From the NCBI GenBank assembly GCA_002727315.1, contig PBWR01000006.1:124001-188000 (forward strand): 64,000 nucleotides of DNA. The letters run 5' to 3'. The translations under genes were made by a program, and so were the position numbers. The notes below the pieces were generated by a model that was not told the DNA's origin, made no database searches, and worked only from the letters and a program-made list of their open reading frames with translations. Shown piece by piece: positions 1 to 64,000 of this stretch. Each line of letters starts with the position of its first letter. Positions within the stretch are counted from its first letter, which is position 1. The stretch comes from Alphaproteobacteria bacterium. GTDB taxonomy: Bacteria > Pseudomonadota > Alphaproteobacteria > UBA6615.

Positions 1-1
1 G

Positions 2-991
2 GCCGCCCAGCGCAAATGGGGCCTCGACATCATCAACGACGGCGAAATGAGCAAGACCGGCTATGCCACCTACATCCAGCAGCGCCTGGACGGATTTTCC
101 GGCGACAGCCCGTCGGTACGTTTCGACGACCTGTCGGGCTTTCCGGGCTATCGAAAGATGCTGGCCCGCATGGCCGACACGCGGCGCCTCAACCGGCCCT
201 GCTGTACCGGAGAGGTGGTGATCCGCGACCGCGAACCCATGCGCAAAGACCTTGAGAACCTTGCCGCCGCCAGCAAGGATAGCGACGCGACGGAGTTCTT
301 CATGAACGCCGCCTCGCCCGGCGTCATCACCGTGTTCCAGTACAATGAGTACTACCCAAACGACGATGCCTATCTGGAAGCGCTGTCGAACGTGATGCGC
401 GAGGAATACGAGGCCATCGCGAATGCCGGTTACATCCTGCAGATCGACTGCCCGGACCTGGCCATGGGCCGGCACACGGAATATCGCGAGCTCTCTGATG
501 CCGATTTCCTGAAACATGCCGAGATGCAGATCGAGGCAATGAACGCCGCGCTGGAGAACGTGCCTCCCGACCGTGCGCGCATGCACATCTGCTGGGGCAA
601 CTATGAGGGCCCGCACCATCTCGACATTCCGTTCGAGGCGATCTTCGACGTGGTCATGAAGGCCAAGCCCGAGGGGCTGCTGGTGGAATCCTCGAACCCG
701 CGCCACGCCCACGAATGGCGCGTGTTCGAGGCCAAGCAGCTGCCCGATGATAAGGTCATCATGCCCGGTGTCATCGACAGCGTGACCAACTATATCGAGC
801 ACCCCGGCGTGGTCGCCGACCGCATTTGCAACTATGCCAATGTCGTCGGCCGGGAACGGGTGATCGCCGGTGCGGATTGCGGTTTCGCCACCTTCGCCGG
901 AATCGGCAAGGTGGACCCGGACATCGCGATCGAGAAGTTCAAGTCGCTGGTGGCCGGCGCCGAGATCGCGTCCGACCGGCTCTGGGGCTAG
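2..991 (+). CDS. Cobalamin-independent methionine synthase (MetE C-terminal type) family protein, 5' end outside window
   Basis: The reading frame is open from the first bases, so the gene begins left of the window; 329 residues are visible. It resembles the zinc-dependent catalytic barrel of MetE, which moves a methyl group to homocysteine or a related thiol. Expected zinc ligands are visible: an H-x-C pair (His codon 584-586, Cys codon 590-592, in HICWGN), a Glu in LLVESSN, and a late Cys in GADCGF. Stand-alone proteins of this kind lack the N-terminal half of MetE, and their methyl donor is often unknown, so the exact substrate is uncertain. The TAG stop (989-991) overlaps the stop of the convergent thioesterase in a CTAG tetranucleotide. 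Confidence 0.85.
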   Translation, partial: AAQRKWGLDIINDGEMSKTGYATYIQQRLDGFSGDSPSVRFDDLSGFPGYRKMLARMADTRRLNRPCCTGEVVIRDREPMRKDLENLAAASKDSDATEFFMNAASPGVITVFQYNEYYPNDDAYLEALSNVMREEYEAIANAGYILQIDCPDLAMGRHTEYRELSDADFLKHAEMQIEAMNAALENVPPDRARMHICWGNYEGPHHLDIPFEAIFDVVMKAKPEGLLVESSNPRHAHEWRVFEAKQLPDDKVIMPGVIDSVTNYIEHPGVVADRICNYANVVGRERVIAGADCGFATFAGIGKVDPDIAIEKFKSLVAGAEIASDRLWG

Positions 992-1443
992 TCGCCGACG
1001 ACCAGGACTTCCAGCCCCTTCCGGACGTGATCCGGGATCGGGGTCGGCTTCATCTCGCCGGGCCGCACATAGACATGGACGAAATGGCCGGTTGCCGCCG
1101 GGGTCTCCTGGCCCTGCCGGAAAATCCCCACCTCGTAGGTCACCGATGAGTTTCCGAGCTTGCGGACACGCACGCCGACATCGAGGACATCAGGAAACGC
1201 GATCTCGCTGTGGAACCGGCAGCCGGTCTCCACGACCATCCCGACCGGTTCCTTCTTGCAATAATCCAGGCCGGTGAACCGGATCAGGAACTCGTTCACC
1301 ACCGTGTCGAAATAGGAATAGTAGGTCACGTTGTTGACATGGCCGTAGACGTCATTGTCCATCCAGCGGGTCGGTATCTGGAGGAAATGCGGATAGTTCC
1401 CGCGCCGTTCGTCACGCTCGGTCTTCTTTTTTTGACTACTCAT
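988..1443 (-). CDS. Acyl-CoA thioesterase, 4HBT hotdog family
   Basis: The product is 151 residues, normal for a single-hotdog thioesterase that hydrolyses acyl-CoA or hydroxybenzoyl-CoA type thioesters. The N-terminal third has the family pattern HVNNVTYYSYFDT, with the Asp in the usual catalytic position. The frame stays open upstream, but the ATG at 1443 is preferred: it overlaps the TGA of the upstream hydrolase as ATGA (tcat at 1440-1443), a typical translational-coupling junction, and upstream residues are low-complexity shadow sequence. It is the last gene of the leftward metY - hydrolase - thioesterase operon. The substrate cannot be read from sequence. Confidence 0.85.
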   Translation of the reverse strand: MSSQKKKTERDERRGNYPHFLQIPTRWMDNDVYGHVNNVTYYSYFDTVVNEFLIRFTGLDYCKKEPVGMVVETGCRFHSEIAFPDVLDVGVRVRKLGNSSVTYEVGIFRQGQETPAATGHFVHVYVRPGEMKPTPIPDHVRKGLEVLVVGD

Positions 1444-2240
1444 CGAGCTGTTTCCAAAAAATCTGAAAGGATGTCGATCGTCTCGTTCGGACGCTCGACC
1501 ATGATCATGTGCCCCGTGTCGGGTAGGATTTCGGCCCGCGCATCGGCAATCGCCGCGCGCAGCCCTTTCGATGCCCCCACCGGCGTCATCCGGTCGCCCG
1601 TCCCCATCAGGAACAGGGTCGGGCACGCGACCTTCGCGGCAGCGTCCAGCGCGCCTGTCCAGTCGTTACAGGCCGCCAGGTCGATCCCGAGTACATCCGG
1701 CGGTCCCGAAGCCAGCAGCGCCAGGCCGCCACCGCGCAGCCACAGGCCCGGTGCCTGGTGTCCACCCTTGTGGGCGGATTTCCCGAAGCCCCAATCGGTG
1801 ATCAGCTCCCAGGCGACCGGGTCGTTCGCGGCCGCCGCAGTCAGCAGGTCCGGGTGGACCTGCATGTGATCGGACGGCCCGATTAGGACGAGGGAGGCGG
1901 TCCGCGACGGCGCCTGCGCGGCCGCAGCCAGCACGATCAGCGAACCCATGGAGTGCCCGGCCAGATGGGCCTGTTCGACACCTGCGGCATCGACGAACCG
2001 CCAGAGCCAATCGGCATAACCCTCGATGCCGCCGGACGGCATCCCCTGCGAACGCCCGTGACCCGGCAGATCGGGCACAAGCACGTTGAAGCCGTGATGG
2101 GCGAAATAGCGGGTCTGTAACCCCCAGGCACTGTGATCATTGCCGCCACCATGCACCAGCACCAGAGTCGGCAGCGCGGGGTCGAAGGCCGTGCCGCCGG
2201 TGTGCACAAAGACCCGTAGATCGTCGACGGTAACGTCCAT
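1440..2240 (-). CDS. Alpha/beta hydrolase fold protein
   Basis: The product is 266 residues with the classic fold signatures: the oxyanion-hole segment LVHGGGNDHSAW near residue 30, the nucleophile elbow GHSMGS near residue 95, a late Asp in MGTGDRMTP, and the catalytic His in DTGHMIM near the C-terminus. The triad is therefore complete. It starts 10 nt after the metY stop behind a G-rich ribosome-binding stretch, and overlaps the downstream thioesterase by 4 nt. The operon suggests a role near methionine or acyl-ester metabolism, but that is inference. No signal peptide is seen. Confidence 0.85.
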   Translation of the reverse strand: MDVTVDDLRVFVHTGGTAFDPALPTLVLVHGGGNDHSAWGLQTRYFAHHGFNVLVPDLPGHGRSQGMPSGGIEGYADWLWRFVDAAGVEQAHLAGHSMGSLIVLAAAAQAPSRTASLVLIGPSDHMQVHPDLLTAAAANDPVAWELITDWGFGKSAHKGGHQAPGLWLRGGGLALLASGPPDVLGIDLAACNDWTGALDAAAKVACPTLFLMGTGDRMTPVGASKGLRAAIADARAEILPDTGHMIMVERPNETIDILSDFLETAR

Positions 2241-2250
2241 TCCCCGCCCC

Positions 2251-3555
2251 CTATTTCTGCGAGGCGCGAAGCGCCTGCTTCAGGTCCGCGACGATGTCGC
2301 CGGTGTCCTCAAGGCCAATCGCGAGGCGGACCATGTCCTCGCCCACGCCGGCGGCGTCCAGATCCTCGGCACTCATCTGCTGGTGCGTGGTGCTGGCGGG
2401 ATGAATGACCAGGGATTTCGCGTCTCCGACATTCGCCAGATGGGAAAACAATTCCAGCGCCTCGATGAACTTCGCCCCCGCGCGCCGCGGCCCCTCGGCC
2501 CCCGGTTTGACCCCGAACGTCACGATGGCACCCGCGCCGTCGGGCAGAATGCGTTTTGCAAGGTCGTGGTCGGGGTGGCTGGGAAGCCCGGGATACATGA
2601 CCCAGGCCACCTCATCCGCATCGGACAGGAACTCGGCAACCGCCTGCGCATTGCCGACATGGCGTGCCATTCGGATCGGCAGGGTTTCCAGCCCCTGCAG
2701 CAGATAGAACGCAGTCTGGGGCGCCATGCACGCACCGAAATCACGCAGCCCCTCTGCCCGGGCCCGCATGATTAAGGCGGCCGGCCCGAACTCCTCAGCG
2801 AAATCCAGCCCGTGATAACCTTCATATGGCTCGGTCATGCCGGGAAACTTGCCCGATGCCTCCCAGTCGAAGACACCACTGTCGACGAGCACCCCGCCGA
2901 TGGCCACCCCGTGGCCGCCGATCCACTTGGTGGCCGAATGCATGATCAAGTCGGCCCCGTGTTCGAATGGATGCAGCAGCGCAGGCGTCGAGAAGGTCGC
3001 ATCGACGAGGAGCGGCAGTCCGGCGTCATGTGCAACCTTGGCGACCGCGCCGATGTCCAGAACCTCAAGACCGGGGTTGCCGATGGTCTCGGCAAACACC
3101 AGGCGGGTTTCATCGCGGATCGCATCGCGGAAAGCGTCCGGGTCGCGCGGATCGACAAAGGTCGTGGTGATCCCGAAACGCGGCAGCGTGTGGACGAACA
3201 GATTGTGCGTCCCGCCATAGATATTGCGCGAGGCCACGATGTGCCCGCCGGCGTCCATCAGGGTCATGACCGCCAGCGACATTGCCGCCTGGCCGCTCGC
3301 CGTCGCGATCGCGCCGACACCACCCTCGAGCGCGGCCATGCGTTCCTCGAACACGGCCACGGTCGGGTTCGAAATGCGCGAATAGATGTGCCCGGCGCGT
3401 TCGAGATTGAATAGGCTCGCGGCATGGTCCACATCGGGAAACACATAGGACGTCGACTGGTAGATCGGCGCCGCGCGCGCGCCAGTGACGGGATCGGGAT
3501 GCTGGCCCGCATGGAGGCTGAGGGTTGAAAACTTCAGATGCTTCGGGTCGATCAT
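2251..3555 (-). CDS. metY: O-acetylhomoserine sulfhydrylase / aminocarboxypropyltransferase
   Basis: The product is 434 residues, the usual size of the PLP-dependent Cys/Met metabolism enzymes that make homocysteine from O-acetylhomoserine and sulfide. Visible landmarks: SLHAGQ and QSTSY near the N-terminus, the PLP-binding region with DATFSTP, and the Schiff-base lysine in HSATKWIGGHG. Length and the GFVGQ-like Met/Cys pattern favour MetY over MetB/MetZ. The ATG at 3555 (MIDPKHLKF) fits the family N-terminus; the longer open frame to 3627 has no family-like residues. It heads an operon with the hydrolase and thioesterase. The upstream DNA carries an sRNA-like unit ending in an intrinsic terminator 85 nt before the start codon. 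Confidence 0.9.
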   Translation of the reverse strand: MIDPKHLKFSTLSLHAGQHPDPVTGARAAPIYQSTSYVFPDVDHAASLFNLERAGHIYSRISNPTVAVFEERMAALEGGVGAIATASGQAAMSLAVMTLMDAGGHIVASRNIYGGTHNLFVHTLPRFGITTTFVDPRDPDAFRDAIRDETRLVFAETIGNPGLEVLDIGAVAKVAHDAGLPLLVDATFSTPALLHPFEHGADLIMHSATKWIGGHGVAIGGVLVDSGVFDWEASGKFPGMTEPYEGYHGLDFAEEFGPAALIMRARAEGLRDFGACMAPQTAFYLLQGLETLPIRMARHVGNAQAVAEFLSDADEVAWVMYPGLPSHPDHDLAKRILPDGAGAIVTFGVKPGAEGPRRAGAKFIEALELFSHLANVGDAKSLVIHPASTTHQQMSAEDLDAAGVGEDMVRLAIGLEDTGDIVADLKQALRASQK

Positions 3556-3639
3556 GGGCCGGGTCCGGCAGCGGAGAGGATTGCGCGCGAACTTATCGCA
3601 ACCGGGCCCCGGCTTGAACCGGGTCAATGGTCTTTGGGC

Positions 3640-3770
3640 AAAAGAAAACCGCTCCGGAGGGGGGAGGCCGAAGCGGTTCAGTCAAAACAGGGAGGCATCA
3701 AAAGGGATCTGGGTGGATCCCGAGATGGTTCATGGGAGGAGCCATCACACCCAGATTCGCAGACCTGCGC
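3640..3770 (-). ncRNA. Candidate small RNA with CU-rich anti-Shine-Dalgarno loops and intrinsic terminator
   Basis: Read on the minus strand, a perfect 9-bp stem (ATCTGGGTG 3756-3748 with CACCCAGAT 3715-3707) encloses an inner 5-bp stem (GATGG/CCATC) whose loop contains CTCCTCCC (3741-3734). A second single-stranded GCCTCCC follows (3696-3690). An 11-bp hairpin (3678-3668 with 3657-3647, one G-U pair, loop rich in CCTCC) is followed by TTTTCTTTT. This is the layout of alphaproteobacterial sRNAs with anti-SD loops (alpha-r14 / cuckoo type). Alternatively it is an attenuated leader of metY, since transcription runs toward that gene. The 5' end is estimated. Confidence 0.5.
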
Positions 3771-3804
3771 TAACAAATGGTTAACGCCGACACCGAATAC
3801 GAAA

Positions 3805-3829
3805 AACGGGGCCGAAATTCGGCCCCGTT
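3805..3829. terminator. Bidirectional Rho-independent terminator after the TrcR-like gene
   Basis: A near-perfect palindrome (AACGGGGCCGAA / TTCGGCCCCGTT) lies 28 nt past the stop of the leftward TrcR-like gene. It is followed by a T run on both strands (TTTTTCG on minus, CTCTTTTT on plus). It insulates the TrcR-like gene from the sRNA/metY unit. Confidence 0.8.
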
Positions 3830-3856
3830 CTCTTTTTAGTCCATTTTACCAGATAC

Positions 3857-4510
3857 TTAGCTTTCGCCTTGATTGTTCCCGCCGATCCGCACATCTGCCA
3901 TCCAGTCGGGAATCCGGCTCTGTGAGGGCTCCTCTTCCGGGATCAGGTCGGCACTGATCGGGCGCCGATCGTCATCGGCCGGCTTGCGGCCCGCCTTGCG
4001 CCCCTTCTCGACAGCCTCGTCGAGATCGACCTGACGGCAGAGCCCGATCGTCACGGGGTCGCGCGGCTGAATCTGCGAGGAGTTCCAGTGGGTCCGGTCG
4101 CGAATGGCCGTAATGGTCGGCTTCGTCGTGCCAATCAGCTTGCCGATCTGCGCATCGCTGAGTTCCGGGTAGTACCGGATCAGGTACGCAATGCCGTCGG
4201 GCTTGTCCTGGCGTTTCGACACCGGCACGTAGCGCGGTCCCTTGGTGCGCTTCACTGGCGCCGGGTTGTCCGTTTCCTTGAGTTCCAGTCGCGCAACCGG
4301 GTCGGCCTGACAGCGCTCGATCTCGGACCATTCCAGCTGGCCGTTCGCCACCGGATCGAGGCCGCGCATACCCACGCCGACCTCACCATCGGCGATGCCC
4401 TGAACTTCAAGCATATGCAGGCCGGTAAACGCGGCAATCTGCTGAAACGACAGCGACGTGTTTTCCACGAGCCATACCGCCGTGGCCTTCGGCATCAACG
4501 GAGGTGCCAT
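3857..4510 (-). CDS. DUF1013 protein, TrcR-type cell-cycle transcriptional regulator
   Basis: The product is 217 residues and matches the alphaproteobacterial DUF1013 family, called cell-cycle transcriptional regulator TrcR in current annotations. Family hallmarks are the N-terminal KATAVWLVENTSLSF segment, the central PERYxPxSKRQDKPD-like block, and the helix-turn-helix-like stretch LSDAQIGKLIGTTKPTI. The last 40 residues are charged and low-complexity. The ATG at 4510 has a strong site (AAAGGAG, 5 nt spacing); the open frame to 4561 lacks family sequence. A sigma-70-like promoter lies at 4590-4618 and a terminator follows the stop, so it appears monocistronic. The DNA target is not deducible. 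Confidence 0.85.
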   Translation of the reverse strand: MAPPLMPKATAVWLVENTSLSFQQIAAFTGLHMLEVQGIADGEVGVGMRGLDPVANGQLEWSEIERCQADPVARLELKETDNPAPVKRTKGPRYVPVSKRQDKPDGIAYLIRYYPELSDAQIGKLIGTTKPTITAIRDRTHWNSSQIQPRDPVTIGLCRQVDLDEAVEKGRKAGRKPADDDRRPISADLIPEEEPSQSRIPDWMADVRIGGNNQGES

Positions 4511-4589
4511 AAAATCTCCTTTCGCCGGTCCGCCGCGCCGGGCGCGACCGGACCCGCCCAATTCGTCATCCCTGTGGGGGTTCCGCCCC

Positions 4590-4618
4590 TATATATGCGG
4601 CGATCCGCACAAATGCAA
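4590..4618 (-). promoter_or_regulatory. Sigma-70-like promoter of the TrcR-type gene
   Basis: On the minus strand TTGCAT (4618-4613) and TATATA (4595-4590) are separated by 17 nt. The -10 box lies 80 nt upstream of the start codon. It is the only TATA-like hexamer in this GC-rich gap (4511-4637). Confidence 0.55.
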
Positions 4619-4637
4619 AGCACACAGCAAGATCGGT

Positions 4638-5633
4638 TCACGACATATCGAGAATGATCTTTCCGATATGGGTGCTGGATTCCATCAGTCCGTGGGCCTC
4701 GGCAGCCTGCGCCAGTGGGAATGTGGCGTGAACAATCGGCGCCAGTTCCCTCGCCGCAATCCGCGGCCAGACCTTCTCGCGCAGGGCCTCGGCGATCTCG
4801 GCCTTCTGTGCCACCGAACGCGGGCGCAGGGTCGATCCAGTGATGGTCAGGCGGTTCATCATGACCTTCGCCAGGTTGATCTCCGACTTGGCGCCGCCCA
4901 TCAGTGCAATTTGCACGATCCGCCCATCGGGATTGAGCGCGGCGATATTGCGCGGAAGATACTCCCCGCCAACCATGTCCAGGATGACATCGACCCCCTT
5001 GCCGTCGGCCTCGATCACCTCCTCGAACGCGTCCTCGCGATAGTTGATCGCCTTGGTCGCCCCGAGAGACTCACAGAATGCCGCCTTCTCCGCCGTGCCG
5101 ACCGTCGTAAAGATCGCCTCGGCACCGAAAGCCTTGCAGAGCTGGATCGCCGTCGTGCCTATCCCGCTCGAGCCGCCATGGATCAGAACCCGCTCGCCGG
5201 CGGAAAACCGCCCGCGCTCGAAGACGTTGGTCCAGACGGTGAAGAAGGTCTCGGGCAGCCCGGCGGCCTGGATCATGTCGAGCCCGTCGGGCACCGGCAG
5301 GGTCTGGGGCGCGGGTGCGGCGACATACTCGGCATACCCGCCACCGGCCACAAGGGCGCACACGGCGTCACCGACCTCGAAACCTGCGCAATCAGGGCCG
5401 AGCGCGGCAACCTCGCCCGCCACCTCGAGTCCGGGCAGATCAGACGCGCCCGGCGGCGCCGGATAGAGCCCCTTGCGCTGCGCCACGTCGGGGCGGTTAA
5501 CGCCCGCGGCAGCCACCTTGATCAGGACCTCACCCGCGCCGGGTTCCGGGACCGCCCGTTCGGCGGGCTTCAGCACCTCGGGTCCGCCGGGCCCGGAAAT
5601 TTCCACCGCCTGCATCGTCGCCGGTAACGTCAT
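4638..5633 (-). CDS. NAD(P)H-quinone oxidoreductase, zinc-independent MDR family (PIG3-like)
   Basis: The product is 331 residues, normal for the quinone oxidoreductase branch of medium-chain dehydrogenases. The N-terminal GroES-like domain includes AAGVNRPDVAQRKG, and the Rossmann part has IHGGSSGIGTTAIQL near residue 150 for NADPH binding. The zinc-ligand cysteines of alcohol dehydrogenases are absent, as expected for this branch. The ATG at 5633 (MTLPATMQAVEI) has GAGGAGAG upstream; an internal ATG at 5615 is a weaker alternative. The substrate is probably a quinone or an enone, but this is unproven. Confidence 0.85.
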   Translation of the reverse strand: MTLPATMQAVEISGPGGPEVLKPAERAVPEPGAGEVLIKVAAAGVNRPDVAQRKGLYPAPPGASDLPGLEVAGEVAALGPDCAGFEVGDAVCALVAGGGYAEYVAAPAPQTLPVPDGLDMIQAAGLPETFFTVWTNVFERGRFSAGERVLIHGGSSGIGTTAIQLCKAFGAEAIFTTVGTAEKAAFCESLGATKAINYREDAFEEVIEADGKGVDVILDMVGGEYLPRNIAALNPDGRIVQIALMGGAKSEINLAKVMMNRLTITGSTLRPRSVAQKAEIAEALREKVWPRIAARELAPIVHATFPLAQAAEAHGLMESSTHIGKIILDMS

Positions 5634-5743
5634 CGTCTCTCTCCTCGACAAATATCGAACTATCGGACAGTTGCGGGCGCAATCTAGGCGCGTCAAACTT
5701 CATGCACAACGACCAGCCGGTCCCATTGGCAGGGAGCAGAAAC

Positions 5744-5941
5744 ATGAGCCTGGATGACGATCTGGAACCCACGTTTCAGGGACACAAGAAATCCTTCGAC
5801 GAGATCAACGTTGAATCCCTGTCGATAGAAGAGCTAAAGGCCTATATCGAGCACGCCGGAAACGAGATGGCACGCGCGGAAGCGGAGATCGAAAACCGGG
5901 AATCCCTGCGCGGCGACGCCGACGCATTGTTCAAGAAATAG
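5744..5941 (+). CDS. DUF1192 family small protein
   Basis: The product is 65 residues, acidic at the N-terminus (MSLDDDLEP) and helical at the C-terminus, with the family core LSIEELKAYIEH followed by alternating Glu/Arg (AEAEIENRESL). DUF1192 proteins are short alphaproteobacterial proteins of unknown function and often coiled-coil. The ATG at 5744 follows GGGAGCAGAAAC. It ends 29 nt before the acyl-CoA synthetase, so the two may be cotranscribed. Confidence 0.8.
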   Translation: MSLDDDLEPTFQGHKKSFDEINVESLSIEELKAYIEHAGNEMARAEAEIENRESLRGDADALFKK

Positions 5942-5970
5942 CGCGGTTCAACGCGCGCCTGGAGGAAGAC

Positions 5971-7608
5971 ATGGCCAATCATTTCGAAACCAACCTCGAC
6001 AAGAACGCGGCGAATTTCAACGCTCTGTCGCCGTTGAGCTTTATTCGGCGGTCGGCGAAGGTCTACCCAAACCGTGCCGCCGTGGTGCACGGAGACACCA
6101 GTTTCACCTATGCAGAGTTCTACGCGCGCTGCCGCCGCCTCGCCTCAGCGCTGAGCCAGCGGGGAATCGGCGAGGGAGATTGCGTGGCCGTGATGTCACC
6201 CAACACACCGCCCATGCTGGAGGCCCATTTCGGCATTCCGATGACCGGCGGCGTCATCAACGCGCTCAACTACCGCCTGGACGCCAAGGCCATCGCGTTC
6301 ATTCTGGACCACGGAGAAGCCAAGGTGGTTCTGACCGACACCGAATTCGCACCGGTGATCAAAGAGGCGCTTGAAATCGCCGAGGTCGACCCGATCGTGA
6401 TCGACATCGACGACCCGGAAGGCCCGGGCGGCGAGAAGCTGGGCAAGGTGGACTATGAGACGTTCATCGCGACCGGCGATCCCGAGTTCGAATGGTCCCT
6501 GCCGGACGATGAGTGGAAGGCGATCGCGCTCAATTACACATCGGGCACGACGGGCAACCCCAAGGGGGTCGTGTTTCACCATCGCGGCGCGTATCTGAAC
6601 GCGGTCGGCAACGTCTTCACCTGGGGTGCGACCGGTGGACCCGTCTACCTCTGGACCCTACCGATGTTTCACTGCAATGGCTGGTGCTTCACCTGGGGCG
6701 TGACCGCGGTCGGCGGCACCAATGTCTGCCTGCGCAACATCAACTCGGCCTCGATCTACGAGTCCATCGCGTCCAACGGCATCACCCATCTTTGCGGTGC
6801 GCCGATCATCATGCAAATGGTGGTCAACGCCACTGAAGAAGAGCGCCGGCCGTTCGATCAGCAGGTCGAGTTCATGACAGCGGCAGCACCGCCGCCGGCC
6901 GCCGTTCTGGCCGCGATGGCCGAAGAGGGCATAAACGTGACCCATGTCTATGGCCTGACCGAAATCTATGGGCCGGCAATCATCTGCGCCTGGCAGGATG
7001 AGTGGGACGAGTTGCCGCTTGAAGAGCGCTCCCGACTGCAGTCGCGCCAGGGGGTTCCCTACGAGGTGCTCGAAGACATGATGGTCGCCGACGCCGAGAC
7101 CCTGGAGCCGGTGCCCCAGGACGGCGAGACGCTGGGCGAGGTGTTCACGCGCGGCAATGTCACCATGAAGGGGTATTTGAAGAACCCCAAGGCAACCGAC
7201 GAGGCCTTTGCCGGGGGCTGGTTCCACACTGGTGATCTCGGGGTCTGGCATCCCGATGGCTATGTTGAGCTCAAGGACCGCTCCAAGGACATCATCATCT
7301 CCGGCGGCGAGAACATCTCATCCATCGAGGTCGAGGACGCGCTGTACAAGCATGCCGCCGTCGCAGCCGTCGGTGTCGTGGCCCGGCCGGACGAGAAATG
7401 GGGCGAAACCCCCTGTGCGTTCATCGAGCTCAAACCCGGTGCCGAAGTGACCGAAGAAGACATAATCCAGCATTGCCGGGACAATCTGGCCCACTTCAAG
7501 TGCCCGCGTTACGTGGTCTTCGGCCCATTGCCGAAGACATCCACCGGCAAGATCCAGAAGTTCAAACTTCGCGATCAGGCCAACGAACTTGCGAGCGCGG
7601 CCGAATAG
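5971..7608 (+). CDS. Acyl-CoA synthetase, AMP-binding (medium/long-chain fatty acid-CoA ligase type)
   Basis: The product is 545 residues of the ANL adenylate-forming superfamily. It activates a carboxylate to acyl-AMP and then acyl-CoA. Motifs in order: P-loop-like YTSGTTGNPKGV near residue 190, HVYGLTE near residue 327, GWFHTGDLG near residue 415, and the C-terminal catalytic lysine in PKTSTGKIQKF. The first ATG is preceded by GGAGGAAGAC, an ideal site. The sequence resembles the FadD3/AlkK-like medium-chain group, but chain length cannot be fixed. A strong hairpin terminator follows within 30 nt. Confidence 0.88.
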   Translation: MANHFETNLDKNAANFNALSPLSFIRRSAKVYPNRAAVVHGDTSFTYAEFYARCRRLASALSQRGIGEGDCVAVMSPNTPPMLEAHFGIPMTGGVINALNYRLDAKAIAFILDHGEAKVVLTDTEFAPVIKEALEIAEVDPIVIDIDDPEGPGGEKLGKVDYETFIATGDPEFEWSLPDDEWKAIALNYTSGTTGNPKGVVFHHRGAYLNAVGNVFTWGATGGPVYLWTLPMFHCNGWCFTWGVTAVGGTNVCLRNINSASIYESIASNGITHLCGAPIIMQMVVNATEEERRPFDQQVEFMTAAAPPPAAVLAAMAEEGINVTHVYGLTEIYGPAIICAWQDEWDELPLEERSRLQSRQGVPYEVLEDMMVADAETLEPVPQDGETLGEVFTRGNVTMKGYLKNPKATDEAFAGGWFHTGDLGVWHPDGYVELKDRSKDIIISGGENISSIEVEDALYKHAAVAAVGVVARPDEKWGETPCAFIELKPGAEVTEEDIIQHCRDNLAHFKCPRYVVFGPLPKTSTGKIQKFKLRDQANELASAAE

Positions 7609-7633
7609 GCCAGCGCGTCAACGCACAAACAAC

Positions 7634-7660
7634 AAAGGCGGCTCTCACGAGCCGCCTTTT
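7634..7660. terminator. Bidirectional intrinsic terminator
   Basis: An 11-bp stem (AAAGGCGGCTC with GAGCCGCCTTT, loop TCAC) is followed by a T-rich run on the plus strand. It separates the rightward acyl-CoA synthetase from the convergent YdcH-like gene and has A/T flanks on both sides. Confidence 0.8.
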
Positions 7661-7693
7661 CTCTCTTAAATCTGCATCCTAGTCCGGATCCGG

Positions 7694-7861
7694 TCAGGCG
7701 CGCTCAAGGCTTGCTATTTCATCCTTGAGCCTGAGTTTTTCTTTCTTCAAATGGGAAATCACGCTGTCATCGGGGTGCGGGCGTTGCACTTCCCCATCGA
7801 TTTTCGTCTCCAAGCTTGCGTGTTTCTGCCTCAGTTCATCGATCCTCGTGTCCATCGTCAC
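7694..7861 (-). CDS. YdcH family protein (DUF465)
   Basis: This small protein has 55 residues from GTG (7861) or 53 from ATG (7855). GGAG lies 9 nt before the GTG, which makes the GTG the better start. The sequence shows the two-helix DUF465 pattern: RIDELRQKHASLETKID, a short turn with PHPDD, then HLKKEKLRLKDEIASLE. Such proteins are coiled-coil and of unknown function. A second DUF465 gene starts on the opposite strand 163 nt away. Confidence 0.75.
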   Translation of the reverse strand: MTMDTRIDELRQKHASLETKIDGEVQRPHPDDSVISHLKKEKLRLKDEIASLERA

Positions 7862-8024
7862 GTGCAGCGTCTCCTTTGTCGCGCTAGCGTTGTTCGAAAA
7901 ACCACCATCGAATGCTAAGGTGATTCACCTTCTCTTGCAAAGTGGACAAAACCCCAGGCCCAACCGCCGCACCAACCCCGATCTGCTATAGTCGTCGCCG
8001 GGCCCGGACGGCCGAAATCATCCC

Positions 8025-8255
8025 TTGCGGACGACCCACTTGTCTGGCGACCGAATATCCCGGCAGGAAGCCCTTCGACATCGATTGAACGAGCTGCGCA
8101 GCGAGCATCGCGACCTGGACGATGTCATCGCCCGCATCCTCGATGAGAAGCCGTTCGATCAGCTTCAGATTCAGCGACTGAAGAAATGCAAGCTCGGTTT
8201 GAAAGACGAGATTCTGTCGATCGAGAGCCAGCTGCTGCCCGACATCATCGCGTGA
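8025..8255 (+). CDS. YdcH family protein (DUF465), second divergent copy
   Basis: The product is up to 76 residues with the DUF465 pattern: LNELRSEHRDLDDVIARIL, then FDQLQIQRLKKCKLGLKDEI. No ATG exists in the frame. TTG at 8025, a second TTG near 8038, or one just before LNELRSEH are possible starts, so the N-terminus is uncertain. It is divergent from the other DUF465 gene and 7 nt from the convergent end of the GGDEF gene. Confidence 0.65.
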   Translation: MRTTHLSGDRISRQEALRHRLNELRSEHRDLDDVIARILDEKPFDQLQIQRLKKCKLGLKDEILSIESQLLPDIIA

Positions 8256-8262
8256 GCGACGA

Positions 8263-9012
8263 TCAGCTTCCGTTGCTGGCGCGGCCCTGCTTGTTCTCGT
8301 ACATGGCCTCGTCGGCGCGCTGCGGAGCCTCGCCCGCATCCTTCTTGCCCGAGAAGGAATAGGCGCCGTACGACACGGACAAGGGCACGCTCGTACTCTC
8401 CCACTCGAACGGCGTGGCGGCAATCAGTGCCGACAGGGATACGGCATTTTCCGCCGCGGCCGCAACGTCGGCCTGGGCCAGAATCACCCCGACCTCGTCA
8501 CCGCCGAGACGACTGACAATATCGGATTCACGGATATTCTCGGCCAGGAGTTCGGCGATCTGGCGCAACGCAGCGTCACCAGCCGCATGACCAAAGCGGT
8601 CGTTGATTTCCTTGAACCCGTTGATGTCGAAATACAGAACGCTGAAATTCGCGCCATAACGCTCGGCATATGCAACCACGCGGCTCATTTCGCGGACGAA
8701 GGCGCGCCGGTTCGCCACGGGTACGAGCGTATCCTCATCGGCGGGCTTCTCGAGATAGGTAATCCGGTGCCGCGCCTAGCTCAGTTCCTCGCGCATACGC
8801 TGCACTTCGTTCATCAGCATATCGAGGGCCTGGCGCACTTTCGGCGTGAGATCGGCCTCTGTCAGTCCTGCGATCGTCGCCACATCGGCCGCCGCGCGCG
8901 CCGGAGCCGTCGTATCGGCGCCCGTCGCGCCATAGGCCTGGCTCGCCTGTTGGGCAGAACGAACCGGGCTGGCCACGCTCTTGCGCTGGGGCCGTGTACG
9001 TTCAATCTTCAT
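8263..9012 (-). pseudogene. GGDEF-domain protein (diguanylate cyclase type) interrupted by an in-frame amber codon
   Basis: Two open segments lie in the same frame, separated only by TAG at 8778-8776. The first, from ATG 9012, gives 78 residues: a basic, Ala-rich tail, then a helix (LTPKVRQALDMLMNEVQRM). Reading through the TAG continues ARHRITYLEK, then DTLVPVANRRAF, the start of a GGDEF domain. Further on are an RESD inhibitory site and, five residues later, RLGGDEV. The active loop ends in Val instead of Phe. The helix continues smoothly across the stop, so the codon was probably CAG (Gln). A 151-residue product from GTG 8718 is possible but would lack the beginning of the domain. Either a recent nonsense mutation, a sequencing error, or read-through. 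Confidence 0.75.
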
Positions 9013-9150
9013 TAAAACCCGGCAGAGTGGACTCAAATATCCGGCAAGCGATTGGATTGCCTCTGAAAATACGCCTCCTCAACCTATTCCGGAAGTGGTT
9101 AACAAATGTTTGCGGATGGCGGGAAATCGGCAGAACCACCATTGCTGCGC

Positions 9151-9178
9151 TTGCCAGACCCCGCCGCACTCCTATAAT
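9151..9178 (+). promoter_or_regulatory. Sigma-70-like promoter of purEK
   Basis: TTGCCA (9151-9156) and a perfect TATAAT (9173-9178) are separated by 16 nt, 40 nt before the purE start codon. I saw no purine riboswitch fold in the 205-nt gap 9013-9217. Confidence 0.65.
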
Positions 9179-9217
9179 CCCCGCTTTTCCGGGCCAGACG
9201 GCCCCAAGGAGAAGCAC

Positions 9218-9712
9218 ATGGCCGACACGCCTGCGGTCGGAATCATCATGGGAAGCCAGTCAGACTGGGAAACCATGCAGCACGCCGCGGAAACACTTGA
9301 TTCTCTGGGAGTTGCCCACGAGGTCAAGATCGTCTCCGCGCACCGCACCCCCGACCGGATGTCGGCCTATGCCAAACAGGCGCGCGAGCGGGGTCTGAAG
9401 GTGATCATCGCGGGCGCGGGCGGTGCCGCCCACCTGCCCGGCATGACCGCTTCCATGACCAGCCTGCCGGTATTCGGCGTTCCGGTGGAAAGCAAGGCGC
9501 TATCCGGCATGGACAGCCTGCTGTCGATCGTCCAGATGCCGGCGGGAATCCCTGTCGGTACGCTGGCCATCGGACGTGCGGGTGCAGTGAATGCCGCATT
9601 GCTCGCGGCATCGGTCGTCGCCCTTGGCGATCCCGGTGTTGCAGAGGCGCTCGATGCCTGGCGCGAGAACCAGACCGGTTCAGTGGCCGACGAACCCACA
9701 GACGCGTCCTGA
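9218..9712 (+). CDS. purE: N5-carboxyaminoimidazole ribonucleotide mutase, catalytic subunit
   Basis: The product is 164 residues, normal for class I PurE. It converts N5-CAIR to CAIR in de novo purine synthesis. Signatures: GSQSDWETM near the N-terminus, SAHRTPDRM near residue 45, and the phosphate-binding [12 protein letters not shown] near residue 75. The ATG at 9218 follows AAGGAGAAGCAC; the longer open frame upstream runs through the promoter and is not coding. purK begins 4 nt after the stop, so the two are cotranscribed and translationally linked. Confidence 0.96.
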
Positions 9713-9716
9713 CGCC

Positions 9717-10826
9717 ATGAACGCGGGCAAGACGGGCAGCCTGATCCCGCCCGGTTCCACCATTGGTATTCTCGGCGTCGGCCAGCTTGGGCGCATGACG
9801 GCGCTGGCCGCGGCAAATCTCGGATATCAGTGTCACATTTTCTGCCAGAGCGCCGACGAACCAGCCGCCCAGGTGGCGGCCCAGACGACGCTTGCGCCGT
9901 TCGACGATACCGCGGCACTCGCGTCGTTCGCGGCACGCGTGGATGTGACCACCCTGGAATTCGAGAACGTGCCCATCGCCACGCTTGAGCATATCGCGGA
10001 ACAGGTCCCCGTCTTTCCGGCCCCGTCCGTGCAAGCGGTTGCCCAGAACCGGGTCCGCGAAAAATCCTTTGCCAACGAACTCGGGATCGCAACCGCACCG
10101 TTCCGGGCCGTGGCCGACAGCGACGCGCTGGCCCGGGCGATTGCCGAGATCGGCACACCGTCCGTGCTCAAGACGGTGCGGTTCGGCTATGACGGCAAGG
10201 GCCAGGTCGCGATCAACGCGGATACCGACCCGGCCGAGGCCTGGGCTGCCTGCGGTGCCGGTCCGCAGACCGATGGCGGCATCCTGGAAGGATTTGTCGA
10301 TTTCGCCTGCGAAATTTCGTTGATCGTCGCACGGAACGCCGGTGGCGAGACCGCGGCGTTCATCCCGGTGGAGAACCGTCATCGTAACCACATCCTCGAT
10401 GAAACCATTGCGCCGGCCGACATCCCGGACACCACCGCGCAGGCGGCGCAGGACATCGCGCTGAGACTGTGCGAGGGGCTCGAAGTGGTGGGCTTGCTCG
10501 CCGTCGAGATGTTCGTCACGGCCGACGGCGACGTTCTGGTCAACGAGGTCGCGCCCCGCCCGCACAATTCCGGTCACTGGACGATCGACGCTGGCCGGAC
10601 CAGCCAGTTCGAACAGCTGGTGCGGGCAATCTGCGGGCTGCCCCTGGGCGACCCCACACGACGCTGCGACGCGGTCATGAAGAATCTGATCGGCGACGAT
10701 GTGGATTCGTGGCGTACCCATCTGGACGACCCGGCGGCCCGGGTACATCTCTACGGCAAGACCGAAGTGCGGGCCGGCCGGAAGATGGGCCATATCACCC
10801 ACCTGGGTGCTCCTGTCACGGATTGA
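9717..10826 (+). CDS. purK: N5-carboxyaminoimidazole ribonucleotide synthase (ATPase subunit)
   Basis: The product is 369 residues of the ATP-grasp superfamily. It uses ATP and bicarbonate to make N5-CAIR from AIR, supplying PurE. Visible motifs: GVGQLGRM near residue 20, TLEFENVP near residue 80, ATP-grasp segments VLKTVRFGYDGKGQ near residue 150, and NEVAPRPHNSGHWT near residue 280. The ATG at 9717 is 4 nt past the purE stop. No other purine genes are adjacent. Confidence 0.96.
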   Translation: MNAGKTGSLIPPGSTIGILGVGQLGRMTALAAANLGYQCHIFCQSADEPAAQVAAQTTLAPFDDTAALASFAARVDVTTLEFENVPIATLEHIAEQVPVFPAPSVQAVAQNRVREKSFANELGIATAPFRAVADSDALARAIAEIGTPSVLKTVRFGYDGKGQVAINADTDPAEAWAACGAGPQTDGGILEGFVDFACEISLIVARNAGGETAAFIPVENRHRNHILDETIAPADIPDTTAQAAQDIALRLCEGLEVVGLLAVEMFVTADGDVLVNEVAPRPHNSGHWTIDAGRTSQFEQLVRAICGLPLGDPTRRCDAVMKNLIGDDVDSWRTHLDDPAARVHLYGKTEVRAGRKMGHITHLGAPVTD

Positions 10827-10884
10827 GGCGTCGCGCGGCGTGCCGGCACGAACCCTGTTCGTTCCGGAAGCGACCGCAATCTAA

Positions 10885-11412
10885 TCAGGCGGACCAAAGG
10901 TTTTCCTGGCGCCACGGTTGCGGCACCCAAAGCTTTCCCCTTGCCGGTACCGCCCGTTCGCCCAGACCAAGTGATTGCCATGCGGCACGCCATTCCGCGG
11001 GCAAGGGGTATGGCGGATCGACACCGTCATCCGCTGCGAACTCGAAGCGCCCGTAATATCCCGGATCGCCCAGGACGTAGACCCAGTCTACACCCACCTC
11101 TTCCATTCGTCGGCAGCCTTCACCAACGATCGCGCTTCCGACATCTTGTCCCTGCCAACCCGGCAAGACCGCCAGCGGTGCCAGCAATGCAACCGCACCG
11201 GCTCCATCGGCGACGGTGCATATAGTGAAGACGACATGTCCGACGACGGCGTCATCCGATACAGCGACCAGCGACAAAACGCCCCGCGTCTCCCGGAGCA
11301 GTTCGCGCACAACCGGCAGCAGATCCTCATCGGGAAAAGCAGCAAGATAGATATGCTCTATCGAGGGAGTGTCGCCCAGCCCGCGTTCGCGCACCTGAAT
11401 CGCACGATCCAT
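10885..11412 (-). CDS. GNAT family N-acetyltransferase (YhbS-like)
   Basis: The product is 175 residues. The acetyl-CoA-binding region has the typical beta-bulge and P-loop variant LAVLPGWQGQDVGSAIV near residue 85, preceded by the beta-hairpin VVGHVVFTIC. The later segment VYVLGDPGYYGRFEF matches the YhbS-like subgroup. It starts 3 nt after the coq9 stop, so it is the third gene of the def - coq9 - GNAT operon. The acceptor substrate is unknown. Confidence 0.85.
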   Translation of the reverse strand: MDRAIQVRERGLGDTPSIEHIYLAAFPDEDLLPVVRELLRETRGVLSLVAVSDDAVVGHVVFTICTVADGAGAVALLAPLAVLPGWQGQDVGSAIVGEGCRRMEEVGVDWVYVLGDPGYYGRFEFAADDGVDPPYPLPAEWRAAWQSLGLGERAVPARGKLWVPQPWRQENLWSA

Positions 11413-11415
11413 GCC

Positions 11416-12090
11416 CTAGCCGACGCGGCCTTCACGCAAGCGCTCCGAGACCATGCGCGCGAAGCGTCTGGAGTTCGGGAACAACTGGCCGGCCTGCTGC
11501 AGTTTCTGGCGACGTGCAGGAATGCGCATCACGCCGGCAATCCGGCGATCGAGAAACCGCCATGTCTCCGTGCTGTCGTCCGATTCATCATCGAGCCAGA
11601 ACAGGAGCGTCGAGGAATACACCCCGGCGAGCGTCAGGCGTTTCGTATAGAAATTGAAATCCGTCGAGCGGTCGCCCGCCGCATGCCAAAGCTCGTCGAC
11701 GGTGCGGTACAGGCACTGCATGCCCAGGCCCGCATGTTGCGGTTGCGCCAGATGGGTCAGGGCCCGGCGGACACTTTCGCGATCACCCGCCAGCGCCTCG
11801 ATGCGTGCGCGCACGAGATAGGCAATGCGCTCGCGAAACTTCATCCCATCGCCATCGCGTGCGGCATAGGCAGCCACGGCAGCCCGGTCGACCTCATCGC
11901 TCCAGAACGCGATGACCTCTGCAGCCCCGCCCGGAAACGCCAATCGCGCGACCGCCGGATCGAGATCCGCATCGGCAGCTGCCCGGCGCAGGGTCCGGTC
12001 CGACCAGCCGTCGAACGGAACATGGGGCAACATGGCCGCGAGAATGGCGCGTCGCCGCTCCAGCCGGCTGGAGTCGGCCGCGTCAGTCAT
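11416..12090 (-). CDS. COQ9 family protein, ubiquinone biosynthesis
   Basis: The product is 224 residues. In the known family, COQ9 is a TetR-like-fold lipid-binding protein that presents ubiquinone precursors to the COQ7 hydroxylase. The N-terminus RRAILAAMLPHVPFDGWSDRTLRRAA and the middle VIAFWSDEVDRA are characteristic. The ATG at 12090 overlaps the end of def by 8 nt, indicating cotranslation. Its presence fits an aerobic, ubiquinone-using alphaproteobacterium. Confidence 0.88.
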   Translation of the reverse strand: MTDAADSSRLERRRAILAAMLPHVPFDGWSDRTLRRAAADADLDPAVARLAFPGGAAEVIAFWSDEVDRAAVAAYAARDGDGMKFRERIAYLVRARIEALAGDRESVRRALTHLAQPQHAGLGMQCLYRTVDELWHAAGDRSTDFNFYTKRLTLAGVYSSTLLFWLDDESDDSTETWRFLDRRIAGVMRIPARRQKLQQAGQLFPNSRRFARMVSERLREGRVG

Positions 12091-12637
12091 CGGCCGCCTC
12101 GTCGTGGCAGCGGCTCAACTCGTCGACGAAGCCGAACTGGCCCATATCCTCGACCCGCATCGGGTACAGGATGCCGTCGAGATGATCGCATTCATGCTGG
12201 ATGACGCGCGCATGGAAACCTTCTGCATCGCGCACGACCTCCTCGCCGTCCGTGGTGTGATACGTCACCCGAACCTGGCTGTGGCGGCGCACCGGACCGG
12301 CCATTCCGGGAACTGACAGGCAGGCCTCGAACCCAACGTTCGTCTCGTCCCCAACGGGTTCGACCACCGGGTTCACCATCACCGTCAGGGGCACACCACC
12401 GGCACCGTCCGGATCGCCCTCCTCGGTGCCGGCGCGCTCATCCTCGACCTTGTAGACGACAATGCGCCAGGGCATGTGGACCTGCGGCGCCGCCAGGCCG
12501 GTGCCGTCGGCATCCTCCATTGTCTCGATCATCGCATCCACGAGACGCGAGACCTCGGGGGCCGTGGGGTCCGGTACATCCGCTGCCCGCTCACGCAGGA
12601 TCGGATGGCCCATCCGGGCTATCTTGAGTATCGCCAT
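12083..12637 (-). CDS. def: Peptide deformylase
   Basis: The product is 184 residues. It removes the N-formyl group from new proteins and is a metal enzyme. All three motifs are present: GTGLAAPQ near residue 45, EACLS with the metal-ligand Cys near residue 105, and QHECDHLDG with HExxH near residue 148. The second motif is EACLS rather than the common EGCLS, a variant seen in some deformylases, so activity is likely but the subclass is uncertain. The ATG at 12637 begins MAILKIARMGHP, the usual N-terminus; the frame further upstream is non-family. Confidence 0.9.
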   Translation of the reverse strand: MAILKIARMGHPILRERAADVPDPTAPEVSRLVDAMIETMEDADGTGLAAPQVHMPWRIVVYKVEDERAGTEEGDPDGAGGVPLTVMVNPVVEPVGDETNVGFEACLSVPGMAGPVRRHSQVRVTYHTTDGEEVVRDAEGFHARVIQHECDHLDGILYPMRVEDMGQFGFVDELSRCHDEAADD

Positions 12638-12742
12638 AACGTGAATATGCGTTCGCGGCACCGCCGCGTAAAGAGAGGGGTCGCCCGCGCCATCCCCTTG
12701 GCGCTATCTTGAATATCTTCAATTCGACGCGGGAGCGTTCCC

Positions 12743-13588
12743 TTGGCTGCAATCACCTTCATCGACGGCGACTGGCACGATGGCAACGTGCCCGTCATCG
12801 GTGCCACCTCCCACGCCATCTGGCTTGGCTCGATCGCCTTTGACGGCGCACGTGCATTCGAAGGCGTGACACCCGATCTCAACCGGCACTGCCAGCGGGC
12901 GGTCAATTCCGCCACTGCGATGCACCTGAATTCCCCCCTGTCGGCCGAGGAGATTGAAGCGGTGGCCCGCGACGGCATCGCCCGGTTCCCGGACGGCGCC
13001 GAGCTCTACATCCGGCCGATGCTGTATGCCGACGCCGGAATAAGCTTGCTGGCACCGGACCCCGGAAGCACCCGCTTCGTGCTGACGGTGTTCGAGGCGC
13101 CGATGCCGACCGGCGAGGGTTTCACCTGTTGCCTCAGCCCCTATCGCCGTCCGGGGCCCGAGACCGCGCCGACCGACGCCAAGGCGTCGTGCCACTACCC
13201 GAATTCCTCGCGCGCCATCATCGATGCTCGCGACCGCGGCTTCCAGAACCCTGTGATGCGCGACGGGTTTGGACATGTGGCCGAGTTCGCAACGGCGAAT
13301 ATCTGGATCGTGAAGGACGGGGTCGCCATCACACCCGTGCCCAATGGATCGTTCCTCAACGGGATCACCCGACAGCGGCTGATCGGCTTGATGCGCGACG
13401 ACGGGATCGAGGTCGAGGAGCGCACGGTCGAGGTCGGCGAGCTCGACGGTGCCGACGAAATCTTCAACTCGGGCAACTACGGCAAGGTGCAGCCGGTCAC
13501 CCAGTATGAGGACCGGCAGCTGCAGGCCGGCCCGATCTATCGGCGGGCACGTGAACTATATTGGGATTTCGCCCATTCGCGCCGCTAG
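12743..13588 (+). CDS. Class IV aminotransferase, branched-chain amino acid aminotransferase type
   Basis: The product is 281 residues of fold-type IV PLP enzymes. The candidate Schiff-base lysine lies in [12 protein letters not shown] near residue 153, and the cofactor-contacting Glu in [11 protein letters not shown] near residue 180. The C-terminal part ([13 protein letters not shown]) resembles IlvE-like proteins of alphaproteobacteria, which interconvert branched-chain amino and 2-oxo acids. A D-amino acid transaminase or aminodeoxychorismate lyase role cannot be excluded. The start is TTG at 12743, with GGGAGCG 5 nt upstream. Its TAG stop shares CTAG (13585-13588) with the convergent lysK. 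Confidence 0.8.
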
Positions 13589-15186
13589 GCGGCGCTGAGA
13601 TCCTCGCCGGCAAGGGCGCGGCGCAGCAGGGTCACGGTCTCATCACGCCCATACAGGGCGGCAAAGGACCCGAAACGCGGACCCTGGCTCTGTCCGAACA
13701 GGACCTCGTACAGCGCCCGGAACCAGTCGCGAAGGGGCTCGAACTCGTGCTCCTTGCCGACCGCATAGACCTCGTTCTGCAGGGCTTCCGCGTCCGCGCC
13801 CTCGGGCATGGCAGCAAACCGGTCCGCCAGATCCGTAAGGGCGGCGTGTTCGCGCGCGTCGGGCGCGCGATACTGTTTCGTCGGCTTCACGAAGTCAGTG
13901 TAATAGGCGATCGCGTGGCCAACCAGCCGGTCGAGCATGGGATTGTTCTCCGGCGTCGCGCCAGCGGCGTAGCGGGCGATGAAGCCCCAGAGAACTTGCG
14001 GATCATCTGAGTTCGCCGCGGCGACCAGATTCAGAAGCAGACCGAAGGAGAGATCGGAACTCGACGGCGGCACATCGCCGGAATGGATGTGCCAGGCCGG
14101 GTTCTCCAGCTGTTGGGCCGGTTCCTGCTCGGGAAGCTTCGAGACGTGGGTGAGGTATTCGTCGACGGACTTCGGAATGACATCGAAATAGAGGCGCTTG
14201 GCCGTCTTGGGCTTCCCATACATGAACTGCGACAGACTCTCGGCCGGCCCGTAGGTCAGCCACTCTTCGAGGGTCAGTCCGTTGCCGATCGTCTTCGAGA
14301 TTTTCTGGCCGTGTTCATCGAGGAACAGCTCATAGGTCAGCCCGACCGGCGGCTGTGCACCGAGGATGCGGGCGATCTTGCTCGAAAGGTTCACGGAATC
14401 GATCAAATCCTTGCCCGACATCTCATAGTCGACCTCGAGCGCGACCCAACGCATCGCCCAATCGGCCTTCCACTGAAGCTTGCAGTGCCCGCCGGTCACC
14501 GGTGTTTCGACCGCTTCGTCCGTTTCGGGGTCGCGATAGACAACCGTGCCGGCATCGGGATCGATCTTCTCCATCGGTACCTGCAGGACGACGCCCGTGC
14601 GCGGGCAGACCGGTAGGAAGGGGCTGTAGGTCGCCTGACGTTCCTTACCGAGGGTCGGCAGGATCACCGCCATCACCTCGTCGTAATGCGCGAGCATCCG
14701 GCGCAGGGTCCCGTCGAACCGGCCCGATCTGTAGCACTCGGTCGAGCTCAGGAACTCGTATTCGAAGCCGAACGCATCGAGAAACGCCTGCAGGCGCGCA
14801 TTGTTGTGGCCCCCGAAGCTCTCATGGGTGCCGAACGGGTCAGGGACGGCGGTCAGCGGCTTGCCCAGATGTTCTGCCAGCATCTCCTGCTCGGGCACGT
14901 TCGTGGGCACCTTGCGCAGCCCGTCCATATCGTCGGAGAAGGCGATCAGGCGGGTGGGAATATCCGACATCGTCGCAAAGGCGTGGCGCACCATTGTCGT
15001 GCGCGCCACCTCGCCGAACGTGCCGATGTGGGGCAGGCCCGAGGGGCCGTAGCCGGTCTCGAAAAGGACATGACCCTTCTCCGGCGTCCGGTCGGAATTC
15101 GTCCCGCCCAGGCGATCGACGATCGCGCGCGCTTCCTGGAACGGCCAGGCCTTCGCAGCCAGAAGTGTATCGTGATCGATCGCCAT
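13585..15186 (-). CDS. lysK: Lysyl-tRNA synthetase, class I
   Basis: The product is 533 residues of the class I LysRS found in archaea and many alphaproteobacteria, unrelated to the class II LysS. The HIGH-type signature is [15 protein letters not shown] near residue 45 and the KMSKS counterpart is KISKTIGNG near residue 270. The ATG at 15186 begins [16 protein letters not shown]. It is convergent with the aminotransferase, and the two share overlapping stop codons. Confidence 0.94.
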
Positions 15187-15333
15187 TTGCGCCGTTGGTG
15201 TCCGCCGGTTTCGTGTGACGGCGGAAATTAGGCGCGGGCAGGAATCAGGTCAACAGCAGCGGGTATCCACGCCCGCCGCGGCCAACCCGACATCCTCCTC
15301 CGAACCGGGTCCGGACACAGCAACAGGCCGCGT
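15187..15333. other. Intergenic stretch with no recognised feature
   Basis: Between the lysK start and the small split ORF I see no promoter of clear quality, hairpin terminator or RNA. Together with 15583-15760 it makes a 574-nt region holding only the doubtful small split ORF. The part 15583-15760 contains a weak imperfect hairpin (TCTCT/AGAGA) near 15714-15732 just before the helicase gene. Confidence 0.5.
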
Positions 15334-15582
15334 TCAAACCTCTATATCGAATCGCTCTGCCTGGCCGTCCGGGGGTTCGGGCGAACCCGGCACGGGCAAA
15401 TGCGGCTCCTCGACCGGTTGGACCGGGCGAACAGCTTGCGGCGGCGCGACAGATCAACCGCCAGCTTGGCCGCCGGAATCGCTGCTTGCCTCGCTCGCCG
15501 CGGGGACCGGCGCAGCCGTACCGCCGACGCGCGCCGGTTCGCGCACGAGAGTCGATACCTGACTCGCAGAACTCAGATCCAT
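15334..15582 (-). pseudogene. Possible small Pro/Ala-rich protein split by an in-frame TGA
   Basis: From ATG 15582 the frame codes 42 residues (MDLSSASQVSTLV, then Ala/Ser/Gly-rich) and ends at TGA (15456-15454). In the same frame a further 39 residues follow (SVAPPQAVRPVQPVEEP to FDIEV) before a TGA at 15336-15334. The second part is Pro/Val/Glu-rich, like a natural disordered tail, and does not look like a random shadow frame. I do not recognise the family. Either a real 42-residue protein, a broken 82-residue one, or noise. Confidence 0.3.
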
Positions 15583-15760
15583 GTTCGTTGCTCCATCCTG
15601 GGCAAACACCTACCGCGATACTCGCGCACCACGAGAGACACGGCATTATCTGGTGCGGGGGCTTGCCGGGTCATCCTGTTTCAAAGGTGATACGCCGGGA
15701 ATACCGGCAGAATTCTCTGAAACCTTTAGAGATTCGGGGCGAGCCCGCTAAGGTCATCCG

Positions 15761-18529
15761 ATGTCCGAACACGCCGTTCCACCCTCCGGCATTCTCGCGC
15801 GCGAACTTCCGGCCCTGGTTGCCGCACGCGGCTTCGCCACATGGCGTATGCCGGGCAGCGACAGCGAGGCCGTGGGCGCCGAGGAAGCCGCGCGGCTGGC
15901 GCGTGCACAACCGCCATTGCTGTGCCATGCACCAGCCACGGCGCGGCGCCTGGGGGTCGAGCATGTGGACGGGTATGACGTGCTTGAGCTGTTCGCCTTT
16001 GCGCGGCCGGCAGAGTTTACGCTGCCCACGATCCGCGGCTTGTCGCGCACGCTGGGCATATCTACGGAGGCAGACGACGCCACCGATGACGGCGCGCTGC
16101 TTACCATCATCGCCGACCGGCTGCTGAATGACATTGCCGACGACCGCGACACGTATGAAGACATGGTGTCGATCGCGCGCACCCTGCAGCGTGCCGGCTG
16201 GCTCTGGGCGCCATTGGTGCTGACAGCCCTCGACGCCGCCCCGTGGCCCGACGACGGCACCAACTTGCCCACAGGCGCACTCGCCGTCTGGCGCGACGTA
16301 CCGGAATGGGGAGAGACGGCGCCCGAGCCGCCACCCGGCAACGAGCCCGTCACGGCCGATGAAGCGCAGGAGCGACTGGCCATGCTGTTGGGCGCCGAGT
16401 CCGAAAGCCGAAGCGGGCAGCGCGACTATGCGGCCGCCACAGCCATGGCCTTCGAGCCACGGCCGGCACCCGACAGTCCCAACATCGTCCTCGCCGAGGC
16501 CGGTACGGGCACCGGCAAGACGCTCGGTTATATCGCGCCGGCCAGCGTCTGGTCGGAAAAGAACGCCGGTCCCGTCTGGATCAGCACCTACACACGCAAC
16601 CTACAGCAGCAGATCGATCAGGAGCTCGCACGCCTGTATCCGGACCCCGATGAAAAGGCCCGCCAGGTTGTCATCCGCAAGGGTCGCGAGAATTATCTCT
16701 GCCTGCTGAACCTGGAGGACGCCGCCGGGCGCTTCACGACGTTCCAGCGGCGCAACGCCCTTGGCGTGGCCCTGACCGCGCGGTGGGTCCAAGCCACCCG
16801 AGACGGCGATCTGGGCGGTGATTTTCCGGCCTGGCTGGTCGATCTCGTCGGTGTGGCCCCAACGCTGGGGCTTTCCGACCGACGGGGCGAATGCATCTAC
16901 TCGGCCTGCAGCCACTACAATCGATGCTTCGTCGAACACAGTGTGCGCAAGGCCCGCCGCGCCCGCCTGGTGGTCGCCAATCATGCGCTGGTGATGATCC
17001 AGGCGGCGATCGGTGCCGGCGACGACGCCAATGTCCCGTCCCGCTATGTGTTCGACGAGGGGCATCATATTTTCGACGCGGCGGACTCCGCCTTCGCGGC
17101 CCATCTGAGTGGCCGGGAAATGGCCGAACTACGCCGTTGGCTGCTCGGCAATGAAGGCGGCGGACGGCGCCGCCCCGGAAGTCGTGCGCGGGGCCTGCGC
17201 GAGCGAGCCGAAGACCTGATCGCCAGCGACGATTCCGAAGCCGTCGAGGCGCTCGCCGCTGCGATTGACGCGGCCCAAATACTGCCTGCGCCGGGCTGGC
17301 TGAACCGGCTATCCGGCGCCATCACCGAGGGGCCTGCCGAAGCATTCCTCGCGACGGTCCGCGAACAGGTTTATGCCCGGTCGGAGTCCGGCGACGGCCC
17401 CTATTCGCTCGAAACAGAGGTGCGGCCCCCGATCGACGGCCTGCCCGATGCGGCCGCGGCGCTGCACGAGGGTCTGGTCGCGTTGGCCACGCCGCTGCGC
17501 AAGCTCTGCGCGCGCCTGATCCGCCGCCTCGATGAAGACGCAGACGAGCTAGAGAGCGCCACGCGTGTCCGGATAGAAGCCGTGAGCCGCGCGCTCCAGC
17601 GCCGCGGCGAGATGCTGATCGGAGCCTGGATCGACATGCTCGACGCCATCGACACACCGGCGTCCGACTTGTTCGTCGACTGGGTCGAGGTCGAGCGCAT
17701 CGAGGGCCGGGAGCTGGATGCCGGCCTCTACCGGCATTGGGTCGATCCGACCCAGCCTTTCGCCGAAGCGATGGCGCCGATCGCCCACGGCATGGTCTTT
17801 ACTTCCGCGACCCTGGCCGACCGCAGCGGCGATGCCGATGTCGACTGGGACAGCGCCGATGCGCGCACCGGCGCCGCCCACTTGCCGCTCCCCGCCGTGC
17901 ACAGCCGGGTCGCTTCGCCTTTCGACTACGCCGCGCAAACCCGCGTGTTCGTGGTCACCGATGTCCGCCGGAACGACGCCGATCAGGTTGCCGCGGCGAT
18001 GCGCGAACTGTTCCTCGCAGCGGGCGGCGGCGGACTCGGCCTGTTCACATCAATCGCGCGTCTGCGCCAGGTCCATGCCCGGATGGCAGATGCGCTCGAT
18101 GCAGCCAAACTGCCGCTCTACGCCCAGCACGTGGATTCCCTGAATGTCGCCACCCTGATCGACATATTTCGGGCCGAAGGCGATGCCTGCCTACTGGGCA
18201 CCGATGCGGTGCGCGACGGCGTCGACGTGCCCGGTCGCTCGCTGCGCCTGCTGTCTTTCGACCGCATTCCCTGGCCCCGGCCCACCATCCTGCACCGCGC
18301 GCGACGCGACGCGTTTGGCGGCCGGAACTACGACGACATGCTGGCACGACTTCGCCTCGCGCAGGCCTATGGCCGCCTGATCCGGCGCAAGGATGATCGC
18401 GGGGTGTTCACGATCCTCGACGCGGCAACGCCGACCCGGCTGTTCGGCGCGTTTCCCGAGGGTGTGGTGCCGGAACGGGTCGGACTGGTCGAGGCGATCG
18501 AGGCGACGGAAGACTTTCTTGGCAGCTAA
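15761..18529 (+). CDS. ATP-dependent DNA helicase, DinG/XPD-like superfamily 2
   Basis: The product is 922 residues. Walker A is in EAGTGTGKTLGYIAPA near residue 247, the DEAH-type Walker B in FDEGHHIFD near residue 430, and the C-terminal helicase part has LLGTDAVRDGVDVPG and a late QAYGRLIRR arginine-finger motif. Between motifs I and II, a cysteine set (YLCLL, GECIYSACSHYNRC) is arranged like the 4Fe-4S cluster of the XPD/DinG family. The first about 230 residues are a family-specific extension. The role is probably repair or resolution of structured DNA. ATG 15761. The end overlaps the convergent AEC transporter gene by 4 nt. Confidence 0.88.
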   Translation: MSEHAVPPSGILARELPALVAARGFATWRMPGSDSEAVGAEEAARLARAQPPLLCHAPATARRLGVEHVDGYDVLELFAFARPAEFTLPTIRGLSRTLGISTEADDATDDGALLTIIADRLLNDIADDRDTYEDMVSIARTLQRAGWLWAPLVLTALDAAPWPDDGTNLPTGALAVWRDVPEWGETAPEPPPGNEPVTADEAQERLAMLLGAESESRSGQRDYAAATAMAFEPRPAPDSPNIVLAEAGTGTGKTLGYIAPASVWSEKNAGPVWISTYTRNLQQQIDQELARLYPDPDEKARQVVIRKGRENYLCLLNLEDAAGRFTTFQRRNALGVALTARWVQATRDGDLGGDFPAWLVDLVGVAPTLGLSDRRGECIYSACSHYNRCFVEHSVRKARRARLVVANHALVMIQAAIGAGDDANVPSRYVFDEGHHIFDAADSAFAAHLSGREMAELRRWLLGNEGGGRRRPGSRARGLRERAEDLIASDDSEAVEALAAAIDAAQILPAPGWLNRLSGAITEGPAEAFLATVREQVYARSESGDGPYSLETEVRPPIDGLPDAAAALHEGLVALATPLRKLCARLIRRLDEDADELESATRVRIEAVSRALQRRGEMLIGAWIDMLDAIDTPASDLFVDWVEVERIEGRELDAGLYRHWVDPTQPFAEAMAPIAHGMVFTSATLADRSGDADVDWDSADARTGAAHLPLPAVHSRVASPFDYAAQTRVFVVTDVRRNDADQVAAAMRELFLAAGGGGLGLFTSIARLRQVHARMADALDAAKLPLYAQHVDSLNVATLIDIFRAEGDACLLGTDAVRDGVDVPGRSLRLLSFDRIPWPRPTILHRARRDAFGGRNYDDMLARLRLAQAYGRLIRRKDDRGVFTILDAATPTRLFGAFPEGVVPERVGLVEAIEATEDFLGS

Positions 18530-19464
18530 CCCGTCCCGAACCAGGCCAACAGCGCGCTGACGGACGCAATCGACACCACCGTGGACACCAGGATCGCCGC
18601 AGAGCAGCGTTGCACGAAGACCCCGTACTTCTGGGCGACGACAAAGGCGAGGGCACCGGTTGGGAGCGCAGCCATCAGCACCGCGCCGCGCGTCAGCTCG
18701 AAATCCAGTGCAAACACTTCCACCGCCAGCCACCAGGTGATGAGCGGATGCGCGACGAGCTTGGCGACGACCATCCATCCCACTTCGCCCGCCCCGCTCG
18801 CGATCGGTTTGCCGACCATGAACAGCCCCATCGCGAACAGCGCGCACGGGCCGGCCGCAGCCCCCATCAGGCCGAAGAAATTCGATGCCGGGATGGCTAA
18901 CCCGAGCCCAGACCAGGACCAGAGAATTCCCGCCAGGGGTGCCAGGAACAATGGGCCGCGCACCACCGCCAGCACCGCTTGTCCGAACACCCGCAAGGGC
19001 GCGTGATCGCCGCCACGATCCATCTCGACCAGCAGGATCGTCAACCCCAGCAAGACGATATTGTTGACCGCCGTCGCGATCACCGCCGGCAGCGCCCCCT
19101 CCGGCCCGAAAGCCGCGATAAACAGCGGGATTCCCATATAGCCGGTGTTCGAGAATATCCCGGTCAGGCTGTGCAGGGTCAGCCCGGCGATGGAGTTCGG
19201 AAACAGGAACCGCGCTAGCAAGAAGGACGGGATGGCCACCAGCGCCATTCCTGACAACAGGGTCCAGATGAACGGCCAGTTGAACACATCCGCCAGGGGA
19301 ACCGTGGCGATCGACAGGAAGATGACGGGCGGCAGCGCGAACCAGTAGACGAATGCGTTCAGCGCCTCAGAACTCGACTCTCCCAGGATGCGAAACCGTC
19401 CGGCGAGATAACCGGCGAGCATGATCGCGAAAACCGGAATTGCGACGTTGATAACTGCGGACAT
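18526..19464 (-). CDS. AEC family transporter (auxin efflux carrier superfamily)
   Basis: The product is 312 residues and strongly hydrophobic, with about ten predicted membrane segments in two inverted halves, as in the MdcF/YfdV-type AEC family. Features: the N-terminal IPVFAIMLAGYLAGRF, the mid-protein NTGYMGIPLF, and C-terminal ALPTGALAFVVAQKYGV. Substrates of the family are mostly organic anions such as malonate or malate; none can be assigned here. ATG at 19464. It is divergent from the TerB-like gene. Confidence 0.85.
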   Translation of the reverse strand: MSAVINVAIPVFAIMLAGYLAGRFRILGESSSEALNAFVYWFALPPVIFLSIATVPLADVFNWPFIWTLLSGMALVAIPSFLLARFLFPNSIAGLTLHSLTGIFSNTGYMGIPLFIAAFGPEGALPAVIATAVNNIVLLGLTILLVEMDRGGDHAPLRVFGQAVLAVVRGPLFLAPLAGILWSWSGLGLAIPASNFFGLMGAAAGPCALFAMGLFMVGKPIASGAGEVGWMVVAKLVAHPLITWWLAVEVFALDFELTRGAVLMAALPTGALAFVVAQKYGVFVQRCSAAILVSTVVSIASVSALLAWFGTG

Positions 19465-19591
19465 GACCCCAAATTATTGGGGAGCATAGCGCGTGTCGAT
19501 ACCTGCCATGGGCGAACCCTCCAATGGCGGCTTGACGGCTTGTCCCCTGCCCGCTTTAACCACCCGAAGCATCAGCAAGGAACAGCGCATC

Positions 19592-19996
19592 ATGATCGAA
19601 CCCCAGACCGCCCTCGTGTACAAAATGGTGATGGTCTCCGCCGCCGACAGCGACATGACTGATTCCGAAATCGGCCGGATTGGCGAGATCGTCAACCAGC
19701 TGTCCGTTTTCTCGGGCTTCGACACCGAACAGCTGACCGACATCGCACGCGACTGCGCCGACCTGCTATCCCAGGAAGACGGCCTCGACCAGGGCCTCGA
19801 CCAGATCCGCGACGCCCTGCCCGAGCGCCTGCGCGACACGGCCTATGTGCTGACCTGCGACATCGCCACCGCCGACGGCAAGACCAGTCAGGAAGAACTG
19901 CGGCTGCTGGAAATGATCCGTCACTCGCTCGAGATCGAGCGTCCGACTGCGGCCGCCATTGAACGCGCTGCGCGCGCGCGTTACGCGCCGGCCTGA
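19592..19996 (+). CDS. TerB-like tellurite resistance family protein
   Basis: The product is 134 residues and all alpha-helical. The TerB-like core shows ATADGKTSQEELRLLEMI near residue 95, with acidic residues that resemble a metal site. Many stand-alone TerB proteins have no link to tellurite, and no other ter genes are near, so the function is unknown. The ATG at 19592 with AAGGAACAG upstream is chosen over a GTG at 19493. A GTG-started dehydrogenase follows 26 nt later. Confidence 0.75.
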   Translation: MIEPQTALVYKMVMVSAADSDMTDSEIGRIGEIVNQLSVFSGFDTEQLTDIARDCADLLSQEDGLDQGLDQIRDALPERLRDTAYVLTCDIATADGKTSQEELRLLEMIRHSLEIERPTAAAIERAARARYAPA

Positions 19997-20022
19997 ACGG
20001 CAGGCCATCGCGGAGCGGCCCG

Positions 20023-20904
20023 GTGACGGATATCGCAGGAATGAAGATCGGGTTCATCGGCCTCGGCCTGATGGGCAAGCCGATGGACCGCAACCTGAAT
20101 GCCGCGGGCGCCAGCATGACGATCACCAGCCGCAGCGCCGGTCCGGCCGAAGAGCTGGCGGCTGAAGGCATGAACGCGGTGCCGACAGCGCGCGACGTGG
20201 CCGATGCCAGCGACATCGTCATCCTGATGGTCACCGACACCAACGCGGTCGACAAGGTCCTGCACGGCGATGACGGTGTCCTGTCCGGGCTCTCGGCCGG
20301 TATGACTATCATCGACATGAGCACCACGAAGGTCCGTGAGACACGCGCCTGGGCCACGGAAGTGGTCACAGCCGGCGGGCACTATGTGGACGCGCCCGTC
20401 TCAGGCGGCACGGTCGGCGCCGAAGCAGGCAATCTGACAATCATGATCGGTGCAGACGCCGATGCCCTGACCGCCGCCATGCCGGTGTTCGAGGTGCTCG
20501 GCCAGAACATCACCCATGTCGGCGATGTCGGGGCCGGCCAGGTCACCAAGACCGCCAACCAGGCCATCGTCGGCATAACGCTGGCGGCCGTCGCGGAGGG
20601 TTTGACCCTGGCCGCACAGGCAGGCGTCGACCCCGCCAAGGTGCGAACCGCCTTACTGGGTGGCTTCGCGGAATCGCGGGTGCTCGACCTGCATGGCGGC
20701 CGCATGGTCGAGCGCGCCTTCGAGCCCCACGGACGGGCCTCGGTCCACCACAAGGATATCCTTCAGGCGCTCGAGCTCGCCGACCAGGTCGGTGTCGATC
20801 TGCTGTCCCTGAAGACGAACCTCGAGCTCTGGCAGAAAATGATGGACCGCGGCTGGGCCGATCTCGACCAGGCCGGAATCATCCGCGCGGTCGAGGAAGA
20901 CTAG
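20023..20904 (+). CDS. NAD(P)-dependent beta-hydroxyacid dehydrogenase (3-hydroxyisobutyrate dehydrogenase / tartronate semialdehyde reductase family)
   Basis: The product is 293 residues. The dinucleotide motif GFIGLGLMGKPM is at the N-terminus, the substrate-binding DAPVSGGTVGAEAG near residue 124, and the catalytic lysine in KTANQAIVG near residue 172. The GTG at 20023 has GGAG 7 nt upstream; an ATG at 20041 has no proper site. The specific hydroxyacid is not determinable. A terminator hairpin lies 30 nt past the stop. Confidence 0.86.
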   Translation: MTDIAGMKIGFIGLGLMGKPMDRNLNAAGASMTITSRSAGPAEELAAEGMNAVPTARDVADASDIVILMVTDTNAVDKVLHGDDGVLSGLSAGMTIIDMSTTKVRETRAWATEVVTAGGHYVDAPVSGGTVGAEAGNLTIMIGADADALTAAMPVFEVLGQNITHVGDVGAGQVTKTANQAIVGITLAAVAEGLTLAAQAGVDPAKVRTALLGGFAESRVLDLHGGRMVERAFEPHGRASVHHKDILQALELADQVGVDLLSLKTNLELWQKMMDRGWADLDQAGIIRAVEED

Positions 20905-20934
20905 TCCCAAGCCCATAAGGTCGCGGCAATGAAA

Positions 20935-20964
20935 AAGGGCCGCACCGTTGCCGGTGCGGCCCTT
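20935..20964. terminator. Bidirectional intrinsic terminator between the dehydrogenase and groEL
   Basis: A perfect 13-bp stem (AAGGGCCGCACCG with CGGTGCGGCCCTT, 4-nt loop) is followed on the minus strand by TTTTT, directly after groEL, and by a weaker T stretch on the plus strand. Confidence 0.85.
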
Positions 20965-20989
20965 CTTGTCTTGTCCGAATGGGACTGGC

Positions 20990-22639
<1,650 letters not shown>

Positions 22640-22661
22640 TTAACTTCTCCTTGAAACCTGG

Positions 22662-22976
22662 TTATGCGGCCTTCTTGGCCTTCTTGGTGGCCTCGATGAC
22701 ACCCATGATGTCAGACTCCTTCATGATCAGGAGTTCCTCGCCGTCGATCGTGACTTCCGTGCCCGACCACTTGCCGAACAGGACCCGATCACCGGCCTTC
22801 ACATCCATGGCAATCGCCTTGCCGTCCTCGGTCCGGCCACCGGGGCCCACCGACACAACTTCACCTTCAGACGGCTTTTCCTGAGCCGTATCCGGAATAA
22901 TGATGCCGCCCGCCGTTTTCTCGTCGGAACCGACGCGACGCACCACAACCCGATCATGCAAAGGGCGAAAACTCAT
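22662..22976 (-). CDS. groES: 10 kDa co-chaperonin GroES
   Basis: The product is 104 residues, slightly longer than the usual 95. It begins [14 protein letters not shown] and contains the mobile loop [16 protein letters not shown] that docks on GroEL. A purine-rich site (GGAGGATAAGGGG) directly precedes the ATG at 22976. It is the first gene of the groESL operon, with the regulatory region at 23028-23156. Confidence 0.97.
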
Positions 22977-23027
22977 CCCCTTATCCTCCTGTAATATATA
23001 AGTTTTTCAGCGGGTCTCGCCGAGTTG

Positions 23028-23054
23028 CTAGCACTCTTCCCGCGTGAGTGCCAG
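23028..23054 (-). promoter_or_regulatory. CIRCE operator (HrcA site) of groESL
   Basis: An inverted repeat CTAGCACTC - 9 nt - GAGTGCCAG matches the CIRCE consensus TTAGCACTC-N9-GAGTGCTAA with one change at each outer end and one inner change. It lies about 52 nt upstream of groES and just downstream of the promoter, the normal position for HrcA repression. Confidence 0.88.
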
Positions 23055-23055
23055 A

Positions 23056-23084
23056 CAGGTAGTGATATGGGTGTCGGCTGTCAA
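23056..23084 (-). promoter_or_regulatory. Probable groESL promoter
   Basis: On the minus strand a perfect TTGACA (23084-23079) is followed after 17 nt by TACCTG (23061-23056), and the CIRCE repeat lies right where transcription would start. The -10 is poor, and a CCCATAT segment within the spacer hints at RpoH, although the spacing does not fit its consensus. Confidence 0.5.
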
Positions 23085-23129
23085 GGCTTTGGGGGTCACC
23101 GGTCGGACTTTAATTTGCCGCCGGGTTTG

Positions 23130-23156
23130 GCAGCACTCTCGGTCGACCGGTGCTAA
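23130..23156 (-). promoter_or_regulatory. Second, degenerate CIRCE-like inverted repeat
   Basis: GCAGCACTC - 9 nt - CGGTGCTAA has exactly the CIRCE spacing and 7 of 9 consensus bases in each arm. It lies 46 nt upstream of the -35 box of groESL, in the gap shared with the divergent usg gene. Confidence 0.5.
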
Positions 23157-23255
23157 CCAGCTGTACTTAAACAAGATTTTGTTTTTCGTGGGGGAGTTTG
23201 CTTCGGATAATTCGTCCTGAGAGCGATTCGTTTTTATCCAAGCGAGGTGCAATCG

Positions 23256-23522
23256 ATGCGCAGGGACGTTGCGTTACAGTTGAACGGCTGGCGGATGACC
23301 ACCGCCGAAACCCTCTATCACCTGCCCGATCACCCCGGGGCTTTGCAGAGTTTCATCTGGCAGAAACTGGACTATCCGCCCGAATTTCCCAAGCTCCACA
23401 AGTTTCTGGATTTCTGGGTCGAGAACCTGGACGGACCGCTGCACTGGGTTCGAGTCGGCCAGGTCGAGATCGTGTCACCGCCGAAATTCAAACCCGTCGC
23501 CGCGTCGTTCGAGATTCACTGA
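23256..23522 (+). CDS. Usg-family protein
   Basis: The product is 88 residues and matches the short alphaproteobacterial Usg family: MTTAETLYHLPDHPGALQSF, then WQKLDYPPEFPKL and FLDFWVENLDGPLH. The function of the family is not established. The ATG at 23256 has GCGAGG 8 nt upstream and is preferred over the GTG at 23247. It is divergent from groESL, so its promoter may overlap the distal CIRCE-like repeat. Confidence 0.8.
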   Translation: MRRDVALQLNGWRMTTAETLYHLPDHPGALQSFIWQKLDYPPEFPKLHKFLDFWVENLDGPLHWVRVGQVEIVSPPKFKPVAASFEIH

Positions 23523-23536
23523 CGGGTCCGCCGAAC

Positions 23537-24250
23537 CTAGGGGGTGAGGTAGGCCTCACGAACGCTTTCGTTCGCTGCGATCTCCTCGATCGGACCCGAT
23601 ATCAGGATCCGGCCGCGCTCGATCACCGCGGCCCGGTCGGCCACATGGGTGGCGAACCGCACATTCTGTTCCGACAACAAAACGGTCAGCCCCGCGTCAG
23701 CCAGGGTTCCGATCGTCTGGGCAATCTGCTGCACGATCACCGGCGCCAATCCTTCCGAGGGTTCATCGAGCAGCACGATTCTTGGATTGCCCATCAATGT
23801 CCGCGCGATGGTCAACATCTGCTGTTCGCCGCCGGACAATTGGCCGGCCAACCGGCCGCGCATCCCCGCGAGTGTTGGGAACAGATCGAAGACGCGTTCG
23901 CGGCTCCATACCCGGCTGTCGTACGCTGATCGCCGCTCGCCGACGGTCAGGTTTTCATCCACGTTCAGGCCGGCAAACACCCGGCGCGTCTCGGGCACAT
24001 AGCCCAGCCCCGCCCGGCTGACCTGATAAGGCGCTGCCCCGGTCACGTCGGCGCCGGCCAGCTCGACCCGCCCGGCCCGTACATCCACCAGCCCCATGGC
24101 CGCCTTCAAGGTTGTCGACTTTCCGGCGCCGTTACGGCCAAGCAGAACGGTGATCGAGCCCTCGGGCACCTCGAGATCGAGCCCGAACAGGGCCTGGGCC
24201 GTGCCGTAATAGGCATCGATGCCCGACAGCCGGATCGCGGGCGCGTTCAT
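23537..24250 (-). CDS. livF: Branched-chain amino acid type ABC transporter, ATP-binding protein LivF
   Basis: The product is 237 residues, the normal LivF size. Walker A is GRNGAGKST near residue 38, the signature is QLSGGEQQM near residue 135, and Walker B is IVLLDEPSEGL near residue 155. It is the last gene of a leftward operon (substrate-binding protein, livHM fusion, livG, livF), and its ATG overlaps the livG stop by 4 nt. It powers uptake across the inner membrane; the substrate is set by the binding protein. Confidence 0.92.
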   Translation of the reverse strand: MNAPAIRLSGIDAYYGTAQALFGLDLEVPEGSITVLLGRNGAGKSTTLKAAMGLVDVRAGRVELAGADVTGAAPYQVSRAGLGYVPETRRVFAGLNVDENLTVGERRSAYDSRVWSRERVFDLFPTLAGMRGRLAGQLSGGEQQMLTIARTLMGNPRIVLLDEPSEGLAPVIVQQIAQTIGTLADAGLTVLLSEQNVRFATHVADRAAVIERGRILISGPIEEIAANESVREAYLTP

Positions 24251-25008
24251 GCCGCCCCCGCTTCGGCGTCGAAGGTGCCGAGATAGACGGCCTGCACCCG
24301 CGAATCAGCGCGGATATCATCCGGCGTGCCCGCCGCGATGACCCCGCCGCGATCGAGCACAATGACCCGATCGGCGTGACCGAACACCACGTCCATATCG
24401 TGCTCGGTGAACAGGACGGCCACACCACGCGTCGTAACCATGGAATCGACCAGGTCCATCATGGCCCCGCGCTCACTGGCTGCCATACCCGCCGTCGGTT
24501 CATCCATCAAAAGAAGTGCAGGTGCGTTGGTCATTGCCGCGGCGAGCTCGAGCCGCTTGAGATCGCCATAGGGCAGTTCCGCGGCCGGCCGTTCGCTCTG
24601 GTCGGTCAACCCCACCAGCTCGATCAACTCGGCCGCCTCCGACCGGAATGCCTGCCCCAGTCGCCGCCCGAGATGTCTGGCCGACCCGGCATGGGATGCG
24701 AGCGCCACCTGCACGTTCTCGCTCACCGTCATGCTCACGAAGGTGGCCGTAATCTGGAATGTCCGCCCGACCGAGTTGCGCCAAACCCGATGCGGTGCCT
24801 GGCCGGTCGTGTCGGCGCCCGAGATACGAACCGATCCCCGGTCCGGACGCAGCTGACCATTGATGACATTGAACAGCGTGGTCTTGCCGGCCCCGTTCGG
24901 GCCGATCAGTGCCACGCGTTCTCCCGCACCGACATCGAACGACACGCCGTCCACGGCCTGGACGCCGCCAAAGGCCTTTGCAACCCCCTGGACCGACAGG
25001 ACACTCAA
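24247..25008 (-). CDS. livG: Branched-chain amino acid type ABC transporter, ATP-binding protein LivG
   Basis: The product is 253 residues. Walker A is GPNGAGKTTLFNVI near residue 37. The long LivG-specific insert begins RTFQITATFVSMTV. The family signature is modified: the usual LSGG stretch reads ELPYGDLKRLELA. Walker B is LLLMDEPTAGM near residue 168. The Q-loop and H-loop (LFTEHDMD) are intact. It overlaps both neighbours by 4 nt (ATGA), so expression is coupled. Confidence 0.92.
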   Translation of the reverse strand: MSVLSVQGVAKAFGGVQAVDGVSFDVGAGERVALIGPNGAGKTTLFNVINGQLRPDRGSVRISGADTTGQAPHRVWRNSVGRTFQITATFVSMTVSENVQVALASHAGSARHLGRRLGQAFRSEAAELIELVGLTDQSERPAAELPYGDLKRLELAAAMTNAPALLLMDEPTAGMAASERGAMMDLVDSMVTTRGVAVLFTEHDMDVVFGHADRVIVLDRGGVIAAGTPDDIRADSRVQAVYLGTFDAEAGAA

Positions 25009-26843
25009 GCCGGCCTCCTCCGGACGGCGCGTACAAGACCCGCCAATCCGTTGGGCAAGAACACCACAAGCGCCACGATCAGGACGCCGAGTAACAACTG
25101 CCAGAGCTCGGTCAGACGGTTCAGCTCGGTCTCGATTTCGGTGAAGACGATCGCACCGAGCACCGGCCCGGCGAGCGACTGGACACCACCCAGCAGGACC
25201 ATGACCAGGCCGTCGACCGAGGTGGACACGAACAGGACGTCGGGGAAGACGCTGCCCTTGGCGAACGCGAAGAAACCGCCCGCGATACCAGCGGCCGCAC
25301 CGGCCAGGGTGAATGCCAGCCAGCGATGGTGCGTGACGTCGATGCCGATGGCGGCCGATCGGACTGCCGAATCACGGGTCGCACGAAGGGTATAGCCGAA
25401 CGGGCTGAAGACCACGTGGCGGAGACCCCAGATGCCCGCGGCGCAGACCGCGAGCGTCAGGTAGTAGAAGGCGACCGGGCTCGATGCCCAGGCGCTTGGC
25501 CAGACACCGAGTATGCCGTTGTCGCCGCCGGTGAACCCGATCCACTGAAACGCCGCCGACCAGGTGATCTGGGCAAACGCCAGCGTCAGCATCGCCATAT
25601 AGATGCCCGACAGGCGGACGCAGAACCATCCGAACAACACCGCGCCGGCTGCGCCGGCCAGCGGTGCGAGGAGCAGGGCCGGTTCCATGCCGAGGGACAG
25701 GTGAAACACCGCCAGTCCGGCGCCATAGGCCCCCAGCCCGAAATACGCCGCATGCCCGAACGTTATCAGACCGCCCCCCCACAAGAGGAAATGCAAACTC
25801 GCGGCGAACAGCGCCAGGATCGCGATCTCGGTAAGGACGATGACGGCAAACTCACCCAGCAGGACCGGTGCAGCGAGCGCCACCAGGAGCAACCCCCACC
25901 AGAAGATTCGCAGCAGGCCATCGGAGGCGCGCAACGGCAGGTCCGGACTTCGCCGGTCTTCCTCGGTCGTGAATTCCGGCCGCCCGAACAGGCCGCTCGG
26001 CTTGAGCACAAGGGTCACGGCCATGACGAGAAAGATCAGGACCAGCGTGATCTCGGGAAATATCACCAGGCCGAATGCCAGCAACATGCTGATCAGGACG
26101 GCTGCGACGAAGGCGCCCATGATCGAACCCATGCCGCCGACCACCACCACCACGAAGGCATCGACGATGATGGAAAGGTCCATCGACAGGCTGGCAGCCT
26201 GGCGCGGGATCTGGAGGGCACCACCCAGGCCGGCAAGTGCCGCACCGAGCACGAACGCGGCGGTGAACAGCCAACGTTGATCGATCCCGAGAGCCGAGAC
26301 CATTTCCCGGTCCTCGGTCGCCGCCCGGACCAGGACCCCGAACCGGGTCCGACGAAACAACAGCCAAAGCCCACCGAGCACGAGAAACGCCACGGCAATG
26401 AGAAACAGGTCGTACTCGGGCAACTGGTGGCCAAGGACATTGATCGCCCCGTCCAGTCCCGGCATTCGCGGCGCGAACAGATCGTCGGCACCCCATACAA
26501 TGCGCGTCAGGTCCTGGATGATCAGGACCACGCCGAAGGTCGCTAGCAACTGGAACAATTCGGGCGCCCGATAGATGCGACGCAGAAACGTCGTTTCCAT
26601 GAGGGCGCCGATGGCACCGACGGCGAGCGCCGACAACACGAACGCCGCCAGGTATCCGGCGAAACTGCCACCCATCACGCTCACCAACGTGAACGCGATA
26701 TAGGCGCCGAGCATATACAAGGACCCGTGGGCGAAATTCACCACGCGGGTGACGCCGAACACGATCGACAGGCCGACGGCTATCAGAAACAGCGACGCCG
26801 CACTGGCCAGACCGGTGATCGCCTGAGCGACGATGAAACTCAA
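25005..26843 (-). CDS. Fused LivH-LivM permease of a branched-chain amino acid type ABC transporter
   Basis: The product is 612 residues and contains both permease halves in one chain. The N-terminal 290 residues are LivH-like (ITGLASAASLFLIAVGLSIVFGVTRVVNFAHGSLYMLGAY). A linker near residues 290-310 is polar (EFTTEEDRRSPDLP). The C-terminal 300 residues are LivM-like (GHAAYFGLGAYGAGLA and GGVQSLAGPVLGAIVF). Most systems encode these separately, as the second Liv cluster in this window does. It forms the membrane channel with LivG and LivF bound inside. It starts 42 nt after the binding-protein gene. Confidence 0.9.
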   Translation of the reverse strand: MSFIVAQAITGLASAASLFLIAVGLSIVFGVTRVVNFAHGSLYMLGAYIAFTLVSVMGGSFAGYLAAFVLSALAVGAIGALMETTFLRRIYRAPELFQLLATFGVVLIIQDLTRIVWGADDLFAPRMPGLDGAINVLGHQLPEYDLFLIAVAFLVLGGLWLLFRRTRFGVLVRAATEDREMVSALGIDQRWLFTAAFVLGAALAGLGGALQIPRQAASLSMDLSIIVDAFVVVVVGGMGSIMGAFVAAVLISMLLAFGLVIFPEITLVLIFLVMAVTLVLKPSGLFGRPEFTTEEDRRSPDLPLRASDGLLRIFWWGLLLVALAAPVLLGEFAVIVLTEIAILALFAASLHFLLWGGGLITFGHAAYFGLGAYGAGLAVFHLSLGMEPALLLAPLAGAAGAVLFGWFCVRLSGIYMAMLTLAFAQITWSAAFQWIGFTGGDNGILGVWPSAWASSPVAFYYLTLAVCAAGIWGLRHVVFSPFGYTLRATRDSAVRSAAIGIDVTHHRWLAFTLAGAAAGIAGGFFAFAKGSVFPDVLFVSTSVDGLVMVLLGGVQSLAGPVLGAIVFTEIETELNRLTELWQLLLGVLIVALVVFLPNGLAGLVRAVRRRPA

Positions 26844-26885
26844 TACATCCTCCAGCGCCGCTGTGCGGCCCGTCGCCGCGCGGGA

Positions 26886-28106
26886 CTACCAGCCGGGCCG
26901 AAGTTTCCGGACCGTGGCGTCGTCGGGAAGATAGTTTGCGCCGTTGGCGTAACGGAAGTCGACCATCACGCCGCGCCCGTCTACTTTCGCAGTCCGGCCG
27001 ACATATGCGCCCATCGTCGATTGATGATCGAGGGAACGATAGGTGATCGGGCCGAACGGCGTATCGAGATCCAGGTTCTTCATCGCTGCAACCATCGCAT
27101 CGGTGTCGACCTTGCCGGCCTTCCGAAGCATGGCCGCAATCGTCAGGATGGTGTTGTAGCCGACGATCGAGCCCGCACGCGGATAGTCGTTGAACCGTTT
27201 CTGATAGGCTTCGAGAAACGCATTGTGCGCGGGATCTTCGATCGACTGCCAGGGATAGCCCGTCACGATCCAGCCCTCGGGGGCCTCGTCCTTCAGTGGA
27301 TCGAGATACTCCGGCTCACCAGTCAGCAGGCTGACCACCTCGCGATCGGCGAACAGGCCACGCAGTTGGCCTTCGCGCACAAATTTTGCCAGGTCGATCG
27401 AGAACGTGACGTTGAAGATCGCGTCCGGCTTGGCCAGCGCGATCGCCTGCACCGTGACGCCGGCGTCGAGCTTGAACAGGGCCGGCCACTGCTCCTCGAC
27501 AAATTCGATATCGGGCCGTAGTCCCTTGAGCACATCCTTGAACGCCTTCACGGCCGACTGCCCATACTCATAGTTCGGTGCCACCGTCGCCCAGCGCTTG
27601 GCCGGCAGCTTGGCCGCTTCCTCGGCCAACATCGCCGCCTGCATGTAGGTCGAGGGCCGGAGCCTGAACGTATAATCATTTCCCTTGGCCCAGACGATGG
27701 CATCCGACAGCGGCTCGGCGGCCACGAACAACACCTTGTTGCGCTCCGCAAAGTCGGCCACGGCGAGCCCGATATTGGAAAGGAACGTCCCGGCGATCAG
27801 GTCGACCTTCTCTCGCCGAATGAGCTCCTCGGCGAACTTGACCGCGTCGGCCGGCTTGCCGCCATCGTCCCGCGATATGACTTCGAGCGACCGACCGAGG
27901 ACGCCACCGCCCGCGTTGATCTGCTCGACGGCCAGCTCCCAGCCGCTCCGATACGGCACGGTGAAGGCCGCCAACGGTCCGGTGTAACTGTTGATCTCGC
28001 CAATCCGGATCGGGTCCTGTTGCGCCCCGGCCGTGGACTGTGGAAGGCTTGAAAGAAGGACCGCCATCACGGCGATCAGATATGTGCGAACGCTCATGCG
28101 CAGCAT
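26886..28106 (-). CDS. Periplasmic substrate-binding protein of the Liv-type ABC transporter
   Basis: The product is 406 residues with a signal peptide (hydrophobic YLIAVMAVLLSSL, cleavage near AGA-QQ), so it is exported. The mature part begins DPIRIGEINSYTG, typical of periplasmic binding protein type 1 (Leu/Ile/Val, amide, aromatic ligands). ATG 28106 follows GAGGAGAGACG. It heads the operon with the fused permease and two ATPases. The true ligand is not deducible and need not be an amino acid. Confidence 0.88.
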   Translation of the reverse strand: MLRMSVRTYLIAVMAVLLSSLPQSTAGAQQDPIRIGEINSYTGPLAAFTVPYRSGWELAVEQINAGGGVLGRSLEVISRDDGGKPADAVKFAEELIRREKVDLIAGTFLSNIGLAVADFAERNKVLFVAAEPLSDAIVWAKGNDYTFRLRPSTYMQAAMLAEEAAKLPAKRWATVAPNYEYGQSAVKAFKDVLKGLRPDIEFVEEQWPALFKLDAGVTVQAIALAKPDAIFNVTFSIDLAKFVREGQLRGLFADREVVSLLTGEPEYLDPLKDEAPEGWIVTGYPWQSIEDPAHNAFLEAYQKRFNDYPRAGSIVGYNTILTIAAMLRKAGKVDTDAMVAAMKNLDLDTPFGPITYRSLDHQSTMGAYVGRTAKVDGRGVMVDFRYANGANYLPDDATVRKLRPGW

Positions 28107-28321
28107 GATCGTCTCTCCTCAGAAATCGTTGTTCCAGGGCGCGTTTGTCGCGCTCTCACGTTCCCCTTGATCCGGCGATCAACTCCGTCGCCATGTGGCA
28201 ACATATACTCATGATGAGGTCAACGTCTAATGCAATTCCCAATACTTTCCCCGATGCGGTTTGACGGGATAGAAGACGCAGGAAGCATTAGATATAGTCC
28301 GCCCAGTTCTAGGGAGGAATC

Positions 28322-29623
28322 ATGACAATAAACGTTGCCGTTATCGGCGCCGGCCCGAGCGGATTTTACACCGTCGACGCCCTGCTCAAGGGCGAAAAGG
28401 ATGTCCGGGTCGACATTATCGAGCGCTTGCCGACACCGTTCGGTCTCATCCGGGGTGGAGTCGCGCCGGACCATCAGACCACCAAGAAGGTCGCACGGGT
28501 CTACGAGAAGACTGCGCTCACCGATGGGGTTGGATATTTCGGCAATGTCGAAGTGGGCCGCGACGTGACCATTGCGGAACTCCAGGAAATCTACGATGCC
28601 ATCGTGCTGGCTGTCGGCGCACCGACGGACCGCAAGCTCGGCATACCCGGCGACGACAAGATCGGCGTCTACGGCTCGGCCGACTTTGTCGGCTGGTACA
28701 ATGGGCATCCCGATTTCACCGATCTGGATCCCGACCTGAACACCCAGACAGTGGTGGTCATCGGCAACGGCAATGTGGCCGTCGACATCGCCCGGGTGCT
28801 CGTGAAGACGCCGGAGGAAATGACGGAGACGGATCTCGCCGATCACGCAGCCGATACCATCGATGCGTCCCCAATCAAGGATGTCTACATGGTCGGCCGC
28901 CGCGGCCCGATCGAAGCAAAGTTCACCAATGTCGAACTGCGCGAAATGGGCAAGCTCGAGGATTGCCAGCCCGTGATCGATCCGGCCCAGCTGCCCGACG
29001 AGGTCGAGGGCGACTGGTCAGACAGGGATCGCCGGCTCAAGGAACGCAATCTCGCCACCATGAAGGAGTTTCCCGACGTCGACCCGTCGGGCATGTCCAA
29101 GCGCTGTCATTTCACCTTTTACGCCAAGCCCGTCGAGGTTCTGGGCGGTGACAAGGTCGAGGGCGTGCGCATGGAACACACACGCGTCGAAGATGGACGC
29201 TCCGTGGGCACCGGCGAGTTTTTCGAAATCCCGTGCGGATTGCTGATCCCGGCGATCGGGTATTTCTCCGCACCGTTCCCCGGTGTGCCGTTCGATGTCG
29301 ACAACGGCGTCGTGGTGCACGATGACGGACGCGTCGGTGACGGCGTCTATGCGGTGGGCTGGATCAAGCGTGGCCCGACCGGGGTCATCGGTACCAACAA
29401 GCCGGACGGGGACACCGCCGCGACCCAGATTTTCGAAGACATCGAGGACGGTACGAAGCCCGGTCGAGAGGCTCTTGAGACTCTTCTCGAAGAGCGGTCC
29501 GTGCGTACTTTGAGCTATGCCGACTGGCAGGCGATCGACGCGGCAGAAGTCGCCGCGGCGAAACCCGGCGCACCGCGAAGAAAGTTCGTCAATGTGGACG
29601 AAATGATTGCAGTCCTTGACTGA
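28322..29623 (+). CDS. FAD-dependent ferredoxin/adrenodoxin-NADP+ reductase (FprA-like)
   Basis: The product is 433 residues. FAD-binding GAGPSGFYTVDALL is at the N-terminus, the NADP-binding GNGNVAVDIARVL near residue 145, and the C-terminal GWIKRGPTGVIGTNKPDG is the hallmark of the adrenodoxin reductase family. It transfers electrons between NADPH and a ferredoxin. The site GGGAGGAATC precedes the ATG. It lies 153 nt upstream of korAB, whose enzyme makes reduced ferredoxin, so the two may form an electron-transfer unit, although a separate promoter for korA is possible. Confidence 0.9.
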   Translation: MTINVAVIGAGPSGFYTVDALLKGEKDVRVDIIERLPTPFGLIRGGVAPDHQTTKKVARVYEKTALTDGVGYFGNVEVGRDVTIAELQEIYDAIVLAVGAPTDRKLGIPGDDKIGVYGSADFVGWYNGHPDFTDLDPDLNTQTVVVIGNGNVAVDIARVLVKTPEEMTETDLADHAADTIDASPIKDVYMVGRRGPIEAKFTNVELREMGKLEDCQPVIDPAQLPDEVEGDWSDRDRRLKERNLATMKEFPDVDPSGMSKRCHFTFYAKPVEVLGGDKVEGVRMEHTRVEDGRSVGTGEFFEIPCGLLIPAIGYFSAPFPGVPFDVDNGVVVHDDGRVGDGVYAVGWIKRGPTGVIGTNKPDGDTAATQIFEDIEDGTKPGREALETLLEERSVRTLSYADWQAIDAAEVAAAKPGAPRRKFVNVDEMIAVLD

Positions 29624-29776
29624 TCGGCAAAACACCTTAATTGGGCCCGCAACGAGCGAGTTTATGCTTGAATCGCAGGTGCAAGCGGATGATTGTAGCG
29701 CCCCGCATCCGGGGCGGTGCAAACCCAGCCGGGAATTATCAGAAATATTCGTCGAAATACGGGAAGGAAACACCCG

Positions 29777-31645
29777 ATGTCTGAGGTAGCGGCCGTCGAA
29801 CGGCCGGAAGATGACCGTACGGAAATAGAGTCTGCGGTCGTTCGTTTCGCCGGTGATTCCGGTGACGGAATGCAGCTTACGGGCAGCCAGTTCACCATGA
29901 CGGCCGCCATCGCAGGACACGATCTTGCGACATTCCCCGATTTCCCAGCCGAAATTCGCGCACCCGCCGGAACCACATTCGGCGTGTCCGCATTCCAGAT
30001 CAATTTCGGCGCCCGAAAAATCATGACGTCGGGCGACCAGCTGGACGTTCTCGTAGCGATGAACCCTGCCGCGCTGATCACCAACCTGGCGGACGTCAAG
30101 CCGCACGGGATTGTCATTGCCGATTCCGGTGCCTTCACCGACCGCAATCTTGCGAAGGCCGGCTACGACGAGAACCCGCTGGAGAATGGCAGCCTCGACG
30201 ACTACCGGCTGGTCAAGATCGACATGACCCGCCTGACCGTCGAAGCGGTCAAGGAGTTCGGACTGTCGAACAAGGAAGCGCTGCGCTCCAAGAACATGTG
30301 GGCGCTGGGCCTTGTCTACTGGATGTACGGCCGCAAGCGACAGGCCTCGGTCGACTGGCTGCAGGCCAAGTTTGCCGGCAAGGAAGACATCGCGAACGCG
30401 AATATCGCCGCGATGAATGCCGGTCACGCGTTCGGCGAGACCGCGGAGATGCCGGCCGAGCTCGGCACTTTCGAGGTCGAGCCGGCCAAGATCGAGCCGG
30501 GCCTCTACCGCACCATCACGGGAGCGGAATCGGTGTCGTTGGGCTTGCTGGCCGGTTCGCAGCTTGCCGGCCTGAAGATCTCCTTCTGCTCCTATCCGAT
30601 CACGCCCGCCTCGAGCCTGCTGCACCAGCTGGCCCGGATGAAGGAATTCGGCGTCGTGACCTTCCAGGCCGAAGACGAGATCGCGGCCGCCGCCGCGGCG
30701 ATCGGCGCCTCTTATGCCGGCTCCCTCGGCATCACCTCGAGCTCCGGTCCCGGTATCGCGCTGAAGATGGAAGCCATCGGGCTGGCGATTGCTACCGAAC
30801 TGCCGCTAGTGATCGTCAACTCCCAGCGCGCCGGACCATCGACGGGCATGCCTACCAAGACCGAGCAGTCGGATCTCTATCAGGCCGTCTATGGTCGCAA
30901 CGGCGACGCACCGATGCCGGTGATTTCGGTTTCAACGCCGTCAGACGGCTACGAAGTCGCCATCGAGGCGGTGCGCATCGCCACCAAGTACATGACCCCG
31001 GTGATGGTCCTGACCGACGGCTATATCACCAACGCATCGGAGCCCTGGCTCATTCCGGAATCGGGGGACAACGATCCGTTCGAAGTCCAGTTCCGGACTG
31101 ATCCGGAGAACTTCCAGCCCTTCATGCGTGACGATGACACGCTCGCGCGTCCGTGGGTGAAGCCCGGCACGCCGGACTTGATGCACCGGATCGGCGGCAT
31201 CGAACGCTCGTATGACAGCGGGCATATCTCCTACGACCCCGAAAACCACCAGAAGATGACCGACGTGCGCGCCGCGAAGGTTCTGGGTGTGGCCAACGAC
31301 ATTCCCGAACAGGAATGCAGTGTCGGCGAAGCCGGCGGCAAGCTGGCGGTCGTGGGCTGGGGGTCGACCTATGGCCCGATCAACCGCGCAGTCAGCAACA
31401 TGCGTGACGAGGGACTGGACGTATCGCACATCCACTTGCGCTACATCTGGCCGCTGCCGCGCAACCTGGGCGAGCTTCTGGGGAGCTTCGACAAGGTTCT
31501 GGTGCCGGAAATGAACACCGGACAGCTGAAGACCCTGCTCCGCGACCAGTATCTGCTTCCCGCCGAAGGCTTCAACAAGGTCAACGGCAAACCCTTCCTG
31601 ATCGGCGAACTCGAAGACGCGATCCTCGACAGGCTGGAGAACTAG
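29777..31645 (+). CDS. korA: 2-oxoacid:acceptor (2-oxoglutarate:ferredoxin) oxidoreductase, alpha subunit with fused gamma domain
   Basis: The product is 622 residues. The N-terminal about 190 residues are the gamma domain (VVRFAGDSGDGMQLTGSQF), followed by the pyrimidine-binding alpha domain (ISFCSYPITPASSLLHQL near residue 275 and SSSGPGIALKMEAIG near residue 330). With KorB it decarboxylates a 2-oxo acid to acyl-CoA and reduces ferredoxin, or runs in reverse. The ATG at 29777 with GGGAAGGAAAC is preferred over an earlier start at 29717. korB begins 1 nt after the stop. Confidence 0.92.
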   Translation: MSEVAAVERPEDDRTEIESAVVRFAGDSGDGMQLTGSQFTMTAAIAGHDLATFPDFPAEIRAPAGTTFGVSAFQINFGARKIMTSGDQLDVLVAMNPAALITNLADVKPHGIVIADSGAFTDRNLAKAGYDENPLENGSLDDYRLVKIDMTRLTVEAVKEFGLSNKEALRSKNMWALGLVYWMYGRKRQASVDWLQAKFAGKEDIANANIAAMNAGHAFGETAEMPAELGTFEVEPAKIEPGLYRTITGAESVSLGLLAGSQLAGLKISFCSYPITPASSLLHQLARMKEFGVVTFQAEDEIAAAAAAIGASYAGSLGITSSSGPGIALKMEAIGLAIATELPLVIVNSQRAGPSTGMPTKTEQSDLYQAVYGRNGDAPMPVISVSTPSDGYEVAIEAVRIATKYMTPVMVLTDGYITNASEPWLIPESGDNDPFEVQFRTDPENFQPFMRDDDTLARPWVKPGTPDLMHRIGGIERSYDSGHISYDPENHQKMTDVRAAKVLGVANDIPEQECSVGEAGGKLAVVGWGSTYGPINRAVSNMRDEGLDVSHIHLRYIWPLPRNLGELLGSFDKVLVPEMNTGQLKTLLRDQYLLPAEGFNKVNGKPFLIGELEDAILDRLEN

Positions 31646-31646
31646 A

Positions 31647-32672
31647 ATGAACGTCCAAAGCCCCCCGGAAAAACTCAAGGCCCGCGACTACGCGACCGAC
31701 CAGGAAGTCCGCTGGTGCCCAGGCTGCGGCGACTACGCCATTCTCAAGGGCGTGCAGAACACCCTGGCCCAGCTCGAGGCCGACCCGAAGAACACGGTGT
31801 TCGTGTCGGGCATCGGCTGCGCGGCAAGGTTCCCGTACTACATGGAGACCTATGGCTTCCATACGATCCACGGCCGCTCACCGGCGGTGGCATCGGGTGT
31901 GAAGCTCGCCAACCCGGAACTGGATGTCTGGGTTGTCGGAGGCGACGGCGACATGCTCTCGATCGGCGGCAACCACACAATGCACGCCATCCGGCGGAAC
32001 GTGGACCTCCAGATCCTGCTGTTCAACAACCAGATCTACGGTCTCACCAAGGGCCAGTATTCACCGACCTCGAAGATCGGCACCAAGTCGCCCTCGACCC
32101 CGCTGGGTTCGATCGACAATCCGGTCTCGGCGGCGCAGTTCGCGCTTGGCGTCGGCGGTACGTTCATCGCCCGTTCGTCGGACATTCTGCAGAAGCATCT
32201 GCCGGAAGTCCTGAAACGCGCCTACCAGCACAAGGGCGCGTCATTCGTCGAGATCTTCCAGAACTGCATCGTCTACAATGACGGCGCCTTCAAGCACTTC
32301 ACCGAGAAGGCTATCCAGGACGAGATGCAGATTCATGTCGAGCACGACCAGCCCCTGCTGTTCGGAGAGGACAAGCAGAAAGGCCTGATCCTCAACAAGG
32401 AGGAGATGCGCCTCGAGGTTGCGACACTCGGCGAAAACGGCGTCACCATCGACGATATCGCCGTGCACGACGAGACCAACCGTGGCTTGGCCACGATGCT
32501 GGCGCAGATGGATCCGCCGAACTTCCCGGTGGCCCTGGGCGTGCTTTACGCCGAAGCGGCACCGACCTACGAATCTGCGGTCCACTCGCAGATCGACCAG
32601 GCCGGCAAGGATGCGGGCGAGGCCGACATCAACAAGCTGCTGCGGCGCGGCCAGACCTGGACCGTCGAGTAA
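31647..32672 (+). CDS. korB: 2-oxoacid:ferredoxin oxidoreductase, beta subunit
   Basis: The product is 341 residues. It binds thiamine diphosphate: the motif GDGDMLSIGGNHTMHAIRRN near residue 96, ending in N. The CPGCGDY near residue 25 is part of the Fe-S ligand set. The downstream segment NNQIYGLTKGQYSPTS distinguishes this family. It is cotranscribed with korA. The pair is oxygen-tolerant in many aerobic alphaproteobacteria. Confidence 0.93.
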   Translation: MNVQSPPEKLKARDYATDQEVRWCPGCGDYAILKGVQNTLAQLEADPKNTVFVSGIGCAARFPYYMETYGFHTIHGRSPAVASGVKLANPELDVWVVGGDGDMLSIGGNHTMHAIRRNVDLQILLFNNQIYGLTKGQYSPTSKIGTKSPSTPLGSIDNPVSAAQFALGVGGTFIARSSDILQKHLPEVLKRAYQHKGASFVEIFQNCIVYNDGAFKHFTEKAIQDEMQIHVEHDQPLLFGEDKQKGLILNKEEMRLEVATLGENGVTIDDIAVHDETNRGLATMLAQMDPPNFPVALGVLYAEAAPTYESAVHSQIDQAGKDAGEADINKLLRRGQTWTVE

Positions 32673-32775
32673 ACGGCAACAAACAAAGCTGGGCGCGCGC
32701 CTGCGACCGATGGGCGCGCCGCCTTGCCCTTAGCCGCTTAACGCTCCAGATTTCGCGAAGATCTGGCGCGAACCT

Positions 32776-33840
32776 ATGACGGCAACGACCACAGACCCTC
32801 AAACCATGACACGACGCAACGACCGCGCCATCGGCCGGTGGCTGTTGCTTTGCGCGGCAATGGTCCTTGCAATGGTCGTCATCGGCGGCATCACGCGATT
32901 GACCGGATCGGGTTTGTCGATCGTCGAATGGCGGCCGATCCTCGGGTTCCTGCCACCCCTGACAGACGCGGACTGGATGCGGGTCTTCGAGCTTTACCGA
33001 GCGACCCCGCAATACCAGGAAGTCAACGCGGGCATGTCGCTTGCCGAATTTCGAGCGATCTTCTGGTGGGAGTATATCCATCGTCTGTTCGGCCGCCTGA
33101 TCGGCCTGGTCTTCTTCATACCCTTCGTCTGGTTTCTGGTCCGCGGCCGGGTCCGGCCGGCCCTGGTACCACGGCTGGTGATCCTGTTCCTGCTCGGCGG
33201 TGTGCAAGGGGTGCTTGGCTGGTACATGGTGCGCAGCGGGCTGGTCGATATTCCCGAGGTCAGCCAGTACCGGCTGACTGCCCATCTGTCGCTCGCATTC
33301 GTGATCTACGCGGCCCTGGTCTGGACCGGCCTGTCCCTGACCATCCCGGACAGGCCGATTGTCGTCGACGGGAAGCAGACCACCGTCCGCCGCCTGGCGC
33401 TCGCCACACTTGCGTTGATTTCCCTCACCATCCTCTCGGGTGCTTTCGTGGCCGGCACCGATGCAGGACTGATCTTCAACACCTTCCCCCTGATGGACGG
33501 CGCGATCCTACCGCCGGGCTATTTCGATACGGCCGCGGCCGCGTTCGAGGATCATGGCACCATCCAGTTTCACCACCGGGTGCTGGCCATCCTCAGCCTT
33601 CTCACCGTCCTGGCACTGTGGTGGAACAGCCGCTGGCTTGCCCTGGCGCCCCGCGCGCGTGCGGTCGCGAACGGGTTGCTGGTGGTCGCCGCCCTCCAAG
33701 TGGTGCTGGGCATCACGACCCTGCTGCTGGTGGTGCCGGTCCACGCCGCGGCCACCCATCAGGCGGGTGCAGTGGTGCTCTTCACCATGATCATCTGGTT
33801 CGTCTACGAGCTGGGGTCGGCGTCCCCCGGCGACAACTAG
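32776..33840 (+). CDS. ctaA: Heme A synthase, COX15/CtaA family
   Basis: The product is 354 residues with about eight membrane segments. It oxidises heme O to heme A for cytochrome c oxidase. Conserved histidines are seen in EYIHRLFGRLIG near residue 100, LTAHLSLAF near residue 170, QFHHRVLA near residue 268 and AATHQAGA near residue 330. Additional family residues include IVEWRPI. ATG 32776. This gene indicates an aerobic respiratory chain with an aa3-type oxidase. Its stop lies in CTAG at 33837-33840, opposite the end of the phoX remnant. Confidence 0.93.
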   Translation: MTATTTDPQTMTRRNDRAIGRWLLLCAAMVLAMVVIGGITRLTGSGLSIVEWRPILGFLPPLTDADWMRVFELYRATPQYQEVNAGMSLAEFRAIFWWEYIHRLFGRLIGLVFFIPFVWFLVRGRVRPALVPRLVILFLLGGVQGVLGWYMVRSGLVDIPEVSQYRLTAHLSLAFVIYAALVWTGLSLTIPDRPIVVDGKQTTVRRLALATLALISLTILSGAFVAGTDAGLIFNTFPLMDGAILPPGYFDTAAAAFEDHGTIQFHHRVLAILSLLTVLALWWNSRWLALAPRARAVANGLLVVAALQVVLGITTLLLVVPVHAAATHQAGAVVLFTMIIWFVYELGSASPGDN

Positions 33841-34172
33841 CCGCCGACCGCGCGACCACCGAGGACCTGGGCGGCATCGCCTCATCGAAATCCGGCCAGC
33901 GCGTGGCGTGATCCTCGTATGTCGAGTCCCGGCCGAACGGGGGCCAGTCCTTGGCGCCATCGACCGCGACATGCTGGACCGCCACGAAAAGGGTCTGGTC
34001 GTCAGGCGCGAACTGCGGGCCGCACATTTCGGCCCCGACAGGCACCCGATAGAACATGCGGCCGATATAGCGCTTGTGCACGACACCGCCGAAGGTTTCA
34101 TTGTCCGACGAATTCGACGGCACATCATCCGACGCTTCGAACGCGGCAGGCGAATTCGGGCTGGTCCTGGGT
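33837..34172 (-). pseudogene. Remnant of a PhoX-type alkaline phosphatase (DUF839), C-terminal part
   Basis: About 110 residues on the minus strand look like the C-terminal end of a PhoX-family phosphatase: GAEMCGPQFAPDDQTLFVAVQH, then RWPDFDEAMPPRSSVV. The frame is closed by a TGA at about 34175 and no start codon or upstream domain is present, whereas intact family members exceed 500 residues. After SSVVA a one-base shift would reach a TAG within CTAG, suggesting the original end. No RBS is seen. This is a gene remnant between photolyase and ctaA. Confidence 0.7.
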
Positions 34173-34286
34173 CAATCCTCTGCTCCCTTGGGAAAGACTA
34201 GCAAATCATCATGCCCAGGGAATTAGACCCCGCGGGACAAGGTTCCGTGACGCAACAATGACAAATCCATGAAACGCCGGCTTGCG

Positions 34287-35738
34287 TCAGTCGTCCGGAT
34301 CGCTCAGAGACTTGTAGATCTCCAATGCACGCACCCGCGCCCGGGCGTGATCCACGATCGGTCTGGGATAACTCCCGCCCAATGTGAAATTCGCCGCCGC
34401 GCGCACATCGGCGGGCGCATCCCACGGCCTGTGAATCCACTTGTCCGGCACGTCCGCAAGTTCCGGCACCCAGCGACGGACATAGCCGCCTTGCGGGTCG
34501 AACTTCTCGCCCTGGGAGACCGGGTTGAAGATCCGGAAGAACGGCGACGCATCGGCTCCGGATCCGGCCACCCATTGCCAGTTGCCCACATTGTTCGCCA
34601 GATCGGCGTCGACCAGCGTGTCCCAGAACCAGGCCTCGCCGGCACGCCAATCGGTCAACAGATCCTTGACCAGGAACGAGCCGACGATCATGCGCACCCT
34701 GTTGTGCATCCAGCCGGTCGCCCAGAGCTCACGCATGCCCGCGTCGACAATCGGATACCCCGTTTGCCCGCATTGCCAGGCCGCCAATCCCTGCGGATCG
34801 TCGCGCCAGGGAAACGCGTCGAACTTCGGCCGCCAGTTCGCCGTCACGATCGTGGGAAAGTGGAAGAGGAGGTGATGATTAAAATCGCGCCACGCGAGTT
34901 CCCGAAGAAGGCTTTCCGCACCCCCGCTTCGTGGATCGCCCGCATAGATCAGGGATGCCGCTGCCCGCCAGACCTGATGCGGGCCGATCTCACCCCAGTG
35001 CAGGTGGGGCGACAGGCACGAGGTGCCAGGCCGGTCGGGTCGGTCACGGTCCGTGGGATAGTCCGCAACCGGCGCATCGAGGAATGCGCTCAGGCGTTGC
35101 TGTGCGGCCGCTTCTCCAACCTCCCAGGCATCGCGGAGACCCCCGGCCCAATCGGGTTTATCGGGCAACAACGACCACTGGTCGAGATCATCTCCCGCCA
35201 CGCTCGGTACGGCCGGTATGCGGGCGGCCGGTTCCACCAACGTCGGCGGACGATGGAGTTCGCGCAACCGGTTCCAGAACGGCGTGAAGACCTTGTAGGG
35301 CCCGCCCTGCCCCGTCTCGATCTGCCAGGGCTCCAGCAGCAGCGAGGCGTTGAAACTCTCGACATCGACACCTGCGGACTGCAACACCGACTTGACGGCG
35401 GTGTCGCGGGCGATCGCGCCGGGCTCGTAGCACCGGTTCCAAAGGACGGAAGACGCACCCGTCTCGCGCACCAGGTCCTTCAACACGCCGAGCGCGCCGC
35501 CGCGGCGTAGCACCAGCCTTTGGCCTGTCTCGGACAGGCTAAGGGCCAGGGATTCGAGGCTCTTGTGCAACCACCACCGCGACGCCCCACCGGGCGGGCG
35601 CACGCCCTCACTCTCCTCATCTAGGATGTAGAGCGCGATCACCGGCCGCCCGTTTGCACATGCCGCCGCCAGGGCGGGATTGTCGGTCAGGCGGAGGTCC
35701 TGGCGAAACCAGACGATGGCGGGTGCGTCGGAGCTCAT
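34287..35738 (-). CDS. phrB: Deoxyribodipyrimidine photolyase (cryptochrome/photolyase family)
   Basis: The product is 483 residues. The N-terminal alpha/beta domain begins IVWFRQDLRLTDNPAL and binds the antenna cofactor. The C-terminal helical domain binds FAD: RELAWRDFNHHLLFH near residue 275, WQCGQTGYPIVDAGMREL near residue 330 and DADLANNVGNWQWVAGSGADASPFFRIFNP split near residue 380. The conserved Trp chain (W-R-DF, GYPIVDAGMR-LW, NWQW) supports light-driven repair of cyclobutane dimers. ATG 35738. A PdeM/helicase repair operon lies just upstream on the same strand. Confidence 0.93.
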   Translation of the reverse strand: MSSDAPAIVWFRQDLRLTDNPALAAACANGRPVIALYILDEESEGVRPPGGASRWWLHKSLESLALSLSETGQRLVLRRGGALGVLKDLVRETGASSVLWNRCYEPGAIARDTAVKSVLQSAGVDVESFNASLLLEPWQIETGQGGPYKVFTPFWNRLRELHRPPTLVEPAARIPAVPSVAGDDLDQWSLLPDKPDWAGGLRDAWEVGEAAAQQRLSAFLDAPVADYPTDRDRPDRPGTSCLSPHLHWGEIGPHQVWRAAASLIYAGDPRSGGAESLLRELAWRDFNHHLLFHFPTIVTANWRPKFDAFPWRDDPQGLAAWQCGQTGYPIVDAGMRELWATGWMHNRVRMIVGSFLVKDLLTDWRAGEAWFWDTLVDADLANNVGNWQWVAGSGADASPFFRIFNPVSQGEKFDPQGGYVRRWVPELADVPDKWIHRPWDAPADVRAAANFTLGGSYPRPIVDHARARVRALEIYKSLSDPDD

Positions 35739-35771
35739 GGAACCTGATTAATTTCTTCCCTGCTTTCTACG

Positions 35772-36506
35772 TCAGGCCGCGCGTTTCGGATCGGTCAGGA
35801 GCTGGTCGCGGCGAAACGCGAACACCCCGGCACGGCCAATCAAATAGGCCCGAAAGTCATCCGACAGGAGCCCGGAGATCGCCGGCTCGCGAACATTCAG
35901 GCCGCCAGCGAAGGCACCAAAGGCGGGCAGGATCAACCGCCGGCCGTCGGTCGCGAAACAGCGCCCGGATATCCACCGCCCGCGCACCCGAACTGCGGCC
36001 TTCGGGTGGTAATGCCCGATGATTTCGCCCACGGGCAGGGCCGCATCCGGCCCGGTCTCGACATCGTGGCGCAACATAACATCGCCGATGCGCAGCTCGG
36101 CGACCGCCTCGCCGCCGAAATCAGCCGGTGGCTCAGGATCGTGGTTACCGGCAACCCAGACCCAATCCTGCGCCGAGACCAGCCGCGCCAGCCGGCCGCG
36201 ATCGCCATCGGACATCCTCACCTCGCCTGCCAGATCGTGCAGCGTATCGCCCAGGCAGATCACCCGGGCCGGTCGCAACCGGGCGCAGACCACTTCCAGC
36301 CGGCGCAAGGTCTCGGCCGTGTCGTAGGGTGGCAGCATCCCCTGCCCGCGCGCGGCGAAGGCCGAACCCTTCTCGAAATGTAAATCCGCGAAAAGCAAAT
36401 CGCCCGTGTCGGGCAGCCACGCGGCGCCGGAATGGTCGAGAATGATGGGGCGCCCCCCGATCCGGGTTTCGATCTCCGTGATTTGTTTGCGGCGCTCAGG
36501 CGGCAT
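35772..36506 (-). CDS. pdeM: Ligase-associated DNA damage response endonuclease PdeM
   Basis: The product is 244 residues of the metallophosphoesterase superfamily. Metal-binding motifs in order: DLHFEKG near residue 40, GDTLHD near residue 85, GNHDPEPP near residue 118 and GHYHPKA near residue 162. This PdeM subfamily acts with a Lhr-type helicase, an exonuclease and an ATP-dependent ligase. ATG 36506 lies inside the end of the helicase gene, 11-nt overlap, so the two are coupled. The ligase and exonuclease genes are not in the window. Confidence 0.88.
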   Translation of the reverse strand: MPPERRKQITEIETRIGGRPIILDHSGAAWLPDTGDLLFADLHFEKGSAFAARGQGMLPPYDTAETLRRLEVVCARLRPARVICLGDTLHDLAGEVRMSDGDRGRLARLVSAQDWVWVAGNHDPEPPADFGGEAVAELRIGDVMLRHDVETGPDAALPVGEIIGHYHPKAAVRVRGRWISGRCFATDGRRLILPAFGAFAGGLNVREPAISGLLSDDFRAYLIGRAGVFAFRRDQLLTDPKRAA

Positions 36507-38952
36507 CGAAGCCCAGATCCTTCGTTCCCACATTGTCCATGGCCTCGGAAATCAGCTCCTCGGCCTGCTCGCCGAGAAGCTCGTCTATCGCCGCGCCGTA
36601 GACGCTCTCGCGGCCGATTTCGAGCAGGATCGGCACCGCCAGGGGCGAGACCCGGTCGAGGTGGCGATGGGTGATGCGGCCACGCACCCGCGACAGCATG
36701 TCCGCCAGCCGGCGCACATCGGTCAGGCCCGAGGCCGCATCCGCCCGAGTCGCGCGCAGCAGCACGTGGTTGGGCTCGTGGGAACGCAGCACATCGTAGA
36801 TCAGGTCGGAATTGAAGGTGACCTGGCGCCGCGTCTTCTCCTCGCCCGGGTGGCGCCGCTGGATCAGCCCAGCGATCACCGCGACATTGCGGAAGGTGCG
36901 CTTGAGCAGCGAGGACTCCGCCATCCAGGCCTCCAGGTCATCGCCCAGCATGTCCTCGTCGAACAGCGCCTCGATGTCTGCACCCTCGGCCGATTTGGTG
37001 CCCCAGACACCGATGACATAGTCCGTGGCCACGAAGCCCAGCGGGTTTAGGCCCGCGCGTTCCATCCGTCGTGTGAGCAGCATCCCCAGTGTCTGGTGGG
37101 CGTTGCGGCCCTCGAAGCAATAGGCCACCAGGTAGTGCTTGTTGGCACGCGGAAAGATCTCGACCAGGAGTCCGTCGCGTGAGGGCAATAGGGAACGCCA
37201 GCGCTGCACGTCGAGCCAGTTCGCGACCTGCTCTGGCAGGTCGGTCCAGCTATTCGGTTCCGACAGGATCGCGCGCACCCGGTCGGCGAGATGGGTCGAC
37301 AGGGGGAACCGTCCGCCCACATAGGCCGGCACGGCCGGGGCGTCCCCCTTTCCGGGCCGGGCGATCACGCTGGTCTCGCGCACCTCGACAAACTCTAACA
37401 GACGGCCGGCGAACACGAAGGTGTCGCCCTGGGTCATGTAGTTGACGAAACTCTCCTCCACCTCGCCCAGCACCCGTCCGCGCCCGAGGCGAACCTTGAG
37501 GGTCGGCGCCTCTACGATGGTCCCGACATTCATGCGGTAATCGCGGATCGCCGTCTTGTTGGCAATCTCGTAGGTCCCGTTCGAGGTCTGGAACAGCCGC
37601 TGGAACTTCTTGTAACCGCCCAACGCATAGCCGCCCGTCGCGACGAATTCAAAGACATCGTCGAAATCCTCGCGCGACAGGTCCATATACGGGCCGGCCG
37701 TCCGGACTTCCGCATAGATCTGGTCCCGGTCGACGGGACCGGAACAGGCCGTGCCCAGGATATGTTGCGCCAACACATCGAGGCCGCCCGGACGCGTCGG
37801 TATTCCGTCGAGTGTATGGGCGCGGATCGCCTCCACCGCGGCCCGGCACTCCAGGACCTCGAACCGGTTGGCCGGCACCAGGACGGCGCGGCTCGGGCTG
37901 TCGATCCGGTGATTGGCCCGGCCCACCCGCTGCAACAGGCGGGTCGAGCCTTTCGGCGCACCGATCTGGATCACCAGGTCGACCGCCGCCCAGTCCACAC
38001 CAAGGTCGAGGGACGATGTGGCCACCACCGCGTCCAGATCGCCGCGCGCCATCGCCGCCTCGACCTTGCGACGCTGTTCGGGTGCGAGGGACCCGTGGTG
38101 CAAGGCGATTTGCAGCCCGTCCTCGTTCAGGCGCCAGAGTTCCTGGAACACGATCTCGGCCTGGGCGCGCGTGTTGACGAACACCAGGGTGGTGCCGCCA
38201 TCGCGCAGGAGTTCATAGACTTCCGGAATGGCGTGGGTGCCCATATGGCCCGACCAGGGGAGTTCGGCGACCGTTTCCAGCACGCCGATCCGGGGTTCCG
38301 CCCCGCTTTCCCCGACCACCAGGCGCACATCGGCCGCATCGCGCGTCGGCGACAGCCAACGGCGCAGCCGGTCCGGCTCGGCCACCGTAGCGCTGAGCCC
38401 GACCCGGCGGGCATCGGGTGCCAGCCCCGACAGCCGCGACAGGCCAAGCGCCAGCAAGTCGCCGCGCTTGTTATCCTCAAGCGCGTGCAATTCGTCGACG
38501 ATCACGCAACGCAGGCCCGAGAAGATCTGCCCCGCATCCTCGTAGGACAGCAACAGAGCCAGGCTTTCCGGCGTCGTCATCAGCATCTGCGGCGGCTGCC
38601 GGCGCTGGCGCTGACGCTTGGACTGGGGCGTGTCCCCGGTCCGGGTCTCGGCACGGATCGGCAACGCCATCTCCGCGATGGGCAATTCGAGATTACGGTG
38701 AATATCAACCGCCAGGGCCTTCAGGGGCGAGATATAGAGGGTGTGCAGACCGTCGGCGGGCGGGTCGGTATCGATCAGCTCGACCAGGCTCGGCAGGAAC
38801 CCCGCCAGGGTCTTGCCGCCGCCCGTCGGCGCAATCAGCAGGGCAGAATCCCCGTCACGCGCCGCTGCCAGCATATCCAGCTGGTGTCGATGCGGGGTCC
38901 AGCCGCGCGCGGCGAACCAGCCCGACAACACGTCTGGCAGTTGCCTGCTCAC
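36496..38952 (-). CDS. Ligase-associated DNA damage response DEXH-box helicase (Lhr family)
   Basis: The product is 818 residues. Walker A is APTGGGKTLAGFLPS near residue 40, Walker B is VDELHAL (DELH) near residue 152, SAT motif LSATVAE near residue 185, and motif VI QRVGRANHR near residue 342. The remaining C-terminal half is the winged-helix and Lhr-specific region (GRVLGEVEESFV). It probably unwinds DNA or RNA-DNA during repair. Its ATG overlaps the stop of the HIT gene upstream by 4 nt. Confidence 0.9.
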   Translation of the reverse strand: MSRQLPDVLSGWFAARGWTPHRHQLDMLAAARDGDSALLIAPTGGGKTLAGFLPSLVELIDTDPPADGLHTLYISPLKALAVDIHRNLELPIAEMALPIRAETRTGDTPQSKRQRQRRQPPQMLMTTPESLALLLSYEDAGQIFSGLRCVIVDELHALEDNKRGDLLALGLSRLSGLAPDARRVGLSATVAEPDRLRRWLSPTRDAADVRLVVGESGAEPRIGVLETVAELPWSGHMGTHAIPEVYELLRDGGTTLVFVNTRAQAEIVFQELWRLNEDGLQIALHHGSLAPEQRRKVEAAMARGDLDAVVATSSLDLGVDWAAVDLVIQIGAPKGSTRLLQRVGRANHRIDSPSRAVLVPANRFEVLECRAAVEAIRAHTLDGIPTRPGGLDVLAQHILGTACSGPVDRDQIYAEVRTAGPYMDLSREDFDDVFEFVATGGYALGGYKKFQRLFQTSNGTYEIANKTAIRDYRMNVGTIVEAPTLKVRLGRGRVLGEVEESFVNYMTQGDTFVFAGRLLEFVEVRETSVIARPGKGDAPAVPAYVGGRFPLSTHLADRVRAILSEPNSWTDLPEQVANWLDVQRWRSLLPSRDGLLVEIFPRANKHYLVAYCFEGRNAHQTLGMLLTRRMERAGLNPLGFVATDYVIGVWGTKSAEGADIEALFDEDMLGDDLEAWMAESSLLKRTFRNVAVIAGLIQRRHPGEEKTRRQVTFNSDLIYDVLRSHEPNHVLLRATRADAASGLTDVRRLADMLSRVRGRITHRHLDRVSPLAVPILLEIGRESVYGAAIDELLGEQAEELISEAMDNVGTKDLGFDAA

Positions 38953-39362
38953 CCGCCGTCAAACGCCCGGCGAAGGGCGGCGACCCGCTCGTCCAGCGCC
39001 TCCTTGCCGTAAGGCTCCGTCGGGACGGCGCCCCAGATCGGATTAGGCCACGCCGGGTCGTCGGCAAACCGGGCGATCACATGGATATGTAGTTGCGGCA
39101 CCATATTGCCGAGCGCAGCGACGTTGATCTTCGTCGGCGCGAACAGCGCGACCAGCGCCTCGCTCACCCGGGTGATCTCCGCGCCGGCAACCGCCATGTC
39201 ATCGGCCGTCAGATCGTGATAGTCGCGCAGGTCAGGACGCGCCGGAACAAGCACGAGCCAGGGAAAGTTGGCATCGTTCAGCAGCAGCACTTCACACAAC
39301 GGCCAGGTCGCGACAGCGACGGTGTCGGCGGCCAGTTGGGGGTGGAGTTCGAATGCACTCAT
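38949..39362 (-). CDS. HIT domain-containing protein
   Basis: The product is 137 residues of the histidine triad nucleotide hydrolase/transferase superfamily. The motif reads QLHIHVIARF near residue 111: the last two His of the triad are present, and the first is Gln. That Q-x-H-x-H variant is usual in this subgroup (ends AWPNPIWG). Substrates are probably nucleotide phosphoramidates or dinucleotides. It is the first gene of the HIT - helicase - pdeM operon. ATG 39362. Confidence 0.85.
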   Translation of the reverse strand: MSAFELHPQLAADTVAVATWPLCEVLLLNDANFPWLVLVPARPDLRDYHDLTADDMAVAGAEITRVSEALVALFAPTKINVAALGNMVPQLHIHVIARFADDPAWPNPIWGAVPTEPYGKEALDERVAALRRAFDGG

Positions 39363-39485
39363 GGGATGGCTCGATGGATACGAGGGTGACCGGACCGCCC
39401 AGTTTAGCGCGCCGGCTGCGATCCCTCACCCAAATGTTCAGGATTCCCCACACCCCTCCGGGCCGGACTCGCGAGGAGACACACC

Positions 39486-39530
39486 ATGCGTACGCCTCAC
39501 CATCTGAGTTTCGACTCGATTAGGCGATGA
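39486..39530 (+). CDS. Possible 14-residue peptide with a strong ribosome-binding site
   Basis: GAGGAG lies 6 nt before ATG 39486, which opens a frame of 14 codons (MRTPHHLSFDSIRR) and a TGA at 39530. It lies in the 225-nt gap between the divergent HIT gene and the downstream quinone oxidoreductase, 57 nt before the latter. It could be a leader peptide or a chance match. No attenuator hairpin was recognised. Confidence 0.25.
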   Translation: MRTPHHLSFDSIRR

Positions 39531-39587
39531 CATCGACGCACGAACACGACAGCATCCCGATATCACAGGTCAACGGGCGAGAATGAA

Positions 39588-40577
39588 ATGAAGGCGGTCT
39601 GGTACGACGAACTCGGTCCCGCGCGCGATGTCTTGCATACGGGCGAACTGGAGACTCCGGAAGCCGGTCCGGGCGAAGTGCGGGTCGCGCTGCACGCATC
39701 CGGCGTCAATCCTGCCGACGTGAAGCGCCGCGGGCTCGGCACCTACGGCATGGAGTATCCCCGCATCGTTCCCAACAGCGACGGTGCGGGCGTTGTCGAC
39801 CAGGTCGGTGACGGCGTGTCGCCGGAGCTGCTCGGCAAGCGGGTCTGGCTGTTCAACGGCCAGCGCGGACGCGCGTTCGGAACGGCGGCAGAATATATCG
39901 CCCTGGATTCCTGGCTGGTCGCCTCCCTGCCCGACGATCTGAGCTTCGCGGAAGGCGCGTGCCTGGGCATCCCGTGCATGACAGCCCACCGCAACGTGTT
40001 TGCCGACGGACCGGTCGAAGGCAAGACCGTGCTGGTGACCGGCGGCGCCGGCGCGGTCGGCCATTATGCGGTGCAATGGGCGCGATGGGGCGGCGCCAAT
40101 GTAATCGCGACCGTCAGCTCGGACAACAAGGCTGCACATGCGACAGCCGGCGGCGCACACCATACGGTCAACTACCGGGACCCAGATGCGGCAGATCAAA
40201 TTCTGGCGCTGAGTAATGGCGAGGGCGTCGACCGCATCGTCGAGGTGGACCTGGCCGCAAACTTCGAACTGACGGGGCGCGTCCTGAAGCAGGGTGGGTT
40301 TGTGTCCGTCTATTACTCAAGCGGCGATGCACAGAACCTTTTCATGCGGATGACCCTGCGCAACGCGGTCGTGCGCTTCATGGTGCTGCACAGCGTGCCG
40401 CGCGAGGCTATCGATGCCGCACGCGCCGATATCGCCGCATGGCTCGCCGGGGGTAATGCCCGGCACACGGTCGCGGCGACCTTCGGCCTCGACCACTGCG
40501 CCGAGGCGCACGAATTTGTGGAATCCGACAGCAAGCTGGGAACGGTGGTGGTTGAACCGGGCCATGCCTCACCCTAG
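39588..40577 (+). CDS. Zinc-independent quinone/alcohol MDR oxidoreductase
   Basis: The product is 329 residues. The GroES-like half shows ASGVNPADVKRRG, and the NADPH-binding half VTGGAGAVGHYAVQWARWGGA near residue 147, with GxGxxG-type AGAVGH. It lacks zinc ligand cysteines. This differs from the 4638-5633 and 61224-62204 paralogues. The start is the ATG at 39588; an overlapping out-of-frame ATG lies 5 nt earlier. The reduced substrate is unknown. Confidence 0.83.
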   Translation: MKAVWYDELGPARDVLHTGELETPEAGPGEVRVALHASGVNPADVKRRGLGTYGMEYPRIVPNSDGAGVVDQVGDGVSPELLGKRVWLFNGQRGRAFGTAAEYIALDSWLVASLPDDLSFAEGACLGIPCMTAHRNVFADGPVEGKTVLVTGGAGAVGHYAVQWARWGGANVIATVSSDNKAAHATAGGAHHTVNYRDPDAADQILALSNGEGVDRIVEVDLAANFELTGRVLKQGGFVSVYYSSGDAQNLFMRMTLRNAVVRFMVLHSVPREAIDAARADIAAWLAGGNARHTVAATFGLDHCAEAHEFVESDSKLGTVVVEPGHASP

Positions 40578-40708
40578 GCCTCGGTCGGAATATCAAGCGC
40601 GGTATTCCTTGCAACAAGCAACCTCAGATGTGGCATAAGAATTCCCGAAATTGGGGGCTCCAGGGGACGGGGCGCATCAGACGCCCAAATCCTTTGCGGA
40701 GGTTTGAG

Positions 40709-41641
40709 TTGAGTATTGTTTCGAACGGGGACGTGGCCGCCATCACCGGCGATGGCAGGCAACAAGGCCTAGCCGTTTACGTGCTGACCTATTTGCTTTG
40801 GCCGGGCATCCTCGCCGCCTGCCTGTGCGGGACCTGGCTGGGCTGTGCCGCCGGGAAATCCGCGCTCTATTTCAACGTCACCTACCTGATCCTGGCCGTA
40901 AGCCTGTTCGTCCTGGAACGCCTGCTGCCCCATGAGCGCGAATGGCTGAAGAACGACCGCCAGATGGGGGCCGACCTCGCCCACACCCTGCTGAGCAAGG
41001 GGTTTGCCCAAGTCCTCGTCGTGGTCGGTGTGACCATCGGGATCGCTGAGGCCGCGGCCTCGAAGGGCGGTGAATTCTGGCCGACCCACTGGCCGCTGTT
41101 TTTCCAGGTCGTCCTGGGCCTGTTGATCGCCGAGGCCGGCCTGTACACCGCGCACCGGCTGGGCCACCAATGGTCCCTGGTCTGGCGCTTTCACGCCGTC
41201 CACCACAGCGCCCCGCGCCTTTGGTTCTTCAACACCGGACGCTTTCATCTGGTCGATACCGTGACCAGCATTCTGCTGAGCCAGCCGCTGCTGTTTCTTG
41301 CCGGGGCGCCCTCGGATGTCTTCATCTGGGTCAACTCGACAACCGCGTTTATCGGCATGCTGACCCACTGCAATATCGAGATGCGCTTCGGGCCGCTCAA
41401 CTATGTGTTCAACACGCCGGCCGTGCACCGCTGGCATCACTCGCGCAACCCGGACGAGGGCAATCGCAACTACGGCGAAAACCTGATGCTGTTCGACTTG
41501 CTGCTGAAGACCTTCTACCTGCCCGACCGTAGGCCGCCGTCCAATATCGGAATCGACGGCCCGATGCCGACGAACTTTGTGGGCCAGTTCGCACAGCCGT
41601 TCCGCCGCGACCAGGCCGCCGTTCCCGGCTCGGAGGGCTAG
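40709..41641 (+). CDS. Sterol desaturase / fatty acid hydroxylase superfamily membrane protein
   Basis: The product is 310 residues with four to five membrane segments. Diiron-binding His clusters of the superfamily are HRLGHQ near residue 151, HAVHHS near residue 164 and HRWHHS near residue 251. It probably hydroxylates or desaturates a lipid. Start is set at TTG 40709, which has a perfect site (GGAGG, 6 nt spacing); the upstream ATG 40628 lacks one. Upstream residues 40628-40708 are not family-like. Confidence 0.82.
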   Translation: MSIVSNGDVAAITGDGRQQGLAVYVLTYLLWPGILAACLCGTWLGCAAGKSALYFNVTYLILAVSLFVLERLLPHEREWLKNDRQMGADLAHTLLSKGFAQVLVVVGVTIGIAEAAASKGGEFWPTHWPLFFQVVLGLLIAEAGLYTAHRLGHQWSLVWRFHAVHHSAPRLWFFNTGRFHLVDTVTSILLSQPLLFLAGAPSDVFIWVNSTTAFIGMLTHCNIEMRFGPLNYVFNTPAVHRWHHSRNPDEGNRNYGENLMLFDLLLKTFYLPDRRPPSNIGIDGPMPTNFVGQFAQPFRRDQAAVPGSEG

Positions 41642-41656
41642 TCGCAGTCGCAGGCG

Positions 41657-42391
41657 CTAGGCCGCATCGTGAAAGATGGTCCCCAGGGTCGTGCGTTCGC
41701 CCGAGCGTGCGGGGCTGACACCGTGCCGCATGGTCGCGCGGTAGTATCCGCGAGTCCCCTCTACCGGCCGGTCGCGAACCGGGAATATCACCGCGTCACC
41801 GAGATGCAGCGTCACCACCTCGACGCGTGACTGCTGGCGCGGACGCTGTTCGGTGAGGACGAACTCGCCACCGCTGAAATCCCGCCCCGGCCGGGACAGC
41901 AAGATCGTCACCTGCAGCGGAAATACGTGATCGCCATAGAGATCCTGGTGCAGGCGATTGTGATCGCCCTTGCCGTAGCGAAGCATCAGGGGCGTCGGAC
42001 GCACCTGCCTGGCCGCGTGGCAGAGATTCAGATAGTCCGCCAATTGAGCCGGGAACCACTCCGCCTCGCCGAGGCGTTCGTTCCACCGGTTCGCGATCTC
42101 GGCCAGCGGCGGATAGAGACGTTCGCACAGTTCCTGGGCCAATGGGGGCAGCGAATAGGAGAAATACTTGTACTCGCCCTGCCCATAACGGTGTCGCGCC
42201 ATGACGATCCGTTTTCGAAACCCCGCCTCGCTGGCATAGCACGCGGCGAGCACCCGACACGCATCGGCCGGCAGCAACGCGCCCAGCTGCACATGCCCTT
42301 GCGCCTCAAGGTCTGCTTCCATGGCCGCGACATCGGGAATGACGGCGTGCGCCGAAATGTCGGATAACTCTGGCAAACACCTGCCCTCCAT
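41657..42391 (-). CDS. 2-oxoglutarate-Fe(II) dioxygenase (prolyl hydroxylase-like)
   Basis: The product is 244 residues. The iron ligands are in HQDLYGD (H-x-D, near residue 152) and the distal His in RATMRHGVS near residue 220, followed by the Arg for 2-oxoglutarate in ERTTLGTIF. Related bacterial proteins are annotated as proline hydroxylases. ATG 42391 has only a weak site, so an alternative start is possible. It is the last gene of the CobW - enoyl-CoA hydratase - MFS - oxygenase leftward run, with a 63-nt gap before it. Confidence 0.8.
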   Translation of the reverse strand: MEGRCLPELSDISAHAVIPDVAAMEADLEAQGHVQLGALLPADACRVLAACYASEAGFRKRIVMARHRYGQGEYKYFSYSLPPLAQELCERLYPPLAEIANRWNERLGEAEWFPAQLADYLNLCHAARQVRPTPLMLRYGKGDHNRLHQDLYGDHVFPLQVTILLSRPGRDFSGGEFVLTEQRPRQQSRVEVVTLHLGDAVIFPVRDRPVEGTRGYYRATMRHGVSPARSGERTTLGTIFHDAA

Positions 42392-42454
42392 GCTGCACGG
42401 CTTCGGTTTGCCATCACGCGACGGTGCGCACCACCCGCTTCTTGCGCAATCGGA

Positions 42455-43711
42455 TCAGAGGGCCGGCGCCTGCGGGCGACGGATCAGCATCCAGGCGAAG
42501 GCGACGATCTGCAGCGCCAGTGCAATCCCAAAGGCTGCCTGGTAGCCCGCCGCGGCGTAGCTGCCATCGGCACCGGTCGGCCAGATGTTGATCACCTCGC
42601 CCATACCCCACTGCAGCGCGAACGCCGCACCGAACACCATCAGGTTCAGCGCCGTGCTGGCGCGGCCCGCAAGATCCGCGGGGAAGGCATGGGAGATGAC
42701 CGCAAAACAGACGACCCCGGTGGTGCCCGTGGCGCCGAACACCAGCCAGAGCAGCACCGGGCTGTCCGCCCACCCGGCCATCACCACGAACTGCACAAGG
42801 ATGAACAGACCCATACCCACACCGGCAGTCACGATAGGCGCGATGCCGCGCCGGTCCAGTCGCTCCGCGGCGAAGCCGATGATCAGATTGCCGGCGACGA
42901 ATCCGGCCGCACCGGCGAGCAACGTGAAGCTGACCGTCCGGGAATCCAGTCCGGCGATATCGCGAAGCCAGGGCCCCGCCCAAAGGGTCTGGATGGCCAG
43001 GAAGCTGCCCTGCGACAGGGCCGCCAGGGGTGCGATCCGCCAGAACAAACCGCTGCGGAAGACCGTCATCAGGCCGCCGAAGCGCATGGCGACGGTTTCC
43101 GACGCACCGCTACGTTCGCGCTCGGGAGACAGGAACCAGATCGCCGCCGCCACGAGAAGGGTCGCCAGCGCCAGGGCGATAAAGCCGGAGCGCCAACCGA
43201 CTTCCGAGACCAGCGCCTCGGTTGGGGCCGTCGCGAATATTGCGCCCAGGCCGCCGAACGCGACAATCAAACCGTTCATCAGCGGCAGCTTGCCCTTGGG
43301 AAACCATTCGACCATGGCCTTGAACGACCCCATCAGGCACGCCGCCACCCCGAGCCCGATCAGCGCGCGTCCGATCAGGAGGCTCCACATTCCCTCACCG
43401 ATCGAGAACAGGAACGCGCCGAGCGCCGCGATCAGCAGCAGGACCGTCACGACCCGGCGCGGGCCGTGGCTGTCGAGATACAGGCCGACCGGGATCTGTG
43501 CGGCGGCGAAGGTGATGAAGTAGGCGCTGGTCAGCAGGCCCAGCTGACCGGGCGTCAGTGCCATTTCGACCGCCAGGTCCGGCCCGATGACCGCGTTCAC
43601 CGTGCGATAGAGATAGGAAAAGAAATAGCCGGTGGCGAACGGCAGGAAAATCAGCGCGAACAGGCGGATCGCCGGGGGCCGGTCCGCCGGCGCATCGAGG
43701 GTGCTTGCCAT
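42455..43711 (-). CDS. Major facilitator superfamily transporter
   Basis: The product is 418 residues with 12 predicted membrane segments. The first half has the MFS motif region YLDSHGPRRVV near residue 78 and the second half NLIIGFAAERLDRRGIAP. The closest general type is the nitrate/organic anion or antiporter branch, not resolvable. ATG 43711. It follows the enoyl-CoA hydratase gene by 21 nt. Confidence 0.85.
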   Translation of the reverse strand: MASTLDAPADRPPAIRLFALIFLPFATGYFFSYLYRTVNAVIGPDLAVEMALTPGQLGLLTSAYFITFAAAQIPVGLYLDSHGPRRVVTVLLLIAALGAFLFSIGEGMWSLLIGRALIGLGVAACLMGSFKAMVEWFPKGKLPLMNGLIVAFGGLGAIFATAPTEALVSEVGWRSGFIALALATLLVAAAIWFLSPERERSGASETVAMRFGGLMTVFRSGLFWRIAPLAALSQGSFLAIQTLWAGPWLRDIAGLDSRTVSFTLLAGAAGFVAGNLIIGFAAERLDRRGIAPIVTAGVGMGLFILVQFVVMAGWADSPVLLWLVFGATGTTGVVCFAVISHAFPADLAGRASTALNLMVFGAAFALQWGMGEVINIWPTGADGSYAAAGYQAAFGIALALQIVAFAWMLIRRPQAPAL

Positions 43712-43732
43712 AATGGTTGGTCCTGACCCGGT

Positions 43733-44512
43733 CTAGCGGCCGCGAAACTTCGGCTTTCCGCGATTCTTGAACGCGTTGTAGCCGATCATATAGTCCTCGC
43801 TGTCGGCATAGTCGAACTGGGACTCGAGCTCGGCCCGGCTGAGGGGCCGCGGATCGGCCAGCCGCTTCAAAACCTTGCGGTGATAGCGGTGCGACAGTGG
43901 GGCGCCGTTGGCGATCCGGCGCGCAGATTTCATCACCTCGTCTTCCAGCTCCGCATCGGGGACCACGCGGGTCAGCAGATTCTTCGCAAGCGCTTCGTCC
44001 GCCGAAATCGCCCGGCCTTCCAGTAAAATCTCGGCGGCCACAGCCCGCCCGCCAGCATCGACGAGGAACTGCACCAGATGGTAGCCGAGAAAGAGGCCGA
44101 TATTCTTCGCCGGAACGCCGAAGCGGCCGGACTCAGCGGAAATACGCAGATCGGCGGCCAATGCCAGCTCAAACCCGCCACCGATGCAAAAACCGTGGAT
44201 CATGGCGATCACGGGATGACGTGAATTGCGCACACCCAGAAACGCGCGGTCGGTGGCCGCCTCATAGGCCTTGACCTTACGACGGTCGGAACGCTCCTCC
44301 TCGAAACCCGCGATATCGGCACCGGCGCAGAACGCCTCATCGCCGGCACCGCGCAAGACGATGCAGCGTATGTCGTCATCCTCGCCCAACGCATCCATCG
44401 CATCGCCGACGGCGATCCAGTCCTCCCGCCGCAGGGCGTTGCGCTTCTCGGTGCGATGCAGAGAGACGATCGCGATATTGTCGGCGCGCTCTACGCGAAC
44501 GGTGTCACTCAT
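43733..44512 (-). CDS. Enoyl-CoA hydratase/isomerase family protein
   Basis: The product is 259 residues of the crotonase fold. It likely adds water to or isomerises an enoyl-CoA. Oxyanion hole segments are CAGADIAGFEEE near residue 62 and HGFCIGGGFELALAADLRI near residue 108; the catalytic-region segment PAKNIGLFLGYH follows. The usual catalytic Glu pair is only partly visible, so the exact reaction is uncertain. The ATG overlaps the CobW stop by 4 nt. Confidence 0.85.
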   Translation of the reverse strand: MSDTVRVERADNIAIVSLHRTEKRNALRREDWIAVGDAMDALGEDDDIRCIVLRGAGDEAFCAGADIAGFEEERSDRRKVKAYEAATDRAFLGVRNSRHPVIAMIHGFCIGGGFELALAADLRISAESGRFGVPAKNIGLFLGYHLVQFLVDAGGRAVAAEILLEGRAISADEALAKNLLTRVVPDAELEDEVMKSARRIANGAPLSHRYHRKVLKRLADPRPLSRAELESQFDYADSEDYMIGYNAFKNRGKPKFRGR

Positions 44513-45639
44513 GATGTTGGTTCTCTCGGCTGTATGACCCCGTCACCGGGATTCTTGTGGACCTGCAATCGCTCGTCGGAAAACCAGGACAATGTATCCT
44601 CGATGGTCTCGCGTTCGACGTCACGTGTAATGAAAACAATGCGGGTACGGCGGTCATCCGACGGCCATTCTTCGAGGACCGCGGGCGGATGGAAGACATG
44701 CTGGACCCCGTGGATGACCACGGGCTTGTCCATTTCGGCCACGTTGACGATGCCCTTGATCCGCAGCAAGTCCGGCCCCTTGAGCATCATGATGGTGTCG
44801 AACCACTGCTCCAGCGCATCGAGGCGCAGGGGCTCGTCATAAGTCACGCAGAACGAGCTGATGTGATCGTCGTGGCGGTTCACGTCGTGGCCGTGATCAT
44901 GATCGTGCCCATGTTCGTGGCTGTGCCCATGGGGGTCGCCCTCTCCATAGGCCTCGTCACGCAGCCAGCGCTCGACATCCGGCGACTTTGTCTCGGGGTT
45001 GAACAGGCCGGCATTGAACAGCTGCGCCGGGTCGACGACCCCGTTCACCACCTGGATCCGCGGCGCGCCGGGGTTGGCATCCGTCAGGCGTGCGTCCAGC
45101 GCAGCTACGCTGTCCGCGCCGGCCAGATCGGTCTTGGTCAGCAGAATCCGGTCGGCGACGGCCACCTGTTTGACGGATTCGAACTGCCGGTCGAGAGTGT
45201 AAGCACCGTTGACCGCGTCGACCGTCGTGATCACGCCGTCGAGGCGGAAATAATTGGTCACAAGCTGGTCCGACATCAGCGTGTGCAGGATCGGCGCCGG
45301 ATCGGCGAGCCCAGTGGTCTCGATCAGCACCCGGTCGAAGGACGGCACATCCTCGCGCTGGCGCAGCATCACCATGTCGCGCAGCGTGTTCACCAGGTCG
45401 CCGCGCACGGTGCAGCACAGGCAGCCGCTGTTCAGCAGCACCATATCCTCGCTGCCCGCCACCATCAGTTCATGGTCGAGGCCGACATCGCCGAACTCGT
45501 TGATGATCACCGCAGCCTTGTCCATGCCCGGATCGTGCAGCACATGGTTCAGAACGGTCGTCTTGCCGCTGCCCAGAAAGCCCGTCAGCAGGGAGACCGG
45601 TATCAGTTCGTCCGCGATTTGCGGCGCGCTGTCGCTCAT
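44509..45639 (-). CDS. COG0523/CobW-type GTP-binding metallochaperone
   Basis: The product is 376 residues. P-loop GFLGSGKTTVLNHV near residue 20, metal-binding GCLCCTVRGDL (C-x-C-C) near residue 72, and guanine-specific TKTD near residue 168. A His-rich stretch (HSHEHGHDHDHGHD) around residue 240 suggests zinc or another transition metal. Such proteins deliver metal to target enzymes, often under zinc limitation. The gene is divergent from hisI, whose product needs zinc. It leads an operon with the enoyl-CoA hydratase and MFS genes. Confidence 0.9.
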   Translation of the reverse strand: MSDSAPQIADELIPVSLLTGFLGSGKTTVLNHVLHDPGMDKAAVIINEFGDVGLDHELMVAGSEDMVLLNSGCLCCTVRGDLVNTLRDMVMLRQREDVPSFDRVLIETTGLADPAPILHTLMSDQLVTNYFRLDGVITTVDAVNGAYTLDRQFESVKQVAVADRILLTKTDLAGADSVAALDARLTDANPGAPRIQVVNGVVDPAQLFNAGLFNPETKSPDVERWLRDEAYGEGDPHGHSHEHGHDHDHGHDVNRHDDHISSFCVTYDEPLRLDALEQWFDTIMMLKGPDLLRIKGIVNVAEMDKPVVIHGVQHVFHPPAVLEEWPSDDRRTRIVFITRDVERETIEDTLSWFSDERLQVHKNPGDGVIQPREPTS

Positions 45640-45666
45640 CTCTATCTCTCACATCGAAGCGCCCGC

Positions 45667-45697
45667 TTGACATTGCGCGGGCGCGAACCGTTATAAC
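45667..45697 (+). promoter_or_regulatory. Sigma-70-like promoter of hisI with an overlapping 8-bp palindrome
   Basis: TTGACA (45667-45672) and TTATAA (45691-45696), 18 nt apart, precede hisI by about 50 nt. GTTATAAC (45690-45697) is a perfect palindrome over the -10 box and resembles a Zur half-site. Only one such half is visible. Confidence 0.45.
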
Positions 45698-45748
45698 ACG
45701 CGCGAAACCGGGCGCAGCAACGCGCGCCCATTAAGTGAAAGTGACCCC

Positions 45749-46234
45749 ATGTCCGATACCGCAAGCCCCATGTTCGCCCAGCGCCTGACCATCGAGCAGG
45801 TCGAGGAAGGCCACGAACTCGCGCCGAAGTTCGACGCCGACGGCCTGCTGCCCGTCGTCACCACCGATGCCGAGAGCGGCGAGTTGCTGATGCACGGCTA
45901 TATGAACGCCGAGGCGCTGACCAGGACCATCCAGACCGGGGAGGCCCATTACTGGTCGCGCTCGCGCCAGGTGCTCTGGCATAAGGGTGCGACGTCCGGG
46001 CTGGTTCAGAAGGTGCAGGAAATCCGGATCGACGATGATCAGGACGCGGTCTGGCTCAGGGTCGACGTTCAGGGCGGTGCAAGCTGCCATGTGGGCTACC
46101 GCTCATGCTTCTTCCGCTCGGTGCCCGTGGGCGCGGGCGAGGATACGGTCACGCCACTCACCTTCGAAGAGACGGAAAAGGTCTTCGACCCGGTCGAGGT
46201 CTATGGCGACGCGCCGAACCCGACGAAGCTCTAG
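45749..46234 (+). CDS. hisI: Phosphoribosyl-AMP cyclohydrolase
   Basis: The product is 161 residues. It opens the purine ring of phosphoribosyl-AMP, the third histidine step, and is a zinc enzyme. Family signatures: [22 protein letters not shown] near residue 48 (split), [17 protein letters not shown], and [17 protein letters not shown] with the zinc-binding Cys residues. It is longer than the minimal enzyme by N-terminal and C-terminal tails and is not fused to HisE. ATG 45749. Confidence 0.93.
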
Positions 46235-46237
46235 GAC

Positions 46238-47569
46238 CTAACCGAGCGTCTCGTTGAACCGGACCGGTTCTCCGATCTGGCCGTCGGCGGCGAGCTCGCC
46301 GTCGCGCATCACGATATTGCCGCGGACGATCGTGCCCACCGGCCAGCCCGTGAGCTCCATCCCTTCATAGGGTGACCAGCCGCACTTGTAGCCAAGCCAG
46401 TCGGCCTCGACCGCGCGTGTCTGTTTGAGATCCACGAGCGTGAAATCGGCGTCGTATCCCAGCGCGATCCGACCCTTGCCTGCGATGTTGAAGATGCGCT
46501 GCGGTCCCGCGCACAGCAAGTCCACGACACGCGCCAGGGTCAGGCGCCCCTTCGCGACATGGTCGAGCATCACCGGCACGGTCGTCTGCACGCCGGGCAT
46601 GCCGGACGGCGAGGCGGGATAGGCTTGCGCCTTTTCCTCGGCGCCGTGGGGCGCATGGTCCGACCCGATCACGTCGAAGACTCCCTTCACGACCCCGTCC
46701 CACAATCCCGCGCGGTGATGGGCATCCCGGATCGGCGGGTTCATCTGGGCCTTCGTGCCCAATTCCTCGTAGCAATCGGGCGCCGCCAGGGTCAGGTGCT
46801 GGGGCGTGACTTCACAGGTCGCGACATCCTTGTGCTGCGCGAGAAACGAGACCTCGTCGGCCGTGGTGATGTGCAGCACGTGAATGCGCCGCCCGGTCTC
46901 ACGCGCAAGCCCCACCAGCCGTGTCGTGCAACGCATGGCCGTCTCGACGTCCCGCCAGACCGGGTGGGACGAGGGGTCGCCTTCGACACGCTCGCCCTTG
47001 CGCTCCTCCAGCCGGTATTCGTCCTCGGAATGCACCGCAACCCGGCGCACCCCATGGGACAGCACCCGGCGGACATTCTCGTCATCGGGCACCAGCAAAT
47101 TGCCGGTCGACGAGCCCATGAACATCTTCACGCCGCAGCAGCCCGGCAGGCGCTCCAGCTCGGGCAGTTCTTCGGCGTTCTCGGGCGTCGCGCCGACGAA
47201 GAACGCATGATCCGTCCAGGCTCGGCCCTTCGACCGGTCGAGCTTGTCGGCCATCGCCTCGGGCGTGACGGTCAGCGGGTTGGTGTTCGGCATCTCGAAG
47301 ACTGCTGTCACACCACCCAGCGCCGCCGAGCGCATGCCGGATTCCAGATCTTCCTTGTGCTCGTTACCCGGCTCGCGGAAATGCACCTGGCTGTCGATGA
47401 TGCCGGGCAGGACCGTCAGCCCCGCGGCATCGATCGCCTCGCCCGCATCGCCCGACACCGGCCCGATCTCCACAATCTTGCCGTCGCGCACCGCGACGTC
47501 GGTCTCGGCGGATCCGCCGGTGGTCCAGACGGTACCGCCCTTGATGATCAAATCGTAAGTGTCAGCCAT
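46238..47569 (-). CDS. Dihydroorotase / cyclic amidohydrolase
   Basis: The product is 443 residues of the amidohydrolase superfamily. The metal-binding H-x-H is altered to DSQVHFREPG near residue 61, the next segment AVFEMPNTNPLTV is near residue 92, then HVLHITTADEV near residue 233 and GSDHAPHG near residue 303. That set fits dihydroorotase class I or the close relatives allantoinase and dihydropyrimidinase. I favour dihydroorotase (pyrimidine synthesis) from the overall motif pattern. The first His of the usual HVHxR reads Gln, which should be checked. ATG 47569. Confidence 0.78.
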   Translation of the reverse strand: MADTYDLIIKGGTVWTTGGSAETDVAVRDGKIVEIGPVSGDAGEAIDAAGLTVLPGIIDSQVHFREPGNEHKEDLESGMRSAALGGVTAVFEMPNTNPLTVTPEAMADKLDRSKGRAWTDHAFFVGATPENAEELPELERLPGCCGVKMFMGSSTGNLLVPDDENVRRVLSHGVRRVAVHSEDEYRLEERKGERVEGDPSSHPVWRDVETAMRCTTRLVGLARETGRRIHVLHITTADEVSFLAQHKDVATCEVTPQHLTLAAPDCYEELGTKAQMNPPIRDAHHRAGLWDGVVKGVFDVIGSDHAPHGAEEKAQAYPASPSGMPGVQTTVPVMLDHVAKGRLTLARVVDLLCAGPQRIFNIAGKGRIALGYDADFTLVDLKQTRAVEADWLGYKCGWSPYEGMELTGWPVGTIVRGNIVMRDGELAADGQIGEPVRFNETLG

Positions 47570-47629
47570 GCCACGTTCATATCAAGCCGGGCGGATCGTG
47601 AACAGTACCGGGCCGGGAAAACCGGGGGA

Positions 47630-48421
47630 TTAGTCGGCGACGCCGACCACGAAATCCGCCATCACGGCGAGCACACCGTCGGTCTGGTCGCGGTGTGGCG
47701 CATGGCGGCAATCGGGAACCAGGATCGTGTCGACCGGTCCGGCGCAGCCCCGGCCGATAGCCGCCAGCTGCGCCTCGGTCCCGTATTCGTCCTCCGCGCC
47801 CTGGATCGCCAGCACCGGGCAATCAATCGCGGGCAGACACGCCTCGATGTTCCAGTCGCGAAACGCCGGGTCGAGCCAGATATCGTTCCAGCCCCGGAAG
47901 GTCTTCTCACCGTCCGTGTGGTGGCGGGCGATACGATCTGACAGATCGGTTGTGTCATAGGCAGCTTTCGCATCCTCGATACCGGCAATGCTCACATCCT
48001 CGACGAAGACATGGGCGGCCTCGAGGATCAGCCCGCGCACTGGCCACTGGCCCGCACCGGCATGGATCAGCGCGATGGACGCGCCGTCGCTGTGGCCCAC
48101 CAGGATCACATCATCGAGATCGAGGGCATCGCGCAGTACCGGCAGGCTCTGCAACGCTTCGTCATGCATGTAGTCGACATCGCGCGGGCCGGCCAGCACG
48201 TCCGACCCGCCATACCCGTAGCGGGAGTAAACGAGCGCCGGCAGCCCGGTTTCCGCGCTCAGACGGGCCGGAAAATCGCGCCAGAGCCCCGCAGAACCCA
48301 GCCCTTCGTGCAGGAACAGGAGGACCGGTTCATCTTCCGTGCGTACGCGCGTCCAGAAATATTCCAGCCGCCACCCCGCCGCGGTCACGGTTTGCATCTT
48401 CGGGTCTGGGACACCTGCCAT
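47630..48421 (-). CDS. Alpha/beta hydrolase
   Basis: The product is 263 residues from ATG 48421. Landmarks: oxyanion region LFLHEGLGSAGLW near residue 34, nucleophile elbow GHSDGAS near residue 109, late Asp in IQGAEDEYG and His in CRHAPHRDQ. The frame is open to 48550, but that would run into boxC on the opposite strand; 48421 or 48397 are the sensible starts. It is divergent from boxC with a 110-nt gap. A role in opening or clearing aromatic esters is possible but only inferred from position. Confidence 0.8.
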   Translation of the reverse strand: MAGVPDPKMQTVTAAGWRLEYFWTRVRTEDEPVLLFLHEGLGSAGLWRDFPARLSAETGLPALVYSRYGYGGSDVLAGPRDVDYMHDEALQSLPVLRDALDLDDVILVGHSDGASIALIHAGAGQWPVRGLILEAAHVFVEDVSIAGIEDAKAAYDTTDLSDRIARHHTDGEKTFRGWNDIWLDPAFRDWNIEACLPAIDCPVLAIQGAEDEYGTEAQLAAIGRGCAGPVDTILVPDCRHAPHRDQTDGVLAVMADFVVGVAD

Positions 48422-48531
48422 GGACAAACGCTCAAATCTCGCCAATTGGTTGGATACACGCACTATCCGGTCAACAAATCGATAGGCTTCCACTAGTGTT
48501 CTAGCGGGAAACAGGAGAGCATTGCGATCCC

Positions 48532-50181
48532 ATGATTGGGTTCGAGACACACCCGGACCGCTACAAGCACTGGAACCTGGCCATCGACGGCCGGGTCGCC
48601 ACGCTGACCCTCGATGTCGACGAGACCGGGGGGATCGCGCCGGGCTACGAATTGAAGCTCAATTCCTATGATCTGAGCGTCGATATCGAGCTCTACGATG
48701 CGATCCAGCGGCTGCGCTTCGAGCACCCGGAGGTCGGCGCGGTGATCGTCACCTCGGCGATGGAACGAGTGTTCTGCGCCGGCGCCAACATTCCCATGCT
48801 CGCCAGCTCGCCCCATGTCGCCAAGGTGAACTTCTGTAAGTTCACCAACGAGACGCGCAATTCCATGGAAGACGCCAGCAAGAATTCCGGTCAGAGCTAT
48901 ATCTGCCTGATCAACGGCACCGCCGCGGGCGGCGGCTACGAGCTTGCGCTGGCCTGCGAGGACATCCTTCTGGTGGATGACGGCTCCAGCGCGGTCTCCC
49001 TGCCCGAGGTGCCCCTGCTCGCCGTCCTGCCCGGCACAGGCGGCCTGACGCGGGTCGTGGACAAGCGCCGGGTGCGCCGCGACCGGGCGGATTTCTTCTG
49101 CACTACCGGCGAGGGTATGCGCGGCAAACGGGCGCTGGAGTGGAACCTGGTGGACGAACTGGTGCCCCGCTCGAAGCTGGCCGACGTCGCGACCGAGCGG
49201 GCGACGGCGCGCGCCGAGGCCTCGGACCGCCCGGCGGACGGCGCCGGCGTTGCTCTCACCCCGCTGGACCGCACCCTTGGTGCGGACGATATCACCTACC
49301 CGAACCTGGCGGTCACGATCGACCGGGACAAGGCCACCGCAACCCTCGCGGTGCGCGCACCGGCCGACCCGCCGCCCGCCGATCTCGCCGGCATCCATGC
49401 CTAGGGGGTCGATTTCTGGCCCCTGGCGATCGCCCGCGAACTGGACGACGCAATCCTGCACCTGCGGTTCAACGAGACCGAGATCGGCACCTGGGTGTTC
49501 CGCACGGAAGGCGAAGCCGATCTCGTCGCGGCCTGCGACACGCTGCTGGCGGATCACCCGGACAACTGGCTGGTACGCGAGATCACGCTTTATCTGCGCC
49601 GCACCCTGAAGCGGATCGACGTCTCCTCGCGCTCCTTGATCGCCCTGATCGAGCCGGGCTCCTGCTTCACCGGCACCCTGCTCGAACTGGCGCTCGCCGC
49701 CGACCGGTCCTACATGCTCGACGGCACCTTCGAGGGCGCCAACACGCCGCCTGCGACCCTGCGCCCGACGGCCATGAATTTCGGCCCGCTGCCCATGTGC
49801 AACGGCCTGACCCGGCTACAGACGCGCTTCCTGGGCGATGACGACGCCCTCGACGCCATTGCGGCGGAGACGGGCAACGAATTGGAAGCGCTCAACGCCG
49901 AGGAGCTCGGCCTCGTCACCTTCACGCCCGACGATATCGACTGGGACGACGAAGTGCGCCTGGCGATCGAGGCCCGCGCCGCATTCTCCCCCGATGCCCT
50001 GACGGGCATGGAGGCGAGCCTGCGCTTTCCCGGGCCGGAGACCATCGAAAGCAAGATCTTCGCCCGCCTGAGCGCGTGGCAGAACTGGATTTTCCAGCGC
50101 CCCAACGCCGTCGGCGAAGGCGGTGCGTTGGAGCTGTACGGGACCGGAAAGCAACCTCAATTCGATCGCAAACGGGTTTGA
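48532..50181 (+). pseudogene. boxC: Benzoyl-CoA-dihydrodiol lyase BoxC, interrupted by one in-frame amber codon
   Basis: Two segments in one frame total 549 codons, the size of intact BoxC, which cleaves the 2,3-epoxybenzoyl-CoA ring to a dehydroadipyl-CoA semialdehyde plus formate. The first 290 residues are a crotonase domain (CAGANIPMLASS, then NGTAAGGGYELALACED). TAG at 49402-49404 stands after GIHA. Codons beyond it read GVDFWPLAIARELDDAILHLR, the normal continuation. No other stop or shift is seen. CAG to TAG is the simplest explanation. Cotranscribed with boxB (4 nt gap) and the benzoate-CoA ligase. Function is lost unless the TAG is read through or is a sequencing error. Confidence 0.9.
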
Positions 50182-50185
50182 GATT

Positions 50186-51601
<1,416 letters not shown>

Positions 51602-51605
51602 TCCC

Positions 51606-53186
51606 ATGACCGCAAACACCGTCACCGTCGACAATTCGGCCAGCCCCGCGGCGCTCACTTTCGCCGACAGCTTCAATGTGGCCGTGCCGTTCATCGACCG
51701 GCACCTGGACGAGGGCCGGGGCGCCAAGGTCGCGATCCGCACCGATGACGGCGACACGACCTATGCCGAGCTTGCCGAGGGCGTGAACCGGGCGGGCAAC
51801 GCGCTGGCCGGGCTCGGGCTGGCCCATGGCGACCGGGTCATCATGGCGGTGAAGGACTGCCCGGCCTTCTTCTTCCTGTTCTGGGGTGCCATCAAGGCGG
51901 GCTTCGTGCCCGTGCCGGTGAACTCGCTGCTCCGGCGCGGGGATTTCGAGTTCATCGTCGCCGATTCCGGTGCCACTTGCGTCGTCTGGTCGCCCGAGTT
52001 CGCCGAAGAGATGGTCCCGGCGCTGGACGCGTTGTCCCCCGGTCCGGCGTACCGGTTTCCGACCGAGGGTGACGGCGCAAGCCTGGCCGCACTGATGGCC
52101 GATGCGGCGGCCGATCTCGAGCCTGCGCCCGCGACGCCCGACGCCGACTGTTTTTGGCTCTACACTTCGGGCTCGACGGGCACGCCGAAGGGCGCGGTCC
52201 ATGCCCACCGGGACACGGTGGTGACCAGCCAGTATTACGGCGTGGAAACACTTGGCGTGACGGAAGACGATGTCCATTTCTCCGCCGCCAAGCTGTTCTT
52301 CGCCTACGGGCTCGGCAACGCAATGACCATGCCGCTGTGGACCGGTGGCCAGGCGGTCCTGTTCGGCGGCCGGCCGACCGCAGACATCATGTTCGACTAT
52401 ATCGAGCGCCACCGGCCGACCCTCTACTACGCAGTGCCGACCCTGTTCGCGGCCCAGCTCCACCTGCTTGAGAGCGCAACGCCCGATCTGTCGAGCCTGC
52501 GCGCATGTGTCTCGGCAGGCGAGCCCCTGCCGGCCAACATCTTCGAGCGCTGGCACGAGCGCACCGGCGTACGAATTCTGGACGGTATCGGCACCACGGA
52601 GATCCTGCACATCTTCATCGCCAACGGCCCCGACAATGCCAGGCCCGGGGTCAGCGGCAAACTGGTGCCGGGCTACGAGGCGCGCATCGTCGACGACGAC
52701 GACAATCCGACACCGATCGACGAGGTCGGCAATCTGATGATCCGCGGCGGATCGGTCACCTCGCGCTACTGGAACCAGCCCGAGCGAACGGCCGCGGCCA
52801 TCGCAGACGGCTGGATCCGCACCGGGGATTCCTACTCCGTCAACGCCGATGGCCACTTCACCTGCCACGGGCGCAGCGACGACATGCTCAAGGTGGGCGG
52901 CATCTGGGTCTCGCCGGTCGAGATCGAGGCCCGGCTGATGGAGCACGATGCCGTGCTCGAGGCCGCGATCGTCGGACGTGGCGACGATGATGAGCTGATC
53001 AAGCCCGAGGCCTTCGTGATCCTGAAGGAGGCGGGCGGCGGCTCTGACGCGCTGGCCGATGAGCTCAAGACCTTCTGCCAGGAAGCGCTGGCCCGCTACA
53101 AGTACCCGCGCTGGGTCCACTTCGTCGACGAGCTGCCAAAGACCGCGACGGGCAAGATCCAGCGGTTCAAGCTGCGGGACAACTGA
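51606..53186 (+). CDS. bclA: Benzoate-CoA ligase
   Basis: The product is 526 residues of the ANL superfamily. It makes benzoyl-CoA from benzoate, CoA and ATP, the entry to the box pathway. Motifs: YTSGSTGTPKGAVHAH near residue 186, GIGTTEILHIF near residue 327, GWIRTGDSYSV near residue 405, and lysine in PKTATGKIQRF at the C-terminus. ATG 51606 lies 4 nt after boxB, so the three genes form one operon. Relatives accept other aromatic acids. Confidence 0.9.
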   Translation: MTANTVTVDNSASPAALTFADSFNVAVPFIDRHLDEGRGAKVAIRTDDGDTTYAELAEGVNRAGNALAGLGLAHGDRVIMAVKDCPAFFFLFWGAIKAGFVPVPVNSLLRRGDFEFIVADSGATCVVWSPEFAEEMVPALDALSPGPAYRFPTEGDGASLAALMADAAADLEPAPATPDADCFWLYTSGSTGTPKGAVHAHRDTVVTSQYYGVETLGVTEDDVHFSAAKLFFAYGLGNAMTMPLWTGGQAVLFGGRPTADIMFDYIERHRPTLYYAVPTLFAAQLHLLESATPDLSSLRACVSAGEPLPANIFERWHERTGVRILDGIGTTEILHIFIANGPDNARPGVSGKLVPGYEARIVDDDDNPTPIDEVGNLMIRGGSVTSRYWNQPERTAAAIADGWIRTGDSYSVNADGHFTCHGRSDDMLKVGGIWVSPVEIEARLMEHDAVLEAAIVGRGDDDELIKPEAFVILKEAGGGSDALADELKTFCQEALARYKYPRWVHFVDELPKTATGKIQRFKLRDN

Positions 53187-53200
53187 GTTTCCGTTTTGTC

Positions 53201-53267
53201 ATGCGCGGACTTGATCCGCGCATCTCAGGTTCGGCCACGAAAAGATGCCCGGATCAGGCCCGGGCAT
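53201..53267. repeat. Paired interspersed palindromic repeat of alphaproteobacterial type
   Basis: Two hairpins occur in tandem in the gap between bclA and the convergent livF. The first is ATGCGCGGA - CTTGA - TCCGCGCAT (53201-53223). The second has ATGCCCGG and CCGGGCAT arms (53245-53267). They fit the widespread motif GTCATGCCCGGGCTTGACCCGGGCAT. They may also act as a bidirectional transcription stop. Confidence 0.7.
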
Positions 53268-53287
53268 GACGCAGAAGGAATTGGGTT

Positions 53288-53988
<701 letters not shown>

Positions 53989-53989
<1 letters not shown>

Positions 53990-54765
53990 CAGGCCACCTC
54001 CCCGGTTTCGTCGCCGCCCAGGTAGGCGGCGCGGACCGTGGCATCGTTGCGGATTTCATCGGGTGTTCCCGTGGCGATCACCCGGCCATAGACCAGAACG
54101 GTGATCCGGTCGGCAAGCGCGAAGACGGCATCCATGTCGTGCTCGATCAGCAGCATCGTGTAGTCACGTTTGAGTTCCTTCAGGAACGCGATCATGCCCT
54201 GGCTTTCCTCCGGGCCCATGCCCGCCATGGGCTCGTCGAGCAGCAGGAAGGTCGGGTCGGTGGCTAGCGAGATCGCAATTTCGAGCTGTCGCTGCTCGCC
54301 ATGGGCGAGATTGCCGGCTTGCACGTCGGTGCGCGCGCCGAGCCCGACCCGTTCGAGCATTTCGCGCGCCGGATCGATCAGGCGCAGGTCCTGCATCACC
54401 GGCCGCCAGAAACGGAAGCTGTGCCCCTGCCCCGCCTGCACCGCCAGCATGACGTTCTCCAGTGCCGTGAATTCGCGGAAGATGCTCGTGATCTGAAACG
54501 AGCGCGCCAGGCCGCGGCGAACCCGGGCGGACGCCGACAGGCGCGTGATGTCGCGACCCTCGAACACGATCTGCCCGCCATCCGGGCGCAGCAGGCCTGA
54601 CAGGAGATGCACCAGGGTCGTCTTGCCTGCGCCGTTGGGGCCGATCACGGCATGAATCTCTCCATGCGCGACCTCCAGCGACAGATTGTCGGTCGCCATC
54701 AGGCCACCGAAGCTCTTCTGCAGCGAACGCGCTTCGAGGCGGATATCGAGGGCCGCGTTATTCAC
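53989..54765 (-). CDS. ABC transporter ATP-binding protein LivG (aromatic-acid-type Liv system)
   Basis: The product is 258 residues. Walker A is GPNGAGKTTLVHLL near residue 41. Segment RSFQITSIFREFTALENV is near residue 90. The signature is poorly conserved (NLAHGEQRQLEIA), as in other LivG. Walker B is LLLDEPMAGMGPEES near residue 175. It starts with GTG (54765), overlapping the stop of the permease gene upstream. It is cotranscribed with livF. Confidence 0.9.
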
Positions 54766-55711
54766 GGGCCGACCTGGGCGTCAGGAGCCCGGCAATACCG
54801 CCGCGCGCGAACAGCACCACAAGCACCAGGAAGGGCCCGAAAATGATGTGCCAGTGATGGGTGATGGAGGCCAGGACCTCGGACAACATCAGGAACACGA
54901 AGGCGCCCGTCACCGGCCCGAATAGGGTCGACATGCCGCCGAGCACGACCATGAAGATCAGCTCGCCCGAGCGTCGCCAGTCCATCATGTCGGGGGAGAC
55001 GAAATTCTCCAGGTTCGCCTGCAGCAGACCGGCGATCCCGCACATAACACCCGCGATCACGAAGGCGCTGAGCCGGTAGAGATAGGTCGAGACGCCGACC
55101 GCCTGCACGCGCGTGTCGTTCGACTTGGCCCCGCGCATCACCAGCCCGAAACGCGAATTGACCAGCCGCCAGCTCACGAAGACGCTGGCGACCAGCACCG
55201 CGAAGATCGTGTAGTACATGGTGAGCTTGTGGTTCAGGTCGTAGAACTCGACCCCGAAATCGCTACGCGTGAGGATGTTGAGCCCGTCATCGCTGCCGTA
55301 ACGCTCGGCGCTGACGCTCAGGAAGAAAATCATCTGGGCGAGCGCAAGCGTGATCATGATGAAGTAGACACCGCGCGTCCGCAGGCTGATTGCCCCGAAG
55401 ATCAAGGAAATGAGGGCGCAGGCACCGATCGCCAGCGGCCACTGGATCCAGGCGCTGGTGACGCCATGAAACGCGAGGATGCCGATCGTGTAACCGCCGA
55501 CCCCGAGATAGACCGCGTGCCCGAAGCTGATCATGCCGCCATAGCCCATGATCAGGTTGAGGCTGACGGCCGCGATGGCCCAGATCATGATCCGGGCGAA
55601 GACGATGACATAGAACGGCTCGCCGACCGCCGGCGCGGCGAAAGGCACGATTGCGCACAGGCCGATCACGATGGCCGACAGGATGTTGGTGGGGTTGCGC
55701 AGCGCGTCCAT
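54758..55711 (-). CDS. ABC transporter permease LivM (aromatic-acid-type Liv system)
   Basis: The product is 317 residues, with about ten membrane segments. LivM features: MGYGGMISFGHAVYLGVGGY near residue 55, YFIMITLALAQMIFFL near residue 120, and GGMSTLFGPVTGAFVF near residue 260. It pairs with the LivH-like permease just upstream, forming the membrane channel. Here the two permeases are separate genes, unlike in the 25-27 kb system. Confidence 0.9.
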   Translation of the reverse strand: MDALRNPTNILSAIVIGLCAIVPFAAPAVGEPFYVIVFARIMIWAIAAVSLNLIMGYGGMISFGHAVYLGVGGYTIGILAFHGVTSAWIQWPLAIGACALISLIFGAISLRTRGVYFIMITLALAQMIFFLSVSAERYGSDDGLNILTRSDFGVEFYDLNHKLTMYYTIFAVLVASVFVSWRLVNSRFGLVMRGAKSNDTRVQAVGVSTYLYRLSAFVIAGVMCGIAGLLQANLENFVSPDMMDWRRSGELIFMVVLGGMSTLFGPVTGAFVFLMLSEVLASITHHWHIIFGPFLVLVVLFARGGIAGLLTPRSARE

Positions 55712-55717
55712 GTCCCG

Positions 55718-56641
55718 TCAGGCCCCCTTCGGCGGGAACAGGCCCTGGGGCCGGAAAAACAGGATCGCCGCCATGAGCACGTAGATCAGCATGGACGACA
55801 GGGCCGGGCCCGCCGATTCCGCTGCATTCTCGGGCAGGAACAGCAACAGGAACACATCCAGGAAGGACCGGCCCATCGTGTCGATCACGCCGGTCAGGAT
55901 CGAGGCAATGAAGGCGCCGCGGATCGAACCGATGCCGCCGATGACGATGACCACGAAAGCCAGGATCAGCACATCCTCGCCCATGCCGATCTGGGCCGCG
56001 GTGATCGGCGTGATAATCAGCCCGGCGAGGCCCGCCAGCACGGCACCGATGCCGAACACGACCGAGAACAGCATCGGAATGTTGACCCCGAGCGCGCCGG
56101 CCATGGCCCGGTTCGACGCGCCGGCGCGGATCAACATGCCGATGCGGGTCCGCGAGACCAGCAGGTAGAGGCCGAGCGCCACCAGCAGGCCCAGCACGAT
56201 GATCACGATTCGGTACACCGGATAGGTGATGCCCGCCCCCAGCGCGACGGAACCATCGACGAAGTCGGGCAGCGGCACGACAAGCCCCTCCGGGCCCCAG
56301 ATCAGACGCACCGCCTCGTTGAAAAACAGGATCAGGCCGAAGGTTGCCAGCACCTGGTCGAGATGATCGCGCGCATAGAGCGTTTGCAGGCTTATTCGTT
56401 CGACCACGATGCCGATCACCAGCATGGCCGGGATCATCAGGATGACGCCGAATATGAAGGAGCCGGTGACCAGCGCCAGCGTGCCGCCGACGAAGGCGCC
56501 GATCATGAACATCGAGCCATGGGACAAATTGACCAGGTCCATGATTCCGAACACGAGCGTCAGCCCGGCAGCCATCAGGAACAGGATGATGCCCAACTGG
56601 AAGCCGTTCAGGAATTGTTCGGTGAGGAGGACGTAGTCCAT
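55718..56641 (-). CDS. ABC transporter permease LivH (aromatic-acid-type Liv system)
   Basis: The product is 307 residues, with about eight membrane segments. LivH features: MAAGLTLVFGIMDLVNLSHG near residue 24, then GAVLAGLAGLIITPITAAQ near residue 200 and GGIGSIRGAFIASILTGVIDT near residue 250. It starts at ATG 56641 and is preceded by a 10-bp hairpin after the binding-protein gene. It continues with a 6-nt gap to livM. Confidence 0.9.
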   Translation of the reverse strand: MDYVLLTEQFLNGFQLGIILFLMAAGLTLVFGIMDLVNLSHGSMFMIGAFVGGTLALVTGSFIFGVILMIPAMLVIGIVVERISLQTLYARDHLDQVLATFGLILFFNEAVRLIWGPEGLVVPLPDFVDGSVALGAGITYPVYRIVIIVLGLLVALGLYLLVSRTRIGMLIRAGASNRAMAGALGVNIPMLFSVVFGIGAVLAGLAGLIITPITAAQIGMGEDVLILAFVVIVIGGIGSIRGAFIASILTGVIDTMGRSFLDVFLLLFLPENAAESAGPALSSMLIYVLMAAILFFRPQGLFPPKGA

Positions 56642-56676
56642 CGGGCCCCGGGGGTTAGGCGACGGCAGATATGCAA

Positions 56677-56700
56677 GCGGGGATGCTCATGCATCCCCGC
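56677..56700. other. Intercistronic hairpin between binding-protein and permease genes
   Basis: A perfect 10-bp stem, GCGGGGATGC / GCATCCCCGC with loop TCAT, lies 28 nt past the binding-protein stop on the minus strand. No T run follows. It probably stabilises the upstream mRNA end or partly stops transcription, so that the binding protein is made in excess over the membrane parts. Confidence 0.7.
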
Positions 56701-56727
56701 CCGCAACGTTGGTTGATACGGAAACGA

Positions 56728-57903
56728 TCACCCCATCTTGCACTGACTGGCATACGGATCCTGATGATCCTTCAGGACCGTACGGCCGACCGCCGTGGTC
56801 CAGTTGCCGTCGGCGTCCTTGACCACGGTGCGCTCATAGAAATTCTGGATCGGGAAATGGTTGTTCCCCATCTTGAACGCACCACGGATGGACGGGAAAT
56901 CCGCGCTCTCGAGCGCCGCACGCATGCCGTCGGTGTCGCTGATCTTGCCGCCGACCGCATCGACCGCAGACTTGATATAGAGGATCGAGTCATAGGACTG
57001 GGCCGCGTAGAAGGACGGGTAACGCCCGTACTTCGCACGGAAGTCGGCAACGAACTTCTTGTTCGCCTCATTGTCGAGGTCCGGCGCCCAGAACTGGGTC
57101 ATCTTGGTGCCAAGCACCGTCTCCATGCCGGCCTTCTGGAACAGCGGCAGGCTGATCGAATCCAGCGTATAGACCGAATAGAGCGGCACACTGCCTTCAA
57201 GACCGGCCTGCTGATACTGCTTGATGAAGGCCGGTCCGGCCGGGCCGGGATAGAAGGTGAAGACCCCGTCGGGCTTCGCTGCCTTGACCTTCGACAGCTC
57301 GGCCGACCAGTCGCGCTGGGACGGCCAGACGGTCATGTCCTTGCCCACGACCTCGCCGTTGAAGGTGCGCTCCACGCCCGCGACCATGTTCTGGCCGGCG
57401 GCATAGTTCGGCGCCACCAGGTAGAGCGACTTGACGCCCTGCTGGTTGAGCAGTTCGCCCAGCGCCATCGGCGTCTGGTCGTTCTGCCAGGCGATGTTGA
57501 AGAAGTTCTCGTGGCACTGCGCACCCGCGAGCGGCGACGGGCCGGCATTGGCGCTGATCAGGATCTTGTTGGCGTTGAGCACAACCGGGGCGGAAGCCAG
57601 AAGCACGTTCGACCAAATATAGCCGGCCACGATGTCCACATCGTCGCGCAGCACCAGGCGTTCGGTGGCCTGCTTGCCCTTCTGCGAATTGAACTCGTCA
57701 TCTCCATAGACGATTTCGACGTCCTCGCCGCCCATCTTACCACCGATATGCTCCATCGCCAGTTCAACGGCGTCGCGCATGTCCTTGCCGATCACGGCGA
57801 CGGGCGTGGTCAGGGTGGTGACGAACCCGATCTTGATGTCGGCCGCAGCCGGCGACGCCATCAGCGTCACGATGGCTGCCAAGCCCATTAGTTTTTTTAG
57901 CAT
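56728..57903 (-). CDS. Periplasmic substrate-binding protein of an aromatic-acid-type ABC transporter
   Basis: The product is 391 residues. A signal peptide (LKKLMGLAAIVTLMAS, cut near AAA-DIKIG) directs it to the periplasm. Mature start is DIKIGFVTTLTTPVAV, a type 1 periplasmic binding protein. ATG 57903 has a very strong site (GGGAGGAG). It leads the five-gene operon. Related proteins bind benzoate, hydroxybenzoates or branched-chain amino acids; the box cluster nearby favours an aromatic acid. Confidence 0.88.
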   Translation of the reverse strand: MLKKLMGLAAIVTLMASPAAADIKIGFVTTLTTPVAVIGKDMRDAVELAMEHIGGKMGGEDVEIVYGDDEFNSQKGKQATERLVLRDDVDIVAGYIWSNVLLASAPVVLNANKILISANAGPSPLAGAQCHENFFNIAWQNDQTPMALGELLNQQGVKSLYLVAPNYAAGQNMVAGVERTFNGEVVGKDMTVWPSQRDWSAELSKVKAAKPDGVFTFYPGPAGPAFIKQYQQAGLEGSVPLYSVYTLDSISLPLFQKAGMETVLGTKMTQFWAPDLDNEANKKFVADFRAKYGRYPSFYAAQSYDSILYIKSAVDAVGGKISDTDGMRAALESADFPSIRGAFKMGNNHFPIQNFYERTVVKDADGNWTTAVGRTVLKDHQDPYASQCKMG

Positions 57904-57991
57904 TATCAACTCCTCCCAGGGTGATTTCACTATGGGACCATATCGCTCGGCAGATGAAAAGTACCGAACGCGTCCCTCTTTCGGCGGACGA

Positions 57992-58393
57992 TCAACTTTC
58001 CGGGACGACCGCCGTTGCCTCGATCTCCACCAGCGCCCGGTCCTCGACCAACGCCGTGACCTCGACCACCGACATGGCCGGAAAATGACGTCCCATGACC
58101 TCACGGTAGAAACCGCCCACGCCTTTCAGGTTTTCCAGATAGGCCTGCTTGTCGGTGACGAACCAGGTCAGCCGGGTGATGTGTTCGGGGAGGCCACCAG
58201 CCTCCGCCAGCACGGCGCGGATATTCTCCAGCGCCTGGCCGACCTGGGCTGCGAAGTCATCGCTGCCGAAGTTGCCCGTTTCCGGGTTCCAGCCGATCTG
58301 TCCGCCGACGAAGACAAGGCGACCCGTCGCCGCGACGCCATTGGCATAGCCGCGGGGCGGCACCCATCCCACAGGTTGCAGAATCTCGATCAT
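57992..58393 (-). CDS. RidA/YjgF family protein
   Basis: The product is 133 residues, normal for a Rid protein. Such proteins hydrolyse reactive enamine/imine intermediates, or act on other small molecules. Landmarks: FVGGQIGWNPETGNF near residue 28, a QALENIRAVLAEAGG helix near residue 53, and VEVTALVEDRALVEIEA near residue 110. The Arg that defines active RidA imine deaminases is not clearly present, so another Rid subgroup is likely. The ATG at 58393 has AAGGG 3 nt upstream. It is divergent from the SDR operon. Confidence 0.85.
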   Translation of the reverse strand: MIEILQPVGWVPPRGYANGVAATGRLVFVGGQIGWNPETGNFGSDDFAAQVGQALENIRAVLAEAGGLPEHITRLTWFVTDKQAYLENLKGVGGFYREVMGRHFPAMSVVEVTALVEDRALVEIEATAVVPES

Positions 58394-58419
58394 CGCCCTT
58401 GATATTTCATAGCTATATT

Positions 58420-58433
58420 TTTTAATATTAAAA
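58420..58433. promoter_or_regulatory. Probable MarR operator
   Basis: A perfect 14-bp AT-only palindrome, TTTTAATATTAAAA, sits in a very AT-rich 45-nt stretch between the divergent ridA-like and SDR genes. The surroundings are GC-rich. The MarR regulator encoded two genes downstream is the obvious ligand; promoters on both sides would overlap it. Confidence 0.5.
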
Positions 58434-58448
58434 TTATTGGATCGAGGC

Positions 58449-59249
58449 ATGCAAGCCGCAATGACCGACACCGCTTCCCTCCACAAACAGTCCGCGATCA
58501 TCACCGGCGGCGGCCGTGGCATCGGCCGGGCCATTGCCGAGGCCCTGGCCGCGCGCGGCGCCAGCCTCACCCTGGTCGGCCGCACTGCAGATGTGCTGGC
58601 GACAGCCGCAGAGGAAATCACAACAAGGCACGGGGTAAATGCGCAGTTCCGGACCCTCGACGTCACCGACGGCGCGATGGTGGATTCGGTCCTAGGCGAT
58701 CTGGTGCGGGACCAAGGCGCCCCGTCGATCCTGGTGAACAACGCGGGCGGGGCGGAAAGCGCCCCCTTCACACGCCTTGGTCACGCGACCTGGGAGAACA
58801 CCCTCAACCTCAACCTGACAAGTGTCTACGCGTGCACCCATGCGGTCCTGCCCACTATGCTCGAGGCGGGATACGGGCGCATCGTCAACATCGCGTCCAC
58901 CGCCGGGCTGAAAGGCTTTCCTTATGTGTCGGCCTACTGCGCGGCCAAGCATGGCGTGGTCGGACTGACGCGCGCACTCGCCCTGGAGGTCGCAGACCGC
59001 CGCGTCACGGTCAATGCGGTCTGCCCCGGTTTCACCGACACCGACATGCTACGCGAGAGCATTCGGAACATCGCGGCCAAGACCGGACGCACGGAAGCCG
59101 AGGCGCGCGCGGACCTGGCACGTGCGAACCGGGACGGACGCATCATTCAGCCCGCCGAGGTGGCCGAGGCCGTCGCCCGGCTATGTGCGCCCACCGCCGG
59201 CGGAACCAACGGCGAGGCCATCACGATCGACGCCATGGAAGCCGCGTGA
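58449..59249 (+). CDS. SDR family NAD(P)-dependent oxidoreductase
   Basis: The product is 266 residues. Rossmann motif TGGGRGIGRA near residue 21, NNAGG near residue 96, catalytic Ser region NIASTAGLKG near residue 146 and YCAAKHG near residue 160 are all present. The general reaction is hydroxyacyl or ring-alcohol oxidation. ATG 58449 is chosen; a TTG at 58437 and an ATG at 58461 are alternatives. The stop overlaps the MarR ATG (TGATG), so they form one operon. Confidence 0.87.
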   Translation: MQAAMTDTASLHKQSAIITGGGRGIGRAIAEALAARGASLTLVGRTADVLATAAEEITTRHGVNAQFRTLDVTDGAMVDSVLGDLVRDQGAPSILVNNAGGAESAPFTRLGHATWENTLNLNLTSVYACTHAVLPTMLEAGYGRIVNIASTAGLKGFPYVSAYCAAKHGVVGLTRALALEVADRRVTVNAVCPGFTDTDMLRESIRNIAAKTGRTEAEARADLARANRDGRIIQPAEVAEAVARLCAPTAGGTNGEAITIDAMEAA

Positions 59250-59761
59250 TGCCCCAGGGAACAAACTCGGCCACGAGTGATTTCGAAACCGGCCTGACGA
59301 ATGACGATCGCCTGGACCTGCGGACCTGGCTGCGTTTGCTGACCTGCGCCAACTTGATTGAGGGTGAGGTCCGCAAGCGGTTGCGCGACGAATTCGACAT
59401 CACTCTGGCCCGTTTCGACCTTCTGGCGCAGCTCGTGCGCGCGGACCGGGGCCTGAGCATGGGCGAGCTGTCGCGCCGCCTGATGGTGACCAACGGCAAC
59501 GTGACGGCGCTGATCGACCGACTGGTCGGTGAAAAACTGGTGGAGCGCAGGGCCGACCCCGATGACAGGCGAGCCCAAATTATCGAGATCACATCTGCCG
59601 GCCGCCGGTCCTTCGACCGGATGTCAGCGGCCCATGCGGACTGGATCACGGATCTCTTCGGCGACCTCGGGCGGTCCGAACTCGAGGCACTCCATGCCAG
59701 CCTCGCCAACCTGAAATCGAGCCTAGCGGCCGCCCGTCCGTCCGACCGGTCGTCTGATTGA
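59249..59761 (+). CDS. MarR family transcriptional regulator
   Basis: The product is 170 residues, with the winged-helix pattern LSMGELSRRLMVTNGNVTALIDRLV near residue 70 (recognition region) and wing residues VERRADPDDRRAQ. MarR dimers repress nearby genes until an aromatic or CoA ligand binds. ATG 59249 overlaps the SDR stop (TGATG). It probably controls its own operon and the divergent RidA gene through the palindrome at 58420-58433. Confidence 0.9.
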   Translation: MPQGTNSATSDFETGLTNDDRLDLRTWLRLLTCANLIEGEVRKRLRDEFDITLARFDLLAQLVRADRGLSMGELSRRLMVTNGNVTALIDRLVGEKLVERRADPDDRRAQIIEITSAGRRSFDRMSAAHADWITDLFGDLGRSELEALHASLANLKSSLAAARPSDRSSD

Positions 59762-59763
59762 TC

Positions 59764-61227
59764 ATGTGGCGCCCCCCTGAACGCATCCGCTGGACACCCG
59801 ATCCCGGCCACTGGCCCACCGCCCAGGAAGCCGCCGGATCACGCCTGTTCAGCCCCGTCCAGATCGGGCCGGTCGGGCTGCAGAGCCGCACCTGGGTTCC
59901 CGCGATGGTGCCATGGCGAGCAACGGGAGACGGCGAGGTCACCGACAATGTGCTCGACTGGTACGGACGCTTCGCGCGCGGGCGGCCCGGCGCGATTGTC
60001 GTCGAGGCGACAGGCATCAGGGATATTCCCTCGGGACCGCTCCTGCGGATCGGACACGATCGATATATTCCCGGCCTGACCGAACTGAAGAACAGAGTGC
60101 GCCGGGAAAGCCAGGGGCATACCCGACTGCTGATCCAGCTCATTGATTTCCTCGCCATCCGCCGCCGGCCGGAGCCCGAGAAGTACTTCGAACGTTTCCT
60201 GAAGATCACGGACCGCCATCGCGACGCGCTCGACGCCCGCGATTGGCCCGAGGACCAGGTTCGCGCGCATCTGGCCGGGCTGCCGGACGATCGGTTGGAC
60301 GACGTGCTGAGTGAACGCGAGCTGGAGGCCCTGCGGCAGGGCTACCACGAACGGGTCACCGACACAGACCTGCCGCAGATCCGCGAGCTGCCCGAGGTCT
60401 TGCCCGGCTTGTTCGCCGATGCCGCACGGCGTGCCCGCGACGCCGGGTTCGACGGGGTCGAGCTCCACTATGCCCACGCCTATACGATGGCGTCGTTCCT
60501 TTCGGCGCGGAACACCCGCGACGATGGCTATGGCGGCAGCCGCGAGGACCGTGCACGACTGCCGCTGGAGGTCTTCGACGCGGTGCGGGCCGCCGTCGGA
60601 GACGATTTCGTGGTCGGCACACGCTTCCTGGCGGACGACTGCATCGAAGATGGCAATACGGTGGACGATGCGGCCTGGTTCGGCACCGAGTTCGCCAAGG
60701 CCGGGTTCGATGTTCTGTCCCTGTCGCGCGGCGGCAAGTTCGAGGATGCCAAGCAACCCGCCGTCGGCCAGGCGGCCTATCCCTATACCGGCCCCAGCGG
60801 CTACGAGTGCATGCCGCAGTATATTTCCGACAATCGCGGACCATTCGGGCGCAACGTCGAACCCGTGGCGCGGATTCGCGATGCCGTACGCGCCGCCGGC
60901 TGCGACACCCCTCTGGTGGTCACCGGTGGCATTCACGGCTTTGCCCAGGCTGAAGAGATCCTGCAGGCAGACAAAGCCGATATCATCGGCTTCGCGCGAC
61001 AAAGCCTCGCCGATCCGGACTGGTTCCGGAAGGTTCACGCCGGTCATGGGGACGTGGTGCGGGTCTGCGAATACACCAATTATTGCGAAGCACTGGACCA
61101 GAAACATATTCCGGTCACTTGTCAGTTGTGGGACCGGACCCAACTGGACACACCGGGCATCTCGAAAACTCCGGACGGCAAACGCCGGCTCGTCGCGCCC
61201 GAATGGGGGCCTGACGCGGAAAGCTAG
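59764..61227 (+). CDS. NADH:flavin oxidoreductase, Old Yellow Enzyme family
   Basis: The product is 487 residues. The FMN barrel begins FSPVQIGPVGLQSRT near residue 28 and includes HYAHAYTMASFLSARNT and DDGYGGS near residue 240. The tail is not the Fe-S/FAD half of 2,4-dienoyl-CoA reductase, so this is a single-domain OYE with an extension. It reduces enone or dienoyl groups. ATG 59764 follows the MarR TGA by 2 nt. Its TAG shares CTAG (61224-61227) with the convergent quinone oxidoreductase. Confidence 0.85.
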   Translation: MWRPPERIRWTPDPGHWPTAQEAAGSRLFSPVQIGPVGLQSRTWVPAMVPWRATGDGEVTDNVLDWYGRFARGRPGAIVVEATGIRDIPSGPLLRIGHDRYIPGLTELKNRVRRESQGHTRLLIQLIDFLAIRRRPEPEKYFERFLKITDRHRDALDARDWPEDQVRAHLAGLPDDRLDDVLSERELEALRQGYHERVTDTDLPQIRELPEVLPGLFADAARRARDAGFDGVELHYAHAYTMASFLSARNTRDDGYGGSREDRARLPLEVFDAVRAAVGDDFVVGTRFLADDCIEDGNTVDDAAWFGTEFAKAGFDVLSLSRGGKFEDAKQPAVGQAAYPYTGPSGYECMPQYISDNRGPFGRNVEPVARIRDAVRAAGCDTPLVVTGGIHGFAQAEEILQADKADIIGFARQSLADPDWFRKVHAGHGDVVRVCEYTNYCEALDQKHIPVTCQLWDRTQLDTPGISKTPDGKRRLVAPEWGPDAES

Positions 61228-62204
61228 GTCGTCAGGACAATCTTGCCGGTGATCTCGCGGTTCTGGAGGGCCTTCAGGGCGTCCACCGCCTGCTCCAGCG
61301 GATAGGTGCGCCCGACGATCGGCGTCAGCTGGCCGGCGCTGTACATCTCCAGCAGCCGCGCGTGGTTGGCGCGGGTCTCATCGGGGTAGGTCTCGATGAA
61401 CTGGCCGAACCGGACCGCGATGAGAGACGCCCATTTGACCAGTACGATATTCGTCGGTGCCTGGGGGTGAATACCGCTGGTGAAGCCGACGATCAGGATA
61501 CGGCCCTCGCGGGCAATCGCGCTCAGGCTGGCGCGGAACACATCGCCACCGACCGTGTCGAACACCACGTCGACCCCGCGCCCGTTCGTCAGGTCCTTCA
61601 GGCGTTGGCGCACATCGTCATTGCGATAGTTGATCAGATGGTTGGCCCCCTGGGCGCACACAAATTCGAGCTTCTCGTGGCTGCCCGCCGAGGCGATCAC
61701 ATCACCCCCCAATGCCCGGGCCACCTGCACCGCCGCGATACCCACGCCGCCCGACGCACCGTGGATCGCCAACACCTCGCCCGATTGCAGCCCGCCCCGG
61801 TCGACAAGCCCGTGCCAGGCCGTCCCGTAGACCAGGAAGAAACCGGCGCCTTCCACATAGTCCATGCTGTCGGGCAACGGATATGCGCGCGACGCCGGCA
61901 GGGTCACCTCCTCGGCATAGCCGTCATAGTCATGGCCGCACCAGACCATGACCCGGTCGCCTTCCCGCACATCGCTGACACCGGTCCCCACGGCCACGAT
62001 GTCTCCGGCGGCCTCGCGCCCCGGACTGAACGGAAACGGCGGCTTGTGCTGATAGGTCCCGCCCGTCGACAGGATATCGGGGAAATTGACCGCGCAGGCA
62101 CGCAACGCAATGCGGACCTCGCCGGGCCCGGGATCACGCGGCCTGACATCGTCGATGCGCAGAATCTCGGGCGGACCGTACTCGTGGGCGCGAACAACCT
62201 TCAT
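61224..62204 (-). CDS. NADPH:quinone oxidoreductase, MDR family
   Basis: The product is 326 residues. The GroES-like half has RACAVNFPDILSTGG near residue 40, and the Rossmann half IHGASGGVGIAAVQVARALGG near residue 146. No zinc-ligand cysteines. It starts at ATG 62204, 8 nt after the fadJ-type stop, so they are one operon. Open frame further upstream is only shadow. Confidence 0.85.
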   Translation of the reverse strand: MKVVRAHEYGPPEILRIDDVRPRDPGPGEVRIALRACAVNFPDILSTGGTYQHKPPFPFSPGREAAGDIVAVGTGVSDVREGDRVMVWCGHDYDGYAEEVTLPASRAYPLPDSMDYVEGAGFFLVYGTAWHGLVDRGGLQSGEVLAIHGASGGVGIAAVQVARALGGDVIASAGSHEKLEFVCAQGANHLINYRNDDVRQRLKDLTNGRGVDVVFDTVGGDVFRASLSAIAREGRILIVGFTSGIHPQAPTNIVLVKWASLIAVRFGQFIETYPDETRANHARLLEMYSAGQLTPIVGRTYPLEQAVDALKALQNREITGKIVLTT

Positions 62205-62212
62205 GAACGCAC

Positions 62213-64000
62213 CTAGCGGGTGAACCCGCCGCCCTCCGCGGCCAGACGTTCGAGCAGCGGGGATGGTTCCCAGAGCTTGCCGTGCTCGCCATGGAAGGCC
62301 TTCACTTGCTCGTAAATCTCGGCGAGCCCGATCTCGTCGGCCGTGAACATGATGCCGCCGTGCCAGCGCGGATAGCCGAAGCCGTACAGCCACATCACGT
62401 CGATGTCAGATGCGCGCGCGGCAATCCCTTCATCGACGATCTTGGCACCTTCGTTGATCGCGCCGTACAGGCAGCGTGCACGGATCTCTTCATCGGAGAT
62501 CTCGCGTCGCGTGATGCCCTGCTCCCTGGCCACGTCGGCCGCAATGGCCTCGACATCACCATCGGGTAACGGGCGCCGGCCTCCGTCTTCATAGGCATAC
62601 CAGCCCTGCCCGGCCTTGATGCCGAAACGACCGAGCTCACACATCCGGTCAGCCAAGTACATGTAACGCGCCTCGGGGTCGCGTTCACCGGCGAGCGACT
62701 GGCGCATGCGCCAGCTGACGTCGAGCCCGGACATATCGCTAACGGCCAGCGGACCCAAGGGCATGCCAAGATCGGTGAGGACCTTGTCGACCTGGGCCGG
62801 GGCGGCCCCTTCCTCGACCAAAAAGGTTGCCTCACGCACCAGCGGTGCGCGCGACCGGTTGGCGATGAACCCATGGCAAACCCGCGCCAGCACACCCACC
62901 TTGCCCGTCCGCTTGGCCAGCGCCATGCCTGTCGCCACCGCGTCCGGCGCGCTCTTGTCCGCACGCACCACCTCGAGCATGCGCATGACATTTGCCGGCA
63001 CGAAATAATGCAGGCCGATCACGTCTTCCGGGCGTGACGTTTGTGCCGCGATCGCGTCGATATCCAGATAGGAGGTGTTGGTAGCAAGGATCGCGCCCGG
63101 CTTCGCAACCTGGTCGAGCTGGGCGAAAATCCCCTTCTTGACGTCGAGATCCTCGAACGCCGCCTCGATCACCAGATCGACATCGGACGTCGCGGCATAG
63201 TCAACGGCACCGGTGATCCGGCCCAGACGCTCTTTCTTCGTCGCCTCGTCGATCCGGCCGCGCGCGACCATTCCGTCATAGAGCTTTTCCAGCTCCGCCA
63301 TGCCGGAATCGAGCGCTTCTTGTCCGGCCTCGACGACCGTTACGGACAGGCCCGAATCGGCCAGGCTGATCGCGATGCCGCGCCCCATCGTGCCCGCGCC
63401 GATCACGGCGGTGCTCCCAATCTCGCGCGGGGTGACCTCCTTGCCGATATCGGGAATCTTCGCTGCCTCGCGTTCGGCGAAGAAGGCATAGCGCAACGCT
63501 TTCGACTGATCGCTATTCTTGCAGGCCTCGAAGCGCGTCCGGTCGGCGGCGACCGCATCCTCATACGGCATGCGCAGCCCGTCGATCACGCTCTCGATGG
63601 CCTGATGGGGTGACTCCTGGCCGCGGAACCGCTGGTTGGCGAGATCACGGTATTTCTGAATGACATCGGCGAACTCATCCTCGCTCCCGATGCCCGCGCG
63701 CGGCTCGCTCGAGATGCGGCGGTTCATGCGGTCGGCGAGAATCTTCTCTGCAAACGCGATCGCGCCGGCGCGCAGGTCCCCTTCGACCACCGTGTCGACG
63801 ATCCCATACTCCAGCGCCCTCGCCGCGCCGATAGGGCGGCCCGAGACAATCAGCTCGAGCGCATGATCGAGGCTGGCGACGCGTGGCAGGCGCTGGGTTC
63901 CCGCAGCGCCGGGGAATATGCCGAGATTGATCTCCGGCAGCCCTACCCGCGCATCGGGAGATGCGACACGGAAATGGCAACCCAGCGTCAGCTCCAACCC
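62213..64000 (-). CDS. Bifunctional enoyl-CoA hydratase / 3-hydroxyacyl-CoA dehydrogenase (FadJ/FadB type), 5' end outside window
   Basis: 595 residues are visible and the frame runs off the right edge, so the N-terminus of the crotonase domain is missing. The visible hydratase remnant has RVGLPEINLGIFPGAAGTQRL. The NAD-binding GAGTMGRGIAISLADSG near residue 220 and DLVIEAAFEDLDVK near residue 285 follow, then HYFVPANVMRMLEVV near residue 330 and the C-terminal dehydrogenase domains. It carries out two steps of beta-oxidation. It heads the leftward operon with the quinone oxidoreductase. Fatty acid or dehydroadipyl-CoA chains are both possible substrates. Confidence 0.9.
   Translation of the reverse strand, partial: GLELTLGCHFRVASPDARVGLPEINLGIFPGAAGTQRLPRVASLDHALELIVSGRPIGAARALEYGIVDTVVEGDLRAGAIAFAEKILADRMNRRISSEPRAGIGSEDEFADVIQKYRDLANQRFRGQESPHQAIESVIDGLRMPYEDAVAADRTRFEACKNSDQSKALRYAFFAEREAAKIPDIGKEVTPREIGSTAVIGAGTMGRGIAISLADSGLSVTVVEAGQEALDSGMAELEKLYDGMVARGRIDEATKKERLGRITGAVDYAATSDVDLVIEAAFEDLDVKKGIFAQLDQVAKPGAILATNTSYLDIDAIAAQTSRPEDVIGLHYFVPANVMRMLEVVRADKSAPDAVATGMALAKRTGKVGVLARVCHGFIANRSRAPLVREATFLVEEGAAPAQVDKVLTDLGMPLGPLAVSDMSGLDVSWRMRQSLAGERDPEARYMYLADRMCELGRFGIKAGQGWYAYEDGGRRPLPDGDVEAIAADVAREQGITRREISDEEIRARCLYGAINEGAKIVDEGIAARASDIDVMWLYGFGYPRWHGGIMFTADEIGLAEIYEQVKAFHGEHGKLWEPSPLLERLAAEGGGFTR

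Follow-up and report, generated by a model that had tools for sequence, protein, structure and literature searches.

A Likely BjrC1505-Type Small RNA Gene Between trcR and metY in an Alphaproteobacterial Genome

Genomic Context

The window analyzed here, 64,000 nucleotides long, comes from an incomplete 2.24 Mb assembly (G000) whose near relatives are marine Rhodospirillaceae/Alphaproteobacteria MAGs. Conservation, alignments, covariance models, and gene neighborhood point to a small RNA (sRNA) gene of about 109 nt at 3640–3748 on the minus strand, related to the Rfam family BjrC1505 (RF02356). Its features (3770–3640) share the strand of the downstream neighbor metY, an O-acetylhomoserine sulfhydrylase gene (NF006004; 2251–3555, minus strand) that starts 84 nt past the sRNA. 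The upstream neighbor is trcR (PF06242, DUF1013; 3857–4561, minus strand; exact start codon uncertain), followed by a palindromic intrinsic terminator (AACGGGGCCGAATTTCGGCCCCGTT plus TTTTT; 3805–3829, minus strand), and a similar hairpin occurs in the aligned loci. Beyond trcR are a zinc-type quinone oxidoreductase/alcohol dehydrogenase-like gene (4638–5696, minus strand) and a gene for a DUF1192 protein (5702–5941, plus strand), both of which also occur at BjrC1505 loci. Rfam gave zero matches in the window at the gathering score.

Between the trcR terminator and the sRNA is a conserved box, TTAACCATTTGTTAG (3770–3784, minus strand), of the form TTAA-N7-TTAR. In 47 of 51 homologous loci, the upstream sequence matches TTAA-N7-TTAA at 7 or more of the 8 positions, against 5.1 expected from shuffles. 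The sequence GTTAACCNNNNNTTAR is found once in the whole G000 assembly, at this box. Closer to the RNA, the alignment suggests a −10-like position at 3753–3758 (minus strand), which reads GAATCT here and GATATT in several relatives. From its placement we infer that the RNA starts at about 3748–3746.

Sequence Motifs and Secondary Structure

An earlier note on this DNA described an sRNA-like locus with CU-rich anti-Shine-Dalgarno (aSD) segments and its own terminator, and the minus strand carries all of these motifs. CCTCC occurs four times in one 122-nt segment (dinucleotide-shuffle frequency 0.005), a count that is reached nowhere else over this length in the whole window, whichever the strand. 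The minus strand folds at −48.6 kcal/mol (z = −3.41) and none of 200 shuffles was as stable; the plus-strand fold has a z of −1.8.

The first hairpin, SL1 (3724–3746, minus strand; GATGG-loop-CCAUC in the RNA), is the inner 5 bp stem of the note, GATGG/CCATC (3746–3742/3728–3724), around CTCCTCCC (3741–3734, minus strand). Its loop thus holds the first aSD segment, CUCCUCCC (3734–3741, minus strand). The second hairpin, SL2 (3704–3721, minus strand), is GGGAUC-CACCCA-GAUCCC, with arms at 3721–3716 and 3709–3704. An unpaired linker follows, GCCUCCCUGUU (3686–3696, minus strand), which is the most conserved segment in our alignments A1 and A2 and the presumed seed. Within it is the further unpaired GCCTCCC (3696–3690, minus strand) that had been picked out before, and GCCTCCCTGTT spans 3696–3686. 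The terminator hairpin CCGCUUCGG...CCGGAGCGG (3649–3676, minus strand) has a C-rich loop and is followed by TTTTCTTTT at 3648–3640, the U-rich tail UUUUCUUUU of the RNA (minus strand). Its cells are paired at 98.5% (A1) and 99.1% (A2), with compensatory changes. The hairpin is thus conserved as well as present, but the CCTCC in its loop is not conserved; relatives have CCCCCTT, TTTTCTT, or TTTCCTT there.

The note also proposed a 9 bp outer stem (3756–3748 with 3715–3707). This stem can form but is not conserved, with 65.2% of cells paired vs. 61.3% in shuffles. In the isolated 5′ part it beats SL1 plus SL2 (−16.6 vs. −12.8 kcal/mol) if its 5′ arm is transcribed, and SL1 plus SL2 is the best fold once the RNA starts at about 3748–3746. 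The 5′ arm overlaps or precedes the predicted −10/start region, and the stem competes with the conserved SL2.

Conservation and Covariation

By DNA similarity, the element is found in 14/24 family genomes. In 15 related loci the RNA lies between trcR and metY in this same order, which is the synteny that the note had proposed to check. Three loci (L023–L025) keep trcR-metY without the RNA, which indicates that the RNA is a discrete module. At E ≤ 0.1, a covariance model built from the 15 trcR-metY locus sequences only (R1) has matches in 20/24 family genomes, convincing ones in about 17, with one strong copy per genome.

The model with three hairpins (SL1 of 5 bp, SL2 of 6 bp, and the terminator) has 90.1% of cells paired in the 15-locus alignment, in which MAFFT misaligned SL1 in six rows. 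Its covariation score is 0.230 vs. 0.171 in shuffles (0/500). Applied to the raw MAFFT alignment, RNAalifold recovered the terminator alone, because SL1 is off by one column there. Among 44 diverse members from across the class, in an alignment fitted to the three-hairpin structure, the three helices are paired in 92% of cells, and 182 cells are changed on both sides vs. 46 in shuffles (0/500). The compensatory stem changes looked for in homologues are therefore present in the supported three-hairpin structure. Conservation across the class is highest in the unpaired (G)CCUCCCUGUU. On this comparative evidence, the locus is very probably a genuine conserved small-RNA gene.

Of the aSD segments, the linker is conserved, as is that of SL1 in most close relatives. 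In L012–L014 the SL1 aSD is lost and CCUCCC is found in the SL2 loop instead; CUCCU occupies the SL2 loop in typical BjrC1505 matches. SL2 is formed from other positions in L011 and L016. In one copy (L015 1501–1696; G019:C124) the aSD motifs, the stems, and the upstream box are all disrupted; this copy is apparently decaying or on a contaminant contig. The 608-nt trcR-sRNA interval of L006 carries a palindromic insert of about 270 nt (CTTCGAGACGC...) that resembles a dispersed repeat.

Relationship to BjrC1505

RF02356 scores 17.7–19.7 bits on the window, below its gathering score of 50 bits, and its full-length matches in relatives (31.1, 28.3, 28.2, 26.8, and 21.6 bits) are all below 50 as well. 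A search of the class matched RF02356 in 31/289 genomes, 14 over the cut-off. R1 recovers all 29 of the RNA-like RF02356 loci that we fetched, in the same places (30 matches in L097–L125, two of them in L117), and has no match in the 30th, L126. There RF02356 gives a false positive (1501–1620, 30.6 bits), having matched a tRNA-like sequence with a terminator behind it. The two matches in L117 (13–128 and 215–332) are tandem BjrC1505-like RNAs on one contig, and this genome has a third (G199:C15). R1 lacks specificity: its matches in the class extend to 37 genomes and include suhB- and SorX-type RNAs at up to 42.5 bits. Assignment to BjrC1505 therefore rests on the neighborhood and box, not on the score. 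Of 14 new R1 matches that we examined, five are in a BjrC1505-type neighborhood (L243, L244, L245, L248, and L249) and several of the others are suhB- or SorX-like.

At least one of the quinone oxidoreductase, DUF1192, trcR, metY, and DUF1465 genes is within about 1.5 kb in 25/30 RF02356 loci. Matches over the cut-off immediately precede metY in L101, L102, L103, and L105, and are near trcR in L104 and L109. The order is metY-RNA-trcR in L061, and L026 bridges two arrangements, with quinone oxidoreductase-trcR-RNA-DUF1465 in line. The window RNA shares these neighbors (quinone oxidoreductase, DUF1192, trcR, and metY) with BjrC1505 loci over the cut-off. It also has the BjrC1505 architecture of two 5′ hairpins, the unpaired UUUGA(C/U)GCCUCCCUGUU, and a Rho-independent terminator. 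Both carry a GTTAAC(C)-type box where the matched region starts; the upstream GTTAAC-N-TTA(A/G) box is a shared feature recognized here and not a published criterion. Unlike BjrC1505, the window RNA scores under the Rfam cut-off, has the extra CUCCUCCC in the SL1 loop, and is flanked in line by trcR and metY, with no DUF1465 downstream. The best-supported and simplest identification is a diverged BjrC1505 orthologue, which by Rfam's own cut-off is not a member. New here are the extension of this obscure family to many alphaproteobacterial families and the recognition of its conserved locus. BjrC1505 has hardly been studied and is named by a single paper in the literature that we searched, and diverged members are missed by its Rfam model. 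The neighborhood and box shared across many alphaproteobacterial families make the RNA traceable in cultured relatives, where its regulator and targets could be tested.

The position of the RNA directly upstream of metY, on the same strand, had suggested to the earlier note a possible attenuator linking the RNA to methionine synthesis. On this reading the hairpins and terminator would act in cis as a leader that gives methionine-dependent read-through. In its favor are the short distance (84 nt), the order kept in 15 loci, and the presence of metY after the BjrC1505-type RNAs of L101, L102, L103, L105, L114, L061, and L245. In most BjrC1505-type loci, however, DUF1465 or some other gene follows the RNA in place of metY, which makes such an attenuator unlikely, and L023–L025 keep trcR-metY with the RNA absent. 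A short reading frame from the ATG in SL1 varies from 4 to 64 codons across loci and is broken; the leader peptide MAPPMNHLGIHPDPF in the window was rejected, as its frame is not conserved. We noticed no antiterminator pairing, and there was no Rfam match to a SAM or other riboswitch in the window; we found neither a conserved leader peptide nor a ligand-binding fold. In addition, a conserved block, CGGTTCA...GATAAG (3592–3621, minus strand; GGTTCA-N17-GATAAG), lies between the sRNA terminator and metY and resembles a control region of metY itself, probably a promoter or operator. Overall, we consider a metY leader quite unlikely. The block, as CGGTTCA-N17-GATAAG(TTC), is kept in most trcR-metY loci, and GATAAG is also found in the RNA-less L023.

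Comparison With Other sRNA Families

The locus had also been likened to alpha-r14. RNAs of the ar14/cuckoo family (NfeR1, CcsR) are of similar length (about 110–125 nt), have several CU-rich aSD motifs, and presumably share the mode of action, and a search of 401 bases matched ar14 (RF02344) weakly over its full length (24.7 bits, E 0.01). The window RNA does not, however, reach the ar14 cut-off of 58.8 bits; matches over the cut-off were found in 0/24 family genomes, and G000 had none at E ≤ 0.1. In ar14 RNAs three hairpins each carry CCUCCUCCC, and the promoter is of the form CTTAGAC-N17-CTATAT (PMC10746234). In the window RNA the SL1 loop has CUCCUCCC only, the linker CCUCCC is unpaired, and the SL2 loop has none; the promoter differs too, with the box TTAACCATTTGTTAG and no CTATAT at that spacing. 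CcsR copies adjoin DUF1127 genes (PMC10253847), unlike the trcR and metY neighbors here. Membership in this family is very improbable.

The suhB/mmgR (alpha-r8) and SorX RNAs have similar 3′ parts. Like suhB, MmgR, and SisA-D, the window RNA has an unpaired CCUCCCU right before the terminator, and like SorX (RF02784), whose consensus includes it, ACCUCCCUGUU ahead of the terminator. suhB (RF00519) matches several relatives at 20–24 bits, and R1 cross-matches suhB and SorX loci. A CCUCCCU(GUU)-plus-terminator module common to suhB, SorX, and BjrC1505 underlies such cross-matches between covariance models. The scores are under the cut-offs, at 14.2 bits for the window and at most 23.9 for relatives against 41 for suhB, and at 14.0 bits for the window against 46.6 for SorX. 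Alpha-r8 RNAs are usually (in most species) beside an N-formylglutamate amidohydrolase gene, are shorter, and have another 5′ part, whereas trcR and metY are the neighbors here; SorX is a 73-nt model with a different promoter and locus. Neighborhood sets the groups apart. By eye, a TTAA-N7-TTA box is missing from the 60 nt upstream of the nine new R1 matches that lack the neighbor genes (several of these matches are suhB- or SorX-like), whereas all five with the neighbors have a TTAA-N7-TT-type box (TTAA-N7-TTAA/TTAG, or TTAA-N7-TTCA in L243, L244, and L248). It is improbable that the window RNA belongs to either group, and a diverged BjrC1505 homologue is the reading that we retain. The shared 3′ module is also seen in L242 and L250–L255. 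A match to ctRNA_p42d (27.2 bits) was dismissed as a generic terminator hairpin plus tail.

The Upstream Box and CtrA

The TTAA-N7-TTAR box resembles the CtrA motif. A search of G000 with an approximate CtrA query did not find CtrA; three OmpR-type regulators are present, and on reading none is CtrA-like. Nor did this query find CtrA in several 96–100% complete relatives in which the RNA is retained. We therefore rejected CtrA as the certain regulator, this role being unproven. The box is kept in nearly all genomes without a detected CtrA, with the RNA and box of G019 looking decayed. As judged from the sequences, the persistence of a CtrA-like box even where CtrA was not found is a new observation. 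Besides G000, the relatives in which the search did not return CtrA are G004, G005, G007, G008, and G019–G021, a pattern of patchy loss or assembly gaps; the sister genomes G022, G023, G003, and G001 have CtrA at about 71–72% identity. Literature searches on the box motif, and on DUF1465 together with sRNAs, gave nothing useful.

A broader role can be imagined. BjrC1505-type RNAs might be widespread alphaproteobacterial sRNAs under the control of a CtrA box, fixed next to DUF1465, the quinone oxidoreductase gene, and trcR, a cell-cycle gene. Through them, mRNAs with strong Shine-Dalgarno sequences would be globally repressed in step with the cell cycle or growth state, and another regulator would have taken over the box where CtrA was lost. 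We regard this as speculative and rather unlikely in full.

Proposed Mode of Action and Candidate Targets

The window RNA, with its demonstrated conservation, structure, neighborhood, upstream box, and terminator, is probably the product of a stand-alone sRNA gene (3748–3640, minus strand), a lineage-diverged BjrC1505 homologue with its own promoter that acts in trans on ribosome-binding sites through its CU-rich segments. Transcription would begin at this promoter, marked by the conserved TTAA-N7-TTAR box, and would end at the Rho-independent terminator. In the predicted RNA, the unpaired GCCUCCCUGUU would lie between the pair of 5′ hairpins and the terminator, and the SL1 loop of most close relatives would expose CUCCUCCC as well. 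SisA represses many mRNAs via an aSD 10-mer (PMC12559287). By analogy with SisA and NfeR1 (PMC10746234), the CU-rich segments (CCUCCC motifs) should pair in trans with the Shine-Dalgarno regions of target mRNAs and block ribosome entry. We infer this pairing and its targets, as well as a protein that reads the box and any chaperone. CcnA of Caulobacter (PMC8959179), with its CCCC loop, is a possible parallel, and we found no link to it.

In the family, ACAGGGAGG-N(2,12)-ATG is far more common than its reversed control, which mostly reflects ordinary Shine-Dalgarno sequences. From genome to genome, complementarity at the candidate targets is retained only in part, and the recurrent sites do not occur in every genome. 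The best candidate sites are of the type AACAGGGAGG, e.g., before a TRAP-transporter binding protein gene and pdhB. The site before the former recurs as AAACAGGGAGG in G000, G020, G021, and G005, and that before pdhB in G000, G020, G022, and G023. Candidate sites also recur at a 2Fe-2S subunit gene and panE in some genomes.

Follow-up and report, generated by a model that had tools for sequence, protein, structure and literature searches.

The interrupted GGDEF gene and its neighbours

Here we describe a gene for a GGDEF-domain protein on the minus strand of a 64,000-nt stretch of DNA (the window, to which all positions refer unless a contig is named), which is part of contig C24 of the source assembly, G000. 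The reading frame opens with an ATG at 9012-9010, meets an in-frame TAG at 8778-8776 (codon 79) and closes with a TGA at 8265-8263. Under translation table 11 it is called as two ORFs, one at 9036-8776 (86 aa, TTG start) and one at 8718-8263 (151 aa, GTG start); read through the TAG, it encodes 249 aa, and a GGDEF domain (residues 92-244, 123 bits) is the sole Pfam match of the product. The original prediction had already described a GGDEF gene split by this TAG, placed the stop between a helical N-terminal region and the GGDEF domain, and read REELS-stop-ARHRITYLEK straight across it. All of this was borne out, and the strand, which had not been given, is now added. The features of the locus are as follows.

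8263..9012, minus strand: very probable GGDEF pseudogene; read through, 249 codons and a TGA (reading frame and Pfam)
8776..8778, minus strand: in-frame TAG, codon 79; nine of the 14 family orthologues have CAG here and one, that of G023, has TAG (alignment)
8779..9012, minus strand: the 78 N-terminal codons 5' of the stop; none of the 37 otherwise invariant columns altered (alignment)
8266..8775, minus strand: GGDEF half 3' of the stop; changes at 8 of 106 otherwise invariant columns, including L90P, G167S, F174V and L230P (alignment)
8081..8257 (span approximate), plus strand: small downstream gene, taken to be DUF465/YdcH-like; syntenic marker (synteny)
9218..9712, plus strand: divergent neighbour, taken to be purE-like; syntenic marker (ORF and synteny)

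The read-through domain resembles GGDEF (diguanylate cyclase) proteins (PF00990 / TIGR00254) in matching well over the cut-off. The gene differs from them in that it is interrupted before the domain, carries GGDEV in place of GGDEF, and has a read-through product that reached no NCBIfam equivalog at its cut-off. An active diguanylate cyclase would be expected to have an intact domain and a GG(D/E)EF motif in frame with the N-terminus; here the stop at codon 79 intervenes and the motif is altered.

Orthologues and stages of loss beside purE

Comparisons were made within a set of 24 genomes of the same taxonomic family, and a search at the level of the order returned the same 24. An orthologue was present in 15 of them, G000 included. 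At codon 79 the 14 other orthologues have CAG (nine), AAA (two), CAA, CGC and TAG (one each), so that the position is a sense codon in 13; CAG, for Gln, which had been proposed as the likely ancestral codon, is thus the usual one in relatives. Homologues beginning after the stop, which the original prediction had named as evidence against itself, were not seen, and that explanation was rejected: rows in which the N-terminus is covered share the same MKI/MKV start. Because the arrangement of neighbours (the DUF465/YdcH-like gene and purE) is the same in relatives, the orthology is firm. Internal stops were found in four orthologues, those of G000, G023, G021 and G009.

The syntenic site displays the gene at successive stages of loss. 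Among 22 purE loci (the purE search gave no match in G003 and G023), 14 have the orthologue adjoining purE, one has a relic and seven have no gene; the DUF465-like gene lies on the other side of the orthologue in 13 of the 14. Of these purE-adjacent orthologues, three (G000, G009 and G021) contain internal stops, and the one in G020 is divided by a frameshift at residue 170. The relic, in G017 (L153, 1275-1406), is a 132-base piece of GGDEF sequence between the DUF465-like gene and purE. In G007, G010, G013, G015 and G019 these two genes stand side by side and the GGDEF gene is absent, while in G001 and G004 neither the GGDEF gene nor the DUF465-like gene is found near purE. In relatives, the GGDEF gene has disappeared from this site on more than one occasion. 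The situation is like that of nonsense pseudogenes in genomes under reduction, in which single-base stops of all three kinds appear in recognisable genes, and functionally linked genes decay together while relatives keep intact copies; nothing essential differs, except that the stages at one syntenic site are unusually complete (22 loci).

Constraint on either side of the stop was assessed in G000 against the other eight members of the two closest genera. The otherwise invariant columns changed in G000 all lie after the stop (0 of 37 before, 8 of 106 after), a pattern of relaxed constraint. The eight changes are L90P, M112V, G167S, F174V, K189N, E224K, L230P and Q240N, and it is F174V that converts GGDEF to GGDEV; three intact congeners have 0, 1 and 1 changed invariant columns in total. 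A relative-rate comparison with the three congeners gave 0 G000-only changes before the stop and 9 after it, against 5-6 and 3-5 congener-only changes, respectively (Fisher p 0.029, 0.009 and 0.014, in three tests that share the G000 row and are therefore not independent). Taken alone, the post-stop excess is not significant (binomial p 0.15-0.42). In the protein tree the branch to G000 measures 0.163, which does not exceed the path to its congeners (about 0.15-0.19), so the decay is recent or mild. With Fisher tests that share a row, a non-significant post-stop excess and a short total branch, the lesion in G000 is probably young.

One orthologue, in a genome of another genus, has TAG exactly at codon 79 (G023, L006, G023:C278). 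It lies on a 3.8-kb contig, begins 7 bases from the contig end, and has the same five codons before the TAG as G000 (CGC GAG GAA CTG AGC). A single TAG inherited by both was rejected, because the tree groups G000 with its congeners and places G023 beside G011 (support 84), and CAG stands at codon 79 in every other tree member of both genera; a sole ancestral TAG would need several reversions. Since the tree separates them, the two TAGs are best explained by parallel C-to-T changes. In the three intact orthologues listed, a stop can arise by 15-19 transition-type single changes, of which 12-15 affect Gln codons, so the chance of the same codon being hit in any one pair is roughly 1 in 15-19; with four stop-containing orthologues, and hence six pairs, one such coincidence is unremarkable. 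The post-stop half of the G023 gene has 0 of 98 otherwise invariant columns changed, from which its TAG would be very recent, polymorphic, an error, or tolerated.

Stop codons, other broken genes and the cyclic-di-GMP system

Broken genes on C24 were counted by combining family searches with a scan for stops flanked on either side by coding signal in the same frame. In G000 the scan covered 422,757 bases and picked out 46 stops; in the congener G006 it covered 400,000 bases and picked out 31. Most of these in both genomes are neighbouring genes in one frame, sorted by eye, so that these are not automatic counts of broken genes. In G006 one candidate was judged broken by eye alone (GNAT-like, TGA at C3:194849). 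On C24, seven broken genes have a recognised family: four with TAG, two with TAA and one with TGA. Besides the GGDEF gene, they are listed below together with an EAL scrap.

48532..50181 of the window, plus strand: boxC broken by TAG 49402-49404, terminal TGA 50179-50181 (TIGR03222 match 1-548, full length across the stop)
G000:C24:20179-21480, minus strand: EAL-domain gene broken by TAA (read-through frame with three TAA)
G000:C24:409597-410574, minus strand: Peptidase_C93 gene, TAG upstream of the domain (family search)
G000:C24:198318-199481: dienelactone-hydrolase-like gene broken by TAA (family search)
G000:C24:238460-238975: Cupin_5 gene broken by TAG (family search)
G000:C24:318016-318921: CBS-BON gene broken by TGA (family search)
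G000:C24:381091-381198, plus strand: remnant of an EAL domain, 36 positions from its C-terminal end (EAL search)

In both the GGDEF and the Peptidase_C93 genes the stop precedes the domain, and in the CBS-BON gene it sits past the best-scoring CBS stretch and ahead of the BON domain. The first of the three TAA codons in the EAL gene is five codons in and may fall outside the gene. Two further candidates, with TAG at C24:245948 and C24:405743, gave no Pfam match and were excluded from the seven; with them the TAG share becomes 6 of 9.

The original prediction had pointed to the same lesion type in boxC, and its TAG was found as described, so that the genome does hold more than one such lesion. 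None of 20 other boxC family matches contains an internal stop, and the boxC TAG is therefore private to G000 among these. The further claim, that repeated TAG lesions exceed what chance would give in a stable genome, did not survive. From the codon usage of 17 window genes of our own choosing (8,554 codons), 63-65% of single-base nonsense changes are expected to yield TAG at kappa 1, 2, 4 and 8. CAG>TAG makes up 9, 15, 22 and 29% of nonsense changes at these values and is the commonest single nonsense route at kappa >= 2. Counting in-frame TAG against TAA and TGA, the check that had been proposed, gave TAG in 4 of the 7 family-supported genes against about 64% expected; the broken genes carry all three stops. 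TAG enrichment is accordingly rejected, and the premise of a stable genome fails because G000 is in the midst of losing genes.

Amber recoding is rejected as well: RF1 is intact (prfA model 522 bits against a cut-off of 423, in an open frame without a stop), and among 37 ARAGORN tRNA matches in the 87%-complete assembly there was no CTA anticodon (CUA tRNA). The gene resembles a case of stop-codon reassignment in one respect: its in-frame stop occupies a position where most relatives encode Gln. Against it, G000 keeps RF1, no CUA tRNA was found, other genes are broken by TAA and TGA, and TAG remains the principal terminator; in 357 coding-like ORFs on C24 the terminators are TAG in 165, TGA in 149 and TAA in 43. 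According to PMC8629427, known bacterial code changes reassign UGA, and pseudogene stops arise mostly by transitions from particular codons; both points fit an ordinary amber pseudogene.

The gene described here is the one GGDEF match in the 87%-complete, 27-contig G000 assembly. There are two EAL matches, of which the sole sizeable one has internal TAA codons and the other is the scrap listed above, and a PilZ search of the same assembly found none. Since the assembly is 87% complete, the absent part could hold further genes for GGDEF or PilZ proteins, or for a suppressor tRNA. The congeners G002, G005 and G006 have 5 GGDEF and 4 EAL matches each, with no internal stops, and the congeners G001 and G004 have no match to either domain. 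Altogether, neither GGDEF nor EAL was matched in 7 of the 24 genomes (G001, G004, G007, G013, G015, G017 and G019). Peptidase_C93, to which the c-di-GMP-controlled protease LapG belongs, had no match in these seven, nor in G005, G008, G016 and G021. Genome size tracks GGDEF only loosely: G013 (3.5 Mb) has none and G010 (1.6 Mb) has six. In G009 (1.7 Mb, 61% complete) several GGDEF and EAL genes contain internal stops of all three kinds. G000 seems to be shedding the whole cyclic-di-GMP system. Literature listings on c-di-GMP gene decay in reduced genomes held nothing on this lineage.

Readings of the codon-79 stop

The GGDEF gene is very probably a nonsense pseudogene, its amber codon read as a stop, amid a cyclic-di-GMP system that is itself dying in G000. 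The original gene would have encoded a small cytoplasmic protein of the diguanylate-cyclase type, with an N-terminal helical region followed by the GGDEF domain. A single C-to-T change presumably turned a Gln codon into amber. The intact RF1 would read codon 79 as a normal stop, allowing only the 78-residue N-terminal fragment and presumably no full-length protein; the catalytic half would then have begun to drift, and a relaxed need for c-di-GMP may drive the loss. This reading rests on the stop itself, on orthology backed by synteny, on an intact RF1, on the changes after the stop and on the lack of any other GGDEF or PilZ match in the 87%-complete assembly; the gradient of loss beside purE, the broken EAL and Peptidase_C93 genes and the expected predominance of TAG among nonsense changes also speak for it. 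Counted against it are the unlengthened G000 branch, the shared row of the Fisher tests, the incompleteness of the assembly and the recurrence of TAG in G023 without decay. This is ordinary gene loss caught midway, with no new genetic trick, and the pointer to amber recoding turns out to be misleading. The process itself is familiar. One gene at successive stages of loss beside purE, and makers and breakers of c-di-GMP decaying in the same genome, nevertheless offer a useful natural series for the order in which a second-messenger network is lost.

It is improbable that the true gene is intact and that the TAG stems from strain-level polymorphism or from a mistake in sequencing, assembly or binning, in an assembly of metagenome type. 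A single base decides between TAG and CAG, those near relatives with records consulted are labelled MAGs, and the assembly is in 27 contigs and 87% complete. Nevertheless, the GGDEF motif and other invariant residues are independently damaged, and only after the stop; the EAL gene has several stops, orthologues are broken in other genomes too, and the gene lies inside a 428,757-base contig. Equally improbable is a real stop upstream of a dead GGDEF half with the 78-residue fragment still made and selected as a small protein. The untouched invariant columns before the stop, set against those changed after it, would fit such selection, and the relative-rate comparison points the same way. The sites are few, however, the N-terminal half of the gene is variable in all relatives, and the gene is wholly gone at 7 of the 22 purE loci.

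Very little weight falls on the idea that in some species (that of G023, and that of G000 until it began to decay) codon 79 works as a leaky amber switch between the helical region and the catalytic domain, at which rare readthrough would set a very low dose of cyclase. The slightest chance goes to an amber that is read through now, by programmed or leaky recoding, to give low-level full-length cyclase in both genomes; readthrough keeps a marginal place because of G023, where there is no post-stop decay and where, in a second genus, TAG occupies the same codon after five identical codons, but it has against it the intact RF1, the lack of a CTA tRNA among the matches, the use of TAG as the commonest ordinary terminator, the UGA reassignments that make up all bacterial code changes known to PMC8629427, the post-stop changes in G000, the sense codon in 13 of 14 family orthologues, and the 15-19 transition routes per intact gene that make parallel hits at one codon not improbable.
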